DNA from: Polaromonas sp.
GTDB taxonomy: Bacteria > Pseudomonadota > Gammaproteobacteria > Burkholderiales > Burkholderiaceae_C
NCBI RefSeq assembly: GCF_018780625.1
Contig: NZ_JADMJK010000028.1
Coordinates: forward strand, 6,573 to 56,467
DNA: 49,895 nucleotides
Reading direction: 5' to 3'
Shown here: piece after piece, positions 1 to 49,895 of the stretch
Position numbering within the stretch: the stretch's first letter is position 1
How the letters are laid out: each line of letters begins with the position of its first letter
The notes under the pieces: generated by a model
Told to the model about the DNA's origin: nothing
The model's database searches: none
The model's input: the letters and a program-made list of their open reading frames with translations, nothing else
Translations under genes and position numbers: made by a program

Positions 1-1
1 C

Positions 2-331
2 TACAGCTACTGGTCGGGTGGCGATGTCTGGGCTTTTGAAGGCCCGAACGGCCCGGTGCAAGTCACCACGCAGGCCCGCTTGCGCAGCAACTCGGGCGAC
101 ACCTGCCTGGCGGCGGCGCTGGCCGGGCAAGGGCTGATCCTGCAACCGGACTTCATCGTGGGGGCAGACCTCAAACATGGCCGCCTGGTGGAAGTGTTGC
201 CCCAGTACCGCGCACCAGTGCTGGCCATTCACGCGGTGTACCCGAGCCGCCAGCACCTGTCGGTCAAGGTGCGGCGCATCGTGGACTACCTGGCGGCGGC
301 GTTTGAGCAGCCCGCCTGGAACCCAGCTTAG
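2..331 (+). CDS. LysR-family regulator, C-terminal part (cut by window edge)
   Basis: Only the last 109 residues are present; the helix-turn-helix lies before the window. What is seen is the second half of a LysR effector-binding domain. It has the NSGDTCLAAALAGQGL segment (the ligand-pocket hinge region of the family), then LVEVLPQYRAP and a closing AIHAVYPSRQHLSVKVRRIVDYLAAAF. That HLSxKVRxFVDFL-type ending is typical of LysR proteins of the DNA-binding transcriptional activator group common in Burkholderiales. The gene converges on arfB, and the two stop codons overlap (328-331). Target and effector cannot be told from this fragment. Confidence 0.85.
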   Translation, partial: YSYWSGGDVWAFEGPNGPVQVTTQARLRSNSGDTCLAAALAGQGLILQPDFIVGADLKHGRLVEVLPQYRAPVLAIHAVYPSRQHLSVKVRRIVDYLAAAFEQPAWNPA

Positions 332-735
332 TCCTGCACCTTGCCGCGCGACGACTTGATGCTGGCGCGCTGGCTTTTGCCCTCCAGCCGCCGCTGTTTG
401 GAGCCGTAGGTCGGCTTGGTGGCGCGCCTGGCCTTGGGCGGATTCGACACTGAATCCACCACCTCCTGCAGCCGCGCCAGCGCATCGGCGCGGTTCATCT
501 CCTGGGTGCGGTGCTGCTGTGCCTTGAGCACCAGCACGCCTTCCTGGGTGATGCGGCTGTCGCTCAAGCAGAGCAAGCGCTCCTTGATCTCGTCGGGCAG
601 CGACGAGGCCCTGATGTCAAAGCGCAGATGCACCGCGCTGGACACCTTGTTGACGTTTTGCCCGCCCGCGCCCTGCGCCCGGATGGCGCTGAGCTCCACC
701 TCGCACTCGTCGACCAGAAATTTATTGGGCGACAT
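328..735 (-). CDS. arfB: Alternative ribosome-rescue factor / peptidyl-tRNA hydrolase ArfB
   Basis: A stand-alone class I release-factor-like protein of 135 residues, the usual size for ArfB (YaeJ). It releases the nascent chain from ribosomes stalled at the end of non-stop mRNA. The catalytic GGQ motif is at residues 24-26 inside the IRAQGAGGQNVNKV signature. The C-terminal tail is strongly basic (SKQRRLEGKSQRASIKSSRGK), as needed for insertion in the empty mRNA channel. No codon-recognition domain is present, which separates it from PrfA/PrfB. It lies 23 bp downstream of aroQ on the same strand and may be co-transcribed, although its role is unrelated. Confidence 0.93.
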   Translation of the reverse strand: MSPNKFLVDECEVELSAIRAQGAGGQNVNKVSSAVHLRFDIRASSLPDEIKERLLCLSDSRITQEGVLVLKAQQHRTQEMNRADALARLQEVVDSVSNPPKARRATKPTYGSKQRRLEGKSQRASIKSSRGKVQD

Positions 736-758
736 GACTCAGTGCCTGAAAGGAGTCA

Positions 759-1214
759 TCAAGCCGGCTGTGCGAGCTCGGCCAGGCCGGCAATGGCCAG
801 CGCGTAGCCCTTGATGCCAAAGCCGGCCATCACCGCCTTGGCCACCGGCGAGATGTAGGAATGGTGGCGAAACGCCTCGCGCGCATGCACGTTGCTGATG
901 TGCAGCTCGATCAGCGTCACGCCCGCGCCCTTGATCGCGTCCATGATGGCCACGCTGGTGTGGGTGTAGGCGCCGGCGTTCAGCACCACGCCGGCCAGCG
1001 TGCCGGCGGCCTGGGCGCGCCCGGCCTCCTGGATCGCGTCGATCAGCACGCCTTCATGGTTGCTCTGGCGAAAGTCCAGCGCCAGGCCGTGGGTAGCGCA
1101 GGCCTTCAGGCACAGCGCCTCCACATCGGCCAGGGTTTGCGATCCGTACACGGCCGGCTCGCGCGTGCCCAGCAAGTTGAGGTTGGGGCCGTTCAGGACC
1201 AGGACTGTTTTCAT
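759..1214 (-). CDS. aroQ: Type II 3-dehydroquinate dehydratase
   Basis: 151 residues, normal for the dodecameric type II dehydroquinase, which interconverts 3-dehydroquinate and 3-dehydroshikimate. Visible active-site elements are NGPNLNLLG (8-16), Arg18, the catalytic Tyr23, Asn79 in the NAGAYTHTS motif, His105 in LIELHISN and Arg112. In most beta-proteobacteria aroQ sits beside accBC. Here it is the last enzyme gene of a minus-strand operon with a transporter, a dehydroshikimate dehydratase and a shikimate dehydrogenase-like protein. I therefore infer a catabolic job (quinate breakdown), possibly in addition to biosynthesis. Whether another aroQ exists in the genome cannot be seen. Confidence 0.93.
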
Positions 1215-1253
1215 GCGGCGTGTCTTTCTGTGAGTGGTGGGGCAATGTGGGTT

Positions 1254-1448
1254 TCAGCGCAAGTCCTGCAGCGCCACAGTTTGCCCGGTGGCAATCGAGC
1301 GGCGCACCGCTTGCAAGGCAAGCAGGCTTTGCAGGGTGTCAGCCACCGTGATTATCGGCGCTGCCCGGGCCACGGCCGGCTGAAAAATACGGGCGTCAAT
1401 AACGGCTTCGGACCAAGGCAAGATGGGGCTTGAGAGCCGGTTGATCAA
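1254..1448 (-). pseudogene. Remnant of a Gfo/Idh-family oxidoreductase (C-terminal piece)
   Basis: A 64-codon open frame beginning at TTG inside the end of the pcaB-like gene. Its second half (TVADTLQSLLALQAVRRSIATGQTVAL) looks like the last helix and tail of Gfo/Idh/MocA dehydrogenases, which typically end in a segment of this kind. No Rossmann domain is present: the upstream space is taken by the pcaB-like gene. I read it as the tail left after deletion of a dehydrogenase gene in the operon. It could alternatively be a genuine short protein translated by coupling, but nothing supports a function. The family assignment rests on this short tail only. Confidence 0.4.
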
Positions 1449-2584
1449 GGGGCTGTCAGCGCAGCCACCTGGTCGCGCGTCAGTTGCGCCGCCTGCCCGG
1501 CCAGTTCAGGGGACCACTGCGCGCCCAATGGGTCCAGGTTGGCCCGCATGCGCTGCGTGTCCGCCTCCATGCCCACAAGCGCCCCTGACATGGCCCGCGC
1601 GCTGGCATGCACTGACACCAGCAACTCCGGCCATTCGGCCAGTTCCGCCTGCCAGTGGCCCAGCGCGCGCTCATGCGCGTGCGGCATGGCCGCGAGCAGG
1701 GCCGCTACCCGCAGCGGAGCACGCCCGCTGGCCGAGAGCGCCGTCATGCAGGCGAACGCGGTGCGCCCGGGCGCTGCGGCTGGCGCATCACACAACTCGC
1801 CCACCGCAGGCTGGCTCATCAGCGCAATCTCTTTGGCCACCTGGCCCAGGCTGCCCACCAGCAGCCCCAGCGCGCAGCCCAGCGCCACCCATTCGTCGCG
1901 CTGCGCAGGCCCGCCAGGCAGCGGCGCTTTGAGCTGCAGGTCAGCCGCCATCAGCGCCATCACGTCAGGCGCCCTGCCCTTCATGGCAGCCAGCGCGCCC
2001 GCGCCGCCGCTCCACTGGAGGCACAAGGCCTGGCCGCTGCTAGCCTGCAAGCGTTGCAGGCTGCGCACCAGCTGCGCCGCCCACGCCGCGCACAGCAGCC
2101 CAAAGCTGGTGGCCGTGGCGTGCTGCTGCAGGCTGCGCTCCAATACCGGATCGGCCGCATGGCGCCCGGCCAGCGCCATCAGCGCCGCCACCGCCTGGCG
2201 CACGTCGGCGTCAATCAGGCCCAGCGCATGGCGCGTGACCAGGGCCAGCGCGGTATCGACCGCATCCTGGCCGGTACTGTCCAGGTGAACAAACCCGGCG
2301 GCCTCGGGGTTGAAAAGGCCCACGGCTTCCTTCAGGCTCTTGACCAGCGGCGTGACCATGCTGCCGGCCCGTGCGCTGTCGCGCACGATTTTGGCCACGT
2401 CAAACAGCTCGATCCTGCAGGTGCCGACGATGGACTGGGCCGCCGCCTCGGGGATCAGCCCGGCGCTGGCCTGCGCGCGCGCCAGTGCGGCCTCAAAGCG
2501 CAGCAGCGCTTGCAGAAAGGTGCGCTCGCTAAAGACCTCCGACACATCGGAGGCGGATAAAAAACCATCGTAGAAACTGTGCAT
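1445..2584 (-). CDS. PcaB-like protein (3-carboxy-cis,cis-muconate cycloisomerase family), signature loop missing
   Basis: 379 residues of the fumarase/aspartase superfamily, closest by eye to PcaB, which closes 3-carboxymuconate to the muconolactone in protocatechuate breakdown. Family features present are FSERTFLQALLRFEAALARAQA near the N-terminus, HLDSTGQDAVDTALAL (100-115), LQQHATATSFG (152-162) and the PcaB-typical stretch LLAAMPHAHERALGHWQAELAEWPEL. The superfamily signature GSSxMPxKxNP should lie between GEL and ACM (residues 262-280). It is replaced by CDAPAAAPGRTAF, with no Ser-Ser, no Met-Pro and no Lys-x-Asn. The open frame is intact, so this is divergence rather than a frameshift. 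Classical cycloisomerase activity is doubtful. Starts 48 bp after the dehydratase gene. Confidence 0.75.
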   Translation of the reverse strand: MHSFYDGFLSASDVSEVFSERTFLQALLRFEAALARAQASAGLIPEAAAQSIVGTCRIELFDVAKIVRDSARAGSMVTPLVKSLKEAVGLFNPEAAGFVHLDSTGQDAVDTALALVTRHALGLIDADVRQAVAALMALAGRHAADPVLERSLQQHATATSFGLLCAAWAAQLVRSLQRLQASSGQALCLQWSGGAGALAAMKGRAPDVMALMAADLQLKAPLPGGPAQRDEWVALGCALGLLVGSLGQVAKEIALMSQPAVGELCDAPAAAPGRTAFACMTALSASGRAPLRVAALLAAMPHAHERALGHWQAELAEWPELLVSVHASARAMSGALVGMEADTQRMRANLDPLGAQWSPELAGQAAQLTRDQVAALTAP

Positions 2585-2632
2585 GCGGTCGTCGTCCAGT
2601 TCAATCCATCCGCCGTTCGGCCGCCCAGGGCT

Positions 2633-3526
2633 TCACCGCTTCAGGCGGATCTGGTTGGGCAGCGGTACCGAGCGCCGCAGCACATCCTCGCCCAGCCACT
2701 GGGCCGAGCGCCAGGCGCGCTGGGCGACGGTGGGCAGCGGCATTTGCTGGTAGTCGTCGTTGAAGACTTCAAAGCTGTAGTCGCCGCGGTAGCCCAGGCT
2801 GTGCAGCTTGCTCACCAGGGACGCCAGCGCTTCGCTGTGAACGCCCTCGCCCGGAAACACGCGGAAATGCCGGGCCGTGGCAATGCGTTCCTCGACCGAC
2901 TTGATCTCGGTCCACATGAAGTCGGCCAGTTGCACCAGGAATATTTTCTGCGGGTCCAGCATGTCCAGCTCGTCCAGCGCGGTGTTGGTGGCGAACATGT
3001 GAAACGAGTCAAAACCCAGCCCGAGGTTGGGCATGTCGGCCTGGCAAACAAGGTCCCAGGCCTGCGGGAATTCATTGACCGTGCGGCCCCATGACAAGGC
3101 TTCATAGGCGATCTTGATGTCCATGGGAATTGCCAGCATGGCCAGCTTGCGCAAGTCCCTGACCAGCGCGGCGGTGTCGCCCGTGGCATGCACCGAGGTC
3201 GACGAACAGATCAGCAACAGGTGGCAACCCAGGGCATGGCACATTTCCAGCATGGACTTGGCAATGTCCATCTTGTAGGCGTGCAGGTGGCCGGAGAGCC
3301 CCTCGAAGTCGCGCAGCACCTGAAAGCCGGTCACGCGCAGGCCGCTGGCACGCACGGCCGCCACGGCCGCATCCAGGCCGTCGGGGTGGCCCACCAGGTC
3401 TTTGGCGGCCAGCATGATTTGGGTGAAGCCGGCCTCACGCACGGCCTTGAGCTTGGCCTCAAGCGGCCCCGCCAGCGAGATGGTGTCCATCCCGAAATCG
3501 TCGATATTTCCGCTGTTGTGGATCAT
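2633..3526 (-). CDS. quiC: 3-dehydroshikimate dehydratase, QuiC-like TIM barrel
   Basis: 297 residues of the xylose-isomerase-like/AP-endonuclease-2 TIM-barrel fold. Members next to quinate genes convert 3-dehydroshikimate to protocatechuate. Four candidate metal ligands expected at the barrel mouth are visible: Glu142 (YEALSWG), Asp173 (LGFDSFH), Gln199 (FLVQLADF) and Glu253 (YSFEVFND). The opening MIHNSGN is characteristic of these sugar-phosphate-isomerase-like dehydratases. I chose the ATG at 3526, 16 bp after the preceding stop. An upstream GTG would overlap the HPPD-like gene by 35 bp. In pseudomonads QuiC is a fusion of this domain to an HPPD-like domain. Here the two halves are separate genes, with the HPPD-like one first. 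Confidence 0.85.
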   Translation of the reverse strand: MIHNSGNIDDFGMDTISLAGPLEAKLKAVREAGFTQIMLAAKDLVGHPDGLDAAVAAVRASGLRVTGFQVLRDFEGLSGHLHAYKMDIAKSMLEMCHALGCHLLLICSSTSVHATGDTAALVRDLRKLAMLAIPMDIKIAYEALSWGRTVNEFPQAWDLVCQADMPNLGLGFDSFHMFATNTALDELDMLDPQKIFLVQLADFMWTEIKSVEERIATARHFRVFPGEGVHSEALASLVSKLHSLGYRGDYSFEVFNDDYQQMPLPTVAQRAWRSAQWLGEDVLRRSVPLPNQIRLKR

Positions 3527-3542
3527 GGTGATGGCCGCTCGC

Positions 3543-4436
3543 TTAACGTTCGTTGTGGACCAGCTCAAAGCTGACACTGCCCATCCAGGTCTTGGTCAGC
3601 GCGCCCCGGTCTTCGGTGTGCACGCCGCGCGACTCGACAAACTCCACGCCGCGCCGGCCCAGCTCGGCCACGGCCGCCAGCACATCGGGGCTGCCCAGGC
3701 CGATGCGCTGCAGGCCTTCGTCGCCCTCGACATCGAGCACGGTCGCTTCGGGCTCGATCAGTTGCAGGTAAAAGCGCGAAGACGCCGGGCACGGGCTGCG
3801 CAGGATCCGGCCCTTGGGCAAGATGCCAAAGCGCTGCTCGGCGGGCAGGTCGACAAAACCAAACAGTTCGCGGTAGAACTCGGCCCAGTCCTCGGTGCGG
3901 TCGTTGCCGATGTACTGCACCAGGCCAAAGAAATGCAGACCAGCCACTGCGGGCGGGTGCTGGTCCACCGTCGGAATCGGTACAAAGTCCACGTCGTAGA
4001 TCGAAAACTTGTCGTAGCGGTCCACAAAATAAATGCGGCTCTTGCCCACGCCGTGAATTGCCGGGATGTTGAGCTCCATGACCTCAACGCGCGGCGGCAC
4101 GGCCCAGGCGCCGCGCTCCAGCGCATGGGCATAGGCCGCAGCCGCATCGCGCACGCGCAGGGCCACGGCGGCCAGCACCGGCTGGTCGGTTGGCGGCGCG
4201 CCATTGGGCAGGGCCGGAATGTGGGCGTTGACAATCACGTTCATGCCGCCCTGGCGGTACAGCATCACTTCGCGCGAGCGGTGGCGGGCAATCGGGCGAA
4301 AACCCATCATCTCCAGCACCTGGCCCAGCGCCTGCGGCTTGGCGGTGGCGTATTCGATGAATTCAATGCCGTCCAGGCCCAAAGGGTTGGTGGCGCCGGC
4401 AATCGCTTCGCGGTCCGGCAAGGTGGCGGTCGTCAT
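3543..4436 (-). CDS. 4-hydroxyphenylpyruvate dioxygenase-like VOC protein (partner half of QuiC)
   Basis: 297 residues made of two vicinal-oxygen-chelate modules. The first opens with LGLDGIEFIEYAT, the second with AVAGLHFFGLVQYIGNDRTEDWAEFYRELFGF, a good match to the HPPD pattern in which the His of the second module binds iron. The final SFELVHNE supplies the Glu of the usual 2-His-1-Glu set. True HPPDs are about 350 residues and house tyrosine catabolism genes nearby. This one sits 16 bp upstream of the dehydroshikimate dehydratase and equals the C-terminal domain of fused QuiC proteins, so it is probably the detached partner domain. Its own reaction, if any, is unknown. Starts 52 bp after tctA. 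Confidence 0.75.
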   Translation of the reverse strand: MTTATLPDREAIAGATNPLGLDGIEFIEYATAKPQALGQVLEMMGFRPIARHRSREVMLYRQGGMNVIVNAHIPALPNGAPPTDQPVLAAVALRVRDAAAAYAHALERGAWAVPPRVEVMELNIPAIHGVGKSRIYFVDRYDKFSIYDVDFVPIPTVDQHPPAVAGLHFFGLVQYIGNDRTEDWAEFYRELFGFVDLPAEQRFGILPKGRILRSPCPASSRFYLQLIEPEATVLDVEGDEGLQRIGLGSPDVLAAVAELGRRGVEFVESRGVHTEDRGALTKTWMGSVSFELVHNER

Positions 4437-4488
4437 AAGTAGCTTCCTTTTTTGAACAGCAAGTATGTCTGTATTCTTGCAGGCGCTT

Positions 4489-5982
4489 TCAGGCGCGCCC
4501 GCGCAGGCGTTTCCACCACTGGGTCTGGCTGACGATGGTGAGCGTGAGCGCCATCAAAATAATGAAGGACAGCGGTGCCGTGAAGAATTCGCCGGCAAAC
4601 TGCCCGATGTTGCCTTCGGCGGAAATCATGGCCTGGCGGTAGGACTTGTCCATCATGGGCCCAAGAATCATGCCCAGAATCACCGGCCCGACCTGAAAAC
4701 CATACATCTTGAGAAAGTAGCCGATCACGCCAAAAGCCAGCATCCAGTAGACATCCACCGGGTTGTTGTTGATAGCGTAGGCGCCCACGGCCGACAGCAC
4801 CAGAATCAGGGGCAACAAAATAGGCTTGGGCGTTTCCACGATCCTGGCAAACAACTTGATGCCGGTCAGACCAAAAATCAGCAGGAAACAGTTGGCCAGC
4901 GTCAGCGCGCCAACCTGGAACCAGAACAGGTGCGGCGTCTCGATCATCAGCATCGGGCCGGGCTTGAGGCCGTGGATGTACATCGCACCAATGATCACGG
5001 CGGTCACCGCATCGCCCGGAATGCCCAGCGTCATCATGGGAATGTAGGCCCCCGGCACGGCGGCGTTGTTGGCCGATTCAGGTGCCACCAGGCCCTCGTA
5101 AGCGCCCTCGCCAAAGGGCCGCGACGGGTTCTTGACGGTGCGCTTGGCATGGTCGTAGGCCATCAGCGCCGCGATGTCGCCGCCCGCACCGGGCAGGGCC
5201 CCGACCACCACGCCGATGGCCGAGGTACGGGTCGCCAGCGGCAGGTACTTGCGCACCAGTGCCCAGGGCGGAATGATCTTGCTGACGTCCTGCTTGACGG
5301 CCTTGAGCTTCATTTCATGCAGCTGCACCAGCACCTCGGCCACGCCAAAGAAACCGATCATGGCCGCCACATACGAGATGCCGGCCGTGAGCTGCAGGCT
5401 GCCAAAGGTAAAGCGCGACTCGGCCGTCATCGGATCCAGGCCTACCGAGCCGATCAGCACGCCCAGGGCGCCGGCAAAAATGCCCTTGGCCAGCGAGCCG
5501 CCCGACAGGCTGCCGACCAGCAAGATGCCCCAGACCGCCAGCATCAAATAGTCTCGCGGCGCAAACTTGAGCGCCAGCTCCGACACCGCCGGCGCGGCAA
5601 TCGCCAGCGCCAGAATGCCGACGAAACCGCCAAACACCGACACGATGGTAGTCAGGCCAATGGCCGCGCCCGCCTCGCCGCGCTTGGCCAGCGGATAGCC
5701 GTCCAGGCCGGTGGCAATGGCCGACGGCGCACCCGGGATATTCAGGAGAATCGCGCTGCGCGAGCCGCCGTAGACGCCGCCCAGGTAGATGCCCGAGATC
5801 ATCGCCAGCGCATCGTTGACGTGCCACTTGAAGGTGAACGAGATCAGGATGGACACCGCCATCGTGACCGACAGGCCCGGGATGGCGCCGATGTAAATGC
5901 CTGCGAAGGTGCCGGCCGCCGTCAGAAACAGCAGGTTCGGATCGACCCAGGACATGAAAAAATAAGTCAGTGCTTCGGTCAT
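4489..5982 (-). CDS. tctA: Tripartite tricarboxylate transporter large membrane subunit TctA
   Basis: 497 residues, about twelve hydrophobic segments, matching TctA (about 500). The family signatures are clear: GAIPGLSVTMAVSIL (first conserved loop), GGVYGGSRSAILLNIPGAPSAIATGLDGYPLA, and near the middle VGALPGAGGDIAALMAYDHAKR, followed by ESANNAAVPGAYIPMMTLGIPGDAVTA. It forms the sodium- or proton-coupled channel that accepts substrate from the periplasmic receptor TctC. The start is the ATG at 5982, which overlaps the tctB stop (ATGA), so tctBA are translationally coupled. A far longer open frame upstream is an artefact inside tctB. Substrate is probably a quinate/shikimate-type carboxylate given its neighbours, but this is inference. 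Confidence 0.94.
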   Translation of the reverse strand: MTEALTYFFMSWVDPNLLFLTAAGTFAGIYIGAIPGLSVTMAVSILISFTFKWHVNDALAMISGIYLGGVYGGSRSAILLNIPGAPSAIATGLDGYPLAKRGEAGAAIGLTTIVSVFGGFVGILALAIAAPAVSELALKFAPRDYLMLAVWGILLVGSLSGGSLAKGIFAGALGVLIGSVGLDPMTAESRFTFGSLQLTAGISYVAAMIGFFGVAEVLVQLHEMKLKAVKQDVSKIIPPWALVRKYLPLATRTSAIGVVVGALPGAGGDIAALMAYDHAKRTVKNPSRPFGEGAYEGLVAPESANNAAVPGAYIPMMTLGIPGDAVTAVIIGAMYIHGLKPGPMLMIETPHLFWFQVGALTLANCFLLIFGLTGIKLFARIVETPKPILLPLILVLSAVGAYAINNNPVDVYWMLAFGVIGYFLKMYGFQVGPVILGMILGPMMDKSYRQAMISAEGNIGQFAGEFFTAPLSFIILMALTLTIVSQTQWWKRLRGRA

Positions 5983-6479
5983 TTGAGCCACCCTTGAATC
6001 CAGGTGCCGGAAGGCAGAACGACTGAGAAAGCCGTCTGGAAAATAACGTAGATGCAGGCCAGGCTGAGCGCGCTGACCCCCAGGTTGAGCACAAGCCGGC
6101 GGCTGCCGAGCAGCCCCATCGACAGCACCAGAAACAGGTAGGACGACACCACGAAGCCCAAACGTTCCAGCAGCCACATGTAGGCCGCAATCGCCACCAC
6201 GAACAGCACCAGCACAACAGGCGTGATGCGGCGCACGAACTGCTGAAATAGTGATTCACCGGCGTCTCCAGGAAGCGGTCTGGCGCGCGCCGTCTGGCCC
6301 GCAATCATCAGGCCGGTCACGACCAGCACGAAGGTCGCAAACATCGGAAAAGCGCCAGCCGAGGTCAGCGACTCAAACTTGGAAATGGCATAGGCCTGCC
6401 AGAGCATGAAGACGCTGAAAACAACCAGCAGCAGCGAAAATGCCAGTTCGCCGGGCAGACGTGAACGGGGGAAACTCAT
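5979..6479 (-). CDS. tctB: Tripartite tricarboxylate transporter small membrane subunit TctB
   Basis: 166 residues with four hydrophobic segments (roughly 13-33, 44-62, 89-110, 122-150) and the GAFPMFATFVLVVTGL stretch typical of TctB. It completes the membrane part of the transporter with TctA, whose start codon overlaps its stop. The ATG at 6479 is preceded by a strong ribosome-binding site (AGGAGA, 5-6 bases upstream). This decides against the longer reading that would begin at 6548, inside the end of tctC. Lies 68 bp downstream of tctC. Confidence 0.92.
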   Translation of the reverse strand: MSFPRSRLPGELAFSLLLVVFSVFMLWQAYAISKFESLTSAGAFPMFATFVLVVTGLMIAGQTARARPLPGDAGESLFQQFVRRITPVVLVLFVVAIAAYMWLLERLGFVVSSYLFLVLSMGLLGSRRLVLNLGVSALSLACIYVIFQTAFSVVLPSGTWIQGWLK

Positions 6480-6547
6480 GGGTATCTCCTGATGGGTGGA
6501 TTGAACGCCATCGGGCCGGCGCCATGCCGGCCCGAGGGCAGCAAGCA

Positions 6548-7537
6548 TCAGGGCTTGGCAATGCCCAGGTCAGCCGGCGACTTCTTGGCCACGCCGACTT
6601 CCTGATAGGTCCAGGATGTCACCGACTGCCATTTCTTCAGGAAGGTCTCGGCTTCGGCGCCAGAAATATTCATCATGACGTTGCCGCGGCTCTTCATCAG
6701 CTCCACAAACTTGGGGTTGTTGGCGGCGGTCTTGAAGGCAGCGACCAGCTTGGCCTTGGCGGCATCAGGCACATCGCGCTTGACAAAAACGCCGTAGAAA
6801 GGACCCCAGGGCAGGTACTTGCCCAAGGCTGGCAGGTCTGCCGTAATGGGCGGAATGCCCTCGTAGGCTTCGCTGCTGATGACGCCCAGCGCCTTGAGTC
6901 GACCGGCCTTGATGTGCTCGGCGGCAGCGCCTGCGCCGACAAACATGAAGTCCACGTGGCCCCCGAGCAAGGCGGTGACGCCAGGACCGTCGCCATCGAA
7001 CGGCACGGCAGTGGCCGGGAACTTGGCCACCGTGGAAATCATGGAACTCACGGTAAAAGGCAGGCCGCCGGTGCCGGTGGAGCCCTGCTTGACCTTGCCC
7101 GGGTTGGCCTGCACTTCAGCCAGCAAGTCCTTGAAGGTCTTCCACGGCTTGTTCGGGGTGGTCACCACCAGCACATTGCCACGGCCAATGATGTTGACGG
7201 GATAAAACTTCGAGTAGTCCAGCTCGCTAATGCCCAGCACCGGGTGCAACTGCGGGTTCTCGGCGCCGATCAGCAGCGTGTAGCCGTCGGCGGCCTGTTG
7301 ATAGACAAAATTGGTGGCAATGGCGCCCACGCCACCGGCCTTGTTTTGCAGCACGATTTTTTTGCCCAGCGCTTCTTCGGCGTAAGGCACCAGGGAGCGG
7401 GCGACCACGTCGGTCGCGCCGCCGGCGCCCCACTGGATCACGCCTGACAACTCACGGTCGGGGTAGGTCTGGGCCGCGCCCACGGATGCAAAAAGGGCCA
7501 GCGCGGCAGCGCCCAGCAGTTGACGACGATAGTTCAT
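6548..7537 (-). CDS. tctC: Bug/TctC-type periplasmic receptor of the tripartite transporter
   Basis: 329 residues, standard length. An N-terminal signal peptide (MNYRRQLLGAAALALFASVGAAQ, cleavage probably after GAA) precedes a typical Bug domain. The domain shows GVIQWGAGGATDVVARSL (first ligand loop), LQNKAGGVGAIA, ADGYTLLIG, PGKVKQGSTGTGG and HIKAGRLKALGVIS. The first loop normally reads VPFxAGGxTD; here WGAGGATD. Bug proteins bind small carboxylates and hand them to TctAB. A good GAGGAGA site precedes the ATG. It follows the dehydrogenase gene by 40 bp. The operon context suggests a cyclohexane-carboxylate such as quinate or shikimate as ligand. Confidence 0.92.
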   Translation of the reverse strand: MNYRRQLLGAAALALFASVGAAQTYPDRELSGVIQWGAGGATDVVARSLVPYAEEALGKKIVLQNKAGGVGAIATNFVYQQAADGYTLLIGAENPQLHPVLGISELDYSKFYPVNIIGRGNVLVVTTPNKPWKTFKDLLAEVQANPGKVKQGSTGTGGLPFTVSSMISTVAKFPATAVPFDGDGPGVTALLGGHVDFMFVGAGAAAEHIKAGRLKALGVISSEAYEGIPPITADLPALGKYLPWGPFYGVFVKRDVPDAAKAKLVAAFKTAANNPKFVELMKSRGNVMMNISGAEAETFLKKWQSVTSWTYQEVGVAKKSPADLGIAKP

Positions 7538-7577
7538 GGGATTGTCTCCTCAGGTGGAAAAAATGTGGGCGAATGCC

Positions 7578-8537
7578 TCACGGGGTTGGAAAAAAGGTGG
7601 ACGGCGGAGGACGGATTTCGCCCTGCAACGCCGTTGGATAAATGACTTTTCGAATGCCATCGGCATCGTGGCGCAGCGCTGCGGCGGCCTCGGAAAACCC
7701 GAAAAAATCGAGGTACAAGTGGGCCTGCTGGATCAGCATCTCAAAGCCGGGCTGGGCGTTCAACCCGCGTTCCCGTGCGGCGCGCACCACGGGCGTGGGC
7801 TGGTTTTTCATCACAATGTCGACCAGTGCCGCCGAGGGCTCCAGCCGCGCCACATCGCACGGCAAGGCATCCGACAGACGCAAGCCCAAGGGCGAGGCGT
7901 TGACCACCAGGTCAAAGCCGGCTGGATCGCTGCTGGCGACGGACTGCACACGCGTGCCGGTGGCTGCCGCAATGCGCCCGGCGACTTCAGCCGCCTTGCC
8001 AGGGGTCGGGTCAAAAAATGCCACCTCTGCGGCCACCACGCCGTTGCGGGCCAGCGCCAGTGACGCGCCAATGGCGGCAGCCGCGCCGCCAGCGCCCAGA
8101 ATCAGCACCCGCTGGCCTGCGTAGGAGATATTGAAGTAGCCCAGCGACGCCACGAAACCTTCGCCGTCAAACAGACCGCCCTCCAGGGAGCCGTCGACGT
8201 TGCGCCTGATGGCATTGACAGCGCCCGCCATGCGGGCCAGCGCGCTGCAGTGGTCCAGCACCTGCATGACCGACGTTTTATGCGGAATGGTGACCCACAT
8301 GCCCTTGATGTTTTTTCCGAGGAAAGCGGTTTTGACAAATGCGGCCAGGTCGGCAGGAGCCACCTGAACCGGCACGATGGCCGCGTCAATTCCAAAGCGG
8401 GCGAACAGGGGATTGAACACCTCGGGCGCCAGCACTTGCGCCACCGGATCGCCCACGATGAAGTAGACATCGGTGCAGCCATGGATGCGGGTGCCAAGTG
8501 TTGGACTGGCTGGCAGATTTGTTCGGTGATCGTTCAT
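7578..8537 (-). CDS. Shikimate/quinate dehydrogenase-like protein (AroE family), atypical substrate site
   Basis: 319 residues, longer than AroE (about 272). The N-terminal substrate domain starts TDVYFIVGDPVAQVLAPEVFN. The Lys of the catalytic pair is in WVTIPHKTSVM, the Asn in AGAVNAIRR, and the catalytic Asp in LFDGEGFVASL. The nucleotide-binding loop is VLILGAGGAAAAIG, followed by FFDPTP, which suggests the cofactor specificity differs from NADP-type AroE. The two serines that hold the shikimate carboxylate in AroE (SxS) are replaced by Val and Ala here. This resembles the SdhL/catabolic subgroup more than biosynthetic AroE. First gene of the operon, facing an IclR gene. Start at 8537 or 8546 is uncertain; an upstream TTG is unlikely. 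Confidence 0.85.
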   Translation of the reverse strand: MNDHRTNLPASPTLGTRIHGCTDVYFIVGDPVAQVLAPEVFNPLFARFGIDAAIVPVQVAPADLAAFVKTAFLGKNIKGMWVTIPHKTSVMQVLDHCSALARMAGAVNAIRRNVDGSLEGGLFDGEGFVASLGYFNISYAGQRVLILGAGGAAAAIGASLALARNGVVAAEVAFFDPTPGKAAEVAGRIAAATGTRVQSVASSDPAGFDLVVNASPLGLRLSDALPCDVARLEPSAALVDIVMKNQPTPVVRAARERGLNAQPGFEMLIQQAHLYLDFFGFSEAAAALRHDADGIRKVIYPTALQGEIRPPPSTFFPTP

Positions 8538-8601
8538 AATTAGCATTTCGATGCGAACTTTAGCCAATAGGCGCCCGAATCAAAACAAGAATCATCGTCA
8601 C

Positions 8602-8641
8602 AAGATCGATGATCGAACAAATATGATCGATCATCGATCTT
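8602..8641. promoter_or_regulatory. Perfect 14-bp inverted repeat, probable IclR-type operator
   Basis: The arms AAGATCGATGATCG (8602-8615) and CGATCATCGATCTT (8628-8641) are exact inverted complements separated by 12 bases. The element lies in the only divergent gap between the catabolic operon (start near 8537) and the IclR regulator (start at 8661). It is placed to repress or activate both. A further ATCATCG at 8591-8597 repeats part of the arm. IclR proteins of the PcaR/PcaU/PobR group bind such repeats close to their own genes; the assignment to this regulator is inference. Confidence 0.75.
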
Positions 8642-8660
8642 ATTAAGGGTTATCACTAAG

Positions 8661-9494
8661 GTGAAGCGCCCGTTGCCCGAACCAGAATTGCCCGCCATGC
8701 CGCCATCTTCATCAGAAACGTTCACGCCAGCCAGCCCCGTGCTGGACAAGCGCGACTGGATTGCCGGCCTCGAAAGAGGCCTGTCCATCATTGAGGCGTT
8801 TGACGACGCCCACCCGCGCATGACCGCCAGCCAGGCCGGCGAGCGCTGCGGCATGACGCGCACCGCCGCGCGCCGCTACCTGCTCACGCTGCGGCACATC
8901 GGCTACGTGGCGACCGATGGAAAGCTGTTCTGGCTCACGCCGCGCGTGCTGCGCCTGGGGCAGTCCTACCTGGAATCGGCCCGGTTGCCGCGCATCGTTC
9001 AGCCGTTTTTGCAGCGCGTCACGGCGGGCACCTCAGAAACAGCCTATGTCAGCGTGCTCGATGGCGACGACATCGTGTACATCGCCCGCAACGGCTCCAG
9101 CCGCATCATGAACACCGGCTATGTGCTGGGCGCGCGGGTGCAGGCGCAGGTCACGGCCGCCGGCATGCTGCTGCTGGCGCTTGGCGATCCGGCTTGGGTG
9201 GAGCACTGGCTGGCCACGCAAACGCTCAAGGCCTATACCTCGCACACCATCGCCAGCAAGGACCGCCTGCGCCTGGAACTGGCGCGCATTCGGGCGCAGG
9301 GCTGGTCGCTGTCAGAGCAGCAACTCGAACTCGGCGCCCGCGGCATCGCCGTTCCGCTGCTGGACCACCGGGGCGACCTGGTGGGCGCGCTCAATGTGAC
9401 CACGCCGATGGGCCAGGAAAGTTCTGAGGAGGTGGTGGCGCGGGTGCTGCCAGTGCTGCAGGAAACCGCGCGCGCCATGCGCAATCTGATTTGA
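8661..9494 (+). CDS. IclR-family regulator of the PcaR/PcaU/PobR type
   Basis: 277 residues. A winged helix-turn-helix at about 32-95 begins DWIAGLERGLSIIEAF and contains MTASQAGERCGMTRTAARRYLLTLRHIGYV. This 'AARRYLLTL' form is typical of the beta-ketoadipate regulators PcaR, PcaU and PobR, which respond to protocatechuate, hydroxybenzoate or quinate-pathway intermediates. The effector domain follows (ETAYVSVLDGDDIVYIAR ... GARGIAVPLLDHRGDLVGALNVTT). It diverges from the transporter/quinate-type operon, with a perfect inverted repeat between them, so it is the likely local regulator. The annotated start is GTG with a weak ribosome site; an ATG at 8697 is an alternative, and neither affects the DNA-binding domain. 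Confidence 0.9.
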   Translation: MKRPLPEPELPAMPPSSSETFTPASPVLDKRDWIAGLERGLSIIEAFDDAHPRMTASQAGERCGMTRTAARRYLLTLRHIGYVATDGKLFWLTPRVLRLGQSYLESARLPRIVQPFLQRVTAGTSETAYVSVLDGDDIVYIARNGSSRIMNTGYVLGARVQAQVTAAGMLLLALGDPAWVEHWLATQTLKAYTSHTIASKDRLRLELARIRAQGWSLSEQQLELGARGIAVPLLDHRGDLVGALNVTTPMGQESSEEVVARVLPVLQETARAMRNLI

Positions 9495-9538
9495 GCGCCA
9501 CAGGCAAGGCCCTGCAGCCTGACCAAAAACACTTAAAA

Positions 9539-9599
9539 TGCTACTTTTTTAGTAGCTATTAGCGACCGTTCATTGTGGGCTAGAGGCCTATTTCATCAA
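9539..9599. repeat. Dispersed intergenic hairpin repeat, copy 1
   Basis: Begins with a 19-base hairpin (9539-9557, TGCTAC ... GTAGCT). It is followed by about 20 variable bases and the conserved tail GGGCTAGAGGCCTATTTCAT. A second copy with the same order is at 27889-27950. I recognise this layout as an abundant small repeat of Comamonadaceae genomes (recollection, not checked). It lies between the IclR gene and the next permease gene, where the hairpin could end transcription. Confidence 0.6.
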
Positions 9600-9635
9600 T
9601 AAATACACCCACCAGGGCCGCTGACCGCGCACGAC

Positions 9636-10520
9636 ATGCACACCAGACATTTCCTCCAGCTGATCGGCATGTCCGCCCTCTGGGGCGCCTCATTCCCCCT
9701 GCTTCGCATTGCCAGCCCCGCGCTCGGACCCTGGCTTCTGGCCGGCCTGCGCTGCACCCTGGCCGCCGTGGTGCTGGCCGTGCTGATGCGCGCGCTGCGG
9801 GAGCGCTGGCCGCCGCGCGCCGCCTGGCCAAGGCTGGCGCTGCTGAGCCTGCTCACCGTGGTCACGCCGTTCGTGCTGTTCAGCTGGGCGGCGCTGGTGA
9901 TTCCTGCTGGCTACTCGGCCGTGCTGAACGCCACCGCACCCTTGTTTGGCGTGCTGGGTGCAGCCGTGGCCGGTGAAGAAAAACTGACGACACGCCGCCT
10001 GCTGGGCTGCGCCGTGGGCTTTGCCGGCGTTGCGCTGCTGGTGCAGCTGGGGCCGGTCGCCGTGACGCCGCAGGTGGTGCTGGCCGCGCTGGCCTGCACG
10101 GCCGCAGCGGCCGCCTATGGCTTTGGCACCATCCTGATGAAGCGCGCCACCATGGCCTACGCGCCGCTGCCAGCTTCGGCCGCCGTGCATGTGGCGGCCG
10201 CGCTGATTTTGCTGGCTCCGGCAGGCGCCGCCGCCCCCTCGGCCCATTACACGCCGGCGGCGCTGATCGCGGTGACGGTGCTGGGCACCATCACCTCGGG
10301 CTTCATGTACTGGATCAGCATGCGGCTGATGCGCGAGATCCCGGCCAGCGCGGCTACCTCGGCGGCCTTCATGATTCCCTTGTTCGGCGTCAGCTGGGGC
10401 GGGCTGTTTCTGGGTGAACCCGTCACCGCCAGCATGCTGCCCGGCTGTTTGCTGGTGCTGGCGGCCACCGCGCTGATCACGGGCTTCAACCCGTTCAGGG
10501 GCGCGCCGCCCGAGCCCTGA
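9636..10520 (+). CDS. EamA-type (DMT superfamily) permease
   Basis: 294 residues with ten predicted membrane segments arranged as two EamA repeats. The first repeat begins GMSALWGASFPLLRIAS (the family's conserved GxxWG.xF motif), and the second is seen from LAALACTAAAAAYGFGTILMKR. The closing FLGEPVTASMLPGCLLVLAATALITG is the usual end of the second repeat. Members export amino acids, metabolites or drugs; no residue here fixes the substrate. The gene stands alone, convergent with aroC (20 bp between stops), and is preceded by a dispersed hairpin repeat. Confidence 0.9.
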   Translation: MHTRHFLQLIGMSALWGASFPLLRIASPALGPWLLAGLRCTLAAVVLAVLMRALRERWPPRAAWPRLALLSLLTVVTPFVLFSWAALVIPAGYSAVLNATAPLFGVLGAAVAGEEKLTTRRLLGCAVGFAGVALLVQLGPVAVTPQVVLAALACTAAAAAYGFGTILMKRATMAYAPLPASAAVHVAAALILLAPAGAAAPSAHYTPAALIAVTVLGTITSGFMYWISMRLMREIPASAATSAAFMIPLFGVSWGGLFLGEPVTASMLPGCLLVLAATALITGFNPFRGAPPEP

Positions 10521-10540
10521 TGCGCAATGGGGGTCGCCAA

Positions 10541-11638
10541 TCAGTCGCGCTGGCGCATGATGTCCGGCGTGCTGACCACGACGTCTGCATTCTGGGCACG
10601 CTGGCGCAGCGCATGCTCCATCACCACCAGCGCCAGCATGGCCTCGGCAATCGGCGTGGCCCGAATGCCGACGCACGGGTCGTGCCGCCCTTTGGTGCTG
10701 ACCTGGGTCGGCTGGCCGGCCAGGTCAATCGACTCGCGCGGCGTGAGGATGGAACTGGTGGGCTTGATGGCGATCGACACTTCCAGGTCTTGCCCGGTGC
10801 TGATGCCGCCCAGCACGCCGCCCGCGTTGTTGGATTTGAAACCTTCGGGCGAGAGCGAGTCGCCGTGCGTGCTGCCGCGCTGCGCGACGCTGGCAAAACC
10901 GGCGCCAATTTCCACCCCTTTGACGGCGTTGATGCCCATCATGGCGTACGCAATGTCGGCGTCCATCTTGTCAAACAGCGGCTCACCCAGGCCAACCGGC
11001 ACGCGGGAGGCCGACACGCGGATGCGCGCCCCGCAGGAGTCGCCGCCCTTGCGCAACTCGTTCATATAGGTTTCCAGTTCCGACACGTCGGCCACGGGGG
11101 CAAAGAAAGGGTTGTGCGGCACAAAGTCCCAGGACTCAAAGCCAATCGGCAACTCGCCAATTTGCGTCATGCAGCCCCGAAACTCGGTGCCGTAGCGCTC
11201 AAACAGCCATTTCTTGGCCACCGCGCCGGCCGCCACCATGGGCGCGGTCAGGCGGGCCGACGAGCGCCCGCCGCCGCGCGGGTCGCGAATGCCGTATTTC
11301 TGGAAATAGGTGTAGTCAGCGTGGCCTGGCCGGAAGGATTCCAGGATGTTGCCGTAGTCCTTGCTGCGCTGGTCGGTGTTTTTGATCAGCAGGCAAATCG
11401 GCGTGCCGGTGGTCTTGCCCTGGTACACGCCCGACAAGATCTCGACCGCATCCGGCTCGTTGCGCTGGGTCACGAACTTGGAGGTGCCGGGGCGGCGCCG
11501 GTCCAGGTCGGGCTGAATGTCTGCCTCGCTGAGCGCCATGCCCGGCGGACAGCCGTCAATCACGCAGCCAATGGCCGGGCCGTGGGATTCACCAAAGTTG
11601 GTGACTGCGAAAAGATTTCCAAAAGTATTGCCGCTCAT
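10541..11638 (-). CDS. aroC: Chorismate synthase
   Basis: 365 residues, standard bacterial length. It makes chorismate from EPSP using reduced FMN, in the cytoplasm. The three AroC signatures are present: [18 protein letters not shown] near residue 15, the middle block [23 protein letters not shown] with the preceding [11 protein letters not shown], and the C-terminal [25 protein letters not shown]. The N-terminus [10 protein letters not shown] is canonical. It lies 30 bp after the CBS-domain gene on the same strand, probably a two-gene unit, an arrangement I recall from other Burkholderiales. Confidence 0.97.
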
Positions 11639-11668
11639 GGACTGGATTATCCCTGAGCGCGCGGCTGA

Positions 11669-12124
11669 TCAGACTTCCTTGGCGTCGTCTTCGGCCGGCC
11701 AGTCGCGGATATAGGCCTTGAGCATTTTGTTCTCGAAGTTCTGGCTGTCCACCACGGCCTTGGCCACGTCGTAAAAGCTGATCACGCCCATCAGCATTTT
11801 CTGGTTCATCACGGGCATGTAGCGTGCATGGCGGTCCAGCATCATGCGGCGCACCTCGTCCATGTCGGTCTCGGTGGTGCAGGTCAGCGGATGGTCGTCC
11901 ATGGCTTTGCGCACCAGCGTGCGTCCCATCTCGCCGCCGTTGCTGACGATGCACAGCAGCACCTCGCGAAAGGTCAGCATGCCGACCAGGTCGCCATGCT
12001 CCATGACGACCAGCGACCCGATGTCCTTTTCGGCCATGATTTGGGCCGCTTTGGACAGAGGCTCGTCGGGTTGCACCGTGTAGAGCGTGTTGCCCTTCAC
12101 GCGCAGGATGTCAATAACCTTCAT
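11669..12124 (-). CDS. Two-CBS-domain protein
   Basis: 151 residues made of a CBS pair with no catalytic domain. CBS1 runs roughly 7-60 (VQPDEPLSKAAQIMAEKDIGSLVVMEHGDLVGMLTFREV) and CBS2 roughly 75-130 (CTTETDMDEVRRMMLDRHARYMPVMNQKMLMGVISFYDV). Such proteins bind adenine nucleotides and act as energy or redox sensors on partner enzymes; the partner here is unknown. It is the gene upstream of aroC with a 30-bp gap. A good ribosome site (GGAGAAGG) precedes the ATG. Confidence 0.93.
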   Translation of the reverse strand: MKVIDILRVKGNTLYTVQPDEPLSKAAQIMAEKDIGSLVVMEHGDLVGMLTFREVLLCIVSNGGEMGRTLVRKAMDDHPLTCTTETDMDEVRRMMLDRHARYMPVMNQKMLMGVISFYDVAKAVVDSQNFENKMLKAYIRDWPAEDDAKEV

Positions 12125-12313
12125 CGCCTTCTCCTGGGTTGTTTTGCGATTGTTTCCCTGCTAAGCAGCGCCGGGAAATTCACTTTTAATATAGCCCACA
12201 ATCCGGGGGCAGGCTGTAATGATTTCCCGGATCGCCTGCGTCACCCGGCCCGGGCCAGGCGCCGAAAAAACCCTGGCCCTCTGCTTTCGCTTTTTTATTC
12301 TGGAGACACACGC

Positions 12314-13624
12314 ATGCCCGGTTATTCCGACCCCGGTTTTGACACCCTGGCGCTGCACGCCGGTGCCGCCCCCGACCCGGCCACAGGCGCACGCGCCGTG
12401 CCGATTCACCTCACGACCTCCTTTGTCTTCGAGTCCAGCGACCACGCCGCGAGCCTGTTCAACCTGGAGCGCGCCGGCCATGTGTATTCGCGCATCAGCA
12501 ACCCGACCAATGCGGTGCTGGAGCAGCGCATTTCGGCCCTCGAAGGCGGCATAGGCGCGATTGCCACGGCCAGCGGCCAGGCCGCGCTGCACCTGAGCGT
12601 TGCCACCTTGATGGGCGCCGGCTCCCACATTGTGGCCAGCACCGCCCTGTATGGCGGTAGCCAGAACCTGCTGCACTACACCCTGCGCCGCTTTGGCATT
12701 GACACCACCTTTGTCCAGCCCGGCGACCTGGACGGCTGGCGCGCCGCCGTGCGGCCCAACACCAAATTATTCTTTGGCGAAACCGTCGGCAACCCGGGGC
12801 TCGACGTGCTGGACATGGAGGCCGTGAGCGCCATTGCCCATGATGCTGGCGTGCCGCTGCTGGTCGACTCCACGCTGACCTCGCCCTGGCTGATCAAGCC
12901 GTTTGACCACGGCGCGGACCTCGTCTACCACTCGGCCACCAAGTTTTTGAGCGGCCACGGCACGGTCATTGGCGGCCTGGTCGTCGATGGCGGCAGTTTT
13001 GACTGGGACTCTTCCAGGGCCGCAGGCAAGTTTGCCGAACTGACCGAGGCCTACGACGGCTTTCACAACATGGTGTTCAGCGAGGAAAGCACGGTCGGCG
13101 CGTTCTTGCTGCGTGCGCGCCGCGAGGGCCTGCGCGACTTTGGCGCCTGCATGAGCCCGCACACGGCCTGGCTGATCTTGCAGGGCATCGAAACGCTGCC
13201 GCTGCGCATGGCGCGCCACATGAGCAACACCGAAAAAGTCGTGGCGTTTCTGGCCAGCCACCCGCTGGTGGCGCGCGTCGGCCACCCGATGCTGCAATCG
13301 CACCCCAGCCACGCGCTGGCCAAAAAGCTGCTGCCGCGCGGCGCCGGTTCGGTGTTCAGCTTTGACATTCGTGGCAGCCGTGCGCAAGGCAAGGCGTTTG
13401 TGGAAGCGCTCAAGGTGTTCAGCCACCTGGCCAACGTCGGCGACTGCCGCAGCCTGGTGATTCACCCGGCCAGCACCACGCATTTCCGCATGAGCGACGA
13501 CGCGCTGGCAGGCGCGGGCATCACCCAGGGCACGATACGCCTGAGCATCGGACTGGAAGACCCAGACGACCTGATCGACGACCTGAAGCGCGCGCTAAAA
13601 ACAGCAGAAAAGGCAGGTGCGTGA
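12314..13624 (+). CDS. metY: O-acetylhomoserine (thiol)-lyase / sulfhydrylase
   Basis: 436 residues of the Cys/Met metabolism PLP family; the length fits MetY better than MetZ (about 400). It joins sulfide or methanethiol to O-acetyl- or O-succinyl-homoserine in methionine synthesis. Features seen are GFDTLALHAG at the start, YSRISNPTNAVLEQRISALEGG, the phosphate loop ATASGQAALHL, the Asp of VDSTLTSPWLIKPF and the PLP lysine Lys210 in YHSATKFLSGHG. A TGGAGA ribosome site lies 10 bases before the ATG at 12314; the open frame continues upstream without a better start. The stop overlaps the start of the next gene (TGATG), so the two are coupled. Confidence 0.92.
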   Translation: MPGYSDPGFDTLALHAGAAPDPATGARAVPIHLTTSFVFESSDHAASLFNLERAGHVYSRISNPTNAVLEQRISALEGGIGAIATASGQAALHLSVATLMGAGSHIVASTALYGGSQNLLHYTLRRFGIDTTFVQPGDLDGWRAAVRPNTKLFFGETVGNPGLDVLDMEAVSAIAHDAGVPLLVDSTLTSPWLIKPFDHGADLVYHSATKFLSGHGTVIGGLVVDGGSFDWDSSRAAGKFAELTEAYDGFHNMVFSEESTVGAFLLRARREGLRDFGACMSPHTAWLILQGIETLPLRMARHMSNTEKVVAFLASHPLVARVGHPMLQSHPSHALAKKLLPRGAGSVFSFDIRGSRAQGKAFVEALKVFSHLANVGDCRSLVIHPASTTHFRMSDDALAGAGITQGTIRLSIGLEDPDDLIDDLKRALKTAEKAGA

Positions 13625-14442
13625 TGGAACTCCACGTCAACGGCGCCAAAACCTACTGCTACACCGGCGGCAAAGCGTTCGATGCGGCGCAGCCGACCGT
13701 GGTCTTCATCCACGGTGTGCTGAACGACCACAGCGTCTGGATTTTGCAAAGCCGCTACCTCGCCCATCATGGCTGGAACGTGCTGGCCATCGACCTGCCC
13801 GGCCACTGCCGCAGCGGCGGTGAAGCGCCTTCCAGCGTTGAAGAAGCGGCGGACTTCATCGCCGCACTGCTCGACGCGGCTGGGGTGCAGCGCGCGGCGC
13901 TGGTCGGCCACAGCTGGGGCTCGCTGATTGCGCTGGAGGCCGCCGCCCGGCTGCAAGCGCGCGTCAGCCACCTGGTGCTGGTCGGCACGGCGTTCCCGAT
14001 GAAGGTGTCGCCGGCGCTGCTGGACAGCGCGCTGAACGAGCCGATGAAGGCGCTGGCCATGGTGAACGTGTTTTCGCGCAGCACGCTGGCCCCGCCGCCC
14101 TCGGCCCTCGGCCCCGGGACCTGGGTCTATGGCGCCAGCATGGCGCTGGGCCGACGCGTGCTGGCCAGCAACCCCAAGGTGAACGTGTTCCACCGCGGTT
14201 TCAAGGCCTGCGACAGCTACGCCAACGGCGAAGCGGCGATTCAAGCCATTACCTGCCCGGTGCTGTTTGTGCTGGGTGCCCAGGACCAGATGACGCAGCC
14301 CAGAGCCGCGCAGGGGCTGATCAACGCGGCCCGCGACTCGGGCAAGACGGTGCAGCGGGTCAGTCTGCCGGTCGGCCACCACCAGATGACCGAGGCGCCT
14401 GATGCCACGCTGTTTGCCATTCGGGATTTCCTGAAATCATGA
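13624..14442 (+). CDS. Alpha/beta hydrolase
   Basis: 272 residues with a clear alpha/beta-hydrolase core. The oxyanion region is VVFIHGVLNDHSVW (His30-Gly31), the nucleophile elbow is VGHSWGS with Ser97, an acid is likely in FVLGAQDQMT, and the terminal histidine is in PVGHHQMTEAP. No signal peptide, so cytoplasmic. It starts on the ATG that overlaps the metY stop; translational coupling suggests a linked role. A homoserine O-acyltransferase would be about 380 residues with a different core, so this is not MetX. Substrate not determinable. Confidence 0.88.
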   Translation: MELHVNGAKTYCYTGGKAFDAAQPTVVFIHGVLNDHSVWILQSRYLAHHGWNVLAIDLPGHCRSGGEAPSSVEEAADFIAALLDAAGVQRAALVGHSWGSLIALEAAARLQARVSHLVLVGTAFPMKVSPALLDSALNEPMKALAMVNVFSRSTLAPPPSALGPGTWVYGASMALGRRVLASNPKVNVFHRGFKACDSYANGEAAIQAITCPVLFVLGAQDQMTQPRAAQGLINAARDSGKTVQRVSLPVGHHQMTEAPDATLFAIRDFLKS

Positions 14443-14487
14443 GCCGGCCCGCATTGCCCGCCCCAAGCGTGGTGTTCCATCGTCCCT

Positions 14488-14757
14488 TCAGCCATTGAGG
14501 AAATAGATGTCGGGTTTGTCTACGACGCCCAGTTGTTGCATCCTTTCCCTGAGGTCTGCAGACTCGGAAAATTCCTTGGCACGGCTGAGGTCCTGCACTT
14601 CAAACATGAGGATGACCTCATTTGGATCGGGGTCTGCGCGAAGAAGGTATTTCTCCGTGAGCCCGGCCTCCGTGCGCTTGGGAAGGTGGGCATCGTAACC
14701 CTGCTTCCACGCCGCGAAGTCCTTCACCTTGTGCCTGATCAGAAGGTAGCGGGTCAT
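14488..14757 (-). CDS. Small ferredoxin-fold (antibiotic-biosynthesis-monooxygenase-like) protein
   Basis: 89 residues. The pattern MTRYLLIRHKVKDFAAWKQGYDAH ... EVILMFEVQDLSRAKEFSESADLRERMQQLGVVDKPDIYFL matches small dimeric alpha/beta-barrel proteins of the ABM/cyclase group. These act as heme-free monooxygenases, isomerases or binding proteins. The ATG at 14757 has a strong AAAGGAGA site just upstream; a longer reading to 14820 has none. Last of three same-strand genes with a GYD protein and a flavoprotein. Function unknown; the family call is by pattern only. Confidence 0.7.
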   Translation of the reverse strand: MTRYLLIRHKVKDFAAWKQGYDAHLPKRTEAGLTEKYLLRADPDPNEVILMFEVQDLSRAKEFSESADLRERMQQLGVVDKPDIYFLNG

Positions 14758-14844
14758 TGAAGTTCTCCTTTGGATGAGGTGCCGGTTCAGGGCCTTTGCG
14801 GCGCTACCGGCATGTGTCAATGGAAATGGAAATGGTCCAGGCCC

Positions 14845-15138
14845 CTAAACCATCTTGCCGAGAATTCCGTTCATCTCGTCTTTGGAAAAGGCGCGCAGCG
14901 TCTGCGTGCGGACGTTGCCCGCAGCCCCTATGGCCAATGCGAACGCGGTCGCCGACTCGTCATCCGGCGCCTCAATGATGGCCACCAAATCGTAGTGCCC
15001 CAGCGTCCAGTAAATCTGGGTCATGTTGGCGCCGAACTTCTTTGCGGCATCTTGCACAGCCTCGGCGCGTTTGGTGCTGTCCTTGACGTTGCGGATTCCC
15101 TGGTCGGTAAAGCTGGAAAGTGCGATGTAGGTTCTCAT
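14845..15138 (-). CDS. GYD-domain protein
   Basis: 97 residues matching the GYD domain: MRTYIALSSFTDQGIRNVKDSTKRAEA, then the name-giving YWTLGHYDLVAIIEAPDDESATAFALAIGAAGNVRTQTLRAF. The domain adopts a ferredoxin-like fold related to ABM proteins, and its biochemical role is unknown. The ATG at 15138 follows AAAAGGAT, a usable ribosome site. It lies between a berberine-bridge-type flavoprotein (91 bp upstream) and another small ferredoxin-fold protein, so the three may form one operon. Confidence 0.88.
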   Translation of the reverse strand: MRTYIALSSFTDQGIRNVKDSTKRAEAVQDAAKKFGANMTQIYWTLGHYDLVAIIEAPDDESATAFALAIGAAGNVRTQTLRAFSKDEMNGILGKMV

Positions 15139-15228
15139 GATTTTTATCCTTTTGGCGACTGGAACCTCAGACACTGAATCGACCGACGGCGGTTCCGAAA
15201 CGCCGACCTAAGCCACCGAGATCCTGAA

Positions 15229-16614
15229 TCAGGCTGGCGGGATGTTCTGATTCGTGCTGAAAAGGTTTTGGGGGTCGTACTGGCGCTTGATCCGGGCGAG
15301 GCGTTCGTAGTTCTGGCCGTAGGCTGCTCGCACGCGATCGCCCTCGTCGGCAGTCAGGAAGTTGACATAAACGCCGCCGCTGGCAAAGGGTGCAGAAGCC
15401 TTGAAGAAGTCGCGGGCCCAGCGTATGCAGCGCTCGTCGTCCGCCGAGTCGTCCCAGCGGCCGTGGACGTTCATCACGAACTGGGCATCGCGGTGCGCAT
15501 ACGCAGCAGAGTCAGGCGCGGGCCGCGAGGTTGCGCCGCCAATAGCGCCAAAAAATATCTCGCACTGGGGCGATGGCGGCGTCTGGATGGCCGTGATCAC
15601 GGCGTCGAACAGACCATCATCGAGCACCGAGAAATTATGCGACTTCCAGTAGTTGCGCGCGCCCGGGGTAAGCAACGGGTCAAAGGCCTTTTGCCAATCG
15701 GTATAGGGTTGCACGCCGACATGCTCGCCCAGGGGTACGCCAAACGAGCGCAGCGGCGCGATGAGCGGCATGCCTTGCGCCGGGTCACCCGCGTAAAACA
15801 GCGCGAGCGCAATGATTCCCTGGCCATGGACCGCCTCTGGAAGGAAGGGCAGAGGCGGCGCCTGGCGCAAAACGGCCCATACCGAGAGTTCGTCCGGTGC
15901 CTTCGCCATGAATTCGCGGTACTGCCGCAGCACGGCCTTCGCCTCTGAGAGCGGGTAGACGATCAGGCCGCTGAGGACGCCGGGCCCGACCGGGTGGAGC
16001 CGGAACTCAAAGCTTGTGACAACACCAAAGTTGCCGCTGCCGCCCCGCAGCGCCCAAAAAAGATCAGGGTTGTCGGTGGCGCTGGCGCGCACCACCTCGC
16101 CAGCGGCCGTCACCACCTCGGCGGACTCCAGGTTGTCAATGGTCATGCCGTACTTGCGGCTGAGCCAGCCGAAGCCGCCGCCCAGCGTCAGCCCGGCAAC
16201 ACCAGTGGTGGAGTTGATGCCTACTGGCGTGGCAAGGCCGTGGGCTTGGGTCGCGGCGTCGAGATCGGCCAGCGTGGCGCCGCCCTCGATGGTGGCGCGG
16301 CGGGCGCCAGCGTCGATGCGCGCGGCCTTCATCGGCGAGAGATCGACGACCAAACCGTCGTCGCACATCGCACTGCCCGCGATGTTGTGCCCGCCGCCCC
16401 GAACGGCGAGCACAAGGCCGTTCTCCTTCGCGAAGTTCACCGCGCAAACCACGTCCGATGTGGTGGCGCAGCGCACAATCAGTGCAGGGTGCTTGTCGAT
16501 CGTCGCGTTCCAGACCTTGCGGGCGCTTTCGTAAAGATCGTCCTCCGGAAGGATCACGGCCCCCGTCACCTTGCCTTTGAGCGCCTCAATCCGTGGGGCC
16601 TGTAATTTGGTCAT
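15229..16614 (-). CDS. FAD-linked oxidoreductase, berberine-bridge-enzyme (BBE) type
   Basis: 461 residues, no signal peptide. The N-terminal PCMH FAD domain has CATTSDVVCAVNFAKENGLVLAVRGGGHNIAGSAMCDDGLVVDL. The histidine of RGGGHN is the usual 8-alpha-histidyl FAD attachment site. This is followed by GVAGLTLGGGFGWLSRKYGMTIDNLE, in which the second, cysteinyl, attachment residue of doubly linked BBE enzymes is not evident. The C-terminal BBE motif is textbook: RAAYGQNYERLARIKRQYDPQNLF then NQNI. Members oxidise sugars, alkaloids or polyketides with oxygen. The next genes are two small ferredoxin-fold proteins, an arrangement that recalls polyketide-type tailoring but is unassigned. Confidence 0.92.
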   Translation of the reverse strand: MTKLQAPRIEALKGKVTGAVILPEDDLYESARKVWNATIDKHPALIVRCATTSDVVCAVNFAKENGLVLAVRGGGHNIAGSAMCDDGLVVDLSPMKAARIDAGARRATIEGGATLADLDAATQAHGLATPVGINSTTGVAGLTLGGGFGWLSRKYGMTIDNLESAEVVTAAGEVVRASATDNPDLFWALRGGSGNFGVVTSFEFRLHPVGPGVLSGLIVYPLSEAKAVLRQYREFMAKAPDELSVWAVLRQAPPLPFLPEAVHGQGIIALALFYAGDPAQGMPLIAPLRSFGVPLGEHVGVQPYTDWQKAFDPLLTPGARNYWKSHNFSVLDDGLFDAVITAIQTPPSPQCEIFFGAIGGATSRPAPDSAAYAHRDAQFVMNVHGRWDDSADDERCIRWARDFFKASAPFASGGVYVNFLTADEGDRVRAAYGQNYERLARIKRQYDPQNLFSTNQNIPPA

Positions 16615-16799
16615 GGCGTACTCCTTGATGGTGCCAGGGCGGGCTGCGTTCGACGCAACTACCCAAGTCGTTCATTTTTAGCACCGACACCCGCGCCGTA
16701 CAAGTCCCGCAGGGGCTCCCATTTCCATGACTTACACGACTTACCCAAGGTGACGCCATCGGCGACGCATGGGCGGCGCGCAAGCAGCGGACTGTCTGC

Positions 16800-17192
16800 T
16801 CAGCGCCCGGCCCTGACCCAGTGCTCGGGCGCCGCCTGCAAGGCCTGCAGCAGTTGCTGCGTGGCAGGCCCATGCGCCGTGGCCTGCAGGCTGCCCCGCT
16901 CCAGCGAATCGAGCAGGCGCGACAGCGTTTGGGCTTGCGGCGTCAGCGGGCCCAAAAACCGGAGGCCTTCGGCGTCGGCCGCCAGCAGCGTCGGAAAGGT
17001 TTCCACCTCCACATCGCCCAGCAGGTCGGCCTGGTCTTCGATGTCGAGCCAGGCAAAACGCGCGCGCGGATAGCGCGCCGCCATGGAGGCGAAAACATCC
17101 CGGTAGTCGCGGCACAGGCCGCACCAGTCGGCGCACAAGCAGACCACCCAGTAGTCGGGCAAATAAGGGTCAGATGCGGATGTACGTGCCAT
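16800..17192 (-). CDS. Thioredoxin-like protein (CxxC)
   Basis: 130 residues with a thioredoxin fold. WVVCLCADWCGLCRDYRDVF carries the redox pair Cys24-Gly-Leu-Cys27, with an extra Cys18 and Cys20 just before. The cis-proline region is VETFPTLLAA, and FAWLDIEDQADLLGDVEVETFP forms the central strands. The CGLC active site differs from thioredoxin CGPC. No signal peptide is apparent, so cytoplasmic. The tail (about 90-130) is poorly conserved. Monocistronic by appearance; about 185 bp upstream hold no gene. Confidence 0.88.
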   Translation of the reverse strand: MARTSASDPYLPDYWVVCLCADWCGLCRDYRDVFASMAARYPRARFAWLDIEDQADLLGDVEVETFPTLLAADAEGLRFLGPLTPQAQTLSRLLDSLERGSLQATAHGPATQQLLQALQAAPEHWVRAGR

Positions 17193-17285
17193 GCAAGAGG
17201 TGTCCAGAGTTGTTAAGCCGGGGTATGGGCAGGCGCGGGCCCGCCACAGCGCCCTAATTATGAATTCGCCAGAGCGATCACTATT

Positions 17286-18500
17286 TCATAGCGCGTCGCG
17301 CAATTTCAGAGCGGGCAAGCAGGTTTTTTTCCATAAATTATCGAGCGATGGCGCCTGGTCGAGCAGCAACTGCTGCATCAGCGGCGCCAGCAAGGTGGCG
17401 TCCGGGTCCACCAGCAGCAGGTAGCGGGACTCCGCGTCGACTTCCTCATCATTGAGCTGCCCGACCCAATCGAGCGCTACCAGCGTTTCCAGCACCGGCT
17501 CTAACTGCAGCACGTCCACCTGGAGCCGTTCAGCCAGCTGCGAGGCGCTCACGCCTTTGCGCATGGTGGTGCGGGCCTCATGCAGCTGCTGCAGCACTTC
17601 AATGGCCAGCTGAAAAAGCCAGCCATGGGCGCTGCCGCGGCGCGCCACGCCGGCCAGCAAACTGGGCAGGTAGGCGGCAATCACCGCCCCCATCAGCACC
17701 ACCACCCACGACACGTAGATCCACACCAGCAAAATAGGCAGGGTGGCAAATGCGCCATACACCAGAGAATAAGTCGGTACCGCATCCAGGTACAAGGCCA
17801 GCACTTTCTTGGACAGCTCAATGCCGGCGGCGACGAACAGTCCGCCGGCCCAGGCATGCGACCACTTGACGTAGGTGTTGGGCACATAGCGGTACAGCGC
17901 CGCCATGCCGCCCGCCACCAGCAAAAACTGAACGACATCCAGCAAAAAACGCAGGCTGATCGGCAAGGCGCCCACCAGGCCCCTGGAAGCCGACAGCACA
18001 TACGATGTCAGCGCCAGGCTGGCCGCCAGTATCAGCGGCCCCAGGGTGATGGCGGCCCAGTAGATCAGCACGCGCTGCGCCAGCGGGCGCGGTTTCTTGA
18101 CGCGCCAGATGCCGTTGAGCGTGCGGTCTATCGTCAAAATAAGCGTAATCGCCGTGCCCAGCAGCACCGCCAGGCCGGCCACACCCAGCTTGTTGGCCTG
18201 CTGGGTGAACTGCGTCAGGTAACCCAGCACCTGACGCGCAATGTTGTCAGGGATCAGGCTTTGGATCAGCCAGCTTTGCAGCGCGCCCTGCAGCTTGGAG
18301 AACATCGGAAAGGCCGTAAATACCGCCAGCGCCACGGTAAAAAAAGGCACCAGCGCAATCGAGGTGGTGAAGGTAAGGCTGCTGGCGGTCAGCCCCATGT
18401 GGTCTTCACGGAAACGATTGCGCAGGGTGGTCGCGGTGTGCTGCCACGGGAAATGGGCCAGCTCGTTCAACAAGGCTTTCAGGAACTGCGGAATTTTCAT
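17286..18500 (-). CDS. YihY/BrkB-family inner-membrane protein with C-terminal extension
   Basis: 404 residues. Residues about 20-290 form the YihY/UPF0761 membrane domain with about six segments: DHMGLTASSLTFTTSIALVPFFTVALAVFTAFP, then GVAGLAVLLGTAITLILTIDRTLNGIWRVKKPRPLAQRVLIYWAAITLGPLI and AWAGGLFVAAGIELSKKVLALYL. The NRxWxVKxxRPL-type stretch is a hallmark. After the membrane part comes a soluble tail (about 300-404) resembling a winged helix (GVSASQLAERLQVDVLQLEPVLETLVALDWV). Function unproven in the family. The start chosen is ATG 18500 (MKIPQF). The DUF2069 gene starts divergently 28 bp away. Confidence 0.9.
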   Translation of the reverse strand: MKIPQFLKALLNELAHFPWQHTATTLRNRFREDHMGLTASSLTFTTSIALVPFFTVALAVFTAFPMFSKLQGALQSWLIQSLIPDNIARQVLGYLTQFTQQANKLGVAGLAVLLGTAITLILTIDRTLNGIWRVKKPRPLAQRVLIYWAAITLGPLILAASLALTSYVLSASRGLVGALPISLRFLLDVVQFLLVAGGMAALYRYVPNTYVKWSHAWAGGLFVAAGIELSKKVLALYLDAVPTYSLVYGAFATLPILLVWIYVSWVVVLMGAVIAAYLPSLLAGVARRGSAHGWLFQLAIEVLQQLHEARTTMRKGVSASQLAERLQVDVLQLEPVLETLVALDWVGQLNDEEVDAESRYLLLVDPDATLLAPLMQQLLLDQAPSLDNLWKKTCLPALKLRDAL

Positions 18501-18528
18501 CCCCGGTATCATGCCATTTGAAAAAACG

Positions 18529-18930
18529 ATGACCATGAACAAAGCAAACCAAATTGAAATGACCCGCTGGATGGCCCTGGGCAGCCTGGGCGGACTGATT
18601 GTGCTGGGCCTGGCATGGGAAATGTGGCTGGCGCCGATTCGGCCGGGCGGCTCGTTGCTGGCCCTGAAAGTCTTGCCGCTGTGCATTCCGCTGGCCGGTT
18701 TCCTGAAAAACCGCATGTACACCTACCGCTGGGTCAGCCTGATGGTCTGGGTGTATTTCACCGAAGGCGCCACGCGCGCCTGGAGCGACCCGGTCCCCGG
18801 CAACTACCTGGCGATGATCGAAGTCGCGCTGTGCCTGGTGCTGTTTGCGGCTTGCGCGCTGCACGTGCGAATCCGACTTAAAACGGCAGCTGCCCCTGTG
18901 CCGGCTGCACCCATGGAAACCCCTTTATGA
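18529..18930 (+). CDS. DUF2069 membrane protein
   Basis: 133 residues with four hydrophobic segments, matching DUF2069: MTRWMALGSLGGLIVLGLAWEMWLAP, LALKVLPLCIPLAGFLKNRMYTYRWVSLMVWVYFTEGATRAWSD and a last segment YLAMIEVALCLVLFAACALHVR. The phrase YTYRWxSLMVWxYFTEGxVRA is the diagnostic core. Function unknown. Start could be 18529 or 18535. Its stop overlaps the start of the following FAD dehydrogenase (ATGA, 18927-18930), so the two are coupled. Confidence 0.9.
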   Translation: MTMNKANQIEMTRWMALGSLGGLIVLGLAWEMWLAPIRPGGSLLALKVLPLCIPLAGFLKNRMYTYRWVSLMVWVYFTEGATRAWSDPVPGNYLAMIEVALCLVLFAACALHVRIRLKTAAAPVPAAPMETPL

Positions 18931-20348
18931 GCCAGCATTCACAACTTATTCAAGCCCTGCGGGCGATCACGGGTGCGTCCCAGGTCTTGACCGACGGCGA
19001 CCTGTCAGCCTGGGAACAAGACTGGCGCAAGCGCAGCCGCGGCAAGGCGCTGGCGGTCGTCAGGCCGGGCAGCACCGCCGAGGTCGCCGCCGTCGTCAAG
19101 GCCTGCGCGGCGGCCGGTGTCAGCATCGTCACCCAGGGCGGCAACACCGGGCTGGTGGTCGGTTCAACGCCGGACGACTCGGGCCAGCAGGTGGTGCTGA
19201 GCCTGCAGCGCATGAATGCGGTGCGCGCGCTCGATGGCGCCAACCTGACCCTCACGGTGGAAGCTGGCTGCATCCTGCAGACCCTGCAGGAAACGGCTGA
19301 AAAAGCCGGCTTTCTGTTTCCGCTGAGCCTGGCCGCCGAAGGCAGCTGCACCATTGGCGGCAACCTGGCCACCAACGCCGGCGGCACGCAGGTGGTGCGC
19401 TACGGCAATGCGCGCGACCTGTGCCTGGGGCTGGAAGTGGTCACCGCGCAGGGCGAGGTGTGGCACGGGCTGTCGGGACTGCGCAAGGACAACACCGGCT
19501 ACGACCTGCGCGACCTGTTCGTCGGCAGCGAAGGCACGCTGGGCGTCATCACGGCCGCCACGCTCAAGCTCTACCCCCAGCCCGCCGCGCGCCTCACGGC
19601 CTGGGCGGCAGTGCCATCCATGCAGGACGCCGTCACCCTGCTTGGCCTGGCGCACCAGCACCTGGGCGCGGGCCTGACCGGCTTTGAAGTGATGGGCCAG
19701 TTTGCCCTGAGCCTGGTGGCCAGTCATTTCCCGCAGCAGCGCGTGCCGCTCTACCAGGAAACGCCGTTTTGCGTGCTGCTGGAAAACTCCGACACCGAAT
19801 CCGAAGCCCATGCGCGCACGCAATTCGAGCGGCTGCTGGAAACCGCGCTCGAGCAGGGCTGCGTGAGCGACGCCGTAGTGGCTGAAAACCTGGCCCAGGC
19901 GCACCAGCTCTGGCACATTCGCGAAAGCATTCCGCTGGCGCAGGCCGAAGAAGGCCTGAACATCAAGCACGACATCTCGATTGCGGTGTCGCGCATTCCC
20001 GAGTTTGTCGAGGCGACCGATGCGCTGCTCCAGCAAGCCCTGCCGGGCGTGCGGCTGGTGAATTTTGGCCATCTGGGCGACGGCAACCTGCACTACAACG
20101 TGCAAGCGCCCGCCGACGGCGACGCCAGGGCGTTTCTGCGCGACCATGAAGAACACGTCAATTCGCTGGTCTACGATTCGGTGGCAGGCTTTGGCGGCTC
20201 GATTTCGGCCGAACACGGCGTGGGCAGCCTGAAGCTGGACCACCTGGAGCAGCACAAATCGCCGGTGGCCCTGGGCATGATGCGGGCCATCAAGCAGGCG
20301 CTGGACCCGCAGAACACCATGAACCCGGGGCGGGTCGTGCGCATATAA
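18927..20348 (+). CDS. FAD-binding dehydrogenase, GlcD/D-2-hydroxyglutarate dehydrogenase type
   Basis: 473 residues with the two-domain layout of VAO-family 2-hydroxyacid dehydrogenases. The FAD-binding PCMH part shows VVRPGSTAEVAAVVKACAAAGVSIVTQGGNTGLVVG, then PLSLAAEGSCTIGGNLATNAGG and LRKDNTGYDLRDLFVGSEGTLGVITAATLKLYP. The C-terminal cap has NFGHLGDGNLHYNV, SISAEHGVGSLK and the ending ALDPQNTMNPGRVV. The HLGDGNLHYNV and EHGVG motifs hold substrate and metal in D2HGDH-like enzymes, which oxidise D-2-hydroxyglutarate or D-lactate. Which one is used here cannot be told. The stop codon TAA (20346-20348) is the centre of a palindrome in front of ccdA. Confidence 0.92.
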   Translation: MSQHSQLIQALRAITGASQVLTDGDLSAWEQDWRKRSRGKALAVVRPGSTAEVAAVVKACAAAGVSIVTQGGNTGLVVGSTPDDSGQQVVLSLQRMNAVRALDGANLTLTVEAGCILQTLQETAEKAGFLFPLSLAAEGSCTIGGNLATNAGGTQVVRYGNARDLCLGLEVVTAQGEVWHGLSGLRKDNTGYDLRDLFVGSEGTLGVITAATLKLYPQPAARLTAWAAVPSMQDAVTLLGLAHQHLGAGLTGFEVMGQFALSLVASHFPQQRVPLYQETPFCVLLENSDTESEAHARTQFERLLETALEQGCVSDAVVAENLAQAHQLWHIRESIPLAQAEEGLNIKHDISIAVSRIPEFVEATDALLQQALPGVRLVNFGHLGDGNLHYNVQAPADGDARAFLRDHEEHVNSLVYDSVAGFGGSISAEHGVGSLKLDHLEQHKSPVALGMMRAIKQALDPQNTMNPGRVVRI

Positions 20349-20356
20349 TATGCGCA
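20338..20356 (+). promoter_or_regulatory. Palindromic operator with embedded -10 box before ccdAB
   Basis: TGCGCATA-TAA-TATGCGCA is a perfect 8+8 bp inverted repeat. A consensus TATAAT (20344-20349) spans its centre, and the stop codon of the upstream dehydrogenase is its spacer. Start of ccdA is 20 bp downstream with a GGAG site 7 bases before the ATG. A repressor bound here would block the promoter, as expected for conditional autoregulation by a CcdA-CcdB complex. No good -35 element is visible. Confidence 0.6.
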
Positions 20357-20375
20357 TAGTCAATGGAGATGTTTC

Positions 20376-20615
20376 ATGCTCAGATTCGACAACTCGCCCA
20401 AAAAATCGACCAATCTGTCGCTCAATTCCAAGGTACTGGAGATGGCCCGCGAGATGGGCATGAACGTCTCGCAAACCGTTGACACCTTGCTGGCGGCTGA
20501 AGTTCGGCGCCGCTACTGGGAACAGTGGAACGCTGAAAACAAGGATGCCGTTGCCGAATACAACGCACGCATGGCCCTTGACGGCCTTCCCCTGGCCAAG
20601 TACCGGACCTTTTGA
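20376..20615 (+). CDS. ccdA: CcdA-type antitoxin
   Basis: 79 residues, typical for CcdA. The N-terminal ribbon-helix-helix region reads KKSTNLSLNSKVLEMAREMGMNVSQTVDTLLAAEV. It is followed by the disordered toxin-binding arm RYWEQWNAENKDAVAEYNARMALDGLPL. The motif W-x-x-EN-x-x-AV-x-x-YN near the C-terminus is the family's toxin-neutralising segment. CcdA proteins bind DNA as dimers and repress their own operon. The gene is preceded by a palindrome overlapping a -10 box and followed two bases later by the toxin start. Confidence 0.93.
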   Translation: MLRFDNSPKKSTNLSLNSKVLEMAREMGMNVSQTVDTLLAAEVRRRYWEQWNAENKDAVAEYNARMALDGLPLAKYRTF

Positions 20616-20617
20616 CC

Positions 20618-20932
20618 GTGGCTCGTTTTGACGTCCACGCGCACCCCGATGCCTCGCTGCGCAGTAGCACGCCCTTTCTGCTGGATATCCAGAACGACTA
20701 CATCGACAGCCTGGATTCCCGCATCGTCATTCCGTTGCGACCAGCAGCCCTGTATCGACATCGCTTGCGGGATTTGAACCCCGTGTTTGAGATCCAGGGC
20801 CAGCAAGTGGTGCTGGACACCGCAGCACTGGCGTCCTTCCCGGCACGGGAACTGGGCCAAAGCGTCGCCAGCCTGCAAGGCCATCAAGAAGAAATCGTGG
20901 CGGCGCTGGACTGTATTTTTGGATCTTACTGA
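20618..20932 (+). CDS. ccdB: CcdB-type toxin
   Basis: 104 residues starting at GTG ([11 protein letters not shown]), the usual CcdB beginning (MxRFDVYxN). An upstream TTG at 20612 overlaps ccdA and is less likely. The fold-defining segments are present: [24 protein letters not shown] and [35 protein letters not shown]-plasmid CcdB poisons DNA gyrase through its last residues Trp-Gly-Ile; here the C-terminus is CIFGSY and lacks them. Activity as a gyrase poison is therefore uncertain, although many chromosomal homologues also vary there. One base separates its stop from thyA. Confidence 0.92.
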
Positions 20933-20933
20933 C

Positions 20934-21767
20934 ATGCACACAAAACCCATCCGCCACCAATACGAAGATCTCATGCGCCTTGTGGACACGCAAGGCGTGT
21001 TCAAGGCCGACCGCACCGGCACCGGCACAAAAAGCGTGTTTGGCCACCAGATGCGCTTTGACCTCAACGAAGGCTTTCCGCTGGTCACGACCAAGAAGGT
21101 GCACGTTAAATCCATCATCCAGGAACTGCTGTGGTTCCTGACCGGCTCCAGCAGCAATAACTGGCTGACCGAGCGCGGCGTGACGATCTGGAATGAGTGG
21201 GCACGGGAAGACGGTGACCTGGGTCCGGTCTATGGCGTGCAGTGGCGCAGCTGGCCCACGCCCGATGGCGGCCACATTGACCAGATTGCAGAGGTCATCA
21301 AGACCCTCAAGACCAACCCAGATTCGCGCCGCATCATCGTGAGCGCCTGGAACGTGGCCGACCTGGACAAGATGGCGCTGATGCCCTGCCACGCCTTTTT
21401 CCAGTTTTACGTGGCGCCGGCCACCGAGCCCGGCGGCAAAGGCAAGCTCAGCTGCCAGCTTTACCAGCGCAGCGCCGACATTTTCCTGGGCGTGCCTTTC
21501 AACATCGCCAGCTACGCCCTGCTCACGCACATGGTGGCGCAGCAGTGCGACCTGGACGTGGGCGACTTCATCTGGACCGGCGGCGACTGCCACATCTACA
21601 GCAACCACCAGGAACAGGTCGAACTGCAACTGAGCCGCGCGCCCCTGCCCTACCCCACGCTGCACATCAAGCGCAAACCCGCATCAATCTTTGACTACCA
21701 GTTCGAGGACTTCGAGTTCCTGGACTACCAGCACCATCCGGCCATCAAGGCGCCGGTAGCCGTCTGA
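20934..21767 (+). CDS. thyA: Thymidylate synthase
   Basis: 277 residues of the classical folate-dependent ThyA. It converts dUMP to dTMP with methylene-tetrahydrofolate, yielding dihydrofolate. Seen are [18 protein letters not shown] (the phosphate-binding Arg region), [22 protein letters not shown], the catalytic Cys152 in [38 protein letters not shown] and [10 protein letters not shown] modest insertion (ATEPGGKG) lies after the catalytic strand. The ATG at 20934 starts one base after the ccdB stop, and the gene overlaps folA by one base (TGATG). So ccdAB-thyA-folA may be read as one unit. Confidence 0.97.
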
Positions 21768-22264
21768 TGCCCCGCATCAACCTGATTTACGCGCGCGCCG
21801 CCAACGGCGTGATCGGCAAGGACAACGCCATGCCCTGGCACCTGCCCGAAGACCTCGCGCACTTCAAGCGCCTGACGCAGGGCTGGCCCGTCATCATGGG
21901 CCGCAAGACCTGGGATTCGCTCCCAGCCCGCTTTCGCCCCCTGCCCGGCCGCACCAACGTGGTCATCACCCGGCAGCCGGACTGGCATGACGCTGGCGCA
22001 CTACCGGCCAGCAGCCTGGAGGCCGCGCTTGGGCTGTGTGATCAGTCTGACGAGGTCTGGATCATCGGTGGCGCGCAAATCTATGCGCAAGCCGAGCCGC
22101 TGGCTGAGCGCATCGAGGTCACTGAAATTGACCAGGACTTTGAAGGTGATGCCTTCGCGCCCGCACTGGGGCCGCAATGGACAGCGACTGCGCGCGAAGA
22201 CCATGTGGCGGCTGGCGGGCTGACGTTCAGCTTCGTCACCTACCGCAAAGCCGAAGCGGCCTGA
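21767..22264 (+). CDS. folA: Dihydrofolate reductase
   Basis: 165 residues, usual for chromosomal FolA, which reduces dihydrofolate made by ThyA. Landmarks are INLIYARAANGVIGKDNAMPWHLPEDLAHFKRLT, with the catalytic acid in LPEDLAHFK. The NADPH loops are PVIMGRKTWDSLPARFRPLPGRTNVVITR and VWIIGGAQIYAQAEPLAERIEVTEID. The start codon overlaps the thyA stop by one base, giving translational coupling of two enzymes of one cycle. The next gene, xthA, begins 88 bp later. Confidence 0.96.
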   Translation: MPRINLIYARAANGVIGKDNAMPWHLPEDLAHFKRLTQGWPVIMGRKTWDSLPARFRPLPGRTNVVITRQPDWHDAGALPASSLEAALGLCDQSDEVWIIGGAQIYAQAEPLAERIEVTEIDQDFEGDAFAPALGPQWTATAREDHVAAGGLTFSFVTYRKAEAA

Positions 22265-22352
22265 GGCGGGGCAGTCGGCCCGAACGCCGCAAACCCGCGC
22301 CTTGTTTAATCGCTACTGACGCCCGAATTCATTGGGCTGGAACCATCAAATC

Positions 22353-23135
22353 ATGAAAATTTCCACCTGGAACGTAAATTCGCTGACGGTGCGGCTGCCG
22401 CAGGTACTCGACTGGCTGGCAGCCAATCCGGTCGATGTGCTGTGCCTGCAGGAGCTCAAGCTCAGCGACGACAAGTTCCCGTTGAAAGAGTTGCAAGCGG
22501 CGGGTTACCACAGCGCGGTGTTTGGCCAGAAAACCTACAACGGCGTCGCCATTTTGAGCCGCACGCCGGCGCGCGACATTGTGAAAAACATCACAGGCTT
22601 CGCGGACGAGCAATCGCGCGTGATTGCCGCCACGCTGGACACGCCTGATGGCGAGGTGCGCGTGGTCAACGGCTACTTCGTCAACGGCCAGTCGCCGGGC
22701 AGCGAAAAGTTCGACTACAAGATGAAATGGCTGGAAGGCCTGCGCGACTGGCTGCGGGAAGAACTGCTGGCCCACCCCAGGCTGGTGCTGGTGGGCGACT
22801 TCAACATCACCGCAGATGACCGCGACAGCTACGACCCGGAAAGCCTGCGCGAAACCATTCACCACACCAGCGAAGAGCGGCTGCACTTTCAGGCGCTCAC
22901 CCAACTCGGCCTGACGGACGCCTTCCGGATGTTTGACCAGCCCGAGAAAAGCTACTCGTGGTGGGACTACCGGGAAATGGCGTTCCGGCGCAACCGCGGG
23001 CTGCGCATTGACCACATTCTGGTCAGCGAAGCGCTCAAGCCGCTGGTTCGCAGTTGCGTGATCGACAAACTGCCACGCAAGAACGAACGGCCCAGCGACC
23101 ATGTGCCGGTCGTGGTGGAACTCGAAAAACTATAA
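22353..23135 (+). CDS. xthA: Exodeoxyribonuclease III (AP endonuclease)
   Basis: 260 residues of the exonuclease III/APE1 metal-dependent phosphodiesterase fold, a base-excision repair enzyme. Catalytic elements are MKISTWNVNSLTVRLPQVLDWL (Asn), LCLQELKLSDDKFP (metal-binding Glu), a NGYFVNGQSPGSEKFDYK loop, LVLVGDFNITADDRDSYDP (Asp/Asn pair), SYSWWDYR and the C-terminal DHVPVVVEL with the catalytic Asp-His. Start is the ATG at 22353; an upstream in-frame ATG at 22332 would only add seven residues. The stop codon overlaps the A-tract of a terminator that serves the opposite strand. Confidence 0.96.
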   Translation: MKISTWNVNSLTVRLPQVLDWLAANPVDVLCLQELKLSDDKFPLKELQAAGYHSAVFGQKTYNGVAILSRTPARDIVKNITGFADEQSRVIAATLDTPDGEVRVVNGYFVNGQSPGSEKFDYKMKWLEGLRDWLREELLAHPRLVLVGDFNITADDRDSYDPESLRETIHHTSEERLHFQALTQLGLTDAFRMFDQPEKSYSWWDYREMAFRRNRGLRIDHILVSEALKPLVRSCVIDKLPRKNERPSDHVPVVVELEKL

Positions 23136-23160
23136 AAAATAGCACCGAATGCCGGTGCTA
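23134..23160 (-). terminator. Intrinsic terminator for the tauE operon (minus strand)
   Basis: Read on the minus strand, TAGCACCG-GCATT-CGGTGCTA forms an 8-bp stem (23140-23160) followed by six T (23134-23139). It lies 39 bp after the tauE stop. The T-run overlaps the xthA stop codon on the other strand. Confidence 0.85.
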
Positions 23161-23198
23161 CTTGGGAAAAGTCCAGCAAAGGCCTGGCGGCTTGGCGG

Positions 23199-24011
23199 TC
23201 AGGCCGCAAGCCCCTTGCTCGCCATGTAGGCCGCCAGCAAGAACAACAGGCAGGCAAACACCCGCTTGAGTTGCTTGACGTCGAGCTTGTGGGCCGCCTT
23301 GGCACCGAACGGTGCAAAGATCACGCTGGTCACGGCGATCAGCACCAGCGCTGGCAGGTAAAGGTAGCCAAAACTGCCAACTGGCACGCCCTGCAGGTTC
23401 CAGCCCGCATAGATATAGCCGATGGTGCCGGCCAGCGCAATCGGGAATCCCAATGCGGCCGAGGTTGCCACGGCCGTGTGGATGGCGACGTTGCACCAGG
23501 CCATGAAGGGCACTGAAATAAACCCGCCACCGGCGCCCACCAGCGCCGACAGCGTGCCAATCACCGTGCCCGCGCCAATCATGCCACCGCCCTGCGGCAA
23601 TTGCCGGGAGGGCTTGGGCTTCTTGTCGATGAACATCTGCAGCGCCGAATAGCTGACAAAAACGGCGAAGACGAGCGCGAGCGACTTGGTCGACAGCAGC
23701 TTGGCGATCTGGGCGCCGAGCAGCGAACCCACTACGATGCCCGGCGCCAGCAGCTTGACGACGTCCCAGCGCACCGCGCCGCGCTTGTGGTGCGCGCGCA
23801 CCGACGACAGCGACGTGAACAAAATGGTGGCCAGCGAGGTGGCGACCGCCATCTTGACGACATAGTCGGCCGGAAAGCCTTTTGCAGTCCCGATAAAGGT
23901 CAGCGCTGGCACCAGCACCATGCCGCCGCCTATGCCCAGCAAGCCGGCAAGAAAACCGCTGATGCAGCCCATGACGAGCAACTCAACGATCAGGACAGGG
24001 TCAATGTTCAT
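23199..24011 (-). CDS. TauE/SafE-family anion permease
   Basis: 270 residues, about eight hydrophobic segments in two related halves, the TauE/SafE (DUF81) layout. Diagnostic stretches are GFLAGLLGIGGGMVLVPALTFIG near the N-terminus and its second-half counterpart IGTLSALVGAGGGFISVPFMAWCNV. The family exports or imports sulfite, sulfoacetate and other organosulfur anions or carboxylates. The ATG at 24011 lies two bases after the gamma-glutamyltransferase stop, so they are co-expressed. With the Bug receptor gene first in the unit, this permease could be its membrane partner or could expel sulfite released from an imported compound; both are inference. Confidence 0.9.
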   Translation of the reverse strand: MNIDPVLIVELLVMGCISGFLAGLLGIGGGMVLVPALTFIGTAKGFPADYVVKMAVATSLATILFTSLSSVRAHHKRGAVRWDVVKLLAPGIVVGSLLGAQIAKLLSTKSLALVFAVFVSYSALQMFIDKKPKPSRQLPQGGGMIGAGTVIGTLSALVGAGGGFISVPFMAWCNVAIHTAVATSAALGFPIALAGTIGYIYAGWNLQGVPVGSFGYLYLPALVLIAVTSVIFAPFGAKAAHKLDVKQLKRVFACLLFLLAAYMASKGLAA

Positions 24012-24013
24012 GA

Positions 24014-25618
24014 TCAAAATGCCACCGCCTGGCCATCCTTGCGCGGGTCGGAGCCTGCGATGTAGGCATCGCCGCGCTTGAGCACCAGCTGCGCGCCGCC
24101 AAAGGCGAACACGCCATTGCCGCGCTCGACGGTGACGTCATGCCCGCGCGCAACGAGTTCACTGACCACGCCGGCATCAAAGCCCGGCTCGACCGCCACC
24201 TTCAGGCCGCCGGTCACGCGCCAGCGCGGTGCATCGGCCGCCGCCTGCGGATTCTGTCCGTAGTGCAGCACCCGCAAGGCCATTTGCAGATGGCCTTGTG
24301 ACTGCATCGGCCCGCCCATGACGCCAAAAGCCATTTGCGGCGTGCCATCGGCATGCATGGCAAACGCCGGAATGATGGTGTGTGAAGGACGCTTGGAGGG
24401 CCCAACCTGGTTGGCATGCCCCTGCTCCAGCGAAAAGCCAAAGCCCCGGTTCTGCATGCTGATGCCGGTGCCGGGCACCACGATGCCCGAGCCAAAGCCC
24501 ATGTAGTTGGACTGGATGAAGGAGACCATCATCCCGGAGGCATCGGCCGCCGCAATGTAGACCGTGCCGCCCTGCTTGGGCGCGCCGTGGCCGGGGTCGC
24601 CGGCCCGGTTGCGGTCAATCAGTTGGGCGCGCTCGGCCAGGTAGGCCGGGTCCAGCAGTGCGGCGGGCGTGACCTGCATCGCATCGATGTCGGCGTTGTA
24701 CCTGTGCAGGTCGGCCAGCGCGAACTTCATCGCCTCGATCTGCAGGTGCACGGTGTCGACGTGGTCGAGCGGCTGGTTGCCGATGCCCAGGGCCTCCAGC
24801 ATGCCCAGCGCCATCAGCGTGGCAATGCCCTGCCCGTTGGGCGGCAACTCGTGCACCACGGAGCCGGCGAAGGGCTGCGACAGTGTGCCGCACCAGTCGG
24901 CGCTGTGGGCTGCCAGGTCGTCCTCGGTCATCACGCCGCCATTTTCCCGGGCATGCGCAGCCATGCGACTGGCCAGCGCGCCGCGGTAAAACGCCTCGCC
25001 ATGGCTGTCGGCAATGGCTTCGAGCGTGCTCGCATGGGCTTCACTGCGAAACAGCTCGCCTGCAAACGGCGCGCGGCCGCCAGGCAAAAAGCATTCGGCA
25101 AAGCCGGGCTGGTCGCCCAGGCGCACGCCGCCCATGGCCCACAAATGGGCAATGATGGGCGACACCGGAAAGCCGTTGCGCGCGTAGCCAATGGCGGGCA
25201 CGGCCAGGTCGGCAAACGGCAGGCGGCCGAAGCGGCGGGACAGCGCGCTCCAGGCGGACACCGCGCCGGGCACGGTGATGGCGTCCCAGCCCTTGTCGGG
25301 CATCACGCTGTGGCCGGCAAAGCGGTCGGCCGACCAGGCTGCCGGGGAGCGGCCGGAAGCGTTCAGGCCGTGCAGTTCCTTGCCGTCCCAGACAATCGCA
25401 AAGCCATCGCTGCCCAGGCCGCAGCCGGTTGGCTCGACGACTGTCAGCGCCATCGCCGTGGCAATGGCGGCGTCCACCGCGTTGCCGCCGGCCAGCAGCA
25501 TGCGCAGGCCGGCCTGTGCGGCCAGTGGCTGCGAGGTGCTGACCACGTTGCGCCCCATCACGGCAGAGCGGGCCGACGGATAGGGGTTTGTGAAATCGAG
25601 GGGGGATGAAGTGGGCAT
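24014..25618 (-). CDS. Gamma-glutamyltransferase-family (Ntn) enzyme, apparently cytoplasmic
   Basis: 534 residues of the self-cleaving GGT family. The probable nucleophile and processing site is Thr352 in PKQGGTVYIAAADASGMMVSFIQSNYMGFGSGIVVPGTG. Upstream is GGNAVDAAIATAMALTVVEPTGCGLGSDGFAIVWDG, which normally carries the substrate-carboxylate binding region. The family end is GVMGGPMQSQGHLQMALRVLHYGQNPQAAADAPRW. There is no signal peptide (MPTSSPLDFTNPYPSARSAVMGRN), unlike E. coli Ggt, which points to the cytoplasmic GGT-like branch that includes acylases. It lies 11 bp after a Bug receptor gene and 2 bp before a TauE permease gene. Substrate could be a gamma-glutamyl or acyl-amide compound. 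Confidence 0.9.
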   Translation of the reverse strand: MPTSSPLDFTNPYPSARSAVMGRNVVSTSQPLAAQAGLRMLLAGGNAVDAAIATAMALTVVEPTGCGLGSDGFAIVWDGKELHGLNASGRSPAAWSADRFAGHSVMPDKGWDAITVPGAVSAWSALSRRFGRLPFADLAVPAIGYARNGFPVSPIIAHLWAMGGVRLGDQPGFAECFLPGGRAPFAGELFRSEAHASTLEAIADSHGEAFYRGALASRMAAHARENGGVMTEDDLAAHSADWCGTLSQPFAGSVVHELPPNGQGIATLMALGMLEALGIGNQPLDHVDTVHLQIEAMKFALADLHRYNADIDAMQVTPAALLDPAYLAERAQLIDRNRAGDPGHGAPKQGGTVYIAAADASGMMVSFIQSNYMGFGSGIVVPGTGISMQNRGFGFSLEQGHANQVGPSKRPSHTIIPAFAMHADGTPQMAFGVMGGPMQSQGHLQMALRVLHYGQNPQAAADAPRWRVTGGLKVAVEPGFDAGVVSELVARGHDVTVERGNGVFAFGGAQLVLKRGDAYIAGSDPRKDGQAVAF

Positions 25619-25629
25619 GGGTGCGCCTT

Positions 25630-26610
25630 TTATTGAATGGTGATCTTGCGGTCGCGAATAATGCGCGCCCAGCGCTGGCTGTCGGCAGACACCATCGCAG
25701 CGAACTGTGCGGGCGAGCCCGTGGGCGCGGCTTCAACGCCCAGCTTGGCCAGGCTTTCCACCACGTCAGGGGCGTGGGCTGCTTTCTCGAACGCGTCATG
25801 CACGCGCGCCACCAGGTCCGCGTTCATGCCGCGCGGCGCATAAAGCCCAAACCAGGTCACGGACGAGAAACCGGGCAGACCGGCCTCGGCAACGGTCGGC
25901 AACTCGGGCGCCAGGGCCGAACGTTTTTCACCCGTGACAGCCAGCGCCCGGAGGCGGCCGCTCTTGACATGCGGCATGCCGGACGGAATCGCATCGATCA
26001 ACACATGCACCGCGCCTGAAATGACGTCAGGAATGGCCAGTGCCGTGCCTTTGTAAGGCACATGGGTCATGAAAATTCCGGCCTGGGCCTTGAAGGCTTC
26101 GGTCGTCAGGTGCACGATAGTGCCGTTGCCGCTGCTGGCGTAGTTAAGCTGGCCGGGATGTTTTTTGGCATGGGTGATCAGTTCGGCCACCGTTTTGACG
26201 GGCAGCGACTGCGTCACCAGCACCACGCTCGCGGCGTCGGCCAGGTGCGCAACCGGCGTGAAGTCCTTCAGGGGATCGTAGGGCAGCTTGGGCATCAGGT
26301 GCGGCGAAATGGCATGGGTACTGCTGGTGGTCAGCAGCAGGGTGTAGCCATCGGGCGCCGCCTTGGCCGCCTCAGCCGAACCAATGGTGCCGCCCGCGCC
26401 GGCCTTGTTGTCAACGATGATCTGCTGACCAATGTCCCGGGACACGCGCTGGGCAATCACCCGTGCCACGAGGTCGGTGGCGCCGCCAGACGGAAAAGGA
26501 ACGACAAGGCGCACAGGCCGCTCGGGCCAGGCTTGGGCCTGGCTGGCTGCAGATGCGGCGATGAGCGCGGCAGCGCCCAGCATGCGGAGGCCGTTAGGTA
26601 GAAAACGCAT
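25630..26610 (-). CDS. Bug/TctC-type periplasmic solute receptor
   Basis: 326 residues. Signal peptide MRFLPNGLRMLGAAALIAASAASQAQA is followed by WPERPVRLVVPFPSGGATDLVARVIAQ (the ligand loop), VDNKAGAGGTIGSAEAAKAAPDGYTLLLTTSSTHAI, PGQLNYASSGNGT and MPHVKSGRLRALAVTG. All are standard Bug marks. A TTGGGAAA-type site precedes the ATG; a longer start at 26637 lacks one. No tctA or tctB is nearby: it is an orphan receptor, as is common in Burkholderiales. It is co-directional with and 11 bp from a GGT-family gene, implying the ligand is a substrate of that enzyme. Confidence 0.93.
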   Translation of the reverse strand: MRFLPNGLRMLGAAALIAASAASQAQAWPERPVRLVVPFPSGGATDLVARVIAQRVSRDIGQQIIVDNKAGAGGTIGSAEAAKAAPDGYTLLLTTSSTHAISPHLMPKLPYDPLKDFTPVAHLADAASVVLVTQSLPVKTVAELITHAKKHPGQLNYASSGNGTIVHLTTEAFKAQAGIFMTHVPYKGTALAIPDVISGAVHVLIDAIPSGMPHVKSGRLRALAVTGEKRSALAPELPTVAEAGLPGFSSVTWFGLYAPRGMNADLVARVHDAFEKAAHAPDVVESLAKLGVEAAPTGSPAQFAAMVSADSQRWARIIRDRKITIQ

Positions 26611-26697
26611 GTAAATTTCCCTTGGTTGGTGAGGCACGCGATGCCCGCAGTGTCGCCCGAGAATTCAGGTCTGGACGCATCATAGAAAGACTTGCGC

Positions 26698-26744
26698 CTT
26701 ATCACAATAAGAGAATACGCAATATTTCTTTGCCAAAACGGCAA
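26698..26744. promoter_or_regulatory. Two small dyads, candidate LysR binding sites
   Basis: CTTAT-CACA-ATAAG (26698-26711) and TTGCC-AAAAC-GGCAA (26730-26744) lie in the AT-rich gap between the LysR gene and the Bug receptor gene. The second contains the T-N11-A spacing of LysR boxes. Position 90-130 bp before the receptor start fits an activator site. The short arms make the call tentative. Confidence 0.4.
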
Positions 26745-26801
26745 ACCTGAAAATTCAGTATTCCCTGGAGGCCGGATTGCTGATCGGGCAGCGGTGCGGC
26801 G

Positions 26802-27758
26802 TCATGGCGCCAAGCCTGCATTCGGCGCAGGCTCGCCCGACAGATGTTGCTTTAAATAGCCGAGAAAGGACTGCACCGCTTGCGGCAGGCTGCGGCCGGC
26901 CAGCGTTTGCACCTCGATGTAGCGCAAGCCCATGCCGCGATCGCGGATAGGAATCGCCACCAGCACACCAGCCGCCACCAGGTGCCGCACCGACACCTCG
27001 CCGGAGATGGAGATGCCGCCGCCATGCACGACGAAGTTGTGCAGCGTGGTCATGTTGTTGCTGGTCAGCACGGCCTCCATCAGCAATTGCTGGCGGCTGC
27101 ACTCCACGTCGATCATCTGGCGCACCGTGGTGTCCGGCGCGGGCAGCGCCACCGGATACGCGCTCATGCTGGCCAGCGTGACCGACCGGGACCTGGCCAG
27201 CGGATGGTCGTGGCGCATCAGTGCCAGCACGGGCGCCGGTTGGCGGTACTCAACCTTGATCTCCTTGTCGGGGGCGCGGCTGAACTTCAGTCCGATGTCC
27301 ACATCACCGTCGCGCACACGCGCCGCCACCTGGGCGGGTGGCTCGACGTTGAGCTCAAACACGATGCCTTCGTTCTGCACCCTGAAGGCGACAATCAGCG
27401 GCGGCAGGAACTCGTTGGCAAAACCCTCCGAGGCGGCAATGCGCACCTTGCCCGAGCGCAGGCCCTGCAGGGCCATGATTTCCTTCACCGCCCTTTCGGC
27501 ATCCAGGCTGGCCCGGCGCGCGTGCGTGGCCAGTATCTCGCCAGCCGCGTTCAGCACCATGCCGCGCGGATGCCGCTCAAAGAGCGGCGTGCCCAGCGCC
27601 TGCTCAAGCCCGGTAATCTGGCGACTGATGGCCGAAGCCGCCACATGAAGCCGTTCCGACGCCTCCGTCAGGGAGCCGCAGCGGGCCACCTCGAAGAAAT
27701 AGCGCAGCGCCGTTTCCTGCAGGTGGCGCGCCCGAATGTCCGCCCCGGAAAGGCTCAT
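26802..27758 (-). CDS. LysR-family transcriptional regulator
   Basis: 318 residues. The N-terminal helix-turn-helix region is LRYFFEVARCGSLTEASERLHVAASAISRQITGLEQALGTPLFERHPRGMVLNAAGE (about 18-75). The effector domain begins with GKVRIAASEGFANEFLPPLIVAFRVQNEGIVFEL. The gene lies upstream of, and on the same strand as, the Bug-GGT-TauE unit, with 190 bp between. That is an unusual layout for LysR regulators, which mostly face their targets. It is the best candidate local regulator of those three genes, sensing perhaps the imported ligand. No partner is divergent from it. Confidence 0.92.
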   Translation of the reverse strand: MSLSGADIRARHLQETALRYFFEVARCGSLTEASERLHVAASAISRQITGLEQALGTPLFERHPRGMVLNAAGEILATHARRASLDAERAVKEIMALQGLRSGKVRIAASEGFANEFLPPLIVAFRVQNEGIVFELNVEPPAQVAARVRDGDVDIGLKFSRAPDKEIKVEYRQPAPVLALMRHDHPLARSRSVTLASMSAYPVALPAPDTTVRQMIDVECSRQQLLMEAVLTSNNMTTLHNFVVHGGGISISGEVSVRHLVAAGVLVAIPIRDRGMGLRYIEVQTLAGRSLPQAVQSFLGYLKQHLSGEPAPNAGLAP

Positions 27759-27888
27759 GGTTGTCCTTGATCGTTATGGATTCGGCAACTATAAGCACAG
27801 CGCCGCAGGTGATCTGCCGGGCGATCTGAAAACTGCCGTGATCCAGGGAATATTTAGCCAATTCCAGGCCGCTCGCCGGGAATCTTTT

Positions 27889-27950
27889 TGCTATTAAAAA
27901 AGCAGCTTACACCCCTTGCAGGACGGGGGCTATGGCTACTATTCACTCAA
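27889..27950. repeat. Dispersed intergenic hairpin repeat, copy 2
   Basis: TGCTATTAAAAAAGCAGCT (27889-27907) is followed by about 22 bases and the conserved GGGGGCTATGGCTACTATTCACTCAA-type tail. It has the same order and lengths as the copy at 9539-9599. Its end overlaps the stop codon of ntrC, so it may serve as that operon's terminator region. Confidence 0.55.
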
Positions 27951-29478
27951 GATTTAGTTCCTGGATCTTGCGTGTGATGGTGTTGCGCCCAATGCCCAGT
28001 TTCTGGGCGGCCTCGATGCGGCGGCCGCGCGTGTTGAGCAGCGCGGTCTGGATCAGCCTGGACTCGAAGCGGCGGGTCAACACGTCCCACACGTCCGTGC
28101 GACCCGTGGCCAGCAGGGCCTGGGCCTCGGCCTCCAGCCCGCTTTCCCAGTTTGGCGCGCTGTGGTCAAGCCCGTCCAGGGGCAGATAAGCGGCGCCGGC
28201 CATAGCGGCGTCCGCCTGGGGCGCATCGCTTGCGCTTTCCTGCGGAGCAGTCCACTCGGGCTTGACGGCCTCCGTTTTGTCGGCTGGCGCCACGGCTTTG
28301 GCCACGCCGGGCATGGCGCTCAGCACCTCGGGCGGCAGGTCTTTGGGCTCGATCACCTGCGAAGGCGCCATCACGGTCAGCCAGTGGCAGATGTTTTCGA
28401 GCTGGCGCACATTGCCCGGAAAGCTGAAATTACTGAGCTGCTGCAAGGCTGCGTCGGAGATGCGCTTTGAATCAACGCCCAGCTGCTTGGCGCTTTGCTG
28501 CAAGAAATGCCGCGTCAGCATGAACACGTCTTCTCGCCGCTCGCGCAAGGCAGGCAGGCGCAGGCGAATCACGTTGAGGCGGTGGTACAGGTCTTCACGA
28601 AAGCCGCCTTCCTTGACGCGCTGCTCCAGATCCTGGTGTGTGGCGGCAATCACGCGCACGTTGGTCTTGACGGCGCTATGGCCGCCCACCCGGTAGAAAT
28701 GACCGTCGCTGAGCACCCGCAGCAAACGCGTTTGCAGGTCAAACGGCATGTCGCCGATTTCATCGAGAAACAGCGTACCGCCATCGGCCTGCTCAAAGCG
28801 GCCGCGCCGCATGGTCTGGGCGCCGGTGAAGGCGCCGCGCTCATGGCCAAACAGCTCGCTCTCCAGCAGGTCTTTTGGAATGGCGGCGGTATTGATGGCG
28901 ACAAAAGGCCCGTTGGCGCGCGGCGAATGCTTGTGCAGCGCGCGCGCCACCAGCTCCTTGCCCGAACCTGATTCGCCGGTGATCATCACGGTCACCATGC
29001 TTTGGCTCAAGCGGCCAATAGCCCGAAACACGTCCTGCATGGCCGGAGCCTGGCCCAGCATTTCCGGCGCGGCTGCCATGCGCTCCTCGGCCACTTCCTC
29101 GCGCTGGCTTTCCTCGACGGCGCGGCGGATCAACTCGATCGCCTTGGGCAGGTCAAACGGCTTGGGCAGGTACTCGAACGCGCCGCCCTGAAAGGCCGAC
29201 ACCGCACTGTCCAGATCGGAGAACGCGGTCATGATGATGACCGGCAGGCCGGGCAGCTTGAGATGGACTTTTTCGAGCAGTTCCAGGCCAGAGCCGCCCG
29301 GCATGCGGATGTCGCTGACCAGGATTTGCGGCCCCTCGTCCTCGCCCGCGTCTTCCAGCGCGGCCAGCACCTCGCGGGGGTTGGTGAAACTGCGCGTGGG
29401 CAGGCCTTCCCGCAGCAGTGCCTTTTCCAGAACAAACCGGATGGACTGGTCATCATCAACAATCCAGATCGGTTTCAT
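27943..29478 (-). CDS. ntrC: Nitrogen regulation response regulator NtrC (sigma-54 activator)
   Basis: 511 residues in three parts. The receiver domain (1-120) has acid residues in IWIVDDDQS and the phospho-acceptor Asp56 in LVSDIRMPGG. The AAA+ domain (about 140-380) carries [11 protein letters not shown] (Walker A), the sigma-54 contact GAFTGA in HERGAFTGAQTM, and [11 protein letters not shown] (Walker B). A Fis-type helix-turn-helix ends the protein (RRIEAAQKLGIGRNTITRKIQELNLE). I prefer ATG 29478 over 29487 because AAGGG lies 9 bases before the former and directly abuts the latter. It follows ntrB by 59 bp and presumably controls glnA nearby through its enhancer at 33001-33050. Confidence 0.96.
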   Translation of the reverse strand: MKPIWIVDDDQSIRFVLEKALLREGLPTRSFTNPREVLAALEDAGEDEGPQILVSDIRMPGGSGLELLEKVHLKLPGLPVIIMTAFSDLDSAVSAFQGGAFEYLPKPFDLPKAIELIRRAVEESQREEVAEERMAAAPEMLGQAPAMQDVFRAIGRLSQSMVTVMITGESGSGKELVARALHKHSPRANGPFVAINTAAIPKDLLESELFGHERGAFTGAQTMRRGRFEQADGGTLFLDEIGDMPFDLQTRLLRVLSDGHFYRVGGHSAVKTNVRVIAATHQDLEQRVKEGGFREDLYHRLNVIRLRLPALRERREDVFMLTRHFLQQSAKQLGVDSKRISDAALQQLSNFSFPGNVRQLENICHWLTVMAPSQVIEPKDLPPEVLSAMPGVAKAVAPADKTEAVKPEWTAPQESASDAPQADAAMAGAAYLPLDGLDHSAPNWESGLEAEAQALLATGRTDVWDVLTRRFESRLIQTALLNTRGRRIEAAQKLGIGRNTITRKIQELNLE

Positions 29479-29537
29479 GCTTGTCATCCCTTGGGTCTAT
29501 CCGTTATTTTCAAAATGAAAAACAACAGACCTCAAGC

Positions 29538-30638
29538 TTAAGGCAGTGGTATCAGCAGCTTGAAATCTGTTCGGCCTGGCCTGCTCTCGCACTCAATCAA
29601 ACCGTGGTGTTGCTGAACAAAGGTTTGCGCCAATGTCAGCCCCAGCCCCGACCCGCCTTCACGCCCTGATACCAGGGGATAGAAAATCCGGTCTTTGATG
29701 GAGTCCGGCACGCCCGGTCCATTGTCAACCACATGCAATTCCAGTGCCAGGCGATAGCGCTGCTTGCCAAAAGTTACTTGCCGGGCAATCCGTGTCTTGA
29801 AGGTGATCTGCGCATCCCCGGCGGCCATGCGCTCCGCCAGCGCCTGCGCCGCGTTGTGGGTGATGTTCAGCACCGCCTGGATCAGTTGCTCACGGTCGCC
29901 GCGAAAATCGGGAATCGAGGTGTCGTAGTCCCGCGTCAGCTGCAGACCCTTGGGAAACTCGGCCAGTACCAGCAAGCGCACCCGCTCGCACACTTCATGG
30001 ATGTTCACATCCCCTACGAGGTGCGGACGGCGGTGCGGTGCCAGCAGACGGTCCACCAGGGTTTGCAGTCGATCAGCCTCGTGGATGATGACCTGGGTGT
30101 ACTCGCTCAGGTCCTTGTCGATTTCCATCTGCAGCAACTGCGCCGCGCCGCGAATGCCGCCCAGGGGGTTTTTGATCTCGTGCGCCAGGTTTCGGATCAG
30201 CTCCTTGTTGGCCTGAGCCTGATCCATCAGGCGCTCCTCGCGCTCTTGTTTGGCCTGCTGCTCCAGCGGCAGCAATTCCACAATCGCTTCGCCGGGCTGA
30301 TCGGTCTGCGCCACCACCACATGGACGGGCAGGGGTTCATGGTTGACCCGCCTGAGCCACGCGTCATAGCGCAGGGCGGCAAACTCGTTGCTGCACGCAC
30401 CTTCGAGCGCATTTTGAAGAATCTGGGGTTCCGTGAAGCACTCGGGCAGTTGCGAGCCTTCAATGGTGCGCCGGGAAATGCCTAGCGCGTCTTCCAGCGC
30501 CGCGTTGGCAAACACAACGGTGCCGTCGGTTCGCACCACCGCCACCAACGTGGCCAGCAGGTCAAACGATTGAAACCGGGGCGGCCCGGAGGTCGCAAGG
30601 GGGATGTCTGAAACGGCAGAAAAATAAGGCTTGATCAA
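29538..30638 (-). CDS. ntrB: Nitrogen-sensing histidine kinase NtrB
   Basis: 366 residues. A PAS domain (about 22-130: LLATLVAVVRTDGTVVFANAALEDALGISRRTIEGS) precedes the H-box NLAHEIKNPLGGIRGAAQLL with the phosphorylated His. The ATPase domain follows with N-box LNITHNAAQAL, G1 VVDNGPGVPDSIKDRIFYPLVSGREGGSGLGLTLAQ and a terminal FKLLIPLP. No membrane segment: it is the cytoplasmic kinase/phosphatase controlled by PII. The start is TTG at 30638. Upstream codons in frame run to a stop within six codons and contain no ATG or GTG, so the rare start is effectively forced. Confidence 0.96.
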   Translation of the reverse strand: MIKPYFSAVSDIPLATSGPPRFQSFDLLATLVAVVRTDGTVVFANAALEDALGISRRTIEGSQLPECFTEPQILQNALEGACSNEFAALRYDAWLRRVNHEPLPVHVVVAQTDQPGEAIVELLPLEQQAKQEREERLMDQAQANKELIRNLAHEIKNPLGGIRGAAQLLQMEIDKDLSEYTQVIIHEADRLQTLVDRLLAPHRRPHLVGDVNIHEVCERVRLLVLAEFPKGLQLTRDYDTSIPDFRGDREQLIQAVLNITHNAAQALAERMAAGDAQITFKTRIARQVTFGKQRYRLALELHVVDNGPGVPDSIKDRIFYPLVSGREGGSGLGLTLAQTFVQQHHGLIECESRPGRTDFKLLIPLP

Positions 30639-30686
30639 GTCGTCTATTTTGGCTCAGAAGCGGCCGCCGCACAGCCCAGCCAGCGC

Positions 30687-31202
30687 CTAATTTGAAGCCG
30701 GCAAACGAGAAATCTCGCGCTTGAGGCCAGTAATATCGCTTTGGGTGCGCGCAATGCCTTCCTTGAGTTCGGCCACGCGGTCCAGGTAACGCTGGTAATT
30801 TCGCCCTTCGATGCCCTGCTTTTCGGGCTCGCCATTGTTGTATTCCTTGAGTTGCTCGGCCAGCCTGGCCTCGGACTTTTTCAGCTCTGCCTCAAGAATG
30901 AGGCGCGAGTCGCTGTCGCGGGCACGCTGCTCTGGGTTGCCGTCGTTGCGTGGCCTGGCCACGGCCGAGGCTGGCGCTGCGCGGACAACAGAGGCTCTGG
31001 GAACCGGCGTGGGCTGCACCACCGTAACATTGCCCCCTGACACCTGCTTGCAGTTGCGGATCTGGGCGTCCTTGACGTTGTTGATGTATTCCGGCGTCCC
31101 GCCGCTGGCGTCGACGCAGCGATAAATCTGCTGCGCCCAGACAGTGCTTCCCGCGCTTGCCAGCAGCAAGGAAAAAGCGGGCAACAGTAGGGTGTGTTTC
31201 AT
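30687..31202 (-). CDS. Secreted DUF4124-domain protein
   Basis: 171 residues. Signal peptide MKHTLLLPAFSLLLASAGSTVWAQ precedes a DUF4124 core, QIYRCVDASGGTPEYINN, whose Cys pairs with the later Cys in IRNCKQVSGG. The C-terminal half is charged and likely coiled coil (RLILEAELKKSEARLAEQLKEYNNGEPEKQ ... YLDRVAELKEGIARTQSDITGLKREISRL). The domain is widespread in beta- and gamma-proteobacterial envelope proteins and has no known activity. The ATG at 31202 is chosen for the signal peptide; the longer frame has no ribosome site. It lies between glnA and ntrB on the same strand but after a terminator, so it probably has its own promoter. Confidence 0.85.
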   Translation of the reverse strand: MKHTLLLPAFSLLLASAGSTVWAQQIYRCVDASGGTPEYINNVKDAQIRNCKQVSGGNVTVVQPTPVPRASVVRAAPASAVARPRNDGNPEQRARDSDSRLILEAELKKSEARLAEQLKEYNNGEPEKQGIEGRNYQRYLDRVAELKEGIARTQSDITGLKREISRLPASN

Positions 31203-31313
31203 AGGGAACTCCGGGTGCCCGCAAGCAAATGATGGGCGCACAAGCGCAAATGCCGCCCAGCATGCGGCTAAGCGGCAAGTGTACAAAGCCGGCAAGGAAA
31301 TAATGCCGTATAA

Positions 31314-31347
31314 CCATAAAAAAAGGACGGCATTGGCCGTCCTTTTT
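31314..31347 (-). terminator. Intrinsic terminator after glnA
   Basis: A 10-bp stem AAAAGGACGG / CCGTCCTTTT (31321-31330 with 31337-31346) has a 6-base loop. On the minus strand it is followed by a run of T (31314-31320 plus the stem end). It lies 50 bp past the glnA stop, and with its A/T flanks can act in both directions. Confidence 0.88.
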
Positions 31348-31399
31348 AACCCTGAGCTGCAGAAAACCCGCCGATGGCGGGAAAACGCAGCGCCCTGAT

Positions 31400-32815
31400 T
31401 TACAGGGAGTAGTACATCTCGAACTCGATAGGGTGCGTGGCTTGGCGCAGACGCGTCACTTCGCCCATCTTCAGTTCAATGTAGGCGTCCAGCATGCTGT
31501 CGGTGAACACGCCACCCTTGGTCAGGAAGCCGCGGCCCACGTCCAGCGCGTCCAGCGCCTGGTCCAGGCTGTGGCACACGGTCGGGACCAGCGCGTCTTC
31601 CTCGGGCGGCAGATGGTACAGGTCCTTGGTGGCAGCTTCGCCCGGGTGGATCTTGTTTTCCACGCCATCGAGACCGGCCATCATCAGGGCTGCAAAGCCG
31701 AGGTAAGGGTTCATCAGTGGATCGGGGAAACGCGCTTCAATGCGGCGACCCTTGGGGTTGGCCACGTAGGGAATGCGGATCGAAGCCGAGCGGTTCTTGG
31801 CCGAATAAGCCAGCTTGACCGGTGCTTCGTAACCAGGAACCAGGCGCTTGTAGCTGTTGGTGCCGGGGTTGGTGATGGCGTTCAGGGCACGGGCGTGCTT
31901 GATGATGCCGCCGACGTAGTACAGCGCGAAATCGGACAGGCCCGCATAGCCGTCGCCGGCAAACAGGTTTTTGCCATCTTTCCAGATCGACTGGTGCACG
32001 TGCATGCCGGAGCCGTTGTCGCCAACGATGGGCTTGGGCATGAAAGTGGCGGTCTTGCCGTAGGCGTTGGCCACGTTGTGCACCACGTATTTCATCAGCT
32101 GCGTCCAGTCGGCGCGCTCTACCAGCGTGCTGAACCTGGTGCCGATCTCGTTCTGGCCGGGACCCGCAACTTCATGGTGGAACACTTCGACCGGAATGCC
32201 CAGCGATTCGAGAATCAGGGACATTTCAGCGCGCATGTCCTGCGTGCTGTCAACCGGCGGCACGGGGAAGTAGCCGCCCTTGACGGTGGGACGGTGGCCA
32301 CGGTTGCCGCCTTCGAGCTTGGCGCCCGAATTCCAGGGCGCTTCGTATTCTTCGATCTTGAAGAAGGTGCCCGACATGTCGGTGTTCCAGCGCACATCGT
32401 CAAAAATGAAGAATTCTGGCTCTGGTCCGAAGTAGGCGGTATCGCCCAGACCGGACGCTTTGAGGTAGGCCTCAGCGCGCTTGGCAATGGAGCGCGGATC
32501 GCGGTCATAGGCCTTGCCGTCGCTGGGCTCGACCACGTCGCAACTCAGCAACAGGGTCGTTTCTTCAAAGAAAGGATCGATGTTGGCGGTGTTGGGGTCA
32601 GGCATGAGTTGCATGTCGGAGGCTTCAATGCCTTTCCAGCCTGCAATCGATGAGCCGTCGAACGCATGGCCCGAAGTGAACTTGTCCTCGTCAAAATGGG
32701 ACACAGGCACGGTGACGTGCTGCTCTTTACCCCGGGTGTCGGTGAAGCGGAAGTCAACAAACTTGACTTCGTTTTCCTTGACCATTTTCATGACGTCTGC
32801 GACGGTCTTTGCCAT
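31400..32815 (-). CDS. glnA: Glutamine synthetase, type I
   Basis: 471 residues, the length of the dodecameric GSI-beta enzyme that makes glutamine from glutamate, ammonia and ATP. Motifs are [23 protein letters not shown] (metal Glu), [64 protein letters not shown] and [10 protein letters not shown]. The adenylylation tyrosine lies in [11 protein letters not shown], so activity is probably tuned by GlnE. A GGAGATTCTG site precedes the ATG. A sigma-54 type promoter (32871-32886) and NtrC-type sites (33001-33050) lie upstream. The linked ntrBC are transcribed separately, beyond a terminator and a DUF4124 gene. Confidence 0.97.
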
Positions 32816-32870
32816 CAGAATCTCCTGTTGCTGGATAGGTGGTTAAAAAATTGTCTTAGTGCACTGCCAA

Positions 32871-32886
32871 TGCACTTTTTATGCCA
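32871..32886 (-). promoter_or_regulatory. Sigma-54 (-24/-12) promoter of glnA
   Basis: On the minus strand the sequence reads TGGCATA-AAAA-GTGCA, with the required GG and GC exactly 10 bases apart (consensus TGGCACG-N4-TTGCW). It lies 56 bp before the glnA start. Paired with NtrC-type sites 115-165 bp further upstream, it matches the glnAp2 arrangement known in enteric bacteria. Confidence 0.7.
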
Positions 32887-33000
32887 AAGCCGGGCTTGCC
32901 CGATTTTTAGCTCAACGCTGGATTGTGCCGCTATTGTCGCGTGAGCTGAAGCTACTTCGGGCATTTGCCGAATACCCAAGTCAAAAAACACTCGGACCAT

Positions 33001-33050
33001 GCACCAAAAAAATGCACTTAAATATTGCACCGTTATGGTGCAATATTTAA
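33001..33050. promoter_or_regulatory. NtrC enhancer sites upstream of glnA (one perfect palindrome)
   Basis: Site 1 is TTAAATATTGCACC-GTTAT-GGTGCAATATTTAA (33018-33050), a perfect 14+14 bp palindrome whose core GCACC-N5-GGTGC is the NtrC consensus. Site 2 is a weaker GCACC-N5-AATGC at 33001-33015. Spacing is 26 bp centre to centre. The outer arm of site 1 includes the stop codon (33047-33049) of the cinA-like gene. Confidence 0.82.
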
Positions 33051-33871
33051 CGCACCAATTCAGGGCCCAAATTCAGATCAAATTCGCGCAGGCCCGCCAG
33101 CAAGGCCGCATAAGCCGGCTCTACCGCCTCCGGCGCGCCCTTCACGCCCAATTCAATATGGCGACCGTGTTCGGGGTGGTCAACACTTGGCAGGCTAAAC
33201 ACCTTGACACCTTTGAATGCATCTTCAATATCGATCATCAGCGGTGTCAGCATAGCCTCCATGGACCCCAGAACGATCACCGATTTTTCGGCGTAGGCTG
33301 ACTTTTGGTGCAAATGGGCATATCGGGTGTCCAGCAGCCATTCCAGCATGGGCCAGGCCATGACCGGAAAACCCGGCATGAAATGCAGCGCGCCCTCGCC
33401 CGCATGGCAGCTAAAGCCCGGAATCTTGTTGTAGGGGTTCGGAATGATCCGGGCGCCCACCGGAAACACACCCATGTTCAGGCGGTGAATGTTGTCGTGC
33501 CGGTCAGGCTCGTAGGCCACGCCCTGCTCCCGGGCTGTGTCCTGCATGCGCTCCCGGATCAGCGCCTCGGCCTCGGGATGCAGCGCCAGCGGCACGCCCC
33601 ACGCCTCTGCCGCGCATTGCCTGGTGTGGTCGTCGGGTGTGGCGCCGATGCCGCCGGTGGAAAAAACCACATCGCCGGTTTGACGCGCGGCGGCAAAGGC
33701 TTGCGCCAGCGTGGCGGTGATGCGGGCCGGATCGTCCCCCACATAGTGGGCGTAGCTGAGCTGCAAGCCGCGCGCACCCAGCAATTCAATGGCTTTGGGC
33801 AGGTGCTTGTCGGCGCGTTTGCCCGAAAGAATTTCGTCGCCGACGATGATGAGTCCAAAATGTGTAGTCAT
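33047..33871 (-). CDS. CinA/MoaB-like molybdopterin-binding-domain protein
   Basis: 274 residues carrying the MoCF-type domain found at the N-terminus of CinA: GLIIVGDEILSGKRADKHLPKAIELLGARGLQLSYAHYVGDDPARI, then VVFSTGGIGATPDDHTRQCAAEA. The C-terminal nicotinamide-mononucleotide deamidase domain of full CinA is absent, and the remaining 100 residues (GFSCHAGEGALHFMPGFPVMAWPMLEWLL) are the usual stand-alone extension. Such short forms are common in beta-proteobacteria, and their activity is unproven. The stop codon and last codons are shared with the NtrC enhancer of glnA, which must constrain the C-terminal sequence. Confidence 0.9.
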   Translation of the reverse strand: MTTHFGLIIVGDEILSGKRADKHLPKAIELLGARGLQLSYAHYVGDDPARITATLAQAFAAARQTGDVVFSTGGIGATPDDHTRQCAAEAWGVPLALHPEAEALIRERMQDTAREQGVAYEPDRHDNIHRLNMGVFPVGARIIPNPYNKIPGFSCHAGEGALHFMPGFPVMAWPMLEWLLDTRYAHLHQKSAYAEKSVIVLGSMEAMLTPLMIDIEDAFKGVKVFSLPSVDHPEHGRHIELGVKGAPEAVEPAYAALLAGLREFDLNLGPELVR

Positions 33872-33897
33872 GCGGGGAGTTCTTGAAGTCTAGGGTT

Positions 33898-34824
33898 TTA
33901 AAGTCTGGCATCGGGCTGCCCACCCGATGATGGCACGCCCGGTGCCTGAATCGGCAGCGCTTCAGGCACCGGCTTCATGGCCATCACGTCAACGGCATTT
34001 GATGCCATCGGGGCGGATGGGGAAACGCTATTTGTCTTGCGCAACTGCTCCAGCGCCCCCAGCGTGTAATGCGCAAACCAGAGCGACGAAAAAGCAAACA
34101 CCAGGGTATAGAGCCAGATGGCGACCGGCACCAAGATAGGGGCCATGGCGACAAACATGGCGCCCGATGCCCAGATCAGGCTGGGCACGGTGCCAAGGTA
34201 GCCACTGAGCACACCGATACCCAGCAGCGTCAGGCGATTTTCCTTGAAGATCTGACGCCGCTCTTCGATGCTTGCGTGGTCCGCCAGGGCGTCATAGGAC
34301 ATGACACGGTAGGTGAGCCAGCCCCAGATCAGGGGCGGCAAAACCAGAATCAGCGGCGGCACCAGCCACAGCGGAATCGACACCAGCAGCGCCATGATGG
34401 CCAGCAGCGTCGAGCCCAGCGACCAAAGAATGCTGGCCAGCAGGGAGCCGCCTTTTTTGCGTTCCAGCCGGGGAAACCGCCGTTCCGCCACCATGGCCAC
34501 CATGGCCGGCGTCATGAACATCGCCACAAACAGCAGCGTGGTGATCACGATCACCGGAATGGCCAGGAACAGCAGCAGTGCAGGCGCCAGCACCAGGCGC
34601 AGACTGCCCAGGCCCAGCCCGTCCAGCCAGCGGCCCATGGCGTTGACAAGCTCAAAGCTCTCCAGGCTCTCGCGCATCAACGACAGCGCGCTTTCCCAGT
34701 AAAAATACCCGAGACCCAGCGAGAGCACCCCCATGATGACCACGGGCAGCACAGACAGGGCGATCACGCGGGGATGCAGGCAGTACATCACGGCGCGCCA
34801 GAAGGAATCGAGAAGCTTGCTCAT
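33898..34824 (-). CDS. EI24/CysZ-like membrane protein
   Basis: 308 residues, about six hydrophobic segments, matching the EI24 family (which includes the sulfate permease CysZ). Seen are MSKLLDSFWRAVMYCLHPRVIALSVLPVVIMGVLSLGLGYFYWESAL, then LRLVLAPALLLFLAIPVIVITTLLFVAMFMTPAMVAMVAERRFPRL and PPLIWGWLTYRVMSYDALADHAS. The C-terminal 50 residues are soluble and proline-rich. The start is ATG 34824; a long open frame continuing upstream is a shadow of the hydroxylase gene. It lies 26 bp before the cinA-like gene, in a run of same-strand genes. Transport function is inferred from CysZ only. Confidence 0.82.
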   Translation of the reverse strand: MSKLLDSFWRAVMYCLHPRVIALSVLPVVIMGVLSLGLGYFYWESALSLMRESLESFELVNAMGRWLDGLGLGSLRLVLAPALLLFLAIPVIVITTLLFVAMFMTPAMVAMVAERRFPRLERKKGGSLLASILWSLGSTLLAIMALLVSIPLWLVPPLILVLPPLIWGWLTYRVMSYDALADHASIEERRQIFKENRLTLLGIGVLSGYLGTVPSLIWASGAMFVAMAPILVPVAIWLYTLVFAFSSLWFAHYTLGALEQLRKTNSVSPSAPMASNAVDVMAMKPVPEALPIQAPGVPSSGGQPDARL

Positions 34825-34873
34825 GACGGGAAGGATAACCCGATTGAACAGCGGACGAGCCCGACGCAGAGGC

Positions 34874-35833
34874 TCAGTCCCGGCCGGCCAGGCGCTTGAG
34901 GCCCAGCCACTGCTGGGACCAGAAACCGCGCCCATAGTCCCGCTGCTGCTCGATCTGGTCGCGCACGCCGGTGGCGTCGTAGCGCTGCTCGAAGTTGGCC
35001 GTGCCAAACAGCATGTCCCACCAGGGCAGCAGCACACCAAAGTTGTAGCCGCCCAGGGTGCTCGGGCCGTGGCTTTCGTGGCCCAGGCCAACGCTGTGGT
35101 GCAGCCGGTGAAAGCGCGGACTGACCCAGAGCCGCTCACCCACCCGGCCAAACCACAGGCGCAAGTTGGCATGCTGAAAACTTTCGCTGAGCTGGCTGAT
35201 CGCCACCAGCGCAATGAACTGCCCTGAGCCCACGCCAATCAGGATCGCCACCACCACAAAAATCAAGCTGCGCAGCACGTCGTCCAGCAGGTGATTGCGG
35301 TTGTCGGTCCACATCGTCATCTGCCGCTGCGAATGGTGCAGCGAATGCAGCGCCCAGCCCCAGTTGAGATGATGCTGCGCACGGTGGTACCAGTAATCCA
35401 CGAAATCAAACACCACCAGGTACAGCACAAAGCTCAGCAGCGCGCCATCGGTCACGCCGGGCCAGAGCTGGTCCAGGTGAAACGTGGGCAGCCCCTGCGC
35501 CCGCAACTCGCCAATGCCCGACTCCAGCCAGTTCTCGAACGTGAAGAACATGACCAGCTTGAACAGTCCCAGGCGGTGAATCAGGGTGTAGAGCACATCC
35601 ACCCGGATGGCGCGCCGGTCGGTCGTGGACTCCACGGGCCAAAGCCGTTGCAGCGGCCCGATAACCAGCAACAGGACGCCAATCTGCAGCAGCCCCATCA
35701 CCAGCCAGCCCGTGCCGGTGTAAGCCACTTCGAGCAGGTTGCCGGCCCCGAGCTCAAACGCCAGCGGCTGCACCGCGGTCTCAAACAGCCACTGCTGCGC
35801 CACGGAAAACTGGTCCTGCATCCATTCAATCAC
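34874..35833 (-). CDS. Sterol desaturase / fatty-acid hydroxylase-family membrane di-iron enzyme
   Basis: 319 residues with about four to five membrane segments and the histidine clusters that bind the di-iron centre: YWYHRAQHH, ALHSLHHSQRQM and, late, FHRLHHSVGLGHES. These match the HxxxH, HxxHH, HxxHH pattern of the family. Members hydroxylate lipids, sterols, hopanoids or carotenoids. No hopanoid or carotenoid genes are in view, so a lipid substrate is only a guess. It follows the deacetylase gene by 20 bp and precedes the EI24-like gene by 49 bp. Confidence 0.92.
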   Translation of the reverse strand: MIEWMQDQFSVAQQWLFETAVQPLAFELGAGNLLEVAYTGTGWLVMGLLQIGVLLLVIGPLQRLWPVESTTDRRAIRVDVLYTLIHRLGLFKLVMFFTFENWLESGIGELRAQGLPTFHLDQLWPGVTDGALLSFVLYLVVFDFVDYWYHRAQHHLNWGWALHSLHHSQRQMTMWTDNRNHLLDDVLRSLIFVVVAILIGVGSGQFIALVAISQLSESFQHANLRLWFGRVGERLWVSPRFHRLHHSVGLGHESHGPSTLGGYNFGVLLPWWDMLFGTANFEQRYDATGVRDQIEQQRDYGRGFWSQQWLGLKRLAGRD

Positions 35834-35853
35834 GGCGACGTCTCTTTCGGTGT

Positions 35854-36669
35854 TTATTGGCCGCGCGCGGCAATCCAGCCCTTGTAAGCCGGGTGGGCGC
35901 GCAGGGTTTCAAAGCAAAAGCCCCTGCCTTTCAGGCCCACGATCAGCGGCTCCAGCACGGCCGGCGCCCACGCATCCTTGCGCGACCAGATGCCCAGGTG
36001 GGCCAGCAGGATGTCGCCCTCGCGGATGTCTTTCAGCGCCTTGTTCAGCAAGGCTGCGTTGCTGAAGGTTTCGCTCGGCAACTCGTCGCCCAGAAAGCCC
36101 GCCGGCGACCAGCCCGCGTGAGCCCAGCCGCAGGCCCTGGCAGTAGCCAGCAGCCTGGGTGACGTTTTGCCGCCCGGCGCGCGGTACAGCGGCAGCGGCT
36201 TTTTGCCGGTGATGTCCTGCAGGCGCTGGGCGGCAAGGTCAATGTTGGCGCAGTAATTGGCCGCGTTCCAGGTCAGGTCGCGGCCCTCGTCGCTGCCGGC
36301 CGAGGGGCGGATGCGAAACGTGGGCTCGGCGCCCGGCAAATCGCCGCGCCAGTACGCGTGGTCATAGGTGTGCGACGCAAACTCGTGGCCTTCGGCGGCG
36401 CGTGCCTTCCACCAGGGGCCCCAGTGCTGGCCCAAGCTGCCATCCCCCACCCGGGTCCGCTCGTTGGCGGCAAAAAACGTCACCCTGACGTCCTGGCGCT
36501 TGAGCACGTCCGCAATCAGCGGGGCAACGTCCATGTGGCCCGTGTCGAACGTCAGGTAGAGCGGCCTGGCGCAGCTATTCTTTAAGCTATTTTGAGCCGT
36601 GGCCCATGTAGCACAGGCGAGAGAAGCTATTAAAAAAATAGCACACCGAGTTTTACTGGCGCGCCGCAT
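35854..36669 (-). CDS. Exported polysaccharide deacetylase (NodB/CE4)
   Basis: 271 residues. A signal peptide (MRRASKTRCAIFLIASLACATWATA) leads to the NodB homology domain. The first motif is PLYLTFDTGHMD (usually TFDDGP; the second Asp of the pair is Thr here). The zinc-binding motif is FASHTYDHAYW, the RAPGGKTSPRLL stretch fits motif 3, and LLAHLGIWSR fits the final LxHD-like motif. The insertions between motifs are longer than in NodB. Substrate could be peptidoglycan or an exopolysaccharide. The signal-peptide codons coincide with a hairpin repeat of the type found in intergenic regions here. Its start overlaps the preceding beta-propeller gene by 17 bp. Confidence 0.88.
   Translation of the reverse strand: MRRASKTRCAIFLIASLACATWATAQNSLKNSCARPLYLTFDTGHMDVAPLIADVLKRQDVRVTFFAANERTRVGDGSLGQHWGPWWKARAAEGHEFASHTYDHAYWRGDLPGAEPTFRIRPSAGSDEGRDLTWNAANYCANIDLAAQRLQDITGKKPLPLYRAPGGKTSPRLLATARACGWAHAGWSPAGFLGDELPSETFSNAALLNKALKDIREGDILLAHLGIWSRKDAWAPAVLEPLIVGLKGRGFCFETLRAHPAYKGWIAARGQ
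36590..36643 (-). repeat. Hairpin-repeat-like sequence inside the deacetylase signal peptide
   Basis: Minus-strand 36643-36625 reads TGCTATTTTTTTAATAGCT, a 19-base hairpin. It differs from the copy at 9539-9557 by two bases that form one compensatory pair. It encodes residues 9-15 of the deacetylase; the following bases, up to residue 27, resemble the repeat only loosely. Confidence 0.45.
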
Positions 36670-37684
36670 GGTTCAGCGTCCAGACGCCGTGCGGCGATTT
36701 ACCCACTTTGACTTGCCGCACGATCTTGCCGCTGGCAACGTCGATCACGGTGAGCTTCCTGGCCCAGCGGGAGGCCACCATGATGGTCTTGCCGTCGGCC
36801 GACACGTCCATGCAGTCCGGGCCCGAGGGCGCCAAAAAGGACGTCACGACGCTGAAGGCCTGGTAGTCGATCTTGCTGATGGTGTTGGCCACGCGGTTGC
36901 TCACATACACGTGGCGGCGATCACCAGCAGCGCGAAACGCATGCGCGCCCAGGCCGGTCGGGATTTTTTTCACCAAACGCGCAGGCTTGACCGAAACGTC
37001 ATACACCTCCACGCCGTCGCCCCCCGTAAGGCCGACCAGCAAGGTCTTGTCGTCGGGTGTGCCAAACACGTCGGCCGGCATCGTGCCGGTTTTGACGCGC
37101 CACTGCAGCGTTTGCGTGGCCAGGTCAACAGCCACCAGCTCGTCGCTGTCTTGCATGGTGGCGTAAATGGTGGTGCTTTTGCTGTCAATCCAGAGATGGC
37201 TGGGCGTTTTGCCGGTGGAAATGCGCTTGGCCAGCGTCATTTCCTTGCCGTCCCAGCGGTAGATGTCGATGTGGTTGAGCCGGTTGGCCACCGTGACGAA
37301 CCACTTCATGTCGGGCGAAAACCGCAGCTGGTACGGGTCCAGAATGCCGCGCACCGTGCGCTGCACCTCGGCCGTGCGCGGGTCGATGAAGGTCAGGGAG
37401 TCTCCCAGCGCATTGGCCACGATGACCGACTTCTCGTCGGGCGTCATGTAGAGGTGGTGCGGCTCCTTGCCCGTGGGAATGCGCCGGGTCTCGGTCCAGT
37501 CCACGGGATTGATCACGCTCACGCTGTCTTCCAGCGAATTGAGCACAAACACGGGATAGGCTGCGGCGGCCAATGCCGGGGAGGCCGGGACAGACTGCTG
37601 CGCCAGGGCCGGAGCAGCTTTCACAGCCAGCAGGCTGGCAACAACACACAGCCTGACGGCTAGAAAACGGGCAGAAACATTCAC
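36653..37684 (-). CDS. Secreted YVTN/YncE-type beta-propeller protein
   Basis: 343 residues. A signal peptide (VRLCVVASLLAVKAAPALAQ) is followed by about seven WD-like blades with the YVTN-repeat pattern: YPVFVLNSLEDSVSVINPVDWTETRRIPTGKEPHHLYMTPDEKSVIVAN, GDSLTFIDPRTAEVQRTV, HVYVSNRVANTISKID and the end KLTVIDVASGKIVRQVKVGKSPHGVW. Proteins of this type are periplasmic and often linked with redox enzymes or polysaccharide export. I chose GTG 37684, which gives a normal signal peptide; a TTG at 37711 is possible. The stop overlaps the start of the deacetylase, suggesting coupled expression and a shared envelope role. Confidence 0.85.
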   Translation of the reverse strand: MNVSARFLAVRLCVVASLLAVKAAPALAQQSVPASPALAAAAYPVFVLNSLEDSVSVINPVDWTETRRIPTGKEPHHLYMTPDEKSVIVANALGDSLTFIDPRTAEVQRTVRGILDPYQLRFSPDMKWFVTVANRLNHIDIYRWDGKEMTLAKRISTGKTPSHLWIDSKSTTIYATMQDSDELVAVDLATQTLQWRVKTGTMPADVFGTPDDKTLLVGLTGGDGVEVYDVSVKPARLVKKIPTGLGAHAFRAAGDRRHVYVSNRVANTISKIDYQAFSVVTSFLAPSGPDCMDVSADGKTIMVASRWARKLTVIDVASGKIVRQVKVGKSPHGVWTLNHAARQ

Positions 37685-37795
37685 AAGAAGCAGTCTTTCA
37701 AATATCAACAACTGAGTTTAACGGACCGCTTGAGCGCTCATATCGATAAATAACGCCCTATGACCCAAGTGGTTTACAGCGCTTAGGATGCAAGC

Positions 37796-38575
37796 ATGAA
37801 ATTTCTGGAAATAAACGGCGTCGGGCTGGAGTTGCGGCGTATTACCGGCGCCAGCCACAAGCGCCCCCTGGTTTTTTTGCATGAGGGACTCGGTTCGATC
37901 AGCTTGTGGGCCCAGCGCGGCCAGGACTGGCCGCAAGCGGTGTGCACGGCAACGGGCCGGGCGGGGCTGGTCTATTCAAGGCGCGGCTACGGGCAGTCTG
38001 AAGCCGTGCATGACGTGCGGCGCACGGGCCGGCTGCAGCCCGACTACATGCACCGCGAAGCCTGGGACGTGCTGCCCGCCTTGCTCCAGCAACTGCGCAT
38101 TGACGAGCCGGTGCTGCTGGGCCACTCCGACGGCGCCACGATTGCCCTGCTCCATGCCAGCCGGTTTGCTGTCTCAGCCTGCATCGCCATGGCGCCCCAT
38201 GTGCTGGTGGAAGACATTGCCCTTGCGTCGATTGCCCAGGCGCGCCTGGCGTTTGAAAGCGGACCACTGCGCGAGCGCCTGGCCCGCCACCACCACGATG
38301 TGGACGGCGCTTTCTGGCAATGGAACGATGTCTGGCTGTCGCCTGGCTTTCGCAGCTTTGACATCCGGCCGGAGTGCCAGCACATCCGTGCGCCCCTGCT
38401 GCTGATTCAGGGGCTGGACGACGCCTACGGCACCCTGCGTCAACTCGATGAAATTGCCCGGGCCGTGCCGCATGCGCAGCAAGTCAGGCTGGCCCGCTGC
38501 GGCCACTCGCCCTACCGAGACCAGCCCGAGGCAAGCTTGCAGGCGATCACTGAATTCCTGGAAAACTGCGCATGA
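37796..38575 (+). CDS. Alpha/beta hydrolase
   Basis: 259 residues. Core motifs are PLVFLHEGLGSISLW (an HE rather than HG oxyanion start), the YSRRGYGQSE loop, the nucleophile Ser111 in LLGHSDGATIALLHA, the likely acid in LIQGLDDAYGT and the histidine in ARCGHSPYRDQPE. The LHEGLGS...RGYG...GHSDG combination is typical of a subgroup annotated as alpha/beta hydrolases near aromatic or ester catabolism genes. No signal peptide. A single gene, divergent from the beta-propeller gene, and followed by a small hairpin (38577-38595). Confidence 0.88.
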   Translation: MKFLEINGVGLELRRITGASHKRPLVFLHEGLGSISLWAQRGQDWPQAVCTATGRAGLVYSRRGYGQSEAVHDVRRTGRLQPDYMHREAWDVLPALLQQLRIDEPVLLGHSDGATIALLHASRFAVSACIAMAPHVLVEDIALASIAQARLAFESGPLRERLARHHHDVDGAFWQWNDVWLSPGFRSFDIRPECQHIRAPLLLIQGLDDAYGTLRQLDEIARAVPHAQQVRLARCGHSPYRDQPEASLQAITEFLENCA

Positions 38576-38576
38576 C

Positions 38577-38595
38577 TGCTATATTTTTTACAGCA
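38577..38595. repeat. 19-base hairpin of the dispersed type
   Basis: TGCTATATTTTTTACAGCA starts one base after the hydrolase stop. It shares length and end bases (TGCTA ... AGC) with the hairpins at 9539, 27889 and 36625 and may act as a weak terminator. The conserved tail of the repeat is not evident here. Confidence 0.4.
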
Positions 38596-38646
38596 ATTGA
38601 CTGTTGCAAATAAAGGGCAACAGACACTTCTGAGCCCGCAATCGAA

Positions 38647-39372
38647 TCATGGCTTGGCGGCAATGAGGGCCAGGTCCTGCGCCGTCAGCCAGCGCCACTC
38701 CCCGGGCTTGAGGTCGGACGGCAACTGCAGCGCGCCAATGCGTGCGCGGTGCAAGCCCTCCACCCGGTTGCCCACGGCGGCAATCATCCGCTTGACCTGG
38801 TGGTACTTGCCTTCGGTCAGGGTCAGGCTCAGTTGCAACTCGCCCGTCTTTTCGCAGGCCGCCGCCCTGACCGGCTTGGGGTCATCATCCAGCACCACGC
38901 CCGCCAGCAGTTTTTGGATCTGCTGGTCATCCACTTCATGTTTGGCCACCACGTCATAGACCTTGGGTACATGGTGTTTGGGTGAACTCATGCGGTGAAT
39001 GAACTTGCCGTCGTCCGACAGCAGCAGCAAGCCCGTCGTGTCCTGGTCCAGCCGCCCGACCGCCTGCACGCCGGCCGCCGCGCCGCCACCGCGCTGGCGA
39101 ATCGGCGCGGGCAGCAGCGTGTAAATGCTGGGATAGGTGCTGGGCTTTTGCGAGCACTCGTACCCGGCGGGCTTGTGCAGCATCAGGTAGGCCTTTTCGT
39201 GGAACTCCCACGCTACGCCCTGCACGGCAAAGTGCAGGTCCTGCACTTCAAATTCCATAGCAGGGTCCACACACGGAACGCCGGCTACAGCCACAAAACC
39301 CTGTTGAATCAGCCCTGCGCAAACGCGCCTTGTGCCGAACCCCTGGGAGTAAAGAATATTGTCCAGATGCAT
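38647..39372 (-). CDS. rsuA: 16S rRNA pseudouridine synthase RsuA-type
   Basis: 241 residues. A short S4-like RNA-binding N-terminus (MHLDNILYSQGFGTRRVCAGLIQQGFVAV) precedes the RsuA/RluB catalytic domain. That domain shows YLMLHKPAGYECSQ, the catalytic Asp in VGRLDQDTTGLLLLSDDG, and LTEGKYHQVKRMIAAVGNRVEGLHRARIG. The closing FxL/GEWRWL region is normal. It isomerises a single uridine (U516 in E. coli numbering) of 16S rRNA. The start at 39372 (MHLDNIL) fits the family; an open frame to 39444 extends into the leader without support. The N-terminal S4 domain is somewhat divergent, so a related RluE/RluB role remains possible. Confidence 0.88.
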   Translation of the reverse strand: MHLDNILYSQGFGTRRVCAGLIQQGFVAVAGVPCVDPAMEFEVQDLHFAVQGVAWEFHEKAYLMLHKPAGYECSQKPSTYPSIYTLLPAPIRQRGGGAAAGVQAVGRLDQDTTGLLLLSDDGKFIHRMSSPKHHVPKVYDVVAKHEVDDQQIQKLLAGVVLDDDPKPVRAAACEKTGELQLSLTLTEGKYHQVKRMIAAVGNRVEGLHRARIGALQLPSDLKPGEWRWLTAQDLALIAAKP

Positions 39373-39473
39373 GCTTACCATCCGCCTATTGTCGCCCACG
39401 ACCCTTTGGGCTGCAGACCAGAGAGCCGCGCTACAAATCAACAAGAAAAACCCACATTACGTGAAAAATTACC

Positions 39474-39502
39474 ATTGATTTACAAATTGATCCCGGTATA
39501 TT
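39474..39502 (+). promoter_or_regulatory. Sigma-70-type promoter before the DUF2726 gene
   Basis: TTGATT (39474-39479) and TATATT (39497-39502) are separated by 17 bases in an AT-rich patch. Predicted transcription starts near 39509, so translation should start at the TTG at 39534, not the TTG at 39501 inside the -10 box. Confidence 0.55.
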
Positions 39503-39533
39503 GGAAACAAATTGTGTCTTTGGGAGTGCACTT

Positions 39534-40172
39534 TTGAACGATCTTGTTGTGTGGATATTTCCGCTTGCCGCTGCGGTCGCTGGCGCGGCTGCAGGCGCAC
39601 TGCTCTACGAGTGGTGGATGAGCAAGTCAGCCCGCAAGCGTCGGGCGATTCCCCAGCAATGGCCGCTCAGCGCACGCGCACTGGCCAACCCGGAAGAGCG
39701 TAAGGTCTGGCGCTGGCTGACGCGGAGTTTTTCCGACCACCACGTCATGATCAAGGTCCCGTTAACGAGTTTCACGTTGCCAAGCGCCAAAGAGCAAAGC
39801 CTGCACTGGTACGAGGTGCTCAGTGGCGTGTACTGCACCCTCACCGTCTGCAGGTCCGACGGCCAGGTGATTGGCTGTGTCGATGTACTGGGTGACCGCG
39901 GCCTGCCTAGCAGCCACCGGCATCTCAAGCAAAGCCTGCTGTCACAGTGCGGCATTGCCTACTGCGTGCTCGCGCCTGAAGGACTTCCCAGCACCCATAA
40001 AATTCGCGCGGAGTTCCTCGGCGACTCAGTTGCCAAAGCAAGAGGATCGGAGCACGAAGACTATGACACCGAGGTCCACCCAGCCCATGCAAACCCGGGT
40101 AGCACCCCGAAATCCGGGCAGCGTAGCCGCAGCAGGATGCCGCTGGAAAGCTGCCGAGGCGGGCTGCACTAA
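39534..40172 (+). CDS. Membrane-anchored DUF2726-domain protein
   Basis: 212 residues from a TTG start (39534) chosen because GGGAG lies 7 bases upstream and a promoter ends just before. One N-terminal membrane helix (LVVWIFPLAAAVAGAAAGALLYEWWM) is followed by a DUF2726-like domain, which is related to restriction-endonuclease-like folds. The domain shows WPLSARALANPEERKVWRWLTRSFSDHHVMIKVPLTSFTL, WYEVLSGVYCTLTVCRSDGQVIGCVDVLG and QCGIAYCVLAPEGLPS. The usual Asp of the VIELDD motif is less clear (GCVDVLGD). The C-terminal 50 residues are polar and unconserved. No operon partner; 285 bp to the next gene. Confidence 0.72.
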   Translation: MNDLVVWIFPLAAAVAGAAAGALLYEWWMSKSARKRRAIPQQWPLSARALANPEERKVWRWLTRSFSDHHVMIKVPLTSFTLPSAKEQSLHWYEVLSGVYCTLTVCRSDGQVIGCVDVLGDRGLPSSHRHLKQSLLSQCGIAYCVLAPEGLPSTHKIRAEFLGDSVAKARGSEHEDYDTEVHPAHANPGSTPKSGQRSRSRMPLESCRGGLH

Positions 40173-40457
40173 AGGCTCGGCCTTGGCGACCCGGTCAACT
40201 CAGCAGGGGTTGGCCCGCAAAATGCCCCGGCAGACCGGCGTTTGGCGGACTTGAGGCAACTCGGGCGGCGCCACGCGGGCGCCAAGACCATCAAGCCCGG
40301 TCCCAGGACGCATGGCGCTGTTTTTTTTGAATCCACTCCCGCCTGACGCTGCGTATAGCTTGCAAGACGACAGCAGCCAAGCACGCAACGCACGGGCTGC
40401 AGGCGTCTTGCCCCCGCCGGCTTGCCAAGCCGCCGCCTTCAAATCCAGGAGTAAAAA

Positions 40458-41012
40458 ATGATCTCACGCACCGCCGCCGTCCCAGCTTCCGCACTGCTCT
40501 TATCCCTGCTCGCCGCTTGCGGCAGCATGGCGCCCATGATGCCCACGTATTCACAAGCCATGCTGCCCGCCGCCGTCCAGGTGCCCGCCGGCCACAAGGT
40601 CGCGATGGAAACCGTGGGCGTGGGCGAAATCACTTACCAGTGCAGCGCCAAAAAAGACATGGCCGGCCAGTTCGAATGGGTCTTTGCAGGGCCCGAAGCC
40701 ACGCTCAATGACCGCAGCGGCAAACAGGTGGGCAAGTACTACGGCCCGCCCGCCACCTGGGAAAGCATGGATGGCTCCAGGCTGACCGCCACCCAGGTGG
40801 CGGTGGCTCCCAACGGCATGGGCAACATTCCGTCACAGCTGGTCAAGGGCAACCCTGCCATGGGCAGCGGCGCCATGCGCGGCGTCACCTACATCCAGCG
40901 CGTCGACACCCGGGGTGGCGTAGCCCCCGTCACGCCGTGCGCTGCAGGCAACATGGGCGCCAGGCAAACGGTGAAGTACCAGGCCGACTACATTTTTTAC
41001 AAGGCTATGTAA
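40458..41012 (+). CDS. DUF3455 lipoprotein (paralogue A)
   Basis: 184 residues. A lipoprotein signal peptide with lipobox LLAAC precedes a DUF3455 domain: AVQVPAGHKVAMETVGVGEITYQCSAKKDMAGQFEWVFAGPEATLNDRSGKQVGKYYGPPATWESMDGS, then GVTYIQRVDTRGGVAP and the end YQADYIFYKAM. The YQC and PC cysteines could form a disulfide. The family is common in proteobacteria, and fungal relatives exist, with no known function. A GGAGTAAAAA site precedes the ATG. It is followed by a long terminator hairpin at 41146-41187 and then by a paralogue, so the two genes are separately transcribed. Confidence 0.9.
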   Translation: MISRTAAVPASALLLSLLAACGSMAPMMPTYSQAMLPAAVQVPAGHKVAMETVGVGEITYQCSAKKDMAGQFEWVFAGPEATLNDRSGKQVGKYYGPPATWESMDGSRLTATQVAVAPNGMGNIPSQLVKGNPAMGSGAMRGVTYIQRVDTRGGVAPVTPCAAGNMGARQTVKYQADYIFYKAM

Positions 41013-41145
41013 CGCCACGCGGCCGGCGCCAACGGACACCCGCCAAGCCTGACGCCTTAGAACGTGCCCCATGATTTTCGGAACATGCGCCGCTGACGTT
41101 CCGGGTGAGAAACCCGCGATGGCGTAAAAGTCGCACCGGTCTTCA

Positions 41146-41187
41146 GGCCCGCAGAACCCGCAACAGGCGGAGTCTGCTGGCCTTTTT
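41146..41187 (+). terminator. Intrinsic terminator after DUF3455 gene A
   Basis: A three-part stem: GGCC (41146-41149) with GGCC (41179-41182), GCAGA (41151-41155) with TCTGC (41173-41177), and CCGC (41158-41161) with GCGG (41167-41170). The loop is AACAG, followed by five T (41183-41187). It lies 134 bp after the stop. The bases between stop and hairpin hold no gene that I can see. Confidence 0.75.
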
Positions 41188-41309
41188 ATGCATCGCACCC
41201 AAGCCGCCCGTCACCGGCTTTGCGCTGGCAAGAACTGCGTCTGGCGTCCTACAGCCGCGCTTGCGGTGTGAGGTTGTAATAAAAATGCAACAACAACTTC
41301 AGGAACTGC

Positions 41310-41894
41310 ATGAAAACTACACACAACACCCTTTGGGCCTACGGCAAAAGCGCAGCCGTCACGCTGGCCGTGGTCACCGGCACGGTCGGCCTGATGGCAG
41401 CCTGCTCCAGCATCAAACCACCGCCCAAGGAATACTCGCAGGTCACGCTCGATGCGCAAATCCAGGTGCCTGCAGGCAACGTCGTGGCGCTTGAAACCAC
41501 CGCCACCGGCATCCTCACCTACGAATGCAAAGCCACCACAGCCACCACCACCGGCTGGGTGCTGGTGACGCCGCAGGCCGACTTGCTTGACCGCACCGGC
41601 AAGCTGGTCGTGAAATATTCTGGCCCACCCGCCACCTGGAGCCACGTTGACGGCTCCCGCGTGGTCGGCACCCAGATTGCCCTTGCGCCGCGTGTAGGCG
41701 AAACCAACATCGCCAACCAATTGTCCAAGGGCACCCCCGATGCCGCGCCAGGCATTTTGCAAAACGTGACCTACATCCAGCGCATCAAGACCAAGGGCGG
41801 CCAGGACCTGAGCAAGGCCTGCAACCAGGTCGACATGGGCGACAAGCTGACCCGACCTTACCAGGCTGACTACATTTTCTGGAAAGCGGCTTAA
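41310..41894 (+). CDS. DUF3455 lipoprotein (paralogue B)
   Basis: 194 residues, same architecture as the gene 300 bp upstream. The signal peptide has lipobox LMAAC; the domain reads IQVPAGNVVALETTATGILTYECKATTATTTGWVLVTPQADLLDRTGKLVVKYSGPPATWSHVDGS, with NVTYIQRIKTKGGQDLSKAC and the end YQADYIFWKAA. The shared blocks GPPATW, DGSR, VTYIQR and YQADYIF show a tandem duplication, followed by strong divergence elsewhere. Outer-membrane or periplasmic location is inferred from the lipobox. Function unknown. Ends 66 bp before a strong bidirectional terminator. Confidence 0.9.
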   Translation: MKTTHNTLWAYGKSAAVTLAVVTGTVGLMAACSSIKPPPKEYSQVTLDAQIQVPAGNVVALETTATGILTYECKATTATTTGWVLVTPQADLLDRTGKLVVKYSGPPATWSHVDGSRVVGTQIALAPRVGETNIANQLSKGTPDAAPGILQNVTYIQRIKTKGGQDLSKACNQVDMGDKLTRPYQADYIFWKAA

Positions 41895-41960
41895 GCGCCC
41901 GCCAGGCAGCAGCGCGAGCCGCGACCTCTGACGCACGCGTGGCTGCAAGGCGGCCATGAC

Positions 41961-41997
41961 AAAAGGCCCGCAAACCAACCAGGTTTGCGGGCCTTTT
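41961..41997. terminator. Strong bidirectional intrinsic terminator
   Basis: A perfect 16-bp stem AAAAGGCCCGCAAACC / GGTTTGCGGGCCTTTT (41961-41976 with 41982-41997) has a 5-base loop, with T-runs on both strands. It separates the convergent DUF3455 gene B and the lyase gene, whose stops are 66 and 24 bp away. Confidence 0.93.
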
Positions 41998-42021
41998 TTA
42001 TGGACCGGCGAGCGGGCTTTT

Positions 42022-42960
42022 TTACGCGGGAAAGCGCTGTTCCCACGCCTCCACCTCCGGCAGGCCCAGGCAGTCGTTGTACTCCTGGCTGCTCAGCATG
42101 CGGGGACGCACGGCCTCGGTGTTGCCGTCCAGCCGCAGGTGCTGCAGGGCGTCGCGCATGGCAAAACCCAATGCATTGCGCAACAGGGCCGGGTAGATGG
42201 CGATGGCGATGCCGTGGGTGTGCAACTGGTCGCTGCGCAGGCCGGCCAGCGGGCCGCCCGCATCGATATTGACCATGCACGGGATGGCCAAGGCGTCAGC
42301 CACCCGGCGAATGTCTTCCAGAATTCCGGCGTGGCCCTTGAGTTCGACAAACACCGCACCGGCGCCTACCCGCTCAAAGGCCTGGGCCCGGCGTATGGCC
42401 TCCCCCACGCCACACGACGCGGCGCTGTCGGTGCGGGCGATGACCAGAAAATCGGCGTCGTCCCGCGCCGCCACCGCTGCCCCTATTTTTGCAACAGCGG
42501 CCTCGAAAGGCAGCACCTCGCGCGCGCCGGGCAACTGGGCGCATCGTTTGGGCGACAGCTGGTCTTCAATATGAATGGCGGCAACGCCCGCGGCCTCAAA
42601 CGCCTGCACCGTACGCCTGACGGCCACCACGCCGCCATAGCCGGTGTCGGCATCGCAGATCAGGGGAATGTCCACGCATGCGGCCACATTCCCGGCATGG
42701 CTGGACATCAGCGACAAGTCCACCAGCCCCACATCAGGGCGGCCCAGAAGGCACGCTGAAACGCCGTTTCCGGTCATGTAGGCGGCCTCAAACCCGGCAA
42801 GCGCCACCATGCGCGCGCCGTAGCCGTCATAGATACCAGGGGCTATCAGCGTCGGGGCCGTGCGCCCGGCATGGGCCAAACGCTGGCGCAACGCCTGGCG
42901 CAAGCGGCTGGTGCGCCCTGCGCCCGTGGACACGCTCCGTGTATTTTCGTGCGCGCTCAT
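42022..42960 (-). CDS. Isocitrate lyase / PEP mutase-superfamily carbon-carbon lyase
   Basis: 312 residues with the TIM-barrel core of 2-methylisocitrate lyase-like enzymes. Seen are GIYDGYGARMVALAGFEAAYMTGNGVSA, LICDADTGYGG (Asp103 and Asp105, metal), IHIEDQLSPKRCAQLPG (Glu132; Lys138-Arg139-Cys140) and VIARTDSAA. The catalytic Cys of true lyases (KRCGH) is kept, although the next two residues are Ala-Gln instead of Gly-His. This argues for C-C cleavage of a substituted malate or citrate-like acid rather than phosphonomutase activity. The start codon overlaps the stop of the LeuD-like gene (ATGA). With the two hydratase subunits it resembles the dimethylmaleate hydratase plus 2,3-dimethylmalate lyase pair known from nicotinate fermentation. 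Confidence 0.88.
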   Translation of the reverse strand: MSAHENTRSVSTGAGRTSRLRQALRQRLAHAGRTAPTLIAPGIYDGYGARMVALAGFEAAYMTGNGVSACLLGRPDVGLVDLSLMSSHAGNVAACVDIPLICDADTGYGGVVAVRRTVQAFEAAGVAAIHIEDQLSPKRCAQLPGAREVLPFEAAVAKIGAAVAARDDADFLVIARTDSAASCGVGEAIRRAQAFERVGAGAVFVELKGHAGILEDIRRVADALAIPCMVNIDAGGPLAGLRSDQLHTHGIAIAIYPALLRNALGFAMRDALQHLRLDGNTEAVRPRMLSSQEYNDCLGLPEVEAWEQRFPA

Positions 42961-43472
42961 GCAGGCAACTCCCAGTTGGGGTACTTGGCCAAAAAGGGGA
43001 TCAGACCGCCTTCACGCAGGATGGCGCGTATGGCGGCAGGCATGGCGGGGAGCGGGCGCTTGGCGGCACCTGCCACCGTGAGCACCTGGCCGCTCAAGTC
43101 GAGCACCAGGGCGTCGCCCTCGCTGATTCCGCTGGTGTCGCACTCCAGCACCGGCAAACCGTTGTTGATGGCATTGCGGAAAAACTGGCGGCCGAAAGAC
43201 GGCGCCACAATGGCCGCCACCCCCATGCGGCGCAGGATGTGCACGGCCTGCTCGCGCGATGAATTGATGCCGAAGTGCTTGCCCGCCACAATCACGCCGC
43301 CCGGCGTAAAGCGCGCGGCAAAACCAGGGCAAACCGCCTCGAAAGCCTGGGCCGCAATGTAAGCCTCGTCTTTTCCGGGTAAATACTTGCCCGAGCAGTT
43401 CAGGTCGGTATTGACATCGTCGCCCAGCACAAAGGCACAGCCCCGGATGGCGTCGCTTGAATAATCAGACAT
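42957..43472 (-). CDS. LeuD-like small subunit of a hydro-lyase (aconitase family)
   Basis: 171 residues, the short LeuD form (swivelling domain). Signature: GVIVAGKHFGINSSREQAVHILRRMGVAAIVAPSFGRQFFRNAINNGLPVLECD, where SSREQA carries the substrate-binding Ser-Arg. The N-terminal CAFVLGDDVNTDLNCSGKYLPGKDE holds the DxINTDxI-like loop, which helps fix substrate choice. It pairs with the LeuC-like gene just upstream, overlapping it by 8 bp, with a GGGAGG site before the ATG. No leuA or leuB accompanies it and the lyase gene follows directly, so leucine synthesis is unlikely. Confidence 0.9.
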   Translation of the reverse strand: MSDYSSDAIRGCAFVLGDDVNTDLNCSGKYLPGKDEAYIAAQAFEAVCPGFAARFTPGGVIVAGKHFGINSSREQAVHILRRMGVAAIVAPSFGRQFFRNAINNGLPVLECDTSGISEGDALVLDLSGQVLTVAGAAKRPLPAMPAAIRAILREGGLIPFLAKYPNWELPA

Positions 43473-44751
43473 GCGTTGCCTCCCATTGCCCGCCCGCCAC
43501 GGTGCGCGGGTCGGTGATGTAGCCGGTCAGCGCGGAGGCCGCCACCGTAGCGGCCGAACCCAGCCATATTTCTGCGTCATGGTTGCCCAGACGCCCCTTG
43601 AAGTTGCGGTTGGCGCTTGAAACCACGACCTCGCGGTCGCCCGGAATCAGGTGGTTGGTGATGCCCACGCAGGTGCCGCAGCCGGCCGCCTCAAACGAGG
43701 CGCCCGCTTCGGTCAGCGCTTCAATCAAACCCTCGCGCGCGGCAGCCAGGTAGATCTGGCGCGAAGCCGGTGTAATGATCATGCGCACGCCCCTGGCCAG
43801 CCGCCGGCCCTTCAAAATGGCGGAGGCCTGGCGAATGTCGTCGAGCCGGCCGTTGGTGCAAGTGCCTATCAGGGCAAAGTTGATCTTTTTCCCAATCACT
43901 TCGGATGCCGCGACGATGTCGTCCACCGCGTCCTTGCGCGCAACCTGCGGCGCCAGCGCCGAGGCGTCAATTTCAATGCGTTGCGCGTACACCGCATCGG
44001 CGTCGGCGCTGACTGGCTGCGGCGCTTTGGCGCCATGCGCTGCCAGCCAGGCAAAGGTTTTCTCGTCAGCCTCCAGCAGCGCGGCCTTGGCGCCCAGCTC
44101 GGCGGCGTGGTTGGCCAGCGTCATGCGGTCATCAATTTCCATGGCGCTGACGGCGGCGCCCACATATTCAATCGCGCGGTAGTTCAAGCCCTCCGCGCCG
44201 AAGCGGCCCAGCATGTAAAGCGTGATGTCCTTGGCCCACACCCCGGGCTGCAGGCGGCCGTTAAGCTGGACCCGAACCGACTCGGGCACCCGCAGCCAGA
44301 CCTTGCCGGTCGACATCACGGCCGTCACGTCCGTGCCTTCAATGCCGGTGCCAAATGCGTTGAATGCCCCGTAAGTCGTTGAATGCGTGTCGGTGCCCAC
44401 AATCAGGTCGCCGCAGGTCAGGTGGCCGCCTTCCGGCAGCACCTGGTGGCAAATGCCGTCGCCAATGTCATACAGCACGCTGCCCTGCTCGTCGGCAAAA
44501 CGCCGCATGGCGGTGTGGGTTTGCGCCGCTTCCAGCGTGGGCGGCGGCGAGTAGTGGTCTAGCACCCAGGCGGTTTTGCGGGCAAAAGGCAAGCGCTGCG
44601 CGCCCATTTTGTCGACCATGCGCAGGGTGTTGGGCGCACGGGCATCGTGCACCATGGCAAAGTCCACCTTGGCAATGACGATGTCCCCTGCCCTGACCTG
44701 CGCCAGCCCGGCGCGGCGGGCCAGGATTTTTTCTGCAATGGTTGAACTCAT
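43465..44751 (-). CDS. LeuC-like large subunit of a hydro-lyase (aconitase family, 4Fe-4S)
   Basis: 428 residues, nearer the archaeal/homoaconitase-type large subunit (about 420) than E. coli LeuC (466). The three cysteines for the [4Fe-4S] cluster are Cys298 (LIGTCTNGR), Cys358 and Cys361 (AGCGTCVGI). Other family blocks are VGTDTHSTTYGAFNAFGTGIEGTDV and SSANRNFKGRLGNHDAEIWLGSAATVAASALTGYITDPR. It acts with the LeuD-like subunit to shift water on a 2-hydroxyacid or enoic diacid. The start at 44751 (MSSTIAEKIL) is canonical for the family. It follows the Bug receptor gene by 49 bp in a sigma-54-type operon. Confidence 0.91.
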   Translation of the reverse strand: MSSTIAEKILARRAGLAQVRAGDIVIAKVDFAMVHDARAPNTLRMVDKMGAQRLPFARKTAWVLDHYSPPPTLEAAQTHTAMRRFADEQGSVLYDIGDGICHQVLPEGGHLTCGDLIVGTDTHSTTYGAFNAFGTGIEGTDVTAVMSTGKVWLRVPESVRVQLNGRLQPGVWAKDITLYMLGRFGAEGLNYRAIEYVGAAVSAMEIDDRMTLANHAAELGAKAALLEADEKTFAWLAAHGAKAPQPVSADADAVYAQRIEIDASALAPQVARKDAVDDIVAASEVIGKKINFALIGTCTNGRLDDIRQASAILKGRRLARGVRMIITPASRQIYLAAAREGLIEALTEAGASFEAAGCGTCVGITNHLIPGDREVVVSSANRNFKGRLGNHDAEIWLGSAATVAASALTGYITDPRTVAGGQWEATHV

Positions 44752-44800
44752 AGTGTGTGTAGGTTGATGTCGTCCGCCTGAAATTCGGGCTTGATTTGGC

Positions 44801-45793
44801 TTATTCGACCTTGATCCCCGATTTGCGCACCACTGCGCCCCACTTGTCACTTTCCTTGCGCATGAAACCCATCGTCTCCTCGGGTGTCGAGGGTGCGGGA
44901 TCCAGGCCCAGCTTGCGCAGTTGCGCCACGATGGCCGGGTCATTCAAGGTGGCCACGATGGCGGCATTGAGCCGCTGCACAGCCTCTGGCGGCGTGCGCT
45001 GCGGCGCTGTGAACGCATACCAGTTGATCGCCTCAAAACCGGGGTAACCCGACTCCGCAATGGTGGGTATTTGAGGCAGCGCCTCCAGCCGCTTGCTGCC
45101 CGTGGTGGCGATGGGCCGCAGCTTGCCCGACTGAATGAACTGCAGCGCATCGGTGGGGCTGGAAAAGATGGACGACAGCACGCCGCCCAGCAGGTCGTTC
45201 ATGGCCGGTGCGCCGCCACGGTAGGCCACATGCTGGTTGTTCAGGCCTGCGGCTGACTTCAACAATTCACCCGCCAGATGCCCGCTCCCGCCTATGCCTG
45301 ACGAGCCGAAAGACAGTTTTGACTCCGGCAACCTGGCTTGACTGACATAGTCTTCCAGCGTGCGGATGCTGCTTGAGGCGTTGACCACCAGCACATTGCT
45401 GAATACCACCGCCATCGACAAACCCGCCATGTCGGTCAAGGGGTTGTAGCTGAGTTTGTTGAGGTGCTGGTTGACCGACAGCGAACCAATCGTGCCCAGC
45501 ATGATGGTGTAGCCGTCGGGCGGCGACTTGACCAGGAAATCCGAAGCAATATTGCCGCCCGCGCCGGGTTTGTTGTCAATCACCACGCTTTGTTTAAGCG
45601 CAGCCGCCAGACGCGGCGCCATGATGCGCGCCACCGTGTCGGAACTGCCGCCGGGTGCAAAACCCACCAGCAGCTTGACAGGACGGTTGGGAAAGGGGTC
45701 GGTGTCTGCGGCGAATACGGATGACGATGCGGACATCGTCACGACTGAAAATGCGGTGCAGAGCGCCACCGCGATGCGGCCTGGAATCTTCAT
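44801..45793 (-). CDS. Bug/TctC-type periplasmic solute receptor, first gene of the LeuCD/lyase operon
   Basis: 330 residues. Signal peptide MKIPGRIAVALCTAFSVVTMSASSSVFA precedes DPFPNRPVKLLVGFAPGGSSDTVARIMAP (ligand loop), VIDNKPGAGGNIASDFLVKSPPDGYTIMLGTIGSLSVN, SKLSFGSSGIGGSGHLAGELLK and FIQSGKLRPIATTGSKR, all standard Bug features. No TctA/TctB genes are in view, so it may share membrane subunits encoded elsewhere. A GGAGACAAAGAC site precedes the ATG. It is the first gene after a perfect sigma-54 promoter, and its ligand is presumably the diacid processed by the hydratase and lyase that follow. Confidence 0.92.
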   Translation of the reverse strand: MKIPGRIAVALCTAFSVVTMSASSSVFAADTDPFPNRPVKLLVGFAPGGSSDTVARIMAPRLAAALKQSVVIDNKPGAGGNIASDFLVKSPPDGYTIMLGTIGSLSVNQHLNKLSYNPLTDMAGLSMAVVFSNVLVVNASSSIRTLEDYVSQARLPESKLSFGSSGIGGSGHLAGELLKSAAGLNNQHVAYRGGAPAMNDLLGGVLSSIFSSPTDALQFIQSGKLRPIATTGSKRLEALPQIPTIAESGYPGFEAINWYAFTAPQRTPPEAVQRLNAAIVATLNDPAIVAQLRKLGLDPAPSTPEETMGFMRKESDKWGAVVRKSGIKVE

Positions 45794-45852
45794 GTCTTTG
45801 TCTCCTGGTTTTTTTTACGGACCGCCTGGATGCGCGGGTTTGAATGTGATTT

Positions 45853-45868
45853 AGCAACATGCGTGCCA
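45853..45868 (-). promoter_or_regulatory. Consensus sigma-54 promoter of the Bug-LeuCD-lyase operon
   Basis: On the minus strand it reads TGGCACG-CATG-TTGCT, an exact match to TGGCACG-N4-TTGCW with GG and GC 10 bases apart. It lies 60 bp before the receptor start codon. Paired palindromes 85-135 bp further upstream are placed as an enhancer for the divergent PrpR-like activator. Confidence 0.9.
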
Positions 45869-45953
45869 TGCAACGCAGCGGGGCAAGGCCGTGAATTGAG
45901 CAATGATTTCAAAGGATTTTTTGCCGGAAGCCAGCATGCCGGCCTCTGCGTCG

Positions 45954-45989
45954 TTTCATATTTGAAATAAATTTATTTCATAATTGAAA
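45954..45989. promoter_or_regulatory. Two TTTCA-N4-TGAAA palindromes, likely activator binding sites
   Basis: TTTCA-TATT-TGAAA (45954-45967) and TTTCA-TAAT-TGAAA (45976-45989) are repeated with a 22-bp period, two helical turns. Between them the inner halves form a further perfect 18-base palindrome (45963-45980). They stand 30 bp before the regulator gene and upstream of the sigma-54 promoter on the other strand, so they can serve both activation and autoregulation. Confidence 0.8.
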
Positions 45990-46018
45990 CATCACCGCCA
46001 TTTTGAAACGCCTTTGCC

Positions 46019-47962
46019 ATGCCCAAGATTGCCACCTCCGCGTTCCAGCCTGCCCAGAGCAACCCCATGATTTGGGCCATCAGCGGCCACCGGCTGGTGG
46101 ATACCTTCCGCGCCGTAGGCTCTGACTTTGCGTCGCGTGCCCGCATCCAGGTCGCGCACCTTGCCTTTGACGAGGCCGTGGCCCACCTGCGCGAACAGCT
46201 TGCGCAGCAGGCCTGCGACGTGGTGGTGGCGTCGGGCTCCAACGGCGCCTACCTGCGCAGCCACCTGGCGGTTCCGGTCGTCATGGTCAAGGTCGGTGGC
46301 TATGACCTGATGACGGCGCTTTGCAATGCCCGGGCGCTGTCCAGCCGGATTGCGGTGGTGCTGCACCGGGCCGTGTCGCCCGAGCTGCGCCGCTTTGCAG
46401 ATCGCTTTGGCATTGCGCTGGAATTCCGATCTTATGAAACCGCCGATGACGCGTTCTACCGCATTCAGGAGCTTGCGGGCCTGGGCATTGAGGTGGTGGT
46501 GGGCGCCGGCATGGTGGCCAGCCTGGCGCAGCAGGCCGGGTTGGCGGGCGTGTTTCTTTATTCCACCGACTCGGTTCGGGACGCCATGGAAGACGCCATC
46601 GCCATCGCGGTGGCGCAACGCGACCAGAAATCGCGGCATACGCAGCTCGACTCCGTGGTGCGCCACCTGAGCGACGGCGTAGTGGCCATCGACATGGCCG
46701 GACGCATCACCACCCTCAACCCGGCGGCCGCGCGCATGGTGGGGCGGCCGATTGACGGCGCGCTGGGCGCACCGCTGCAGCGAATATTTGCCGGCCTGGA
46801 GCCAGGCACCGTGCTGACGCAAGGCTCGACAGAACTGGGCCGGGTCGACGAGTTGATGGGCCGCTCGCTGGTGGTGGATTGCGTGCCGCTGCATGACGCA
46901 GGCCAGCAAACCGGGGCCGTTTTTACGCTGCACGCACCGGGCCCCATGGAAAACGCCGTCAGCCGGCTGCGCGCCCACAGCCACAGGCGGTCACGCTCGG
47001 CGCGCTACACGCTTGACCAGCTCGTGGCGGTATCGCCGCAAATGCAGGAACTCGTCAGGCGCTGCGACGTGCTGGCGAAAAACAGCGACGCGACAGTGCT
47101 GATCCAGGGCGAAAGCGGCTCCGGCAAGGAGGTGGTCGCCCAAGGCATTCACGAGGCCAGCAGAAGGAGGCAGCAGCCGTTTGTCGCCACCAATTGCGGC
47201 GCTTTTCCGCAAAATCTGCTGGAGACCGAGCTTTTTGGCTACGAAGAAGGCTCGTTTACGGGCGCAAGAAGGCACGGCAAGGCCGGTCTTTTTGAAACGG
47301 CCAACAGCGGCACGCTGTTCCTGGACGAAATCGGCGAAATGCCCCTGCTGCTGCAAACCCGTCTGCTGCGCGTGCTGCAAGAAAAGGAAATCACCCGCGT
47401 CGGCGGGGTAGACACCATTCCCGTGGATGTCCGCATCGTGGCCGCCACCCACCGCGACCTGTCGGCCATGGTGAGGCTGGGCAGTTTTCGGGAAGACCTT
47501 TTCTACCGCATCCACATACTGCAGGTGGTGCTGCCGCCCCTGCGCGACAGGCCGCAAGACGTGCAAGCCCTGGCGGCCGGCCTGGTGCCCGCTGCCCTGG
47601 AACGCGCAGGCATGGGTCACCTGGCGCCGCAGGTACTGCGCACCGCCATGCCGGCGTTGCAAAAGCACAACTGGCCCGGCAATGTGCGCGAGCTTGAAAA
47701 TGTGGCAGAACGCATCGCCATGGCCTGCCTGATGGCACAGGCTGCGCCGGCGCTGGAGGAAGTTGTCGCGCTGCTGGGCTATGGTGCCCTGCGTATTGCC
47801 GCGACGGCCAGCCCTGCGGCGGGTTCACTGACCGAACTGCGCCGCCAGGACGAAAACCAGCGAATTCAGGCCGCATTGCAAGCCGCCGGCGGCGACCGGG
47901 ACGCCGCAGCAAGCGCGCTGGGCATCAGCCGCACCACGCTTTGGCGAAAGCTGCGGACTTGA
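46019..47962 (+). CDS. PrpR-like sigma-54 enhancer-binding regulator
   Basis: 647 residues. The N-terminal PrpR_N sensor domain (about 20-195: [18 protein letters not shown] ... [34 protein letters not shown]) is followed by a PAS domain (about 208-300, [23 protein letters not shown]). The AAA+ domain (about 330-570) has Walker A GESGSGKE (364-371), the sigma-54 loop GSFTGA (411-416) and Walker [10 protein letters not shown] (432-440). A Fis-type helix-turn-helix ends it ([20 protein letters not shown]). PrpR of the propionate pathway senses 2-methylcitrate; here a related diacid derived from the divergent operon's substrate is likely. No prpBCD genes are present beside it. Confidence 0.94.
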
Positions 47963-48022
47963 GGCCGGACCCGCTGCGACACGGTCACCCTTCAATGGCT
48001 TGGTGGTGCGCCAAGGCAAAGC

Positions 48023-48049
48023 AAAAAACCTGCACAAGGCAGGTTTTTT
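48023..48049. terminator. Intrinsic terminator after the PrpR-like gene
   Basis: An 11-bp stem AAAAAACCTGC / GCAGGTTTTTT (48023-48033 with 48039-48049) has loop ACAAG and a T-run on either strand. It lies 60 bp after the regulator stop and could also stop transcripts from the minus-strand PAPVY gene. Confidence 0.9.
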
Positions 48050-48082
48050 GAGTGGCTCAGGCCTGTTTAGGATACGGTCAGT

Positions 48083-48188
48083 AATAACTTCCCTGCGTCA
48101 TACCCGTGAAGGCGGGTATCCAGACTCGTTGGAGCTTTCAATCCGGGTTGCTGGATTCCCGCCTACGCGGGAATGACGGGAAGTTATT
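48083..48188. repeat. REPIN-like palindromic element (two inverted REP units)
   Basis: A 106-bp element is bounded by perfect 11-bp inverted repeats AATAACTTCCC / GGGAAGTTATT (48083-48093, 48178-48188). Inside lie two 27-base units, one at about 48097-48123 and its inverted relative at about 48151-48177. Each has its own CCCG...CGGG hairpin and the GTCAT...ATCCAG ends, and they differ by five bases. The pair of inverted REPs around a short spacer is the structure of a REPIN. No RAYT transposase is in the window. Confidence 0.7.
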
Positions 48189-48201
48189 GTTTGCCAGATC
48201 C

Positions 48202-48663
48202 TTAGCGGCGGTCACCGTATCGGCCACCCCGGTCACCCCGGTCGTAATCCACCTGCGTCACCGGCCCGTAATAGCCCCCACCATAACCCTGCTGGGGCGC
48301 CTGCATGTACTGTTCGCCGCGGCCATGACGGCGCCCGTGACCACGACCCGGATGTCCGTAGTAAACCGGCTGCGGGGCGAAATAAACGGGGGCGGGCCTG
48401 ACATACACAGGACGCGGCTGGTAGTAAACCGGTGCAGGTTGCACGTAAACCGGCGCGGGCTGGTAGTACACCGGCGCTGGTTGCGAGTAGATCGGCTGCG
48501 CATTGCCCAGATTCACGGACACACCCGGAGAGCCCACGCCCACCGACCAGTACACATCGTCTCTGGCCTGCGCAGCGCCCGCAAAGCCCATGGCAACCAC
48601 GGCCAGTGCGGCGGTGGCACTGCCCAGCATGATCGAGCGGTTTGACTTGATAGCTGTCTTCAT
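48202..48663 (-). CDS. Secreted PAPVY-repeat protein
   Basis: 153 residues. An N-terminal signal peptide (MLGSATAALAVVAMGFAGAAQA) is followed by DDVYWSVGVGSPGVSVNLGNAQP. Next are six tandem units of about seven residues of the form QPAPVYY/QPAPVYV (residues about 57-102), then a His/Gly/Arg-rich stretch (GHPGRGHGRRHGRGEQ) and a Tyr/Gly/Asp-rich tail. The low-complexity composition suggests a surface or periplasmic structural protein or a metal-binding tail; similar proteins occur in many Burkholderiales without known role. A GGAGAAACAG site precedes the ATG. The stop is 13 bp from a REPIN-like element. Confidence 0.82.
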   Translation of the reverse strand: MKTAIKSNRSIMLGSATAALAVVAMGFAGAAQARDDVYWSVGVGSPGVSVNLGNAQPIYSQPAPVYYQPAPVYVQPAPVYYQPRPVYVRPAPVYFAPQPVYYGHPGRGHGRRHGRGEQYMQAPQQGYGGGYYGPVTQVDYDRGDRGGRYGDRR

Positions 48664-48789
48664 CTGTTTCTCCTAATCAGGGCGGGAAGTGCCCATGCAG
48701 GTATTAAACGCGGGAGCAGCGTTACCGCCTACCGTTTGCACAGTGAAGAGCGTAGCCAAACGTAAGCTGCAACGGCCTAGAATCACCGC

Positions 48790-49895
48790 ATGACCTCCCC
48801 AGCCCCCTCCAAAGCCGCCACCGCAGCCCCTGTTGCCGCCGACAAAGAAACCCACAAGCCCAGCAACTTCCTGCGGCAGATCATTGAAAAAGACCTGCTT
48901 GAGGGCACCTACGCCAGCCGGCGCTGGGGCGGCAGCCCCGGCGACGCCGCCCACCACGCGGCCGGCCCGCTGGACGCCGCCAAGGTGCGCCTGCGCTTTC
49001 CGCCCGAGCCCAACGGCTACCTGCACATTGGCCACGCCAAAAGCATCTGCATCAATTTTGGCCTGGCGCGCGACTACGGCGGCGTGTGCCACCTGCGCTT
49101 TGACGACACCAACCCCGAAAAAGAAGACACCGAATACGTCGACAGCATCAAGGATGCCGTGCAGTGGCTGGGCTTCGGCTGGGAAAACGGCGCTGAAAGC
49201 AACCTCTACCAGGCCAGCGACTACTTTGATTTCATGTACCGCGCAGCCGAGCAGCTGATTGAAGCCGGCCATGCCTACGTGGACGAGCAAACCGTGGAGC
49301 AGATGCGCATCAATCGCGGCGACTTCGGCAAGCCCGGTGTCGACAGCCCCTTCCGCAGCCGCACCGCAGCCGAAAACCTCGCACGCTTTCACGAAATGCG
49401 CGATGGCAAACATGAAGACGGCTCCATGGTGCTGCGCGCCAAAATCGACATGGCCAGCCCCAACATCAACCTGCGCGACCCGGCCATCTACCGCATTCGC
49501 CGCGCCACCCACCACAACACCGGCGACAAATGGTGCATCTACCCGATGTACACCTTTGCCCACCCGATTGAGGACGCACTGGAGCAGATCACCCACAGCC
49601 TGTGCACGCTGGAGTTTGAAGACCAGCGCCCGTTTTACGACTGGCTGCTGGAGCGCCTCTCGGAAACGGTCACGCTTTCCGATGGACGTGTCATCGGCGG
49701 CCTGCTGAGCGCCCCGCCCCCCAGGCAGTACGAATTTGCCCGCCTCAACCTCACCTATGTGGTCACCAGCAAGCGCAAGCTCGCGCAGCTGGTGTACGAC
49801 CACAAAGTCAGCGGCTGGGACGACCCGCGCATGCCCACCATCGTCGGCCTGCGCCGCCGCGGCTACACGCCCGAGGCGATTCAGCTGTTTGCCGA
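48790..49895 (+). CDS. glnS: Glutaminyl-tRNA synthetase, N-terminal two thirds (cut by window edge)
   Basis: 368 residues are visible and the frame is open to the window end. A variable 25-residue leader is followed by [21 protein letters not shown]. The class I HIGH motif is at 79-82 ([22 protein letters not shown]), and [75 protein letters not shown] and [14 protein letters not shown] follow. The last is the KMSKS-equivalent loop, reading TSKRK where MSKRK is usual. Compared with E. coli GlnS there is a Gly/Ala/His-rich insertion at about 44-63 ([20 protein letters not shown]). GlnS rather than GltX by the NTGDKW...YDFxH-type core. Confidence 0.95.

Follow-up and report, generated by a model that had tools for sequence, protein, structure and literature searches.

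A candidate sigma-54-controlled operon coupling a LeuCD-type hydro-lyase to an isocitrate-lyase-superfamily lyase in Polaromonas sp.

Results

Analysis of a 49,895-nucleotide stretch of Polaromonas sp. DNA (the whole stretch is called the window below) led us to a four-gene unit that, in our judgement, is rather probably an inducible catabolic operon, by which a substituted maleate- or malate-type acid would be hydrated and then cleaved in an aldol-type reaction. Gene order, catalytic residues, promoter, terminator, regulator and conservation of the unit were read by sequence; the consecutive hydration and cleavage, and the induction, are what we infer.

A packed operon facing a PrpR-type activator

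The earlier note on this DNA had described four tightly packed genes with overlaps of 8 and 4 bp behind a perfect -24/-12 promoter. Consistently with this description, the coordinates agreed (Table 1), the promoter motif was present, and the Pfam families matched (PF03401, 241 bits, for the Bug receptor; PF00330, 300.8, for the LeuC-like protein; PF00694, 46.2, for the LeuD-like protein; PF13714, 141.8, for the lyase). The 8-bp overlap joins LeuC and LeuD (43465-43472) and the 4-bp overlap LeuD and the lyase (42957-42960), and 49 bp separate the Bug and LeuC genes. No TctA or TctB gene was found in the operon, where the Bug receptor stands without a partner permease.

Table 1 Features of the operon and its flanks (window positions).
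Feature	Position	Strand	Remarks
Bidirectional hairpin terminator, 3' of lyase gene	41961-41997		16-bp stem
Isocitrate-lyase/PEP-mutase superfamily lyase, 312 aa	42022-42960	-	last gene of the four-gene operon
LeuD/DmdB-type small subunit, 171 aa	42957-43472	-	third gene
LeuC-like large subunit, 428 aa	43465-44751	-	start codon ATG at 44751, within a longer ORF
Bug/TctC periplasmic solute receptor, 330 aa	44801-45793	-	first gene; PF03401 241.2 bits
Sigma-54 -24/-12 promoter TGGCACGCATGTTGCT	45853-45868	-	TGGCAC-N5-TTGCT match
Palindrome TTTCA-N4-TGAAA, presumed activator site 1	45954-45967		motif match
Palindrome TTTCA-N4-TGAAA, presumed activator site 2	45976-45989		22 bp from site 1
PrpR-type sigma-54 activator, 647 aa	46019-47962	+	PrpR_N, PAS, AAA+, Fis-type HTH

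Three features add to the earlier description: a divergent PrpR-type activator gene, two palindromes and a terminator hairpin. The activator scored above the PrpR model (TIGR02329, 609.9 bits, cut-off 499.2) and matched PF06506 (PrpR_N), and stayed below the PRK15424 threshold (566.6 versus 703); it is the sole PrpR_N match found in its own genome. Both copies of the palindrome lie between the operon and the activator gene, against 0.01 expected. The hairpin scored z = -7.8 on one strand and -7.4 on the other and was not listed by a simple terminator consensus scan.

TGGCAC-N5-TTGCT occurs twice in the whole window, against 0.16 expected (at least two matches in 3 of 100 shuffles), the other match lying within a histidine-kinase-like ORF at 29734-29749 (-). 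When related loci were scanned from called gene starts, one stretch per locus and with TGGCAT accepted, a -24/-12 element was present at all seven loci with a PrpR-type gene (TGGCAC in four, TGGCAT in three) versus none of the 63 loci without one. The GG and GC elements of sigma-54 promoters thus have the correct spacing and co-occur with the activator.

The LeuC-like and LeuD-like subunits stand apart from leucine synthesis

The LeuC-like protein exceeded the cut-offs of NF001614 (494.9 bits, cut-off 385) and TIGR01343 (472.7, cut-off 385.7), and fell below those of the leucine-type equivalogs TIGR00170 (211 versus 560) and TIGR02083 (386 versus 611). It belongs to a separate clade with 100/100 support, away from genuine LeuC. 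Moreover, this is the second leuCD of the genome: genuine leuC and leuD, both above cut-offs, lie on contig C85, where LeuC scored 755 bits with TIGR00170 (cut-off 560). Distant relatives are automatically named 3-isopropylmalate dehydratase, which would favour a second isopropylmalate isomerase for leucine synthesis; against the low leucine-type scores, the separate clade and the genuine pair elsewhere, we rejected this role as extremely improbable. The earlier note's claim that the genes do not serve leucine synthesis is thus upheld, the pair lying outside genuine isopropylmalate isomerases in a genome with another leuCD, and the operon is supported as a separate catabolic LeuCD-plus-lyase unit.

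The presumed cluster cysteines of the LeuC-like protein (C298, C358 and C361) are kept in every aligned row with a letter there, and R38 is family-specific (67 of the 67 rows with a letter at that position). Among solved proteins, the one closest to the LeuC-like protein, at 364 bits, bears the name isopropylmalate/citramalate isomerase; homoaconitase reached 288. For the LeuD-like protein, which passed the LeuD/DmdB subfamily model (TIGR02087, 137.3 bits, cut-off 108.95), 1v7l came first among solved relatives, followed by isopropylmalate/citramalate isomerase and homoaconitase. CSxKYxPG and FGINSSREQA are the hallmark of its family; the CSxKYxPG loop differs from the homoaconitase and isopropylmalate types alike and therefore decides nothing on the substrate.

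An intact lyase with a distinctive pocket

The Mg ligands of the lyase (D76, D103, D105 and E132) and its K138-R139-C140 loop are intact, and the ligands, the catalytic Cys and Arg176 are conserved in 81/81 lyases. Its pocket residues N65, K208 and an acidic 233 (D or E) differ from those of both methylisocitrate lyase and dimethylmalate lyase, and we infer that these three positions may govern substrate choice. In a Foldseek search with an AlphaFold model (mean pLDDT 82), methylisocitrate lyase headed the matches, and dimethylmalate lyase did not appear before rank 25; as the whole-chain rmsd was 10-14 A, this fold search separates no lyase types.

Methylisocitrate lyase was the best alignment of the lyase both by fold and by sequence (158.9 bits for the solved protein), the regulator lies above the PrpR family cut-off, and a third carboxylate might be bound by the positive residues R38 in LeuC and K208 in the lyase. 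These points favour a tricarboxylate unit (2-methylcitrate/2-methylisocitrate or citrate/aconitate-like), in which LeuCD would work as an aconitase and the lyase would cleave methylisocitrate or isocitrate, a reading that we nevertheless consider unlikely: the lyase scored 199.5 bits against a PrpB cut-off of 354.4, and position 233, a Thr in PrpB, is D or E in 77 of the 81 lyases. A search of the 88.9%-complete draft genome for methylcitrate-cycle genes, covering prpC and acnD only, gave no prpC above cut-off, and acnD was not found because the four aconitase-family matches are LeuC, AcnA, AcnB and the window's LeuC-like protein; acnA, acnB and aceA lie elsewhere. In the same draft, further PEP-mutase-family matches comprised only a broken gene and aceA, and two PrpF-family matches lie on other contigs. 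The operon is thus probably not a methylcitrate cycle, as the earlier note had also argued. To the extent that R38 and K208 might suit an extra anionic group, they could still count against hydration and cleavage of a diacid.

Conservation of the unit in related loci

Gene neighbourhoods were compared for the best 80 of 348 relatives, and the figures are therefore valid for close relatives only; in 19/80 loci the upstream stretch ends at the contig end. LeuC and LeuD lay upstream of the lyase in 71/80 loci overall and in 58 of the 61 with at least 4.5 kb upstream, while neither LeuC nor LeuD was found upstream in 6/80. Divergence of LeuC, LeuD and lyase was correlated over 78 rows (Mantel r 0.86-0.92; 0/2000 permutations). 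This correlation and the conserved adjacency could also reflect shared descent of one cassette, not consecutive steps.

Additional genes appeared in a more distant group: muconate-cycloisomerase-like (19/80 loci), isopropylmalate/tartrate-dehydrogenase-like (21/80), FMN-dependent dehydrogenase (12/80), MmgE/PrpD (12/80) and glutathione-transferase-like (8/80). We discarded these neighbours as a guide to the substrate, as they vary and point to no single acid.

The LeuCD-lyase operon is rare in the genomes sampled. With its own genome included in every count, family genomes held the LeuD-like protein at E<=1e-30 in 3/150 and the lyase at E<=1e-60 in 3/150, as a close pair in two, and class genomes held the LeuD-like protein at E<=1e-40 in 1/274.

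The same two enzyme types, with LeuCD adjoining a lyase of this superfamily and catalytic residues of both intact, are features of the dimethylmaleate pathway. A special case of the favoured reading would be the conversion of 2,3-dimethylmaleate, via 2,3-dimethylmalate, to pyruvate and propionate, as in nicotinate fermentation. Several close lyase relatives are automatically named 2,3-dimethylmalate lyase, the LeuD-like protein lies within the LeuD/DmdB model, and T63 and a YMTG motif are common to the lyase and solved dimethylmalate lyase, on whose side of the tree the window's lyase falls, without strong support. On the other hand, N65, K208 and D233 (D/E in the family) stand against A, I and V in solved dimethylmalate lyase (3fa3), a PrpF-like gene of the methylitaconate isomerase type was found in 0/80 loci (phmmer with two PrpF-like queries, as far as the stretches reach), and a natural source of dimethylmaleate for such aerobes is not evident. 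We give this special case a low probability.

Pairing in other lyase lineages

Fifteen plasmid regions were fetched, hand-picked from the lyase and LeuC match lists, and they therefore show existence, not frequency. Both enzyme types were present on six: three of Roseomonas type (L088, L089 and L093), and one each from Cupriavidus (L090), Variovorax (L091) and B. plantarii (L099). L092 was ambiguous, as its LeuC-like match and its lyase lie some 3 kb apart, and three regions (L100-L102) had a LeuCD pair without such a lyase. The Variovorax pairing involves LeuCD of the bacterial leucine type; a PrpF-like protein there falls below the cut-offs for 4-oxalomesaconate tautomerase (299.6 versus 440) and PrpF (264.7 versus 440.6) and thus names no acid.

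A first lyase tree (41 rows, L090 and L092 left out) had at least four changes between LeuCD-linked and unlinked labels on starred branches, with long branches meeting. One of these changes could reflect a loss in L047, on a contig that perhaps stops short of LeuCD. A second tree (29 rows, doubtful rows left out, L090 added) also had four label changes, just one of them required by starred branches. Forcing all LeuCD-linked lyases into one clade made this second tree 21 log units worse (p-AU 0.026); trees that united the window clade with the Roseomonas rows, or with Variovorax, were not rejected (p-AU 0.32 and 0.15, respectively). Because the enzymes stay together in relatives and similar pairing occurs elsewhere, the hydratase-lyase coupling looks real; at the level of sequence, conserved adjacency supports it, as does the pairing seen in further lineages of the lyase.

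The same data bear on an alternative in which LeuCD acts on something else and the lyase has a side role, for example as an oxaloacetate decarboxylase. Some close relatives carry the NCBI name oxaloacetate decarboxylase (P0026, P0087 and P0119), and for related lyases on five fetched plasmids (L094-L098) the annotation shows no LeuCD in the surrounding 6 kb or so. Solved decarboxylase PA4872, however, was a weaker match (84.7 bits, versus 158.9 for methylisocitrate lyase and 143.5 for dimethylmalate lyase), the loop Cys is retained in 81/81 lyases, and LeuCD and lyase occur together in most loci. By sequence closeness the lyase thus stands nearer to those two lyases than to this decarboxylase, and we regard the alternative as very improbable.

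Proposed route and substrate

In the route that we favour, hydration followed by cleavage, the Bug protein would capture the acid, with a membrane partner encoded outside the operon. The two-subunit Fe-S hydro-lyase would hydrate a 2-substituted maleate, or move the hydroxyl of a 2-substituted malate, and the Mg-dependent lyase would split the resulting 2-hydroxy diacid, needing neither CoA nor ATP; the products would be a carboxylic acid and, as the 2-oxo acid, pyruvate or glyoxylate. The divergent activator would sense the acid or an intermediate and, acting at the two palindromes, switch on the -24/-12 promoter. Points that weigh against this route are the receptor without a permease in the operon, the unfamiliar lyase pocket, and the loci and plasmids where one enzyme type stands without the other. 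Of the earlier note's proposal of diacid hydration and cleavage, the hydratase-lyase coupling has gained support from adjacency and other lineages; the dimethylmaleate route is no more than a candidate, given the different pocket and the failure to find PrpF-like genes in the 80 loci.

As a tentative first guess for the substrate, doubtful as it is, citraconate could be converted to (R)-citramalate and then to pyruvate and acetate. In one report, neither citraconate nor (R)-citramalate supported growth of P. putida engineered with the Pseudomonas CoA cluster (PMC9875883), which leaves a gap for such a route. No account of the gene trio was found among the papers listed in literature searches, as judged by titles and abstract openings and with subscription papers outside the scope.

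More speculatively, and as a possibility on which we would not rely, the two enzymes of the operon could, independently of CoA, break down a C5-C6 diacid that carries a branch or substituent (citraconate/(R)-citramalate or a novel growth substrate). The N65/K208/acidic-233 pocket of the lyase would then mark a new substrate class of the isocitrate lyase superfamily, and the operon would belong to a wider set of LeuCD-lyase cassettes that arose more than once. If the proposed route holds, freshwater and soil bacteria would own a CoA-free use of branched diacids that the described Pseudomonas cluster is not enough for, namely citraconate and (R)-citramalate, and several current names of cassette genes (3-isopropylmalate dehydratase, methylisocitrate lyase-like, dimethylmalate lyase, oxaloacetate decarboxylase) would mislead. 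The signature residues provide a ready test.

Comparison with known systems

Solved isopropylmalate/citramalate isomerase and homoaconitase are the best solved relatives of LeuC, and differ from the operon's enzyme in the LeuD loop CSxKYxPG and LeuC R38. With PrpB, the lyase shares the fold, Mg ligands, catalytic KRC loop and the Tyr and Arg of the pyruvate site; it departs from it by G to N65, I/M to K208 and T to D233 and by a score below the PrpB cut-off, in a draft genome without methylcitrate synthase above cut-off. The CoA-dependent pathway for itaconate and branched C5 diacids (ict, ich, ccl) would serve similar branched diacids but needs CoA transfer, and in engineered P. putida it gave no use of citraconate or (R)-citramalate (PMC9875883).

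In nicotinate fermentation by Eubacterium barkeri, dimethylmaleate hydratase (DmdAB) acts with 2,3-dimethylmalate lyase (Dml). The operon resembles this system in joining a LeuCD-type two-subunit hydro-lyase to a lyase of the isocitrate lyase superfamily, and the same chemistry would be expected. In contrast to the E. barkeri system, as described, the operon is beta-proteobacterial, carries a Bug receptor under PrpR-type/sigma-54 control, has no methylitaconate-isomerase-like gene found nearby, and encodes a lyase whose pocket is unlike that of solved dimethylmalate lyase.

A four-gene operon with a conserved sigma-54 control region

The four-gene operon and -24/-12 promoter of an earlier note were borne out, since the genes, their overlaps (LeuC-like/LeuD-like 8 bp, LeuD-like/lyase 4 bp) and a perfect promoter element were all located in the window. 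The control region is richer than that note reported, with two TTTCA-N4-TGAAA palindromes 22 bp apart between activator and promoter (0.01 expected in the window). Judged from sequence, the operon is a real, conserved, sigma-54-controlled catabolic unit whose enzymes are likely coupled. Two tandem DUF3455 genes lie directly past its terminator. A second perfect -24/-12-like site, which may be a chance match, falls within a histidine-kinase-like ORF adjoining NtrC-like and glnA-like ORFs (named from sequence reading).

Features of the operon and other elements of the window
Feature	Position	Strand	Basis
Bug/TctC receptor gene	44801-45793	-	family search
LeuC-like large subunit gene	43465-44751	-	family search
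LeuD-like small subunit gene	42957-43472	-	family search
Isocitrate-lyase/PEP-mutase superfamily gene	42022-42960	-	family search
Perfect -24/-12 element	45853-45868		motif scan
Hairpin terminator	41961-41997		
PrpR-type sigma-54 activator gene, divergent from operon	46019-47962		family search
DUF3455 gene	40458-41012	+	
DUF3455 gene	41310-41894	+	
Second -24/-12-like site	29734-29749	-	
Histidine-kinase-like ORF	29538-30638		
TctA match	~4675-5931	-	

The control region is conserved. The lyase alignment served to fetch relatives; in the best 80 of the 348, seven loci had a divergent PrpR-type gene. A LeuC gene was called in 70 of the 80: the seven PrpR-type loci all carried an upstream -24/-12 element (four TGGCAC, three TGGCAT), which was absent upstream in the remaining 63, all lacking the PrpR-type gene. 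At least one exact palindrome was present in six of eight PrpR-type control regions, window counted, with two in the window and in locus L005; that of L040 has one mismatch, and none was found in the stretch examined of L006.

The cassette is conserved as one unit and rare

LeuC and LeuD lay upstream of the lyase on the same strand in 71 of these 80 loci, and in 58 of the 61 with at least 4.5 kb upstream, so placed as one conserved LeuC-LeuD-lyase unit. Three loci on short contigs (L050, L057, L062) had LeuD alone upstream, and in six (L046, L047, L052, L054, L063, L068) neither was found there; L063 also contains another lyase, preceded by a LeuD match. A same-strand TctC gene lay within 5.5 kb in 65/80. 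Distances of the three proteins correlate, a pattern equally expected from vertical descent by itself.

The cassette is rare in the family and class genomes sampled. Own genome counted, 3 of 150 family genomes had the LeuD-like gene (E<=1e-30), 3 the lyase (E<=1e-60) and 2 a close pair of them; at E<=1e-40, the only LeuD-like match in 274 class genomes was the own genome. The single same-genus genome examined had neither gene at the family thresholds.

Distant relatives showed further arrangements: a muconate-cycloisomerase-like gene between LeuD and lyase (L044, L051, L070, L073, L079, L083 and others), an FMN-dependent dehydrogenase gene directly after the lyase (a dozen loci), and isopropylmalate-dehydrogenase-like genes further downstream. 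Upstream of the LeuC-LeuD-lyase unit in L077 and L080, on the opposite strand, sits an additional, more divergent lyase (33-35% identity) accompanied by a TctC of its own. The MAG titles Bordetella parapertussis, Chitinophaga pinensis and Thermoflexus hugenholtzii seem misfit to betaproteobacterial genes, and these records (L050, L053, L060, L082, L083) are perhaps mislabelled bins.

Leucine synthesis and the methylcitrate cycle

Elsewhere in this draft assembly of 3.62 Mb (88.9% complete) lie genuine leuCD, acnA, acnB and aceA, each above curated cut-offs, and the window LeuC-like protein scores far under the leucine-type cut-offs and falls in a 100/100 clade separate from genuine LeuC; leucine synthesis, against which the earlier note had argued, is thereby ruled out. 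Its second exclusion, the methylcitrate cycle, holds as probable, as this 88.9%-complete draft had no prpC above cut-off and no acnD among four PF00330 matches. The remaining PEP-mutase-family matches are one broken gene and aceA, and the window activator is the sole PrpR_N match. The broken lyase gene seen on contig C114 (L108, 5717-6445) lies near a GntR-like ORF and TctC-type genes.

LeuCD-lyase pairing in other lineages

Both enzyme types occurred in 6 of 15 plasmid regions fetched, hand-picked from match lists and hence indicating existence, not frequency. In three Roseomonas-type loci, LeuC, LeuD, lyase and TctC stand next to a LacI-type gene; in two of these, lyase and TctC are separated by a gene for an iron-containing alcohol dehydrogenase. 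In Cupriavidus campinensis, LeuC-, LeuD- and lyase-like matches are consecutive and open in frame; the order is LeuC, LeuD, flavin oxidoreductase, lyase in B. plantarii and lyase, LeuC, LeuD, TctC, PrpF-like, TctC in Variovorax VAI-C. Both LeuC and LeuD of Variovorax belong to the bacterial leucine type (tree, profile scores), so the lyase there has a different partner subfamily. The regions also held three LeuCD pairs without a window-type lyase, and on five other plasmids no LeuCD was annotated near the lyase. The Variovorax plasmid cluster (L091, 7953-15232) comprises genes for the lyase, LeuCD of bacterial type, two TctC proteins, one PrpF/tautomerase-like protein and a member of the proline-racemase family, and may represent a variant that includes an isomerase step.

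A first lyase tree required at least four label changes for LeuCD linkage; a second, cleaner tree had four, just one forced by starred branches, and rejected a single clade of all LeuCD-linked lyases (p-AU 0.026) with partial joins not rejected. Together, the trees and this rejection favour repeated emergence of the pairing. Conserved adjacency and pairing with a second LeuCD subfamily, jointly the main sign, suggest that one enzyme likely makes the other's substrate.

Proposed mechanism and substrate

Most probably, the Bug receptor would capture an acid, sensed by the PrpR-type protein; LeuCD would hydrate a substituted maleate, or shift the hydroxyl of a substituted malate, with the 2-hydroxy diacid then split by the lyase into a carboxylate and either pyruvate or glyoxylate. 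Bug receptors are strongly expanded in the own genome, with 56 TctC-type against 4 TctA permease matches over all contigs, and therefore the operon receptor has to rely on a shared permease or on some other mode of action. One TctA match lies within the window. Citraconate/(R)-citramalate would be a first guess for the substrate, because among solved structures an isopropylmalate/citramalate isomerase is nearest to LeuC and because the known Pseudomonas cluster, in the part of its description consulted, leaves both compounds unused (PMC9875883).

The Mg ligands D76, D103, D105 and E132, with Cys140 and Arg176, are invariant in 81/81 lyases (window plus 80), their roles following the portion consulted of PMC11982470. 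N65 and K208 are equally invariant, and position 233 is mostly acidic (73 D and 4 E, with G in 3 and S in 1). Family-typical residues were found in LeuD CSxKYxPG (P and G each in 73/75 rows with a letter) and at LeuC R38 (67/67). The lyase loop reads KRC-[AG]-[QH] (KQC in two) rather than KRCGH. An acidic 233 would not suit methylisocitrate's third carboxylate; as K208, however, may either pair with it or bind some further charge, the substrate is not readable from these residues. At positions 65, 208 and 233, two solved methylisocitrate lyases have G, I/M and T, in contrast to N, K and D/E in the window family.

Nicotinate fermentation uses dimethylmaleate hydratase and dimethylmalate lyase, and this pair of E. 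barkeri is the comparison system for the operon; the solved dimethylmalate lyase has A, I and V where the window family has N, K and D/E.
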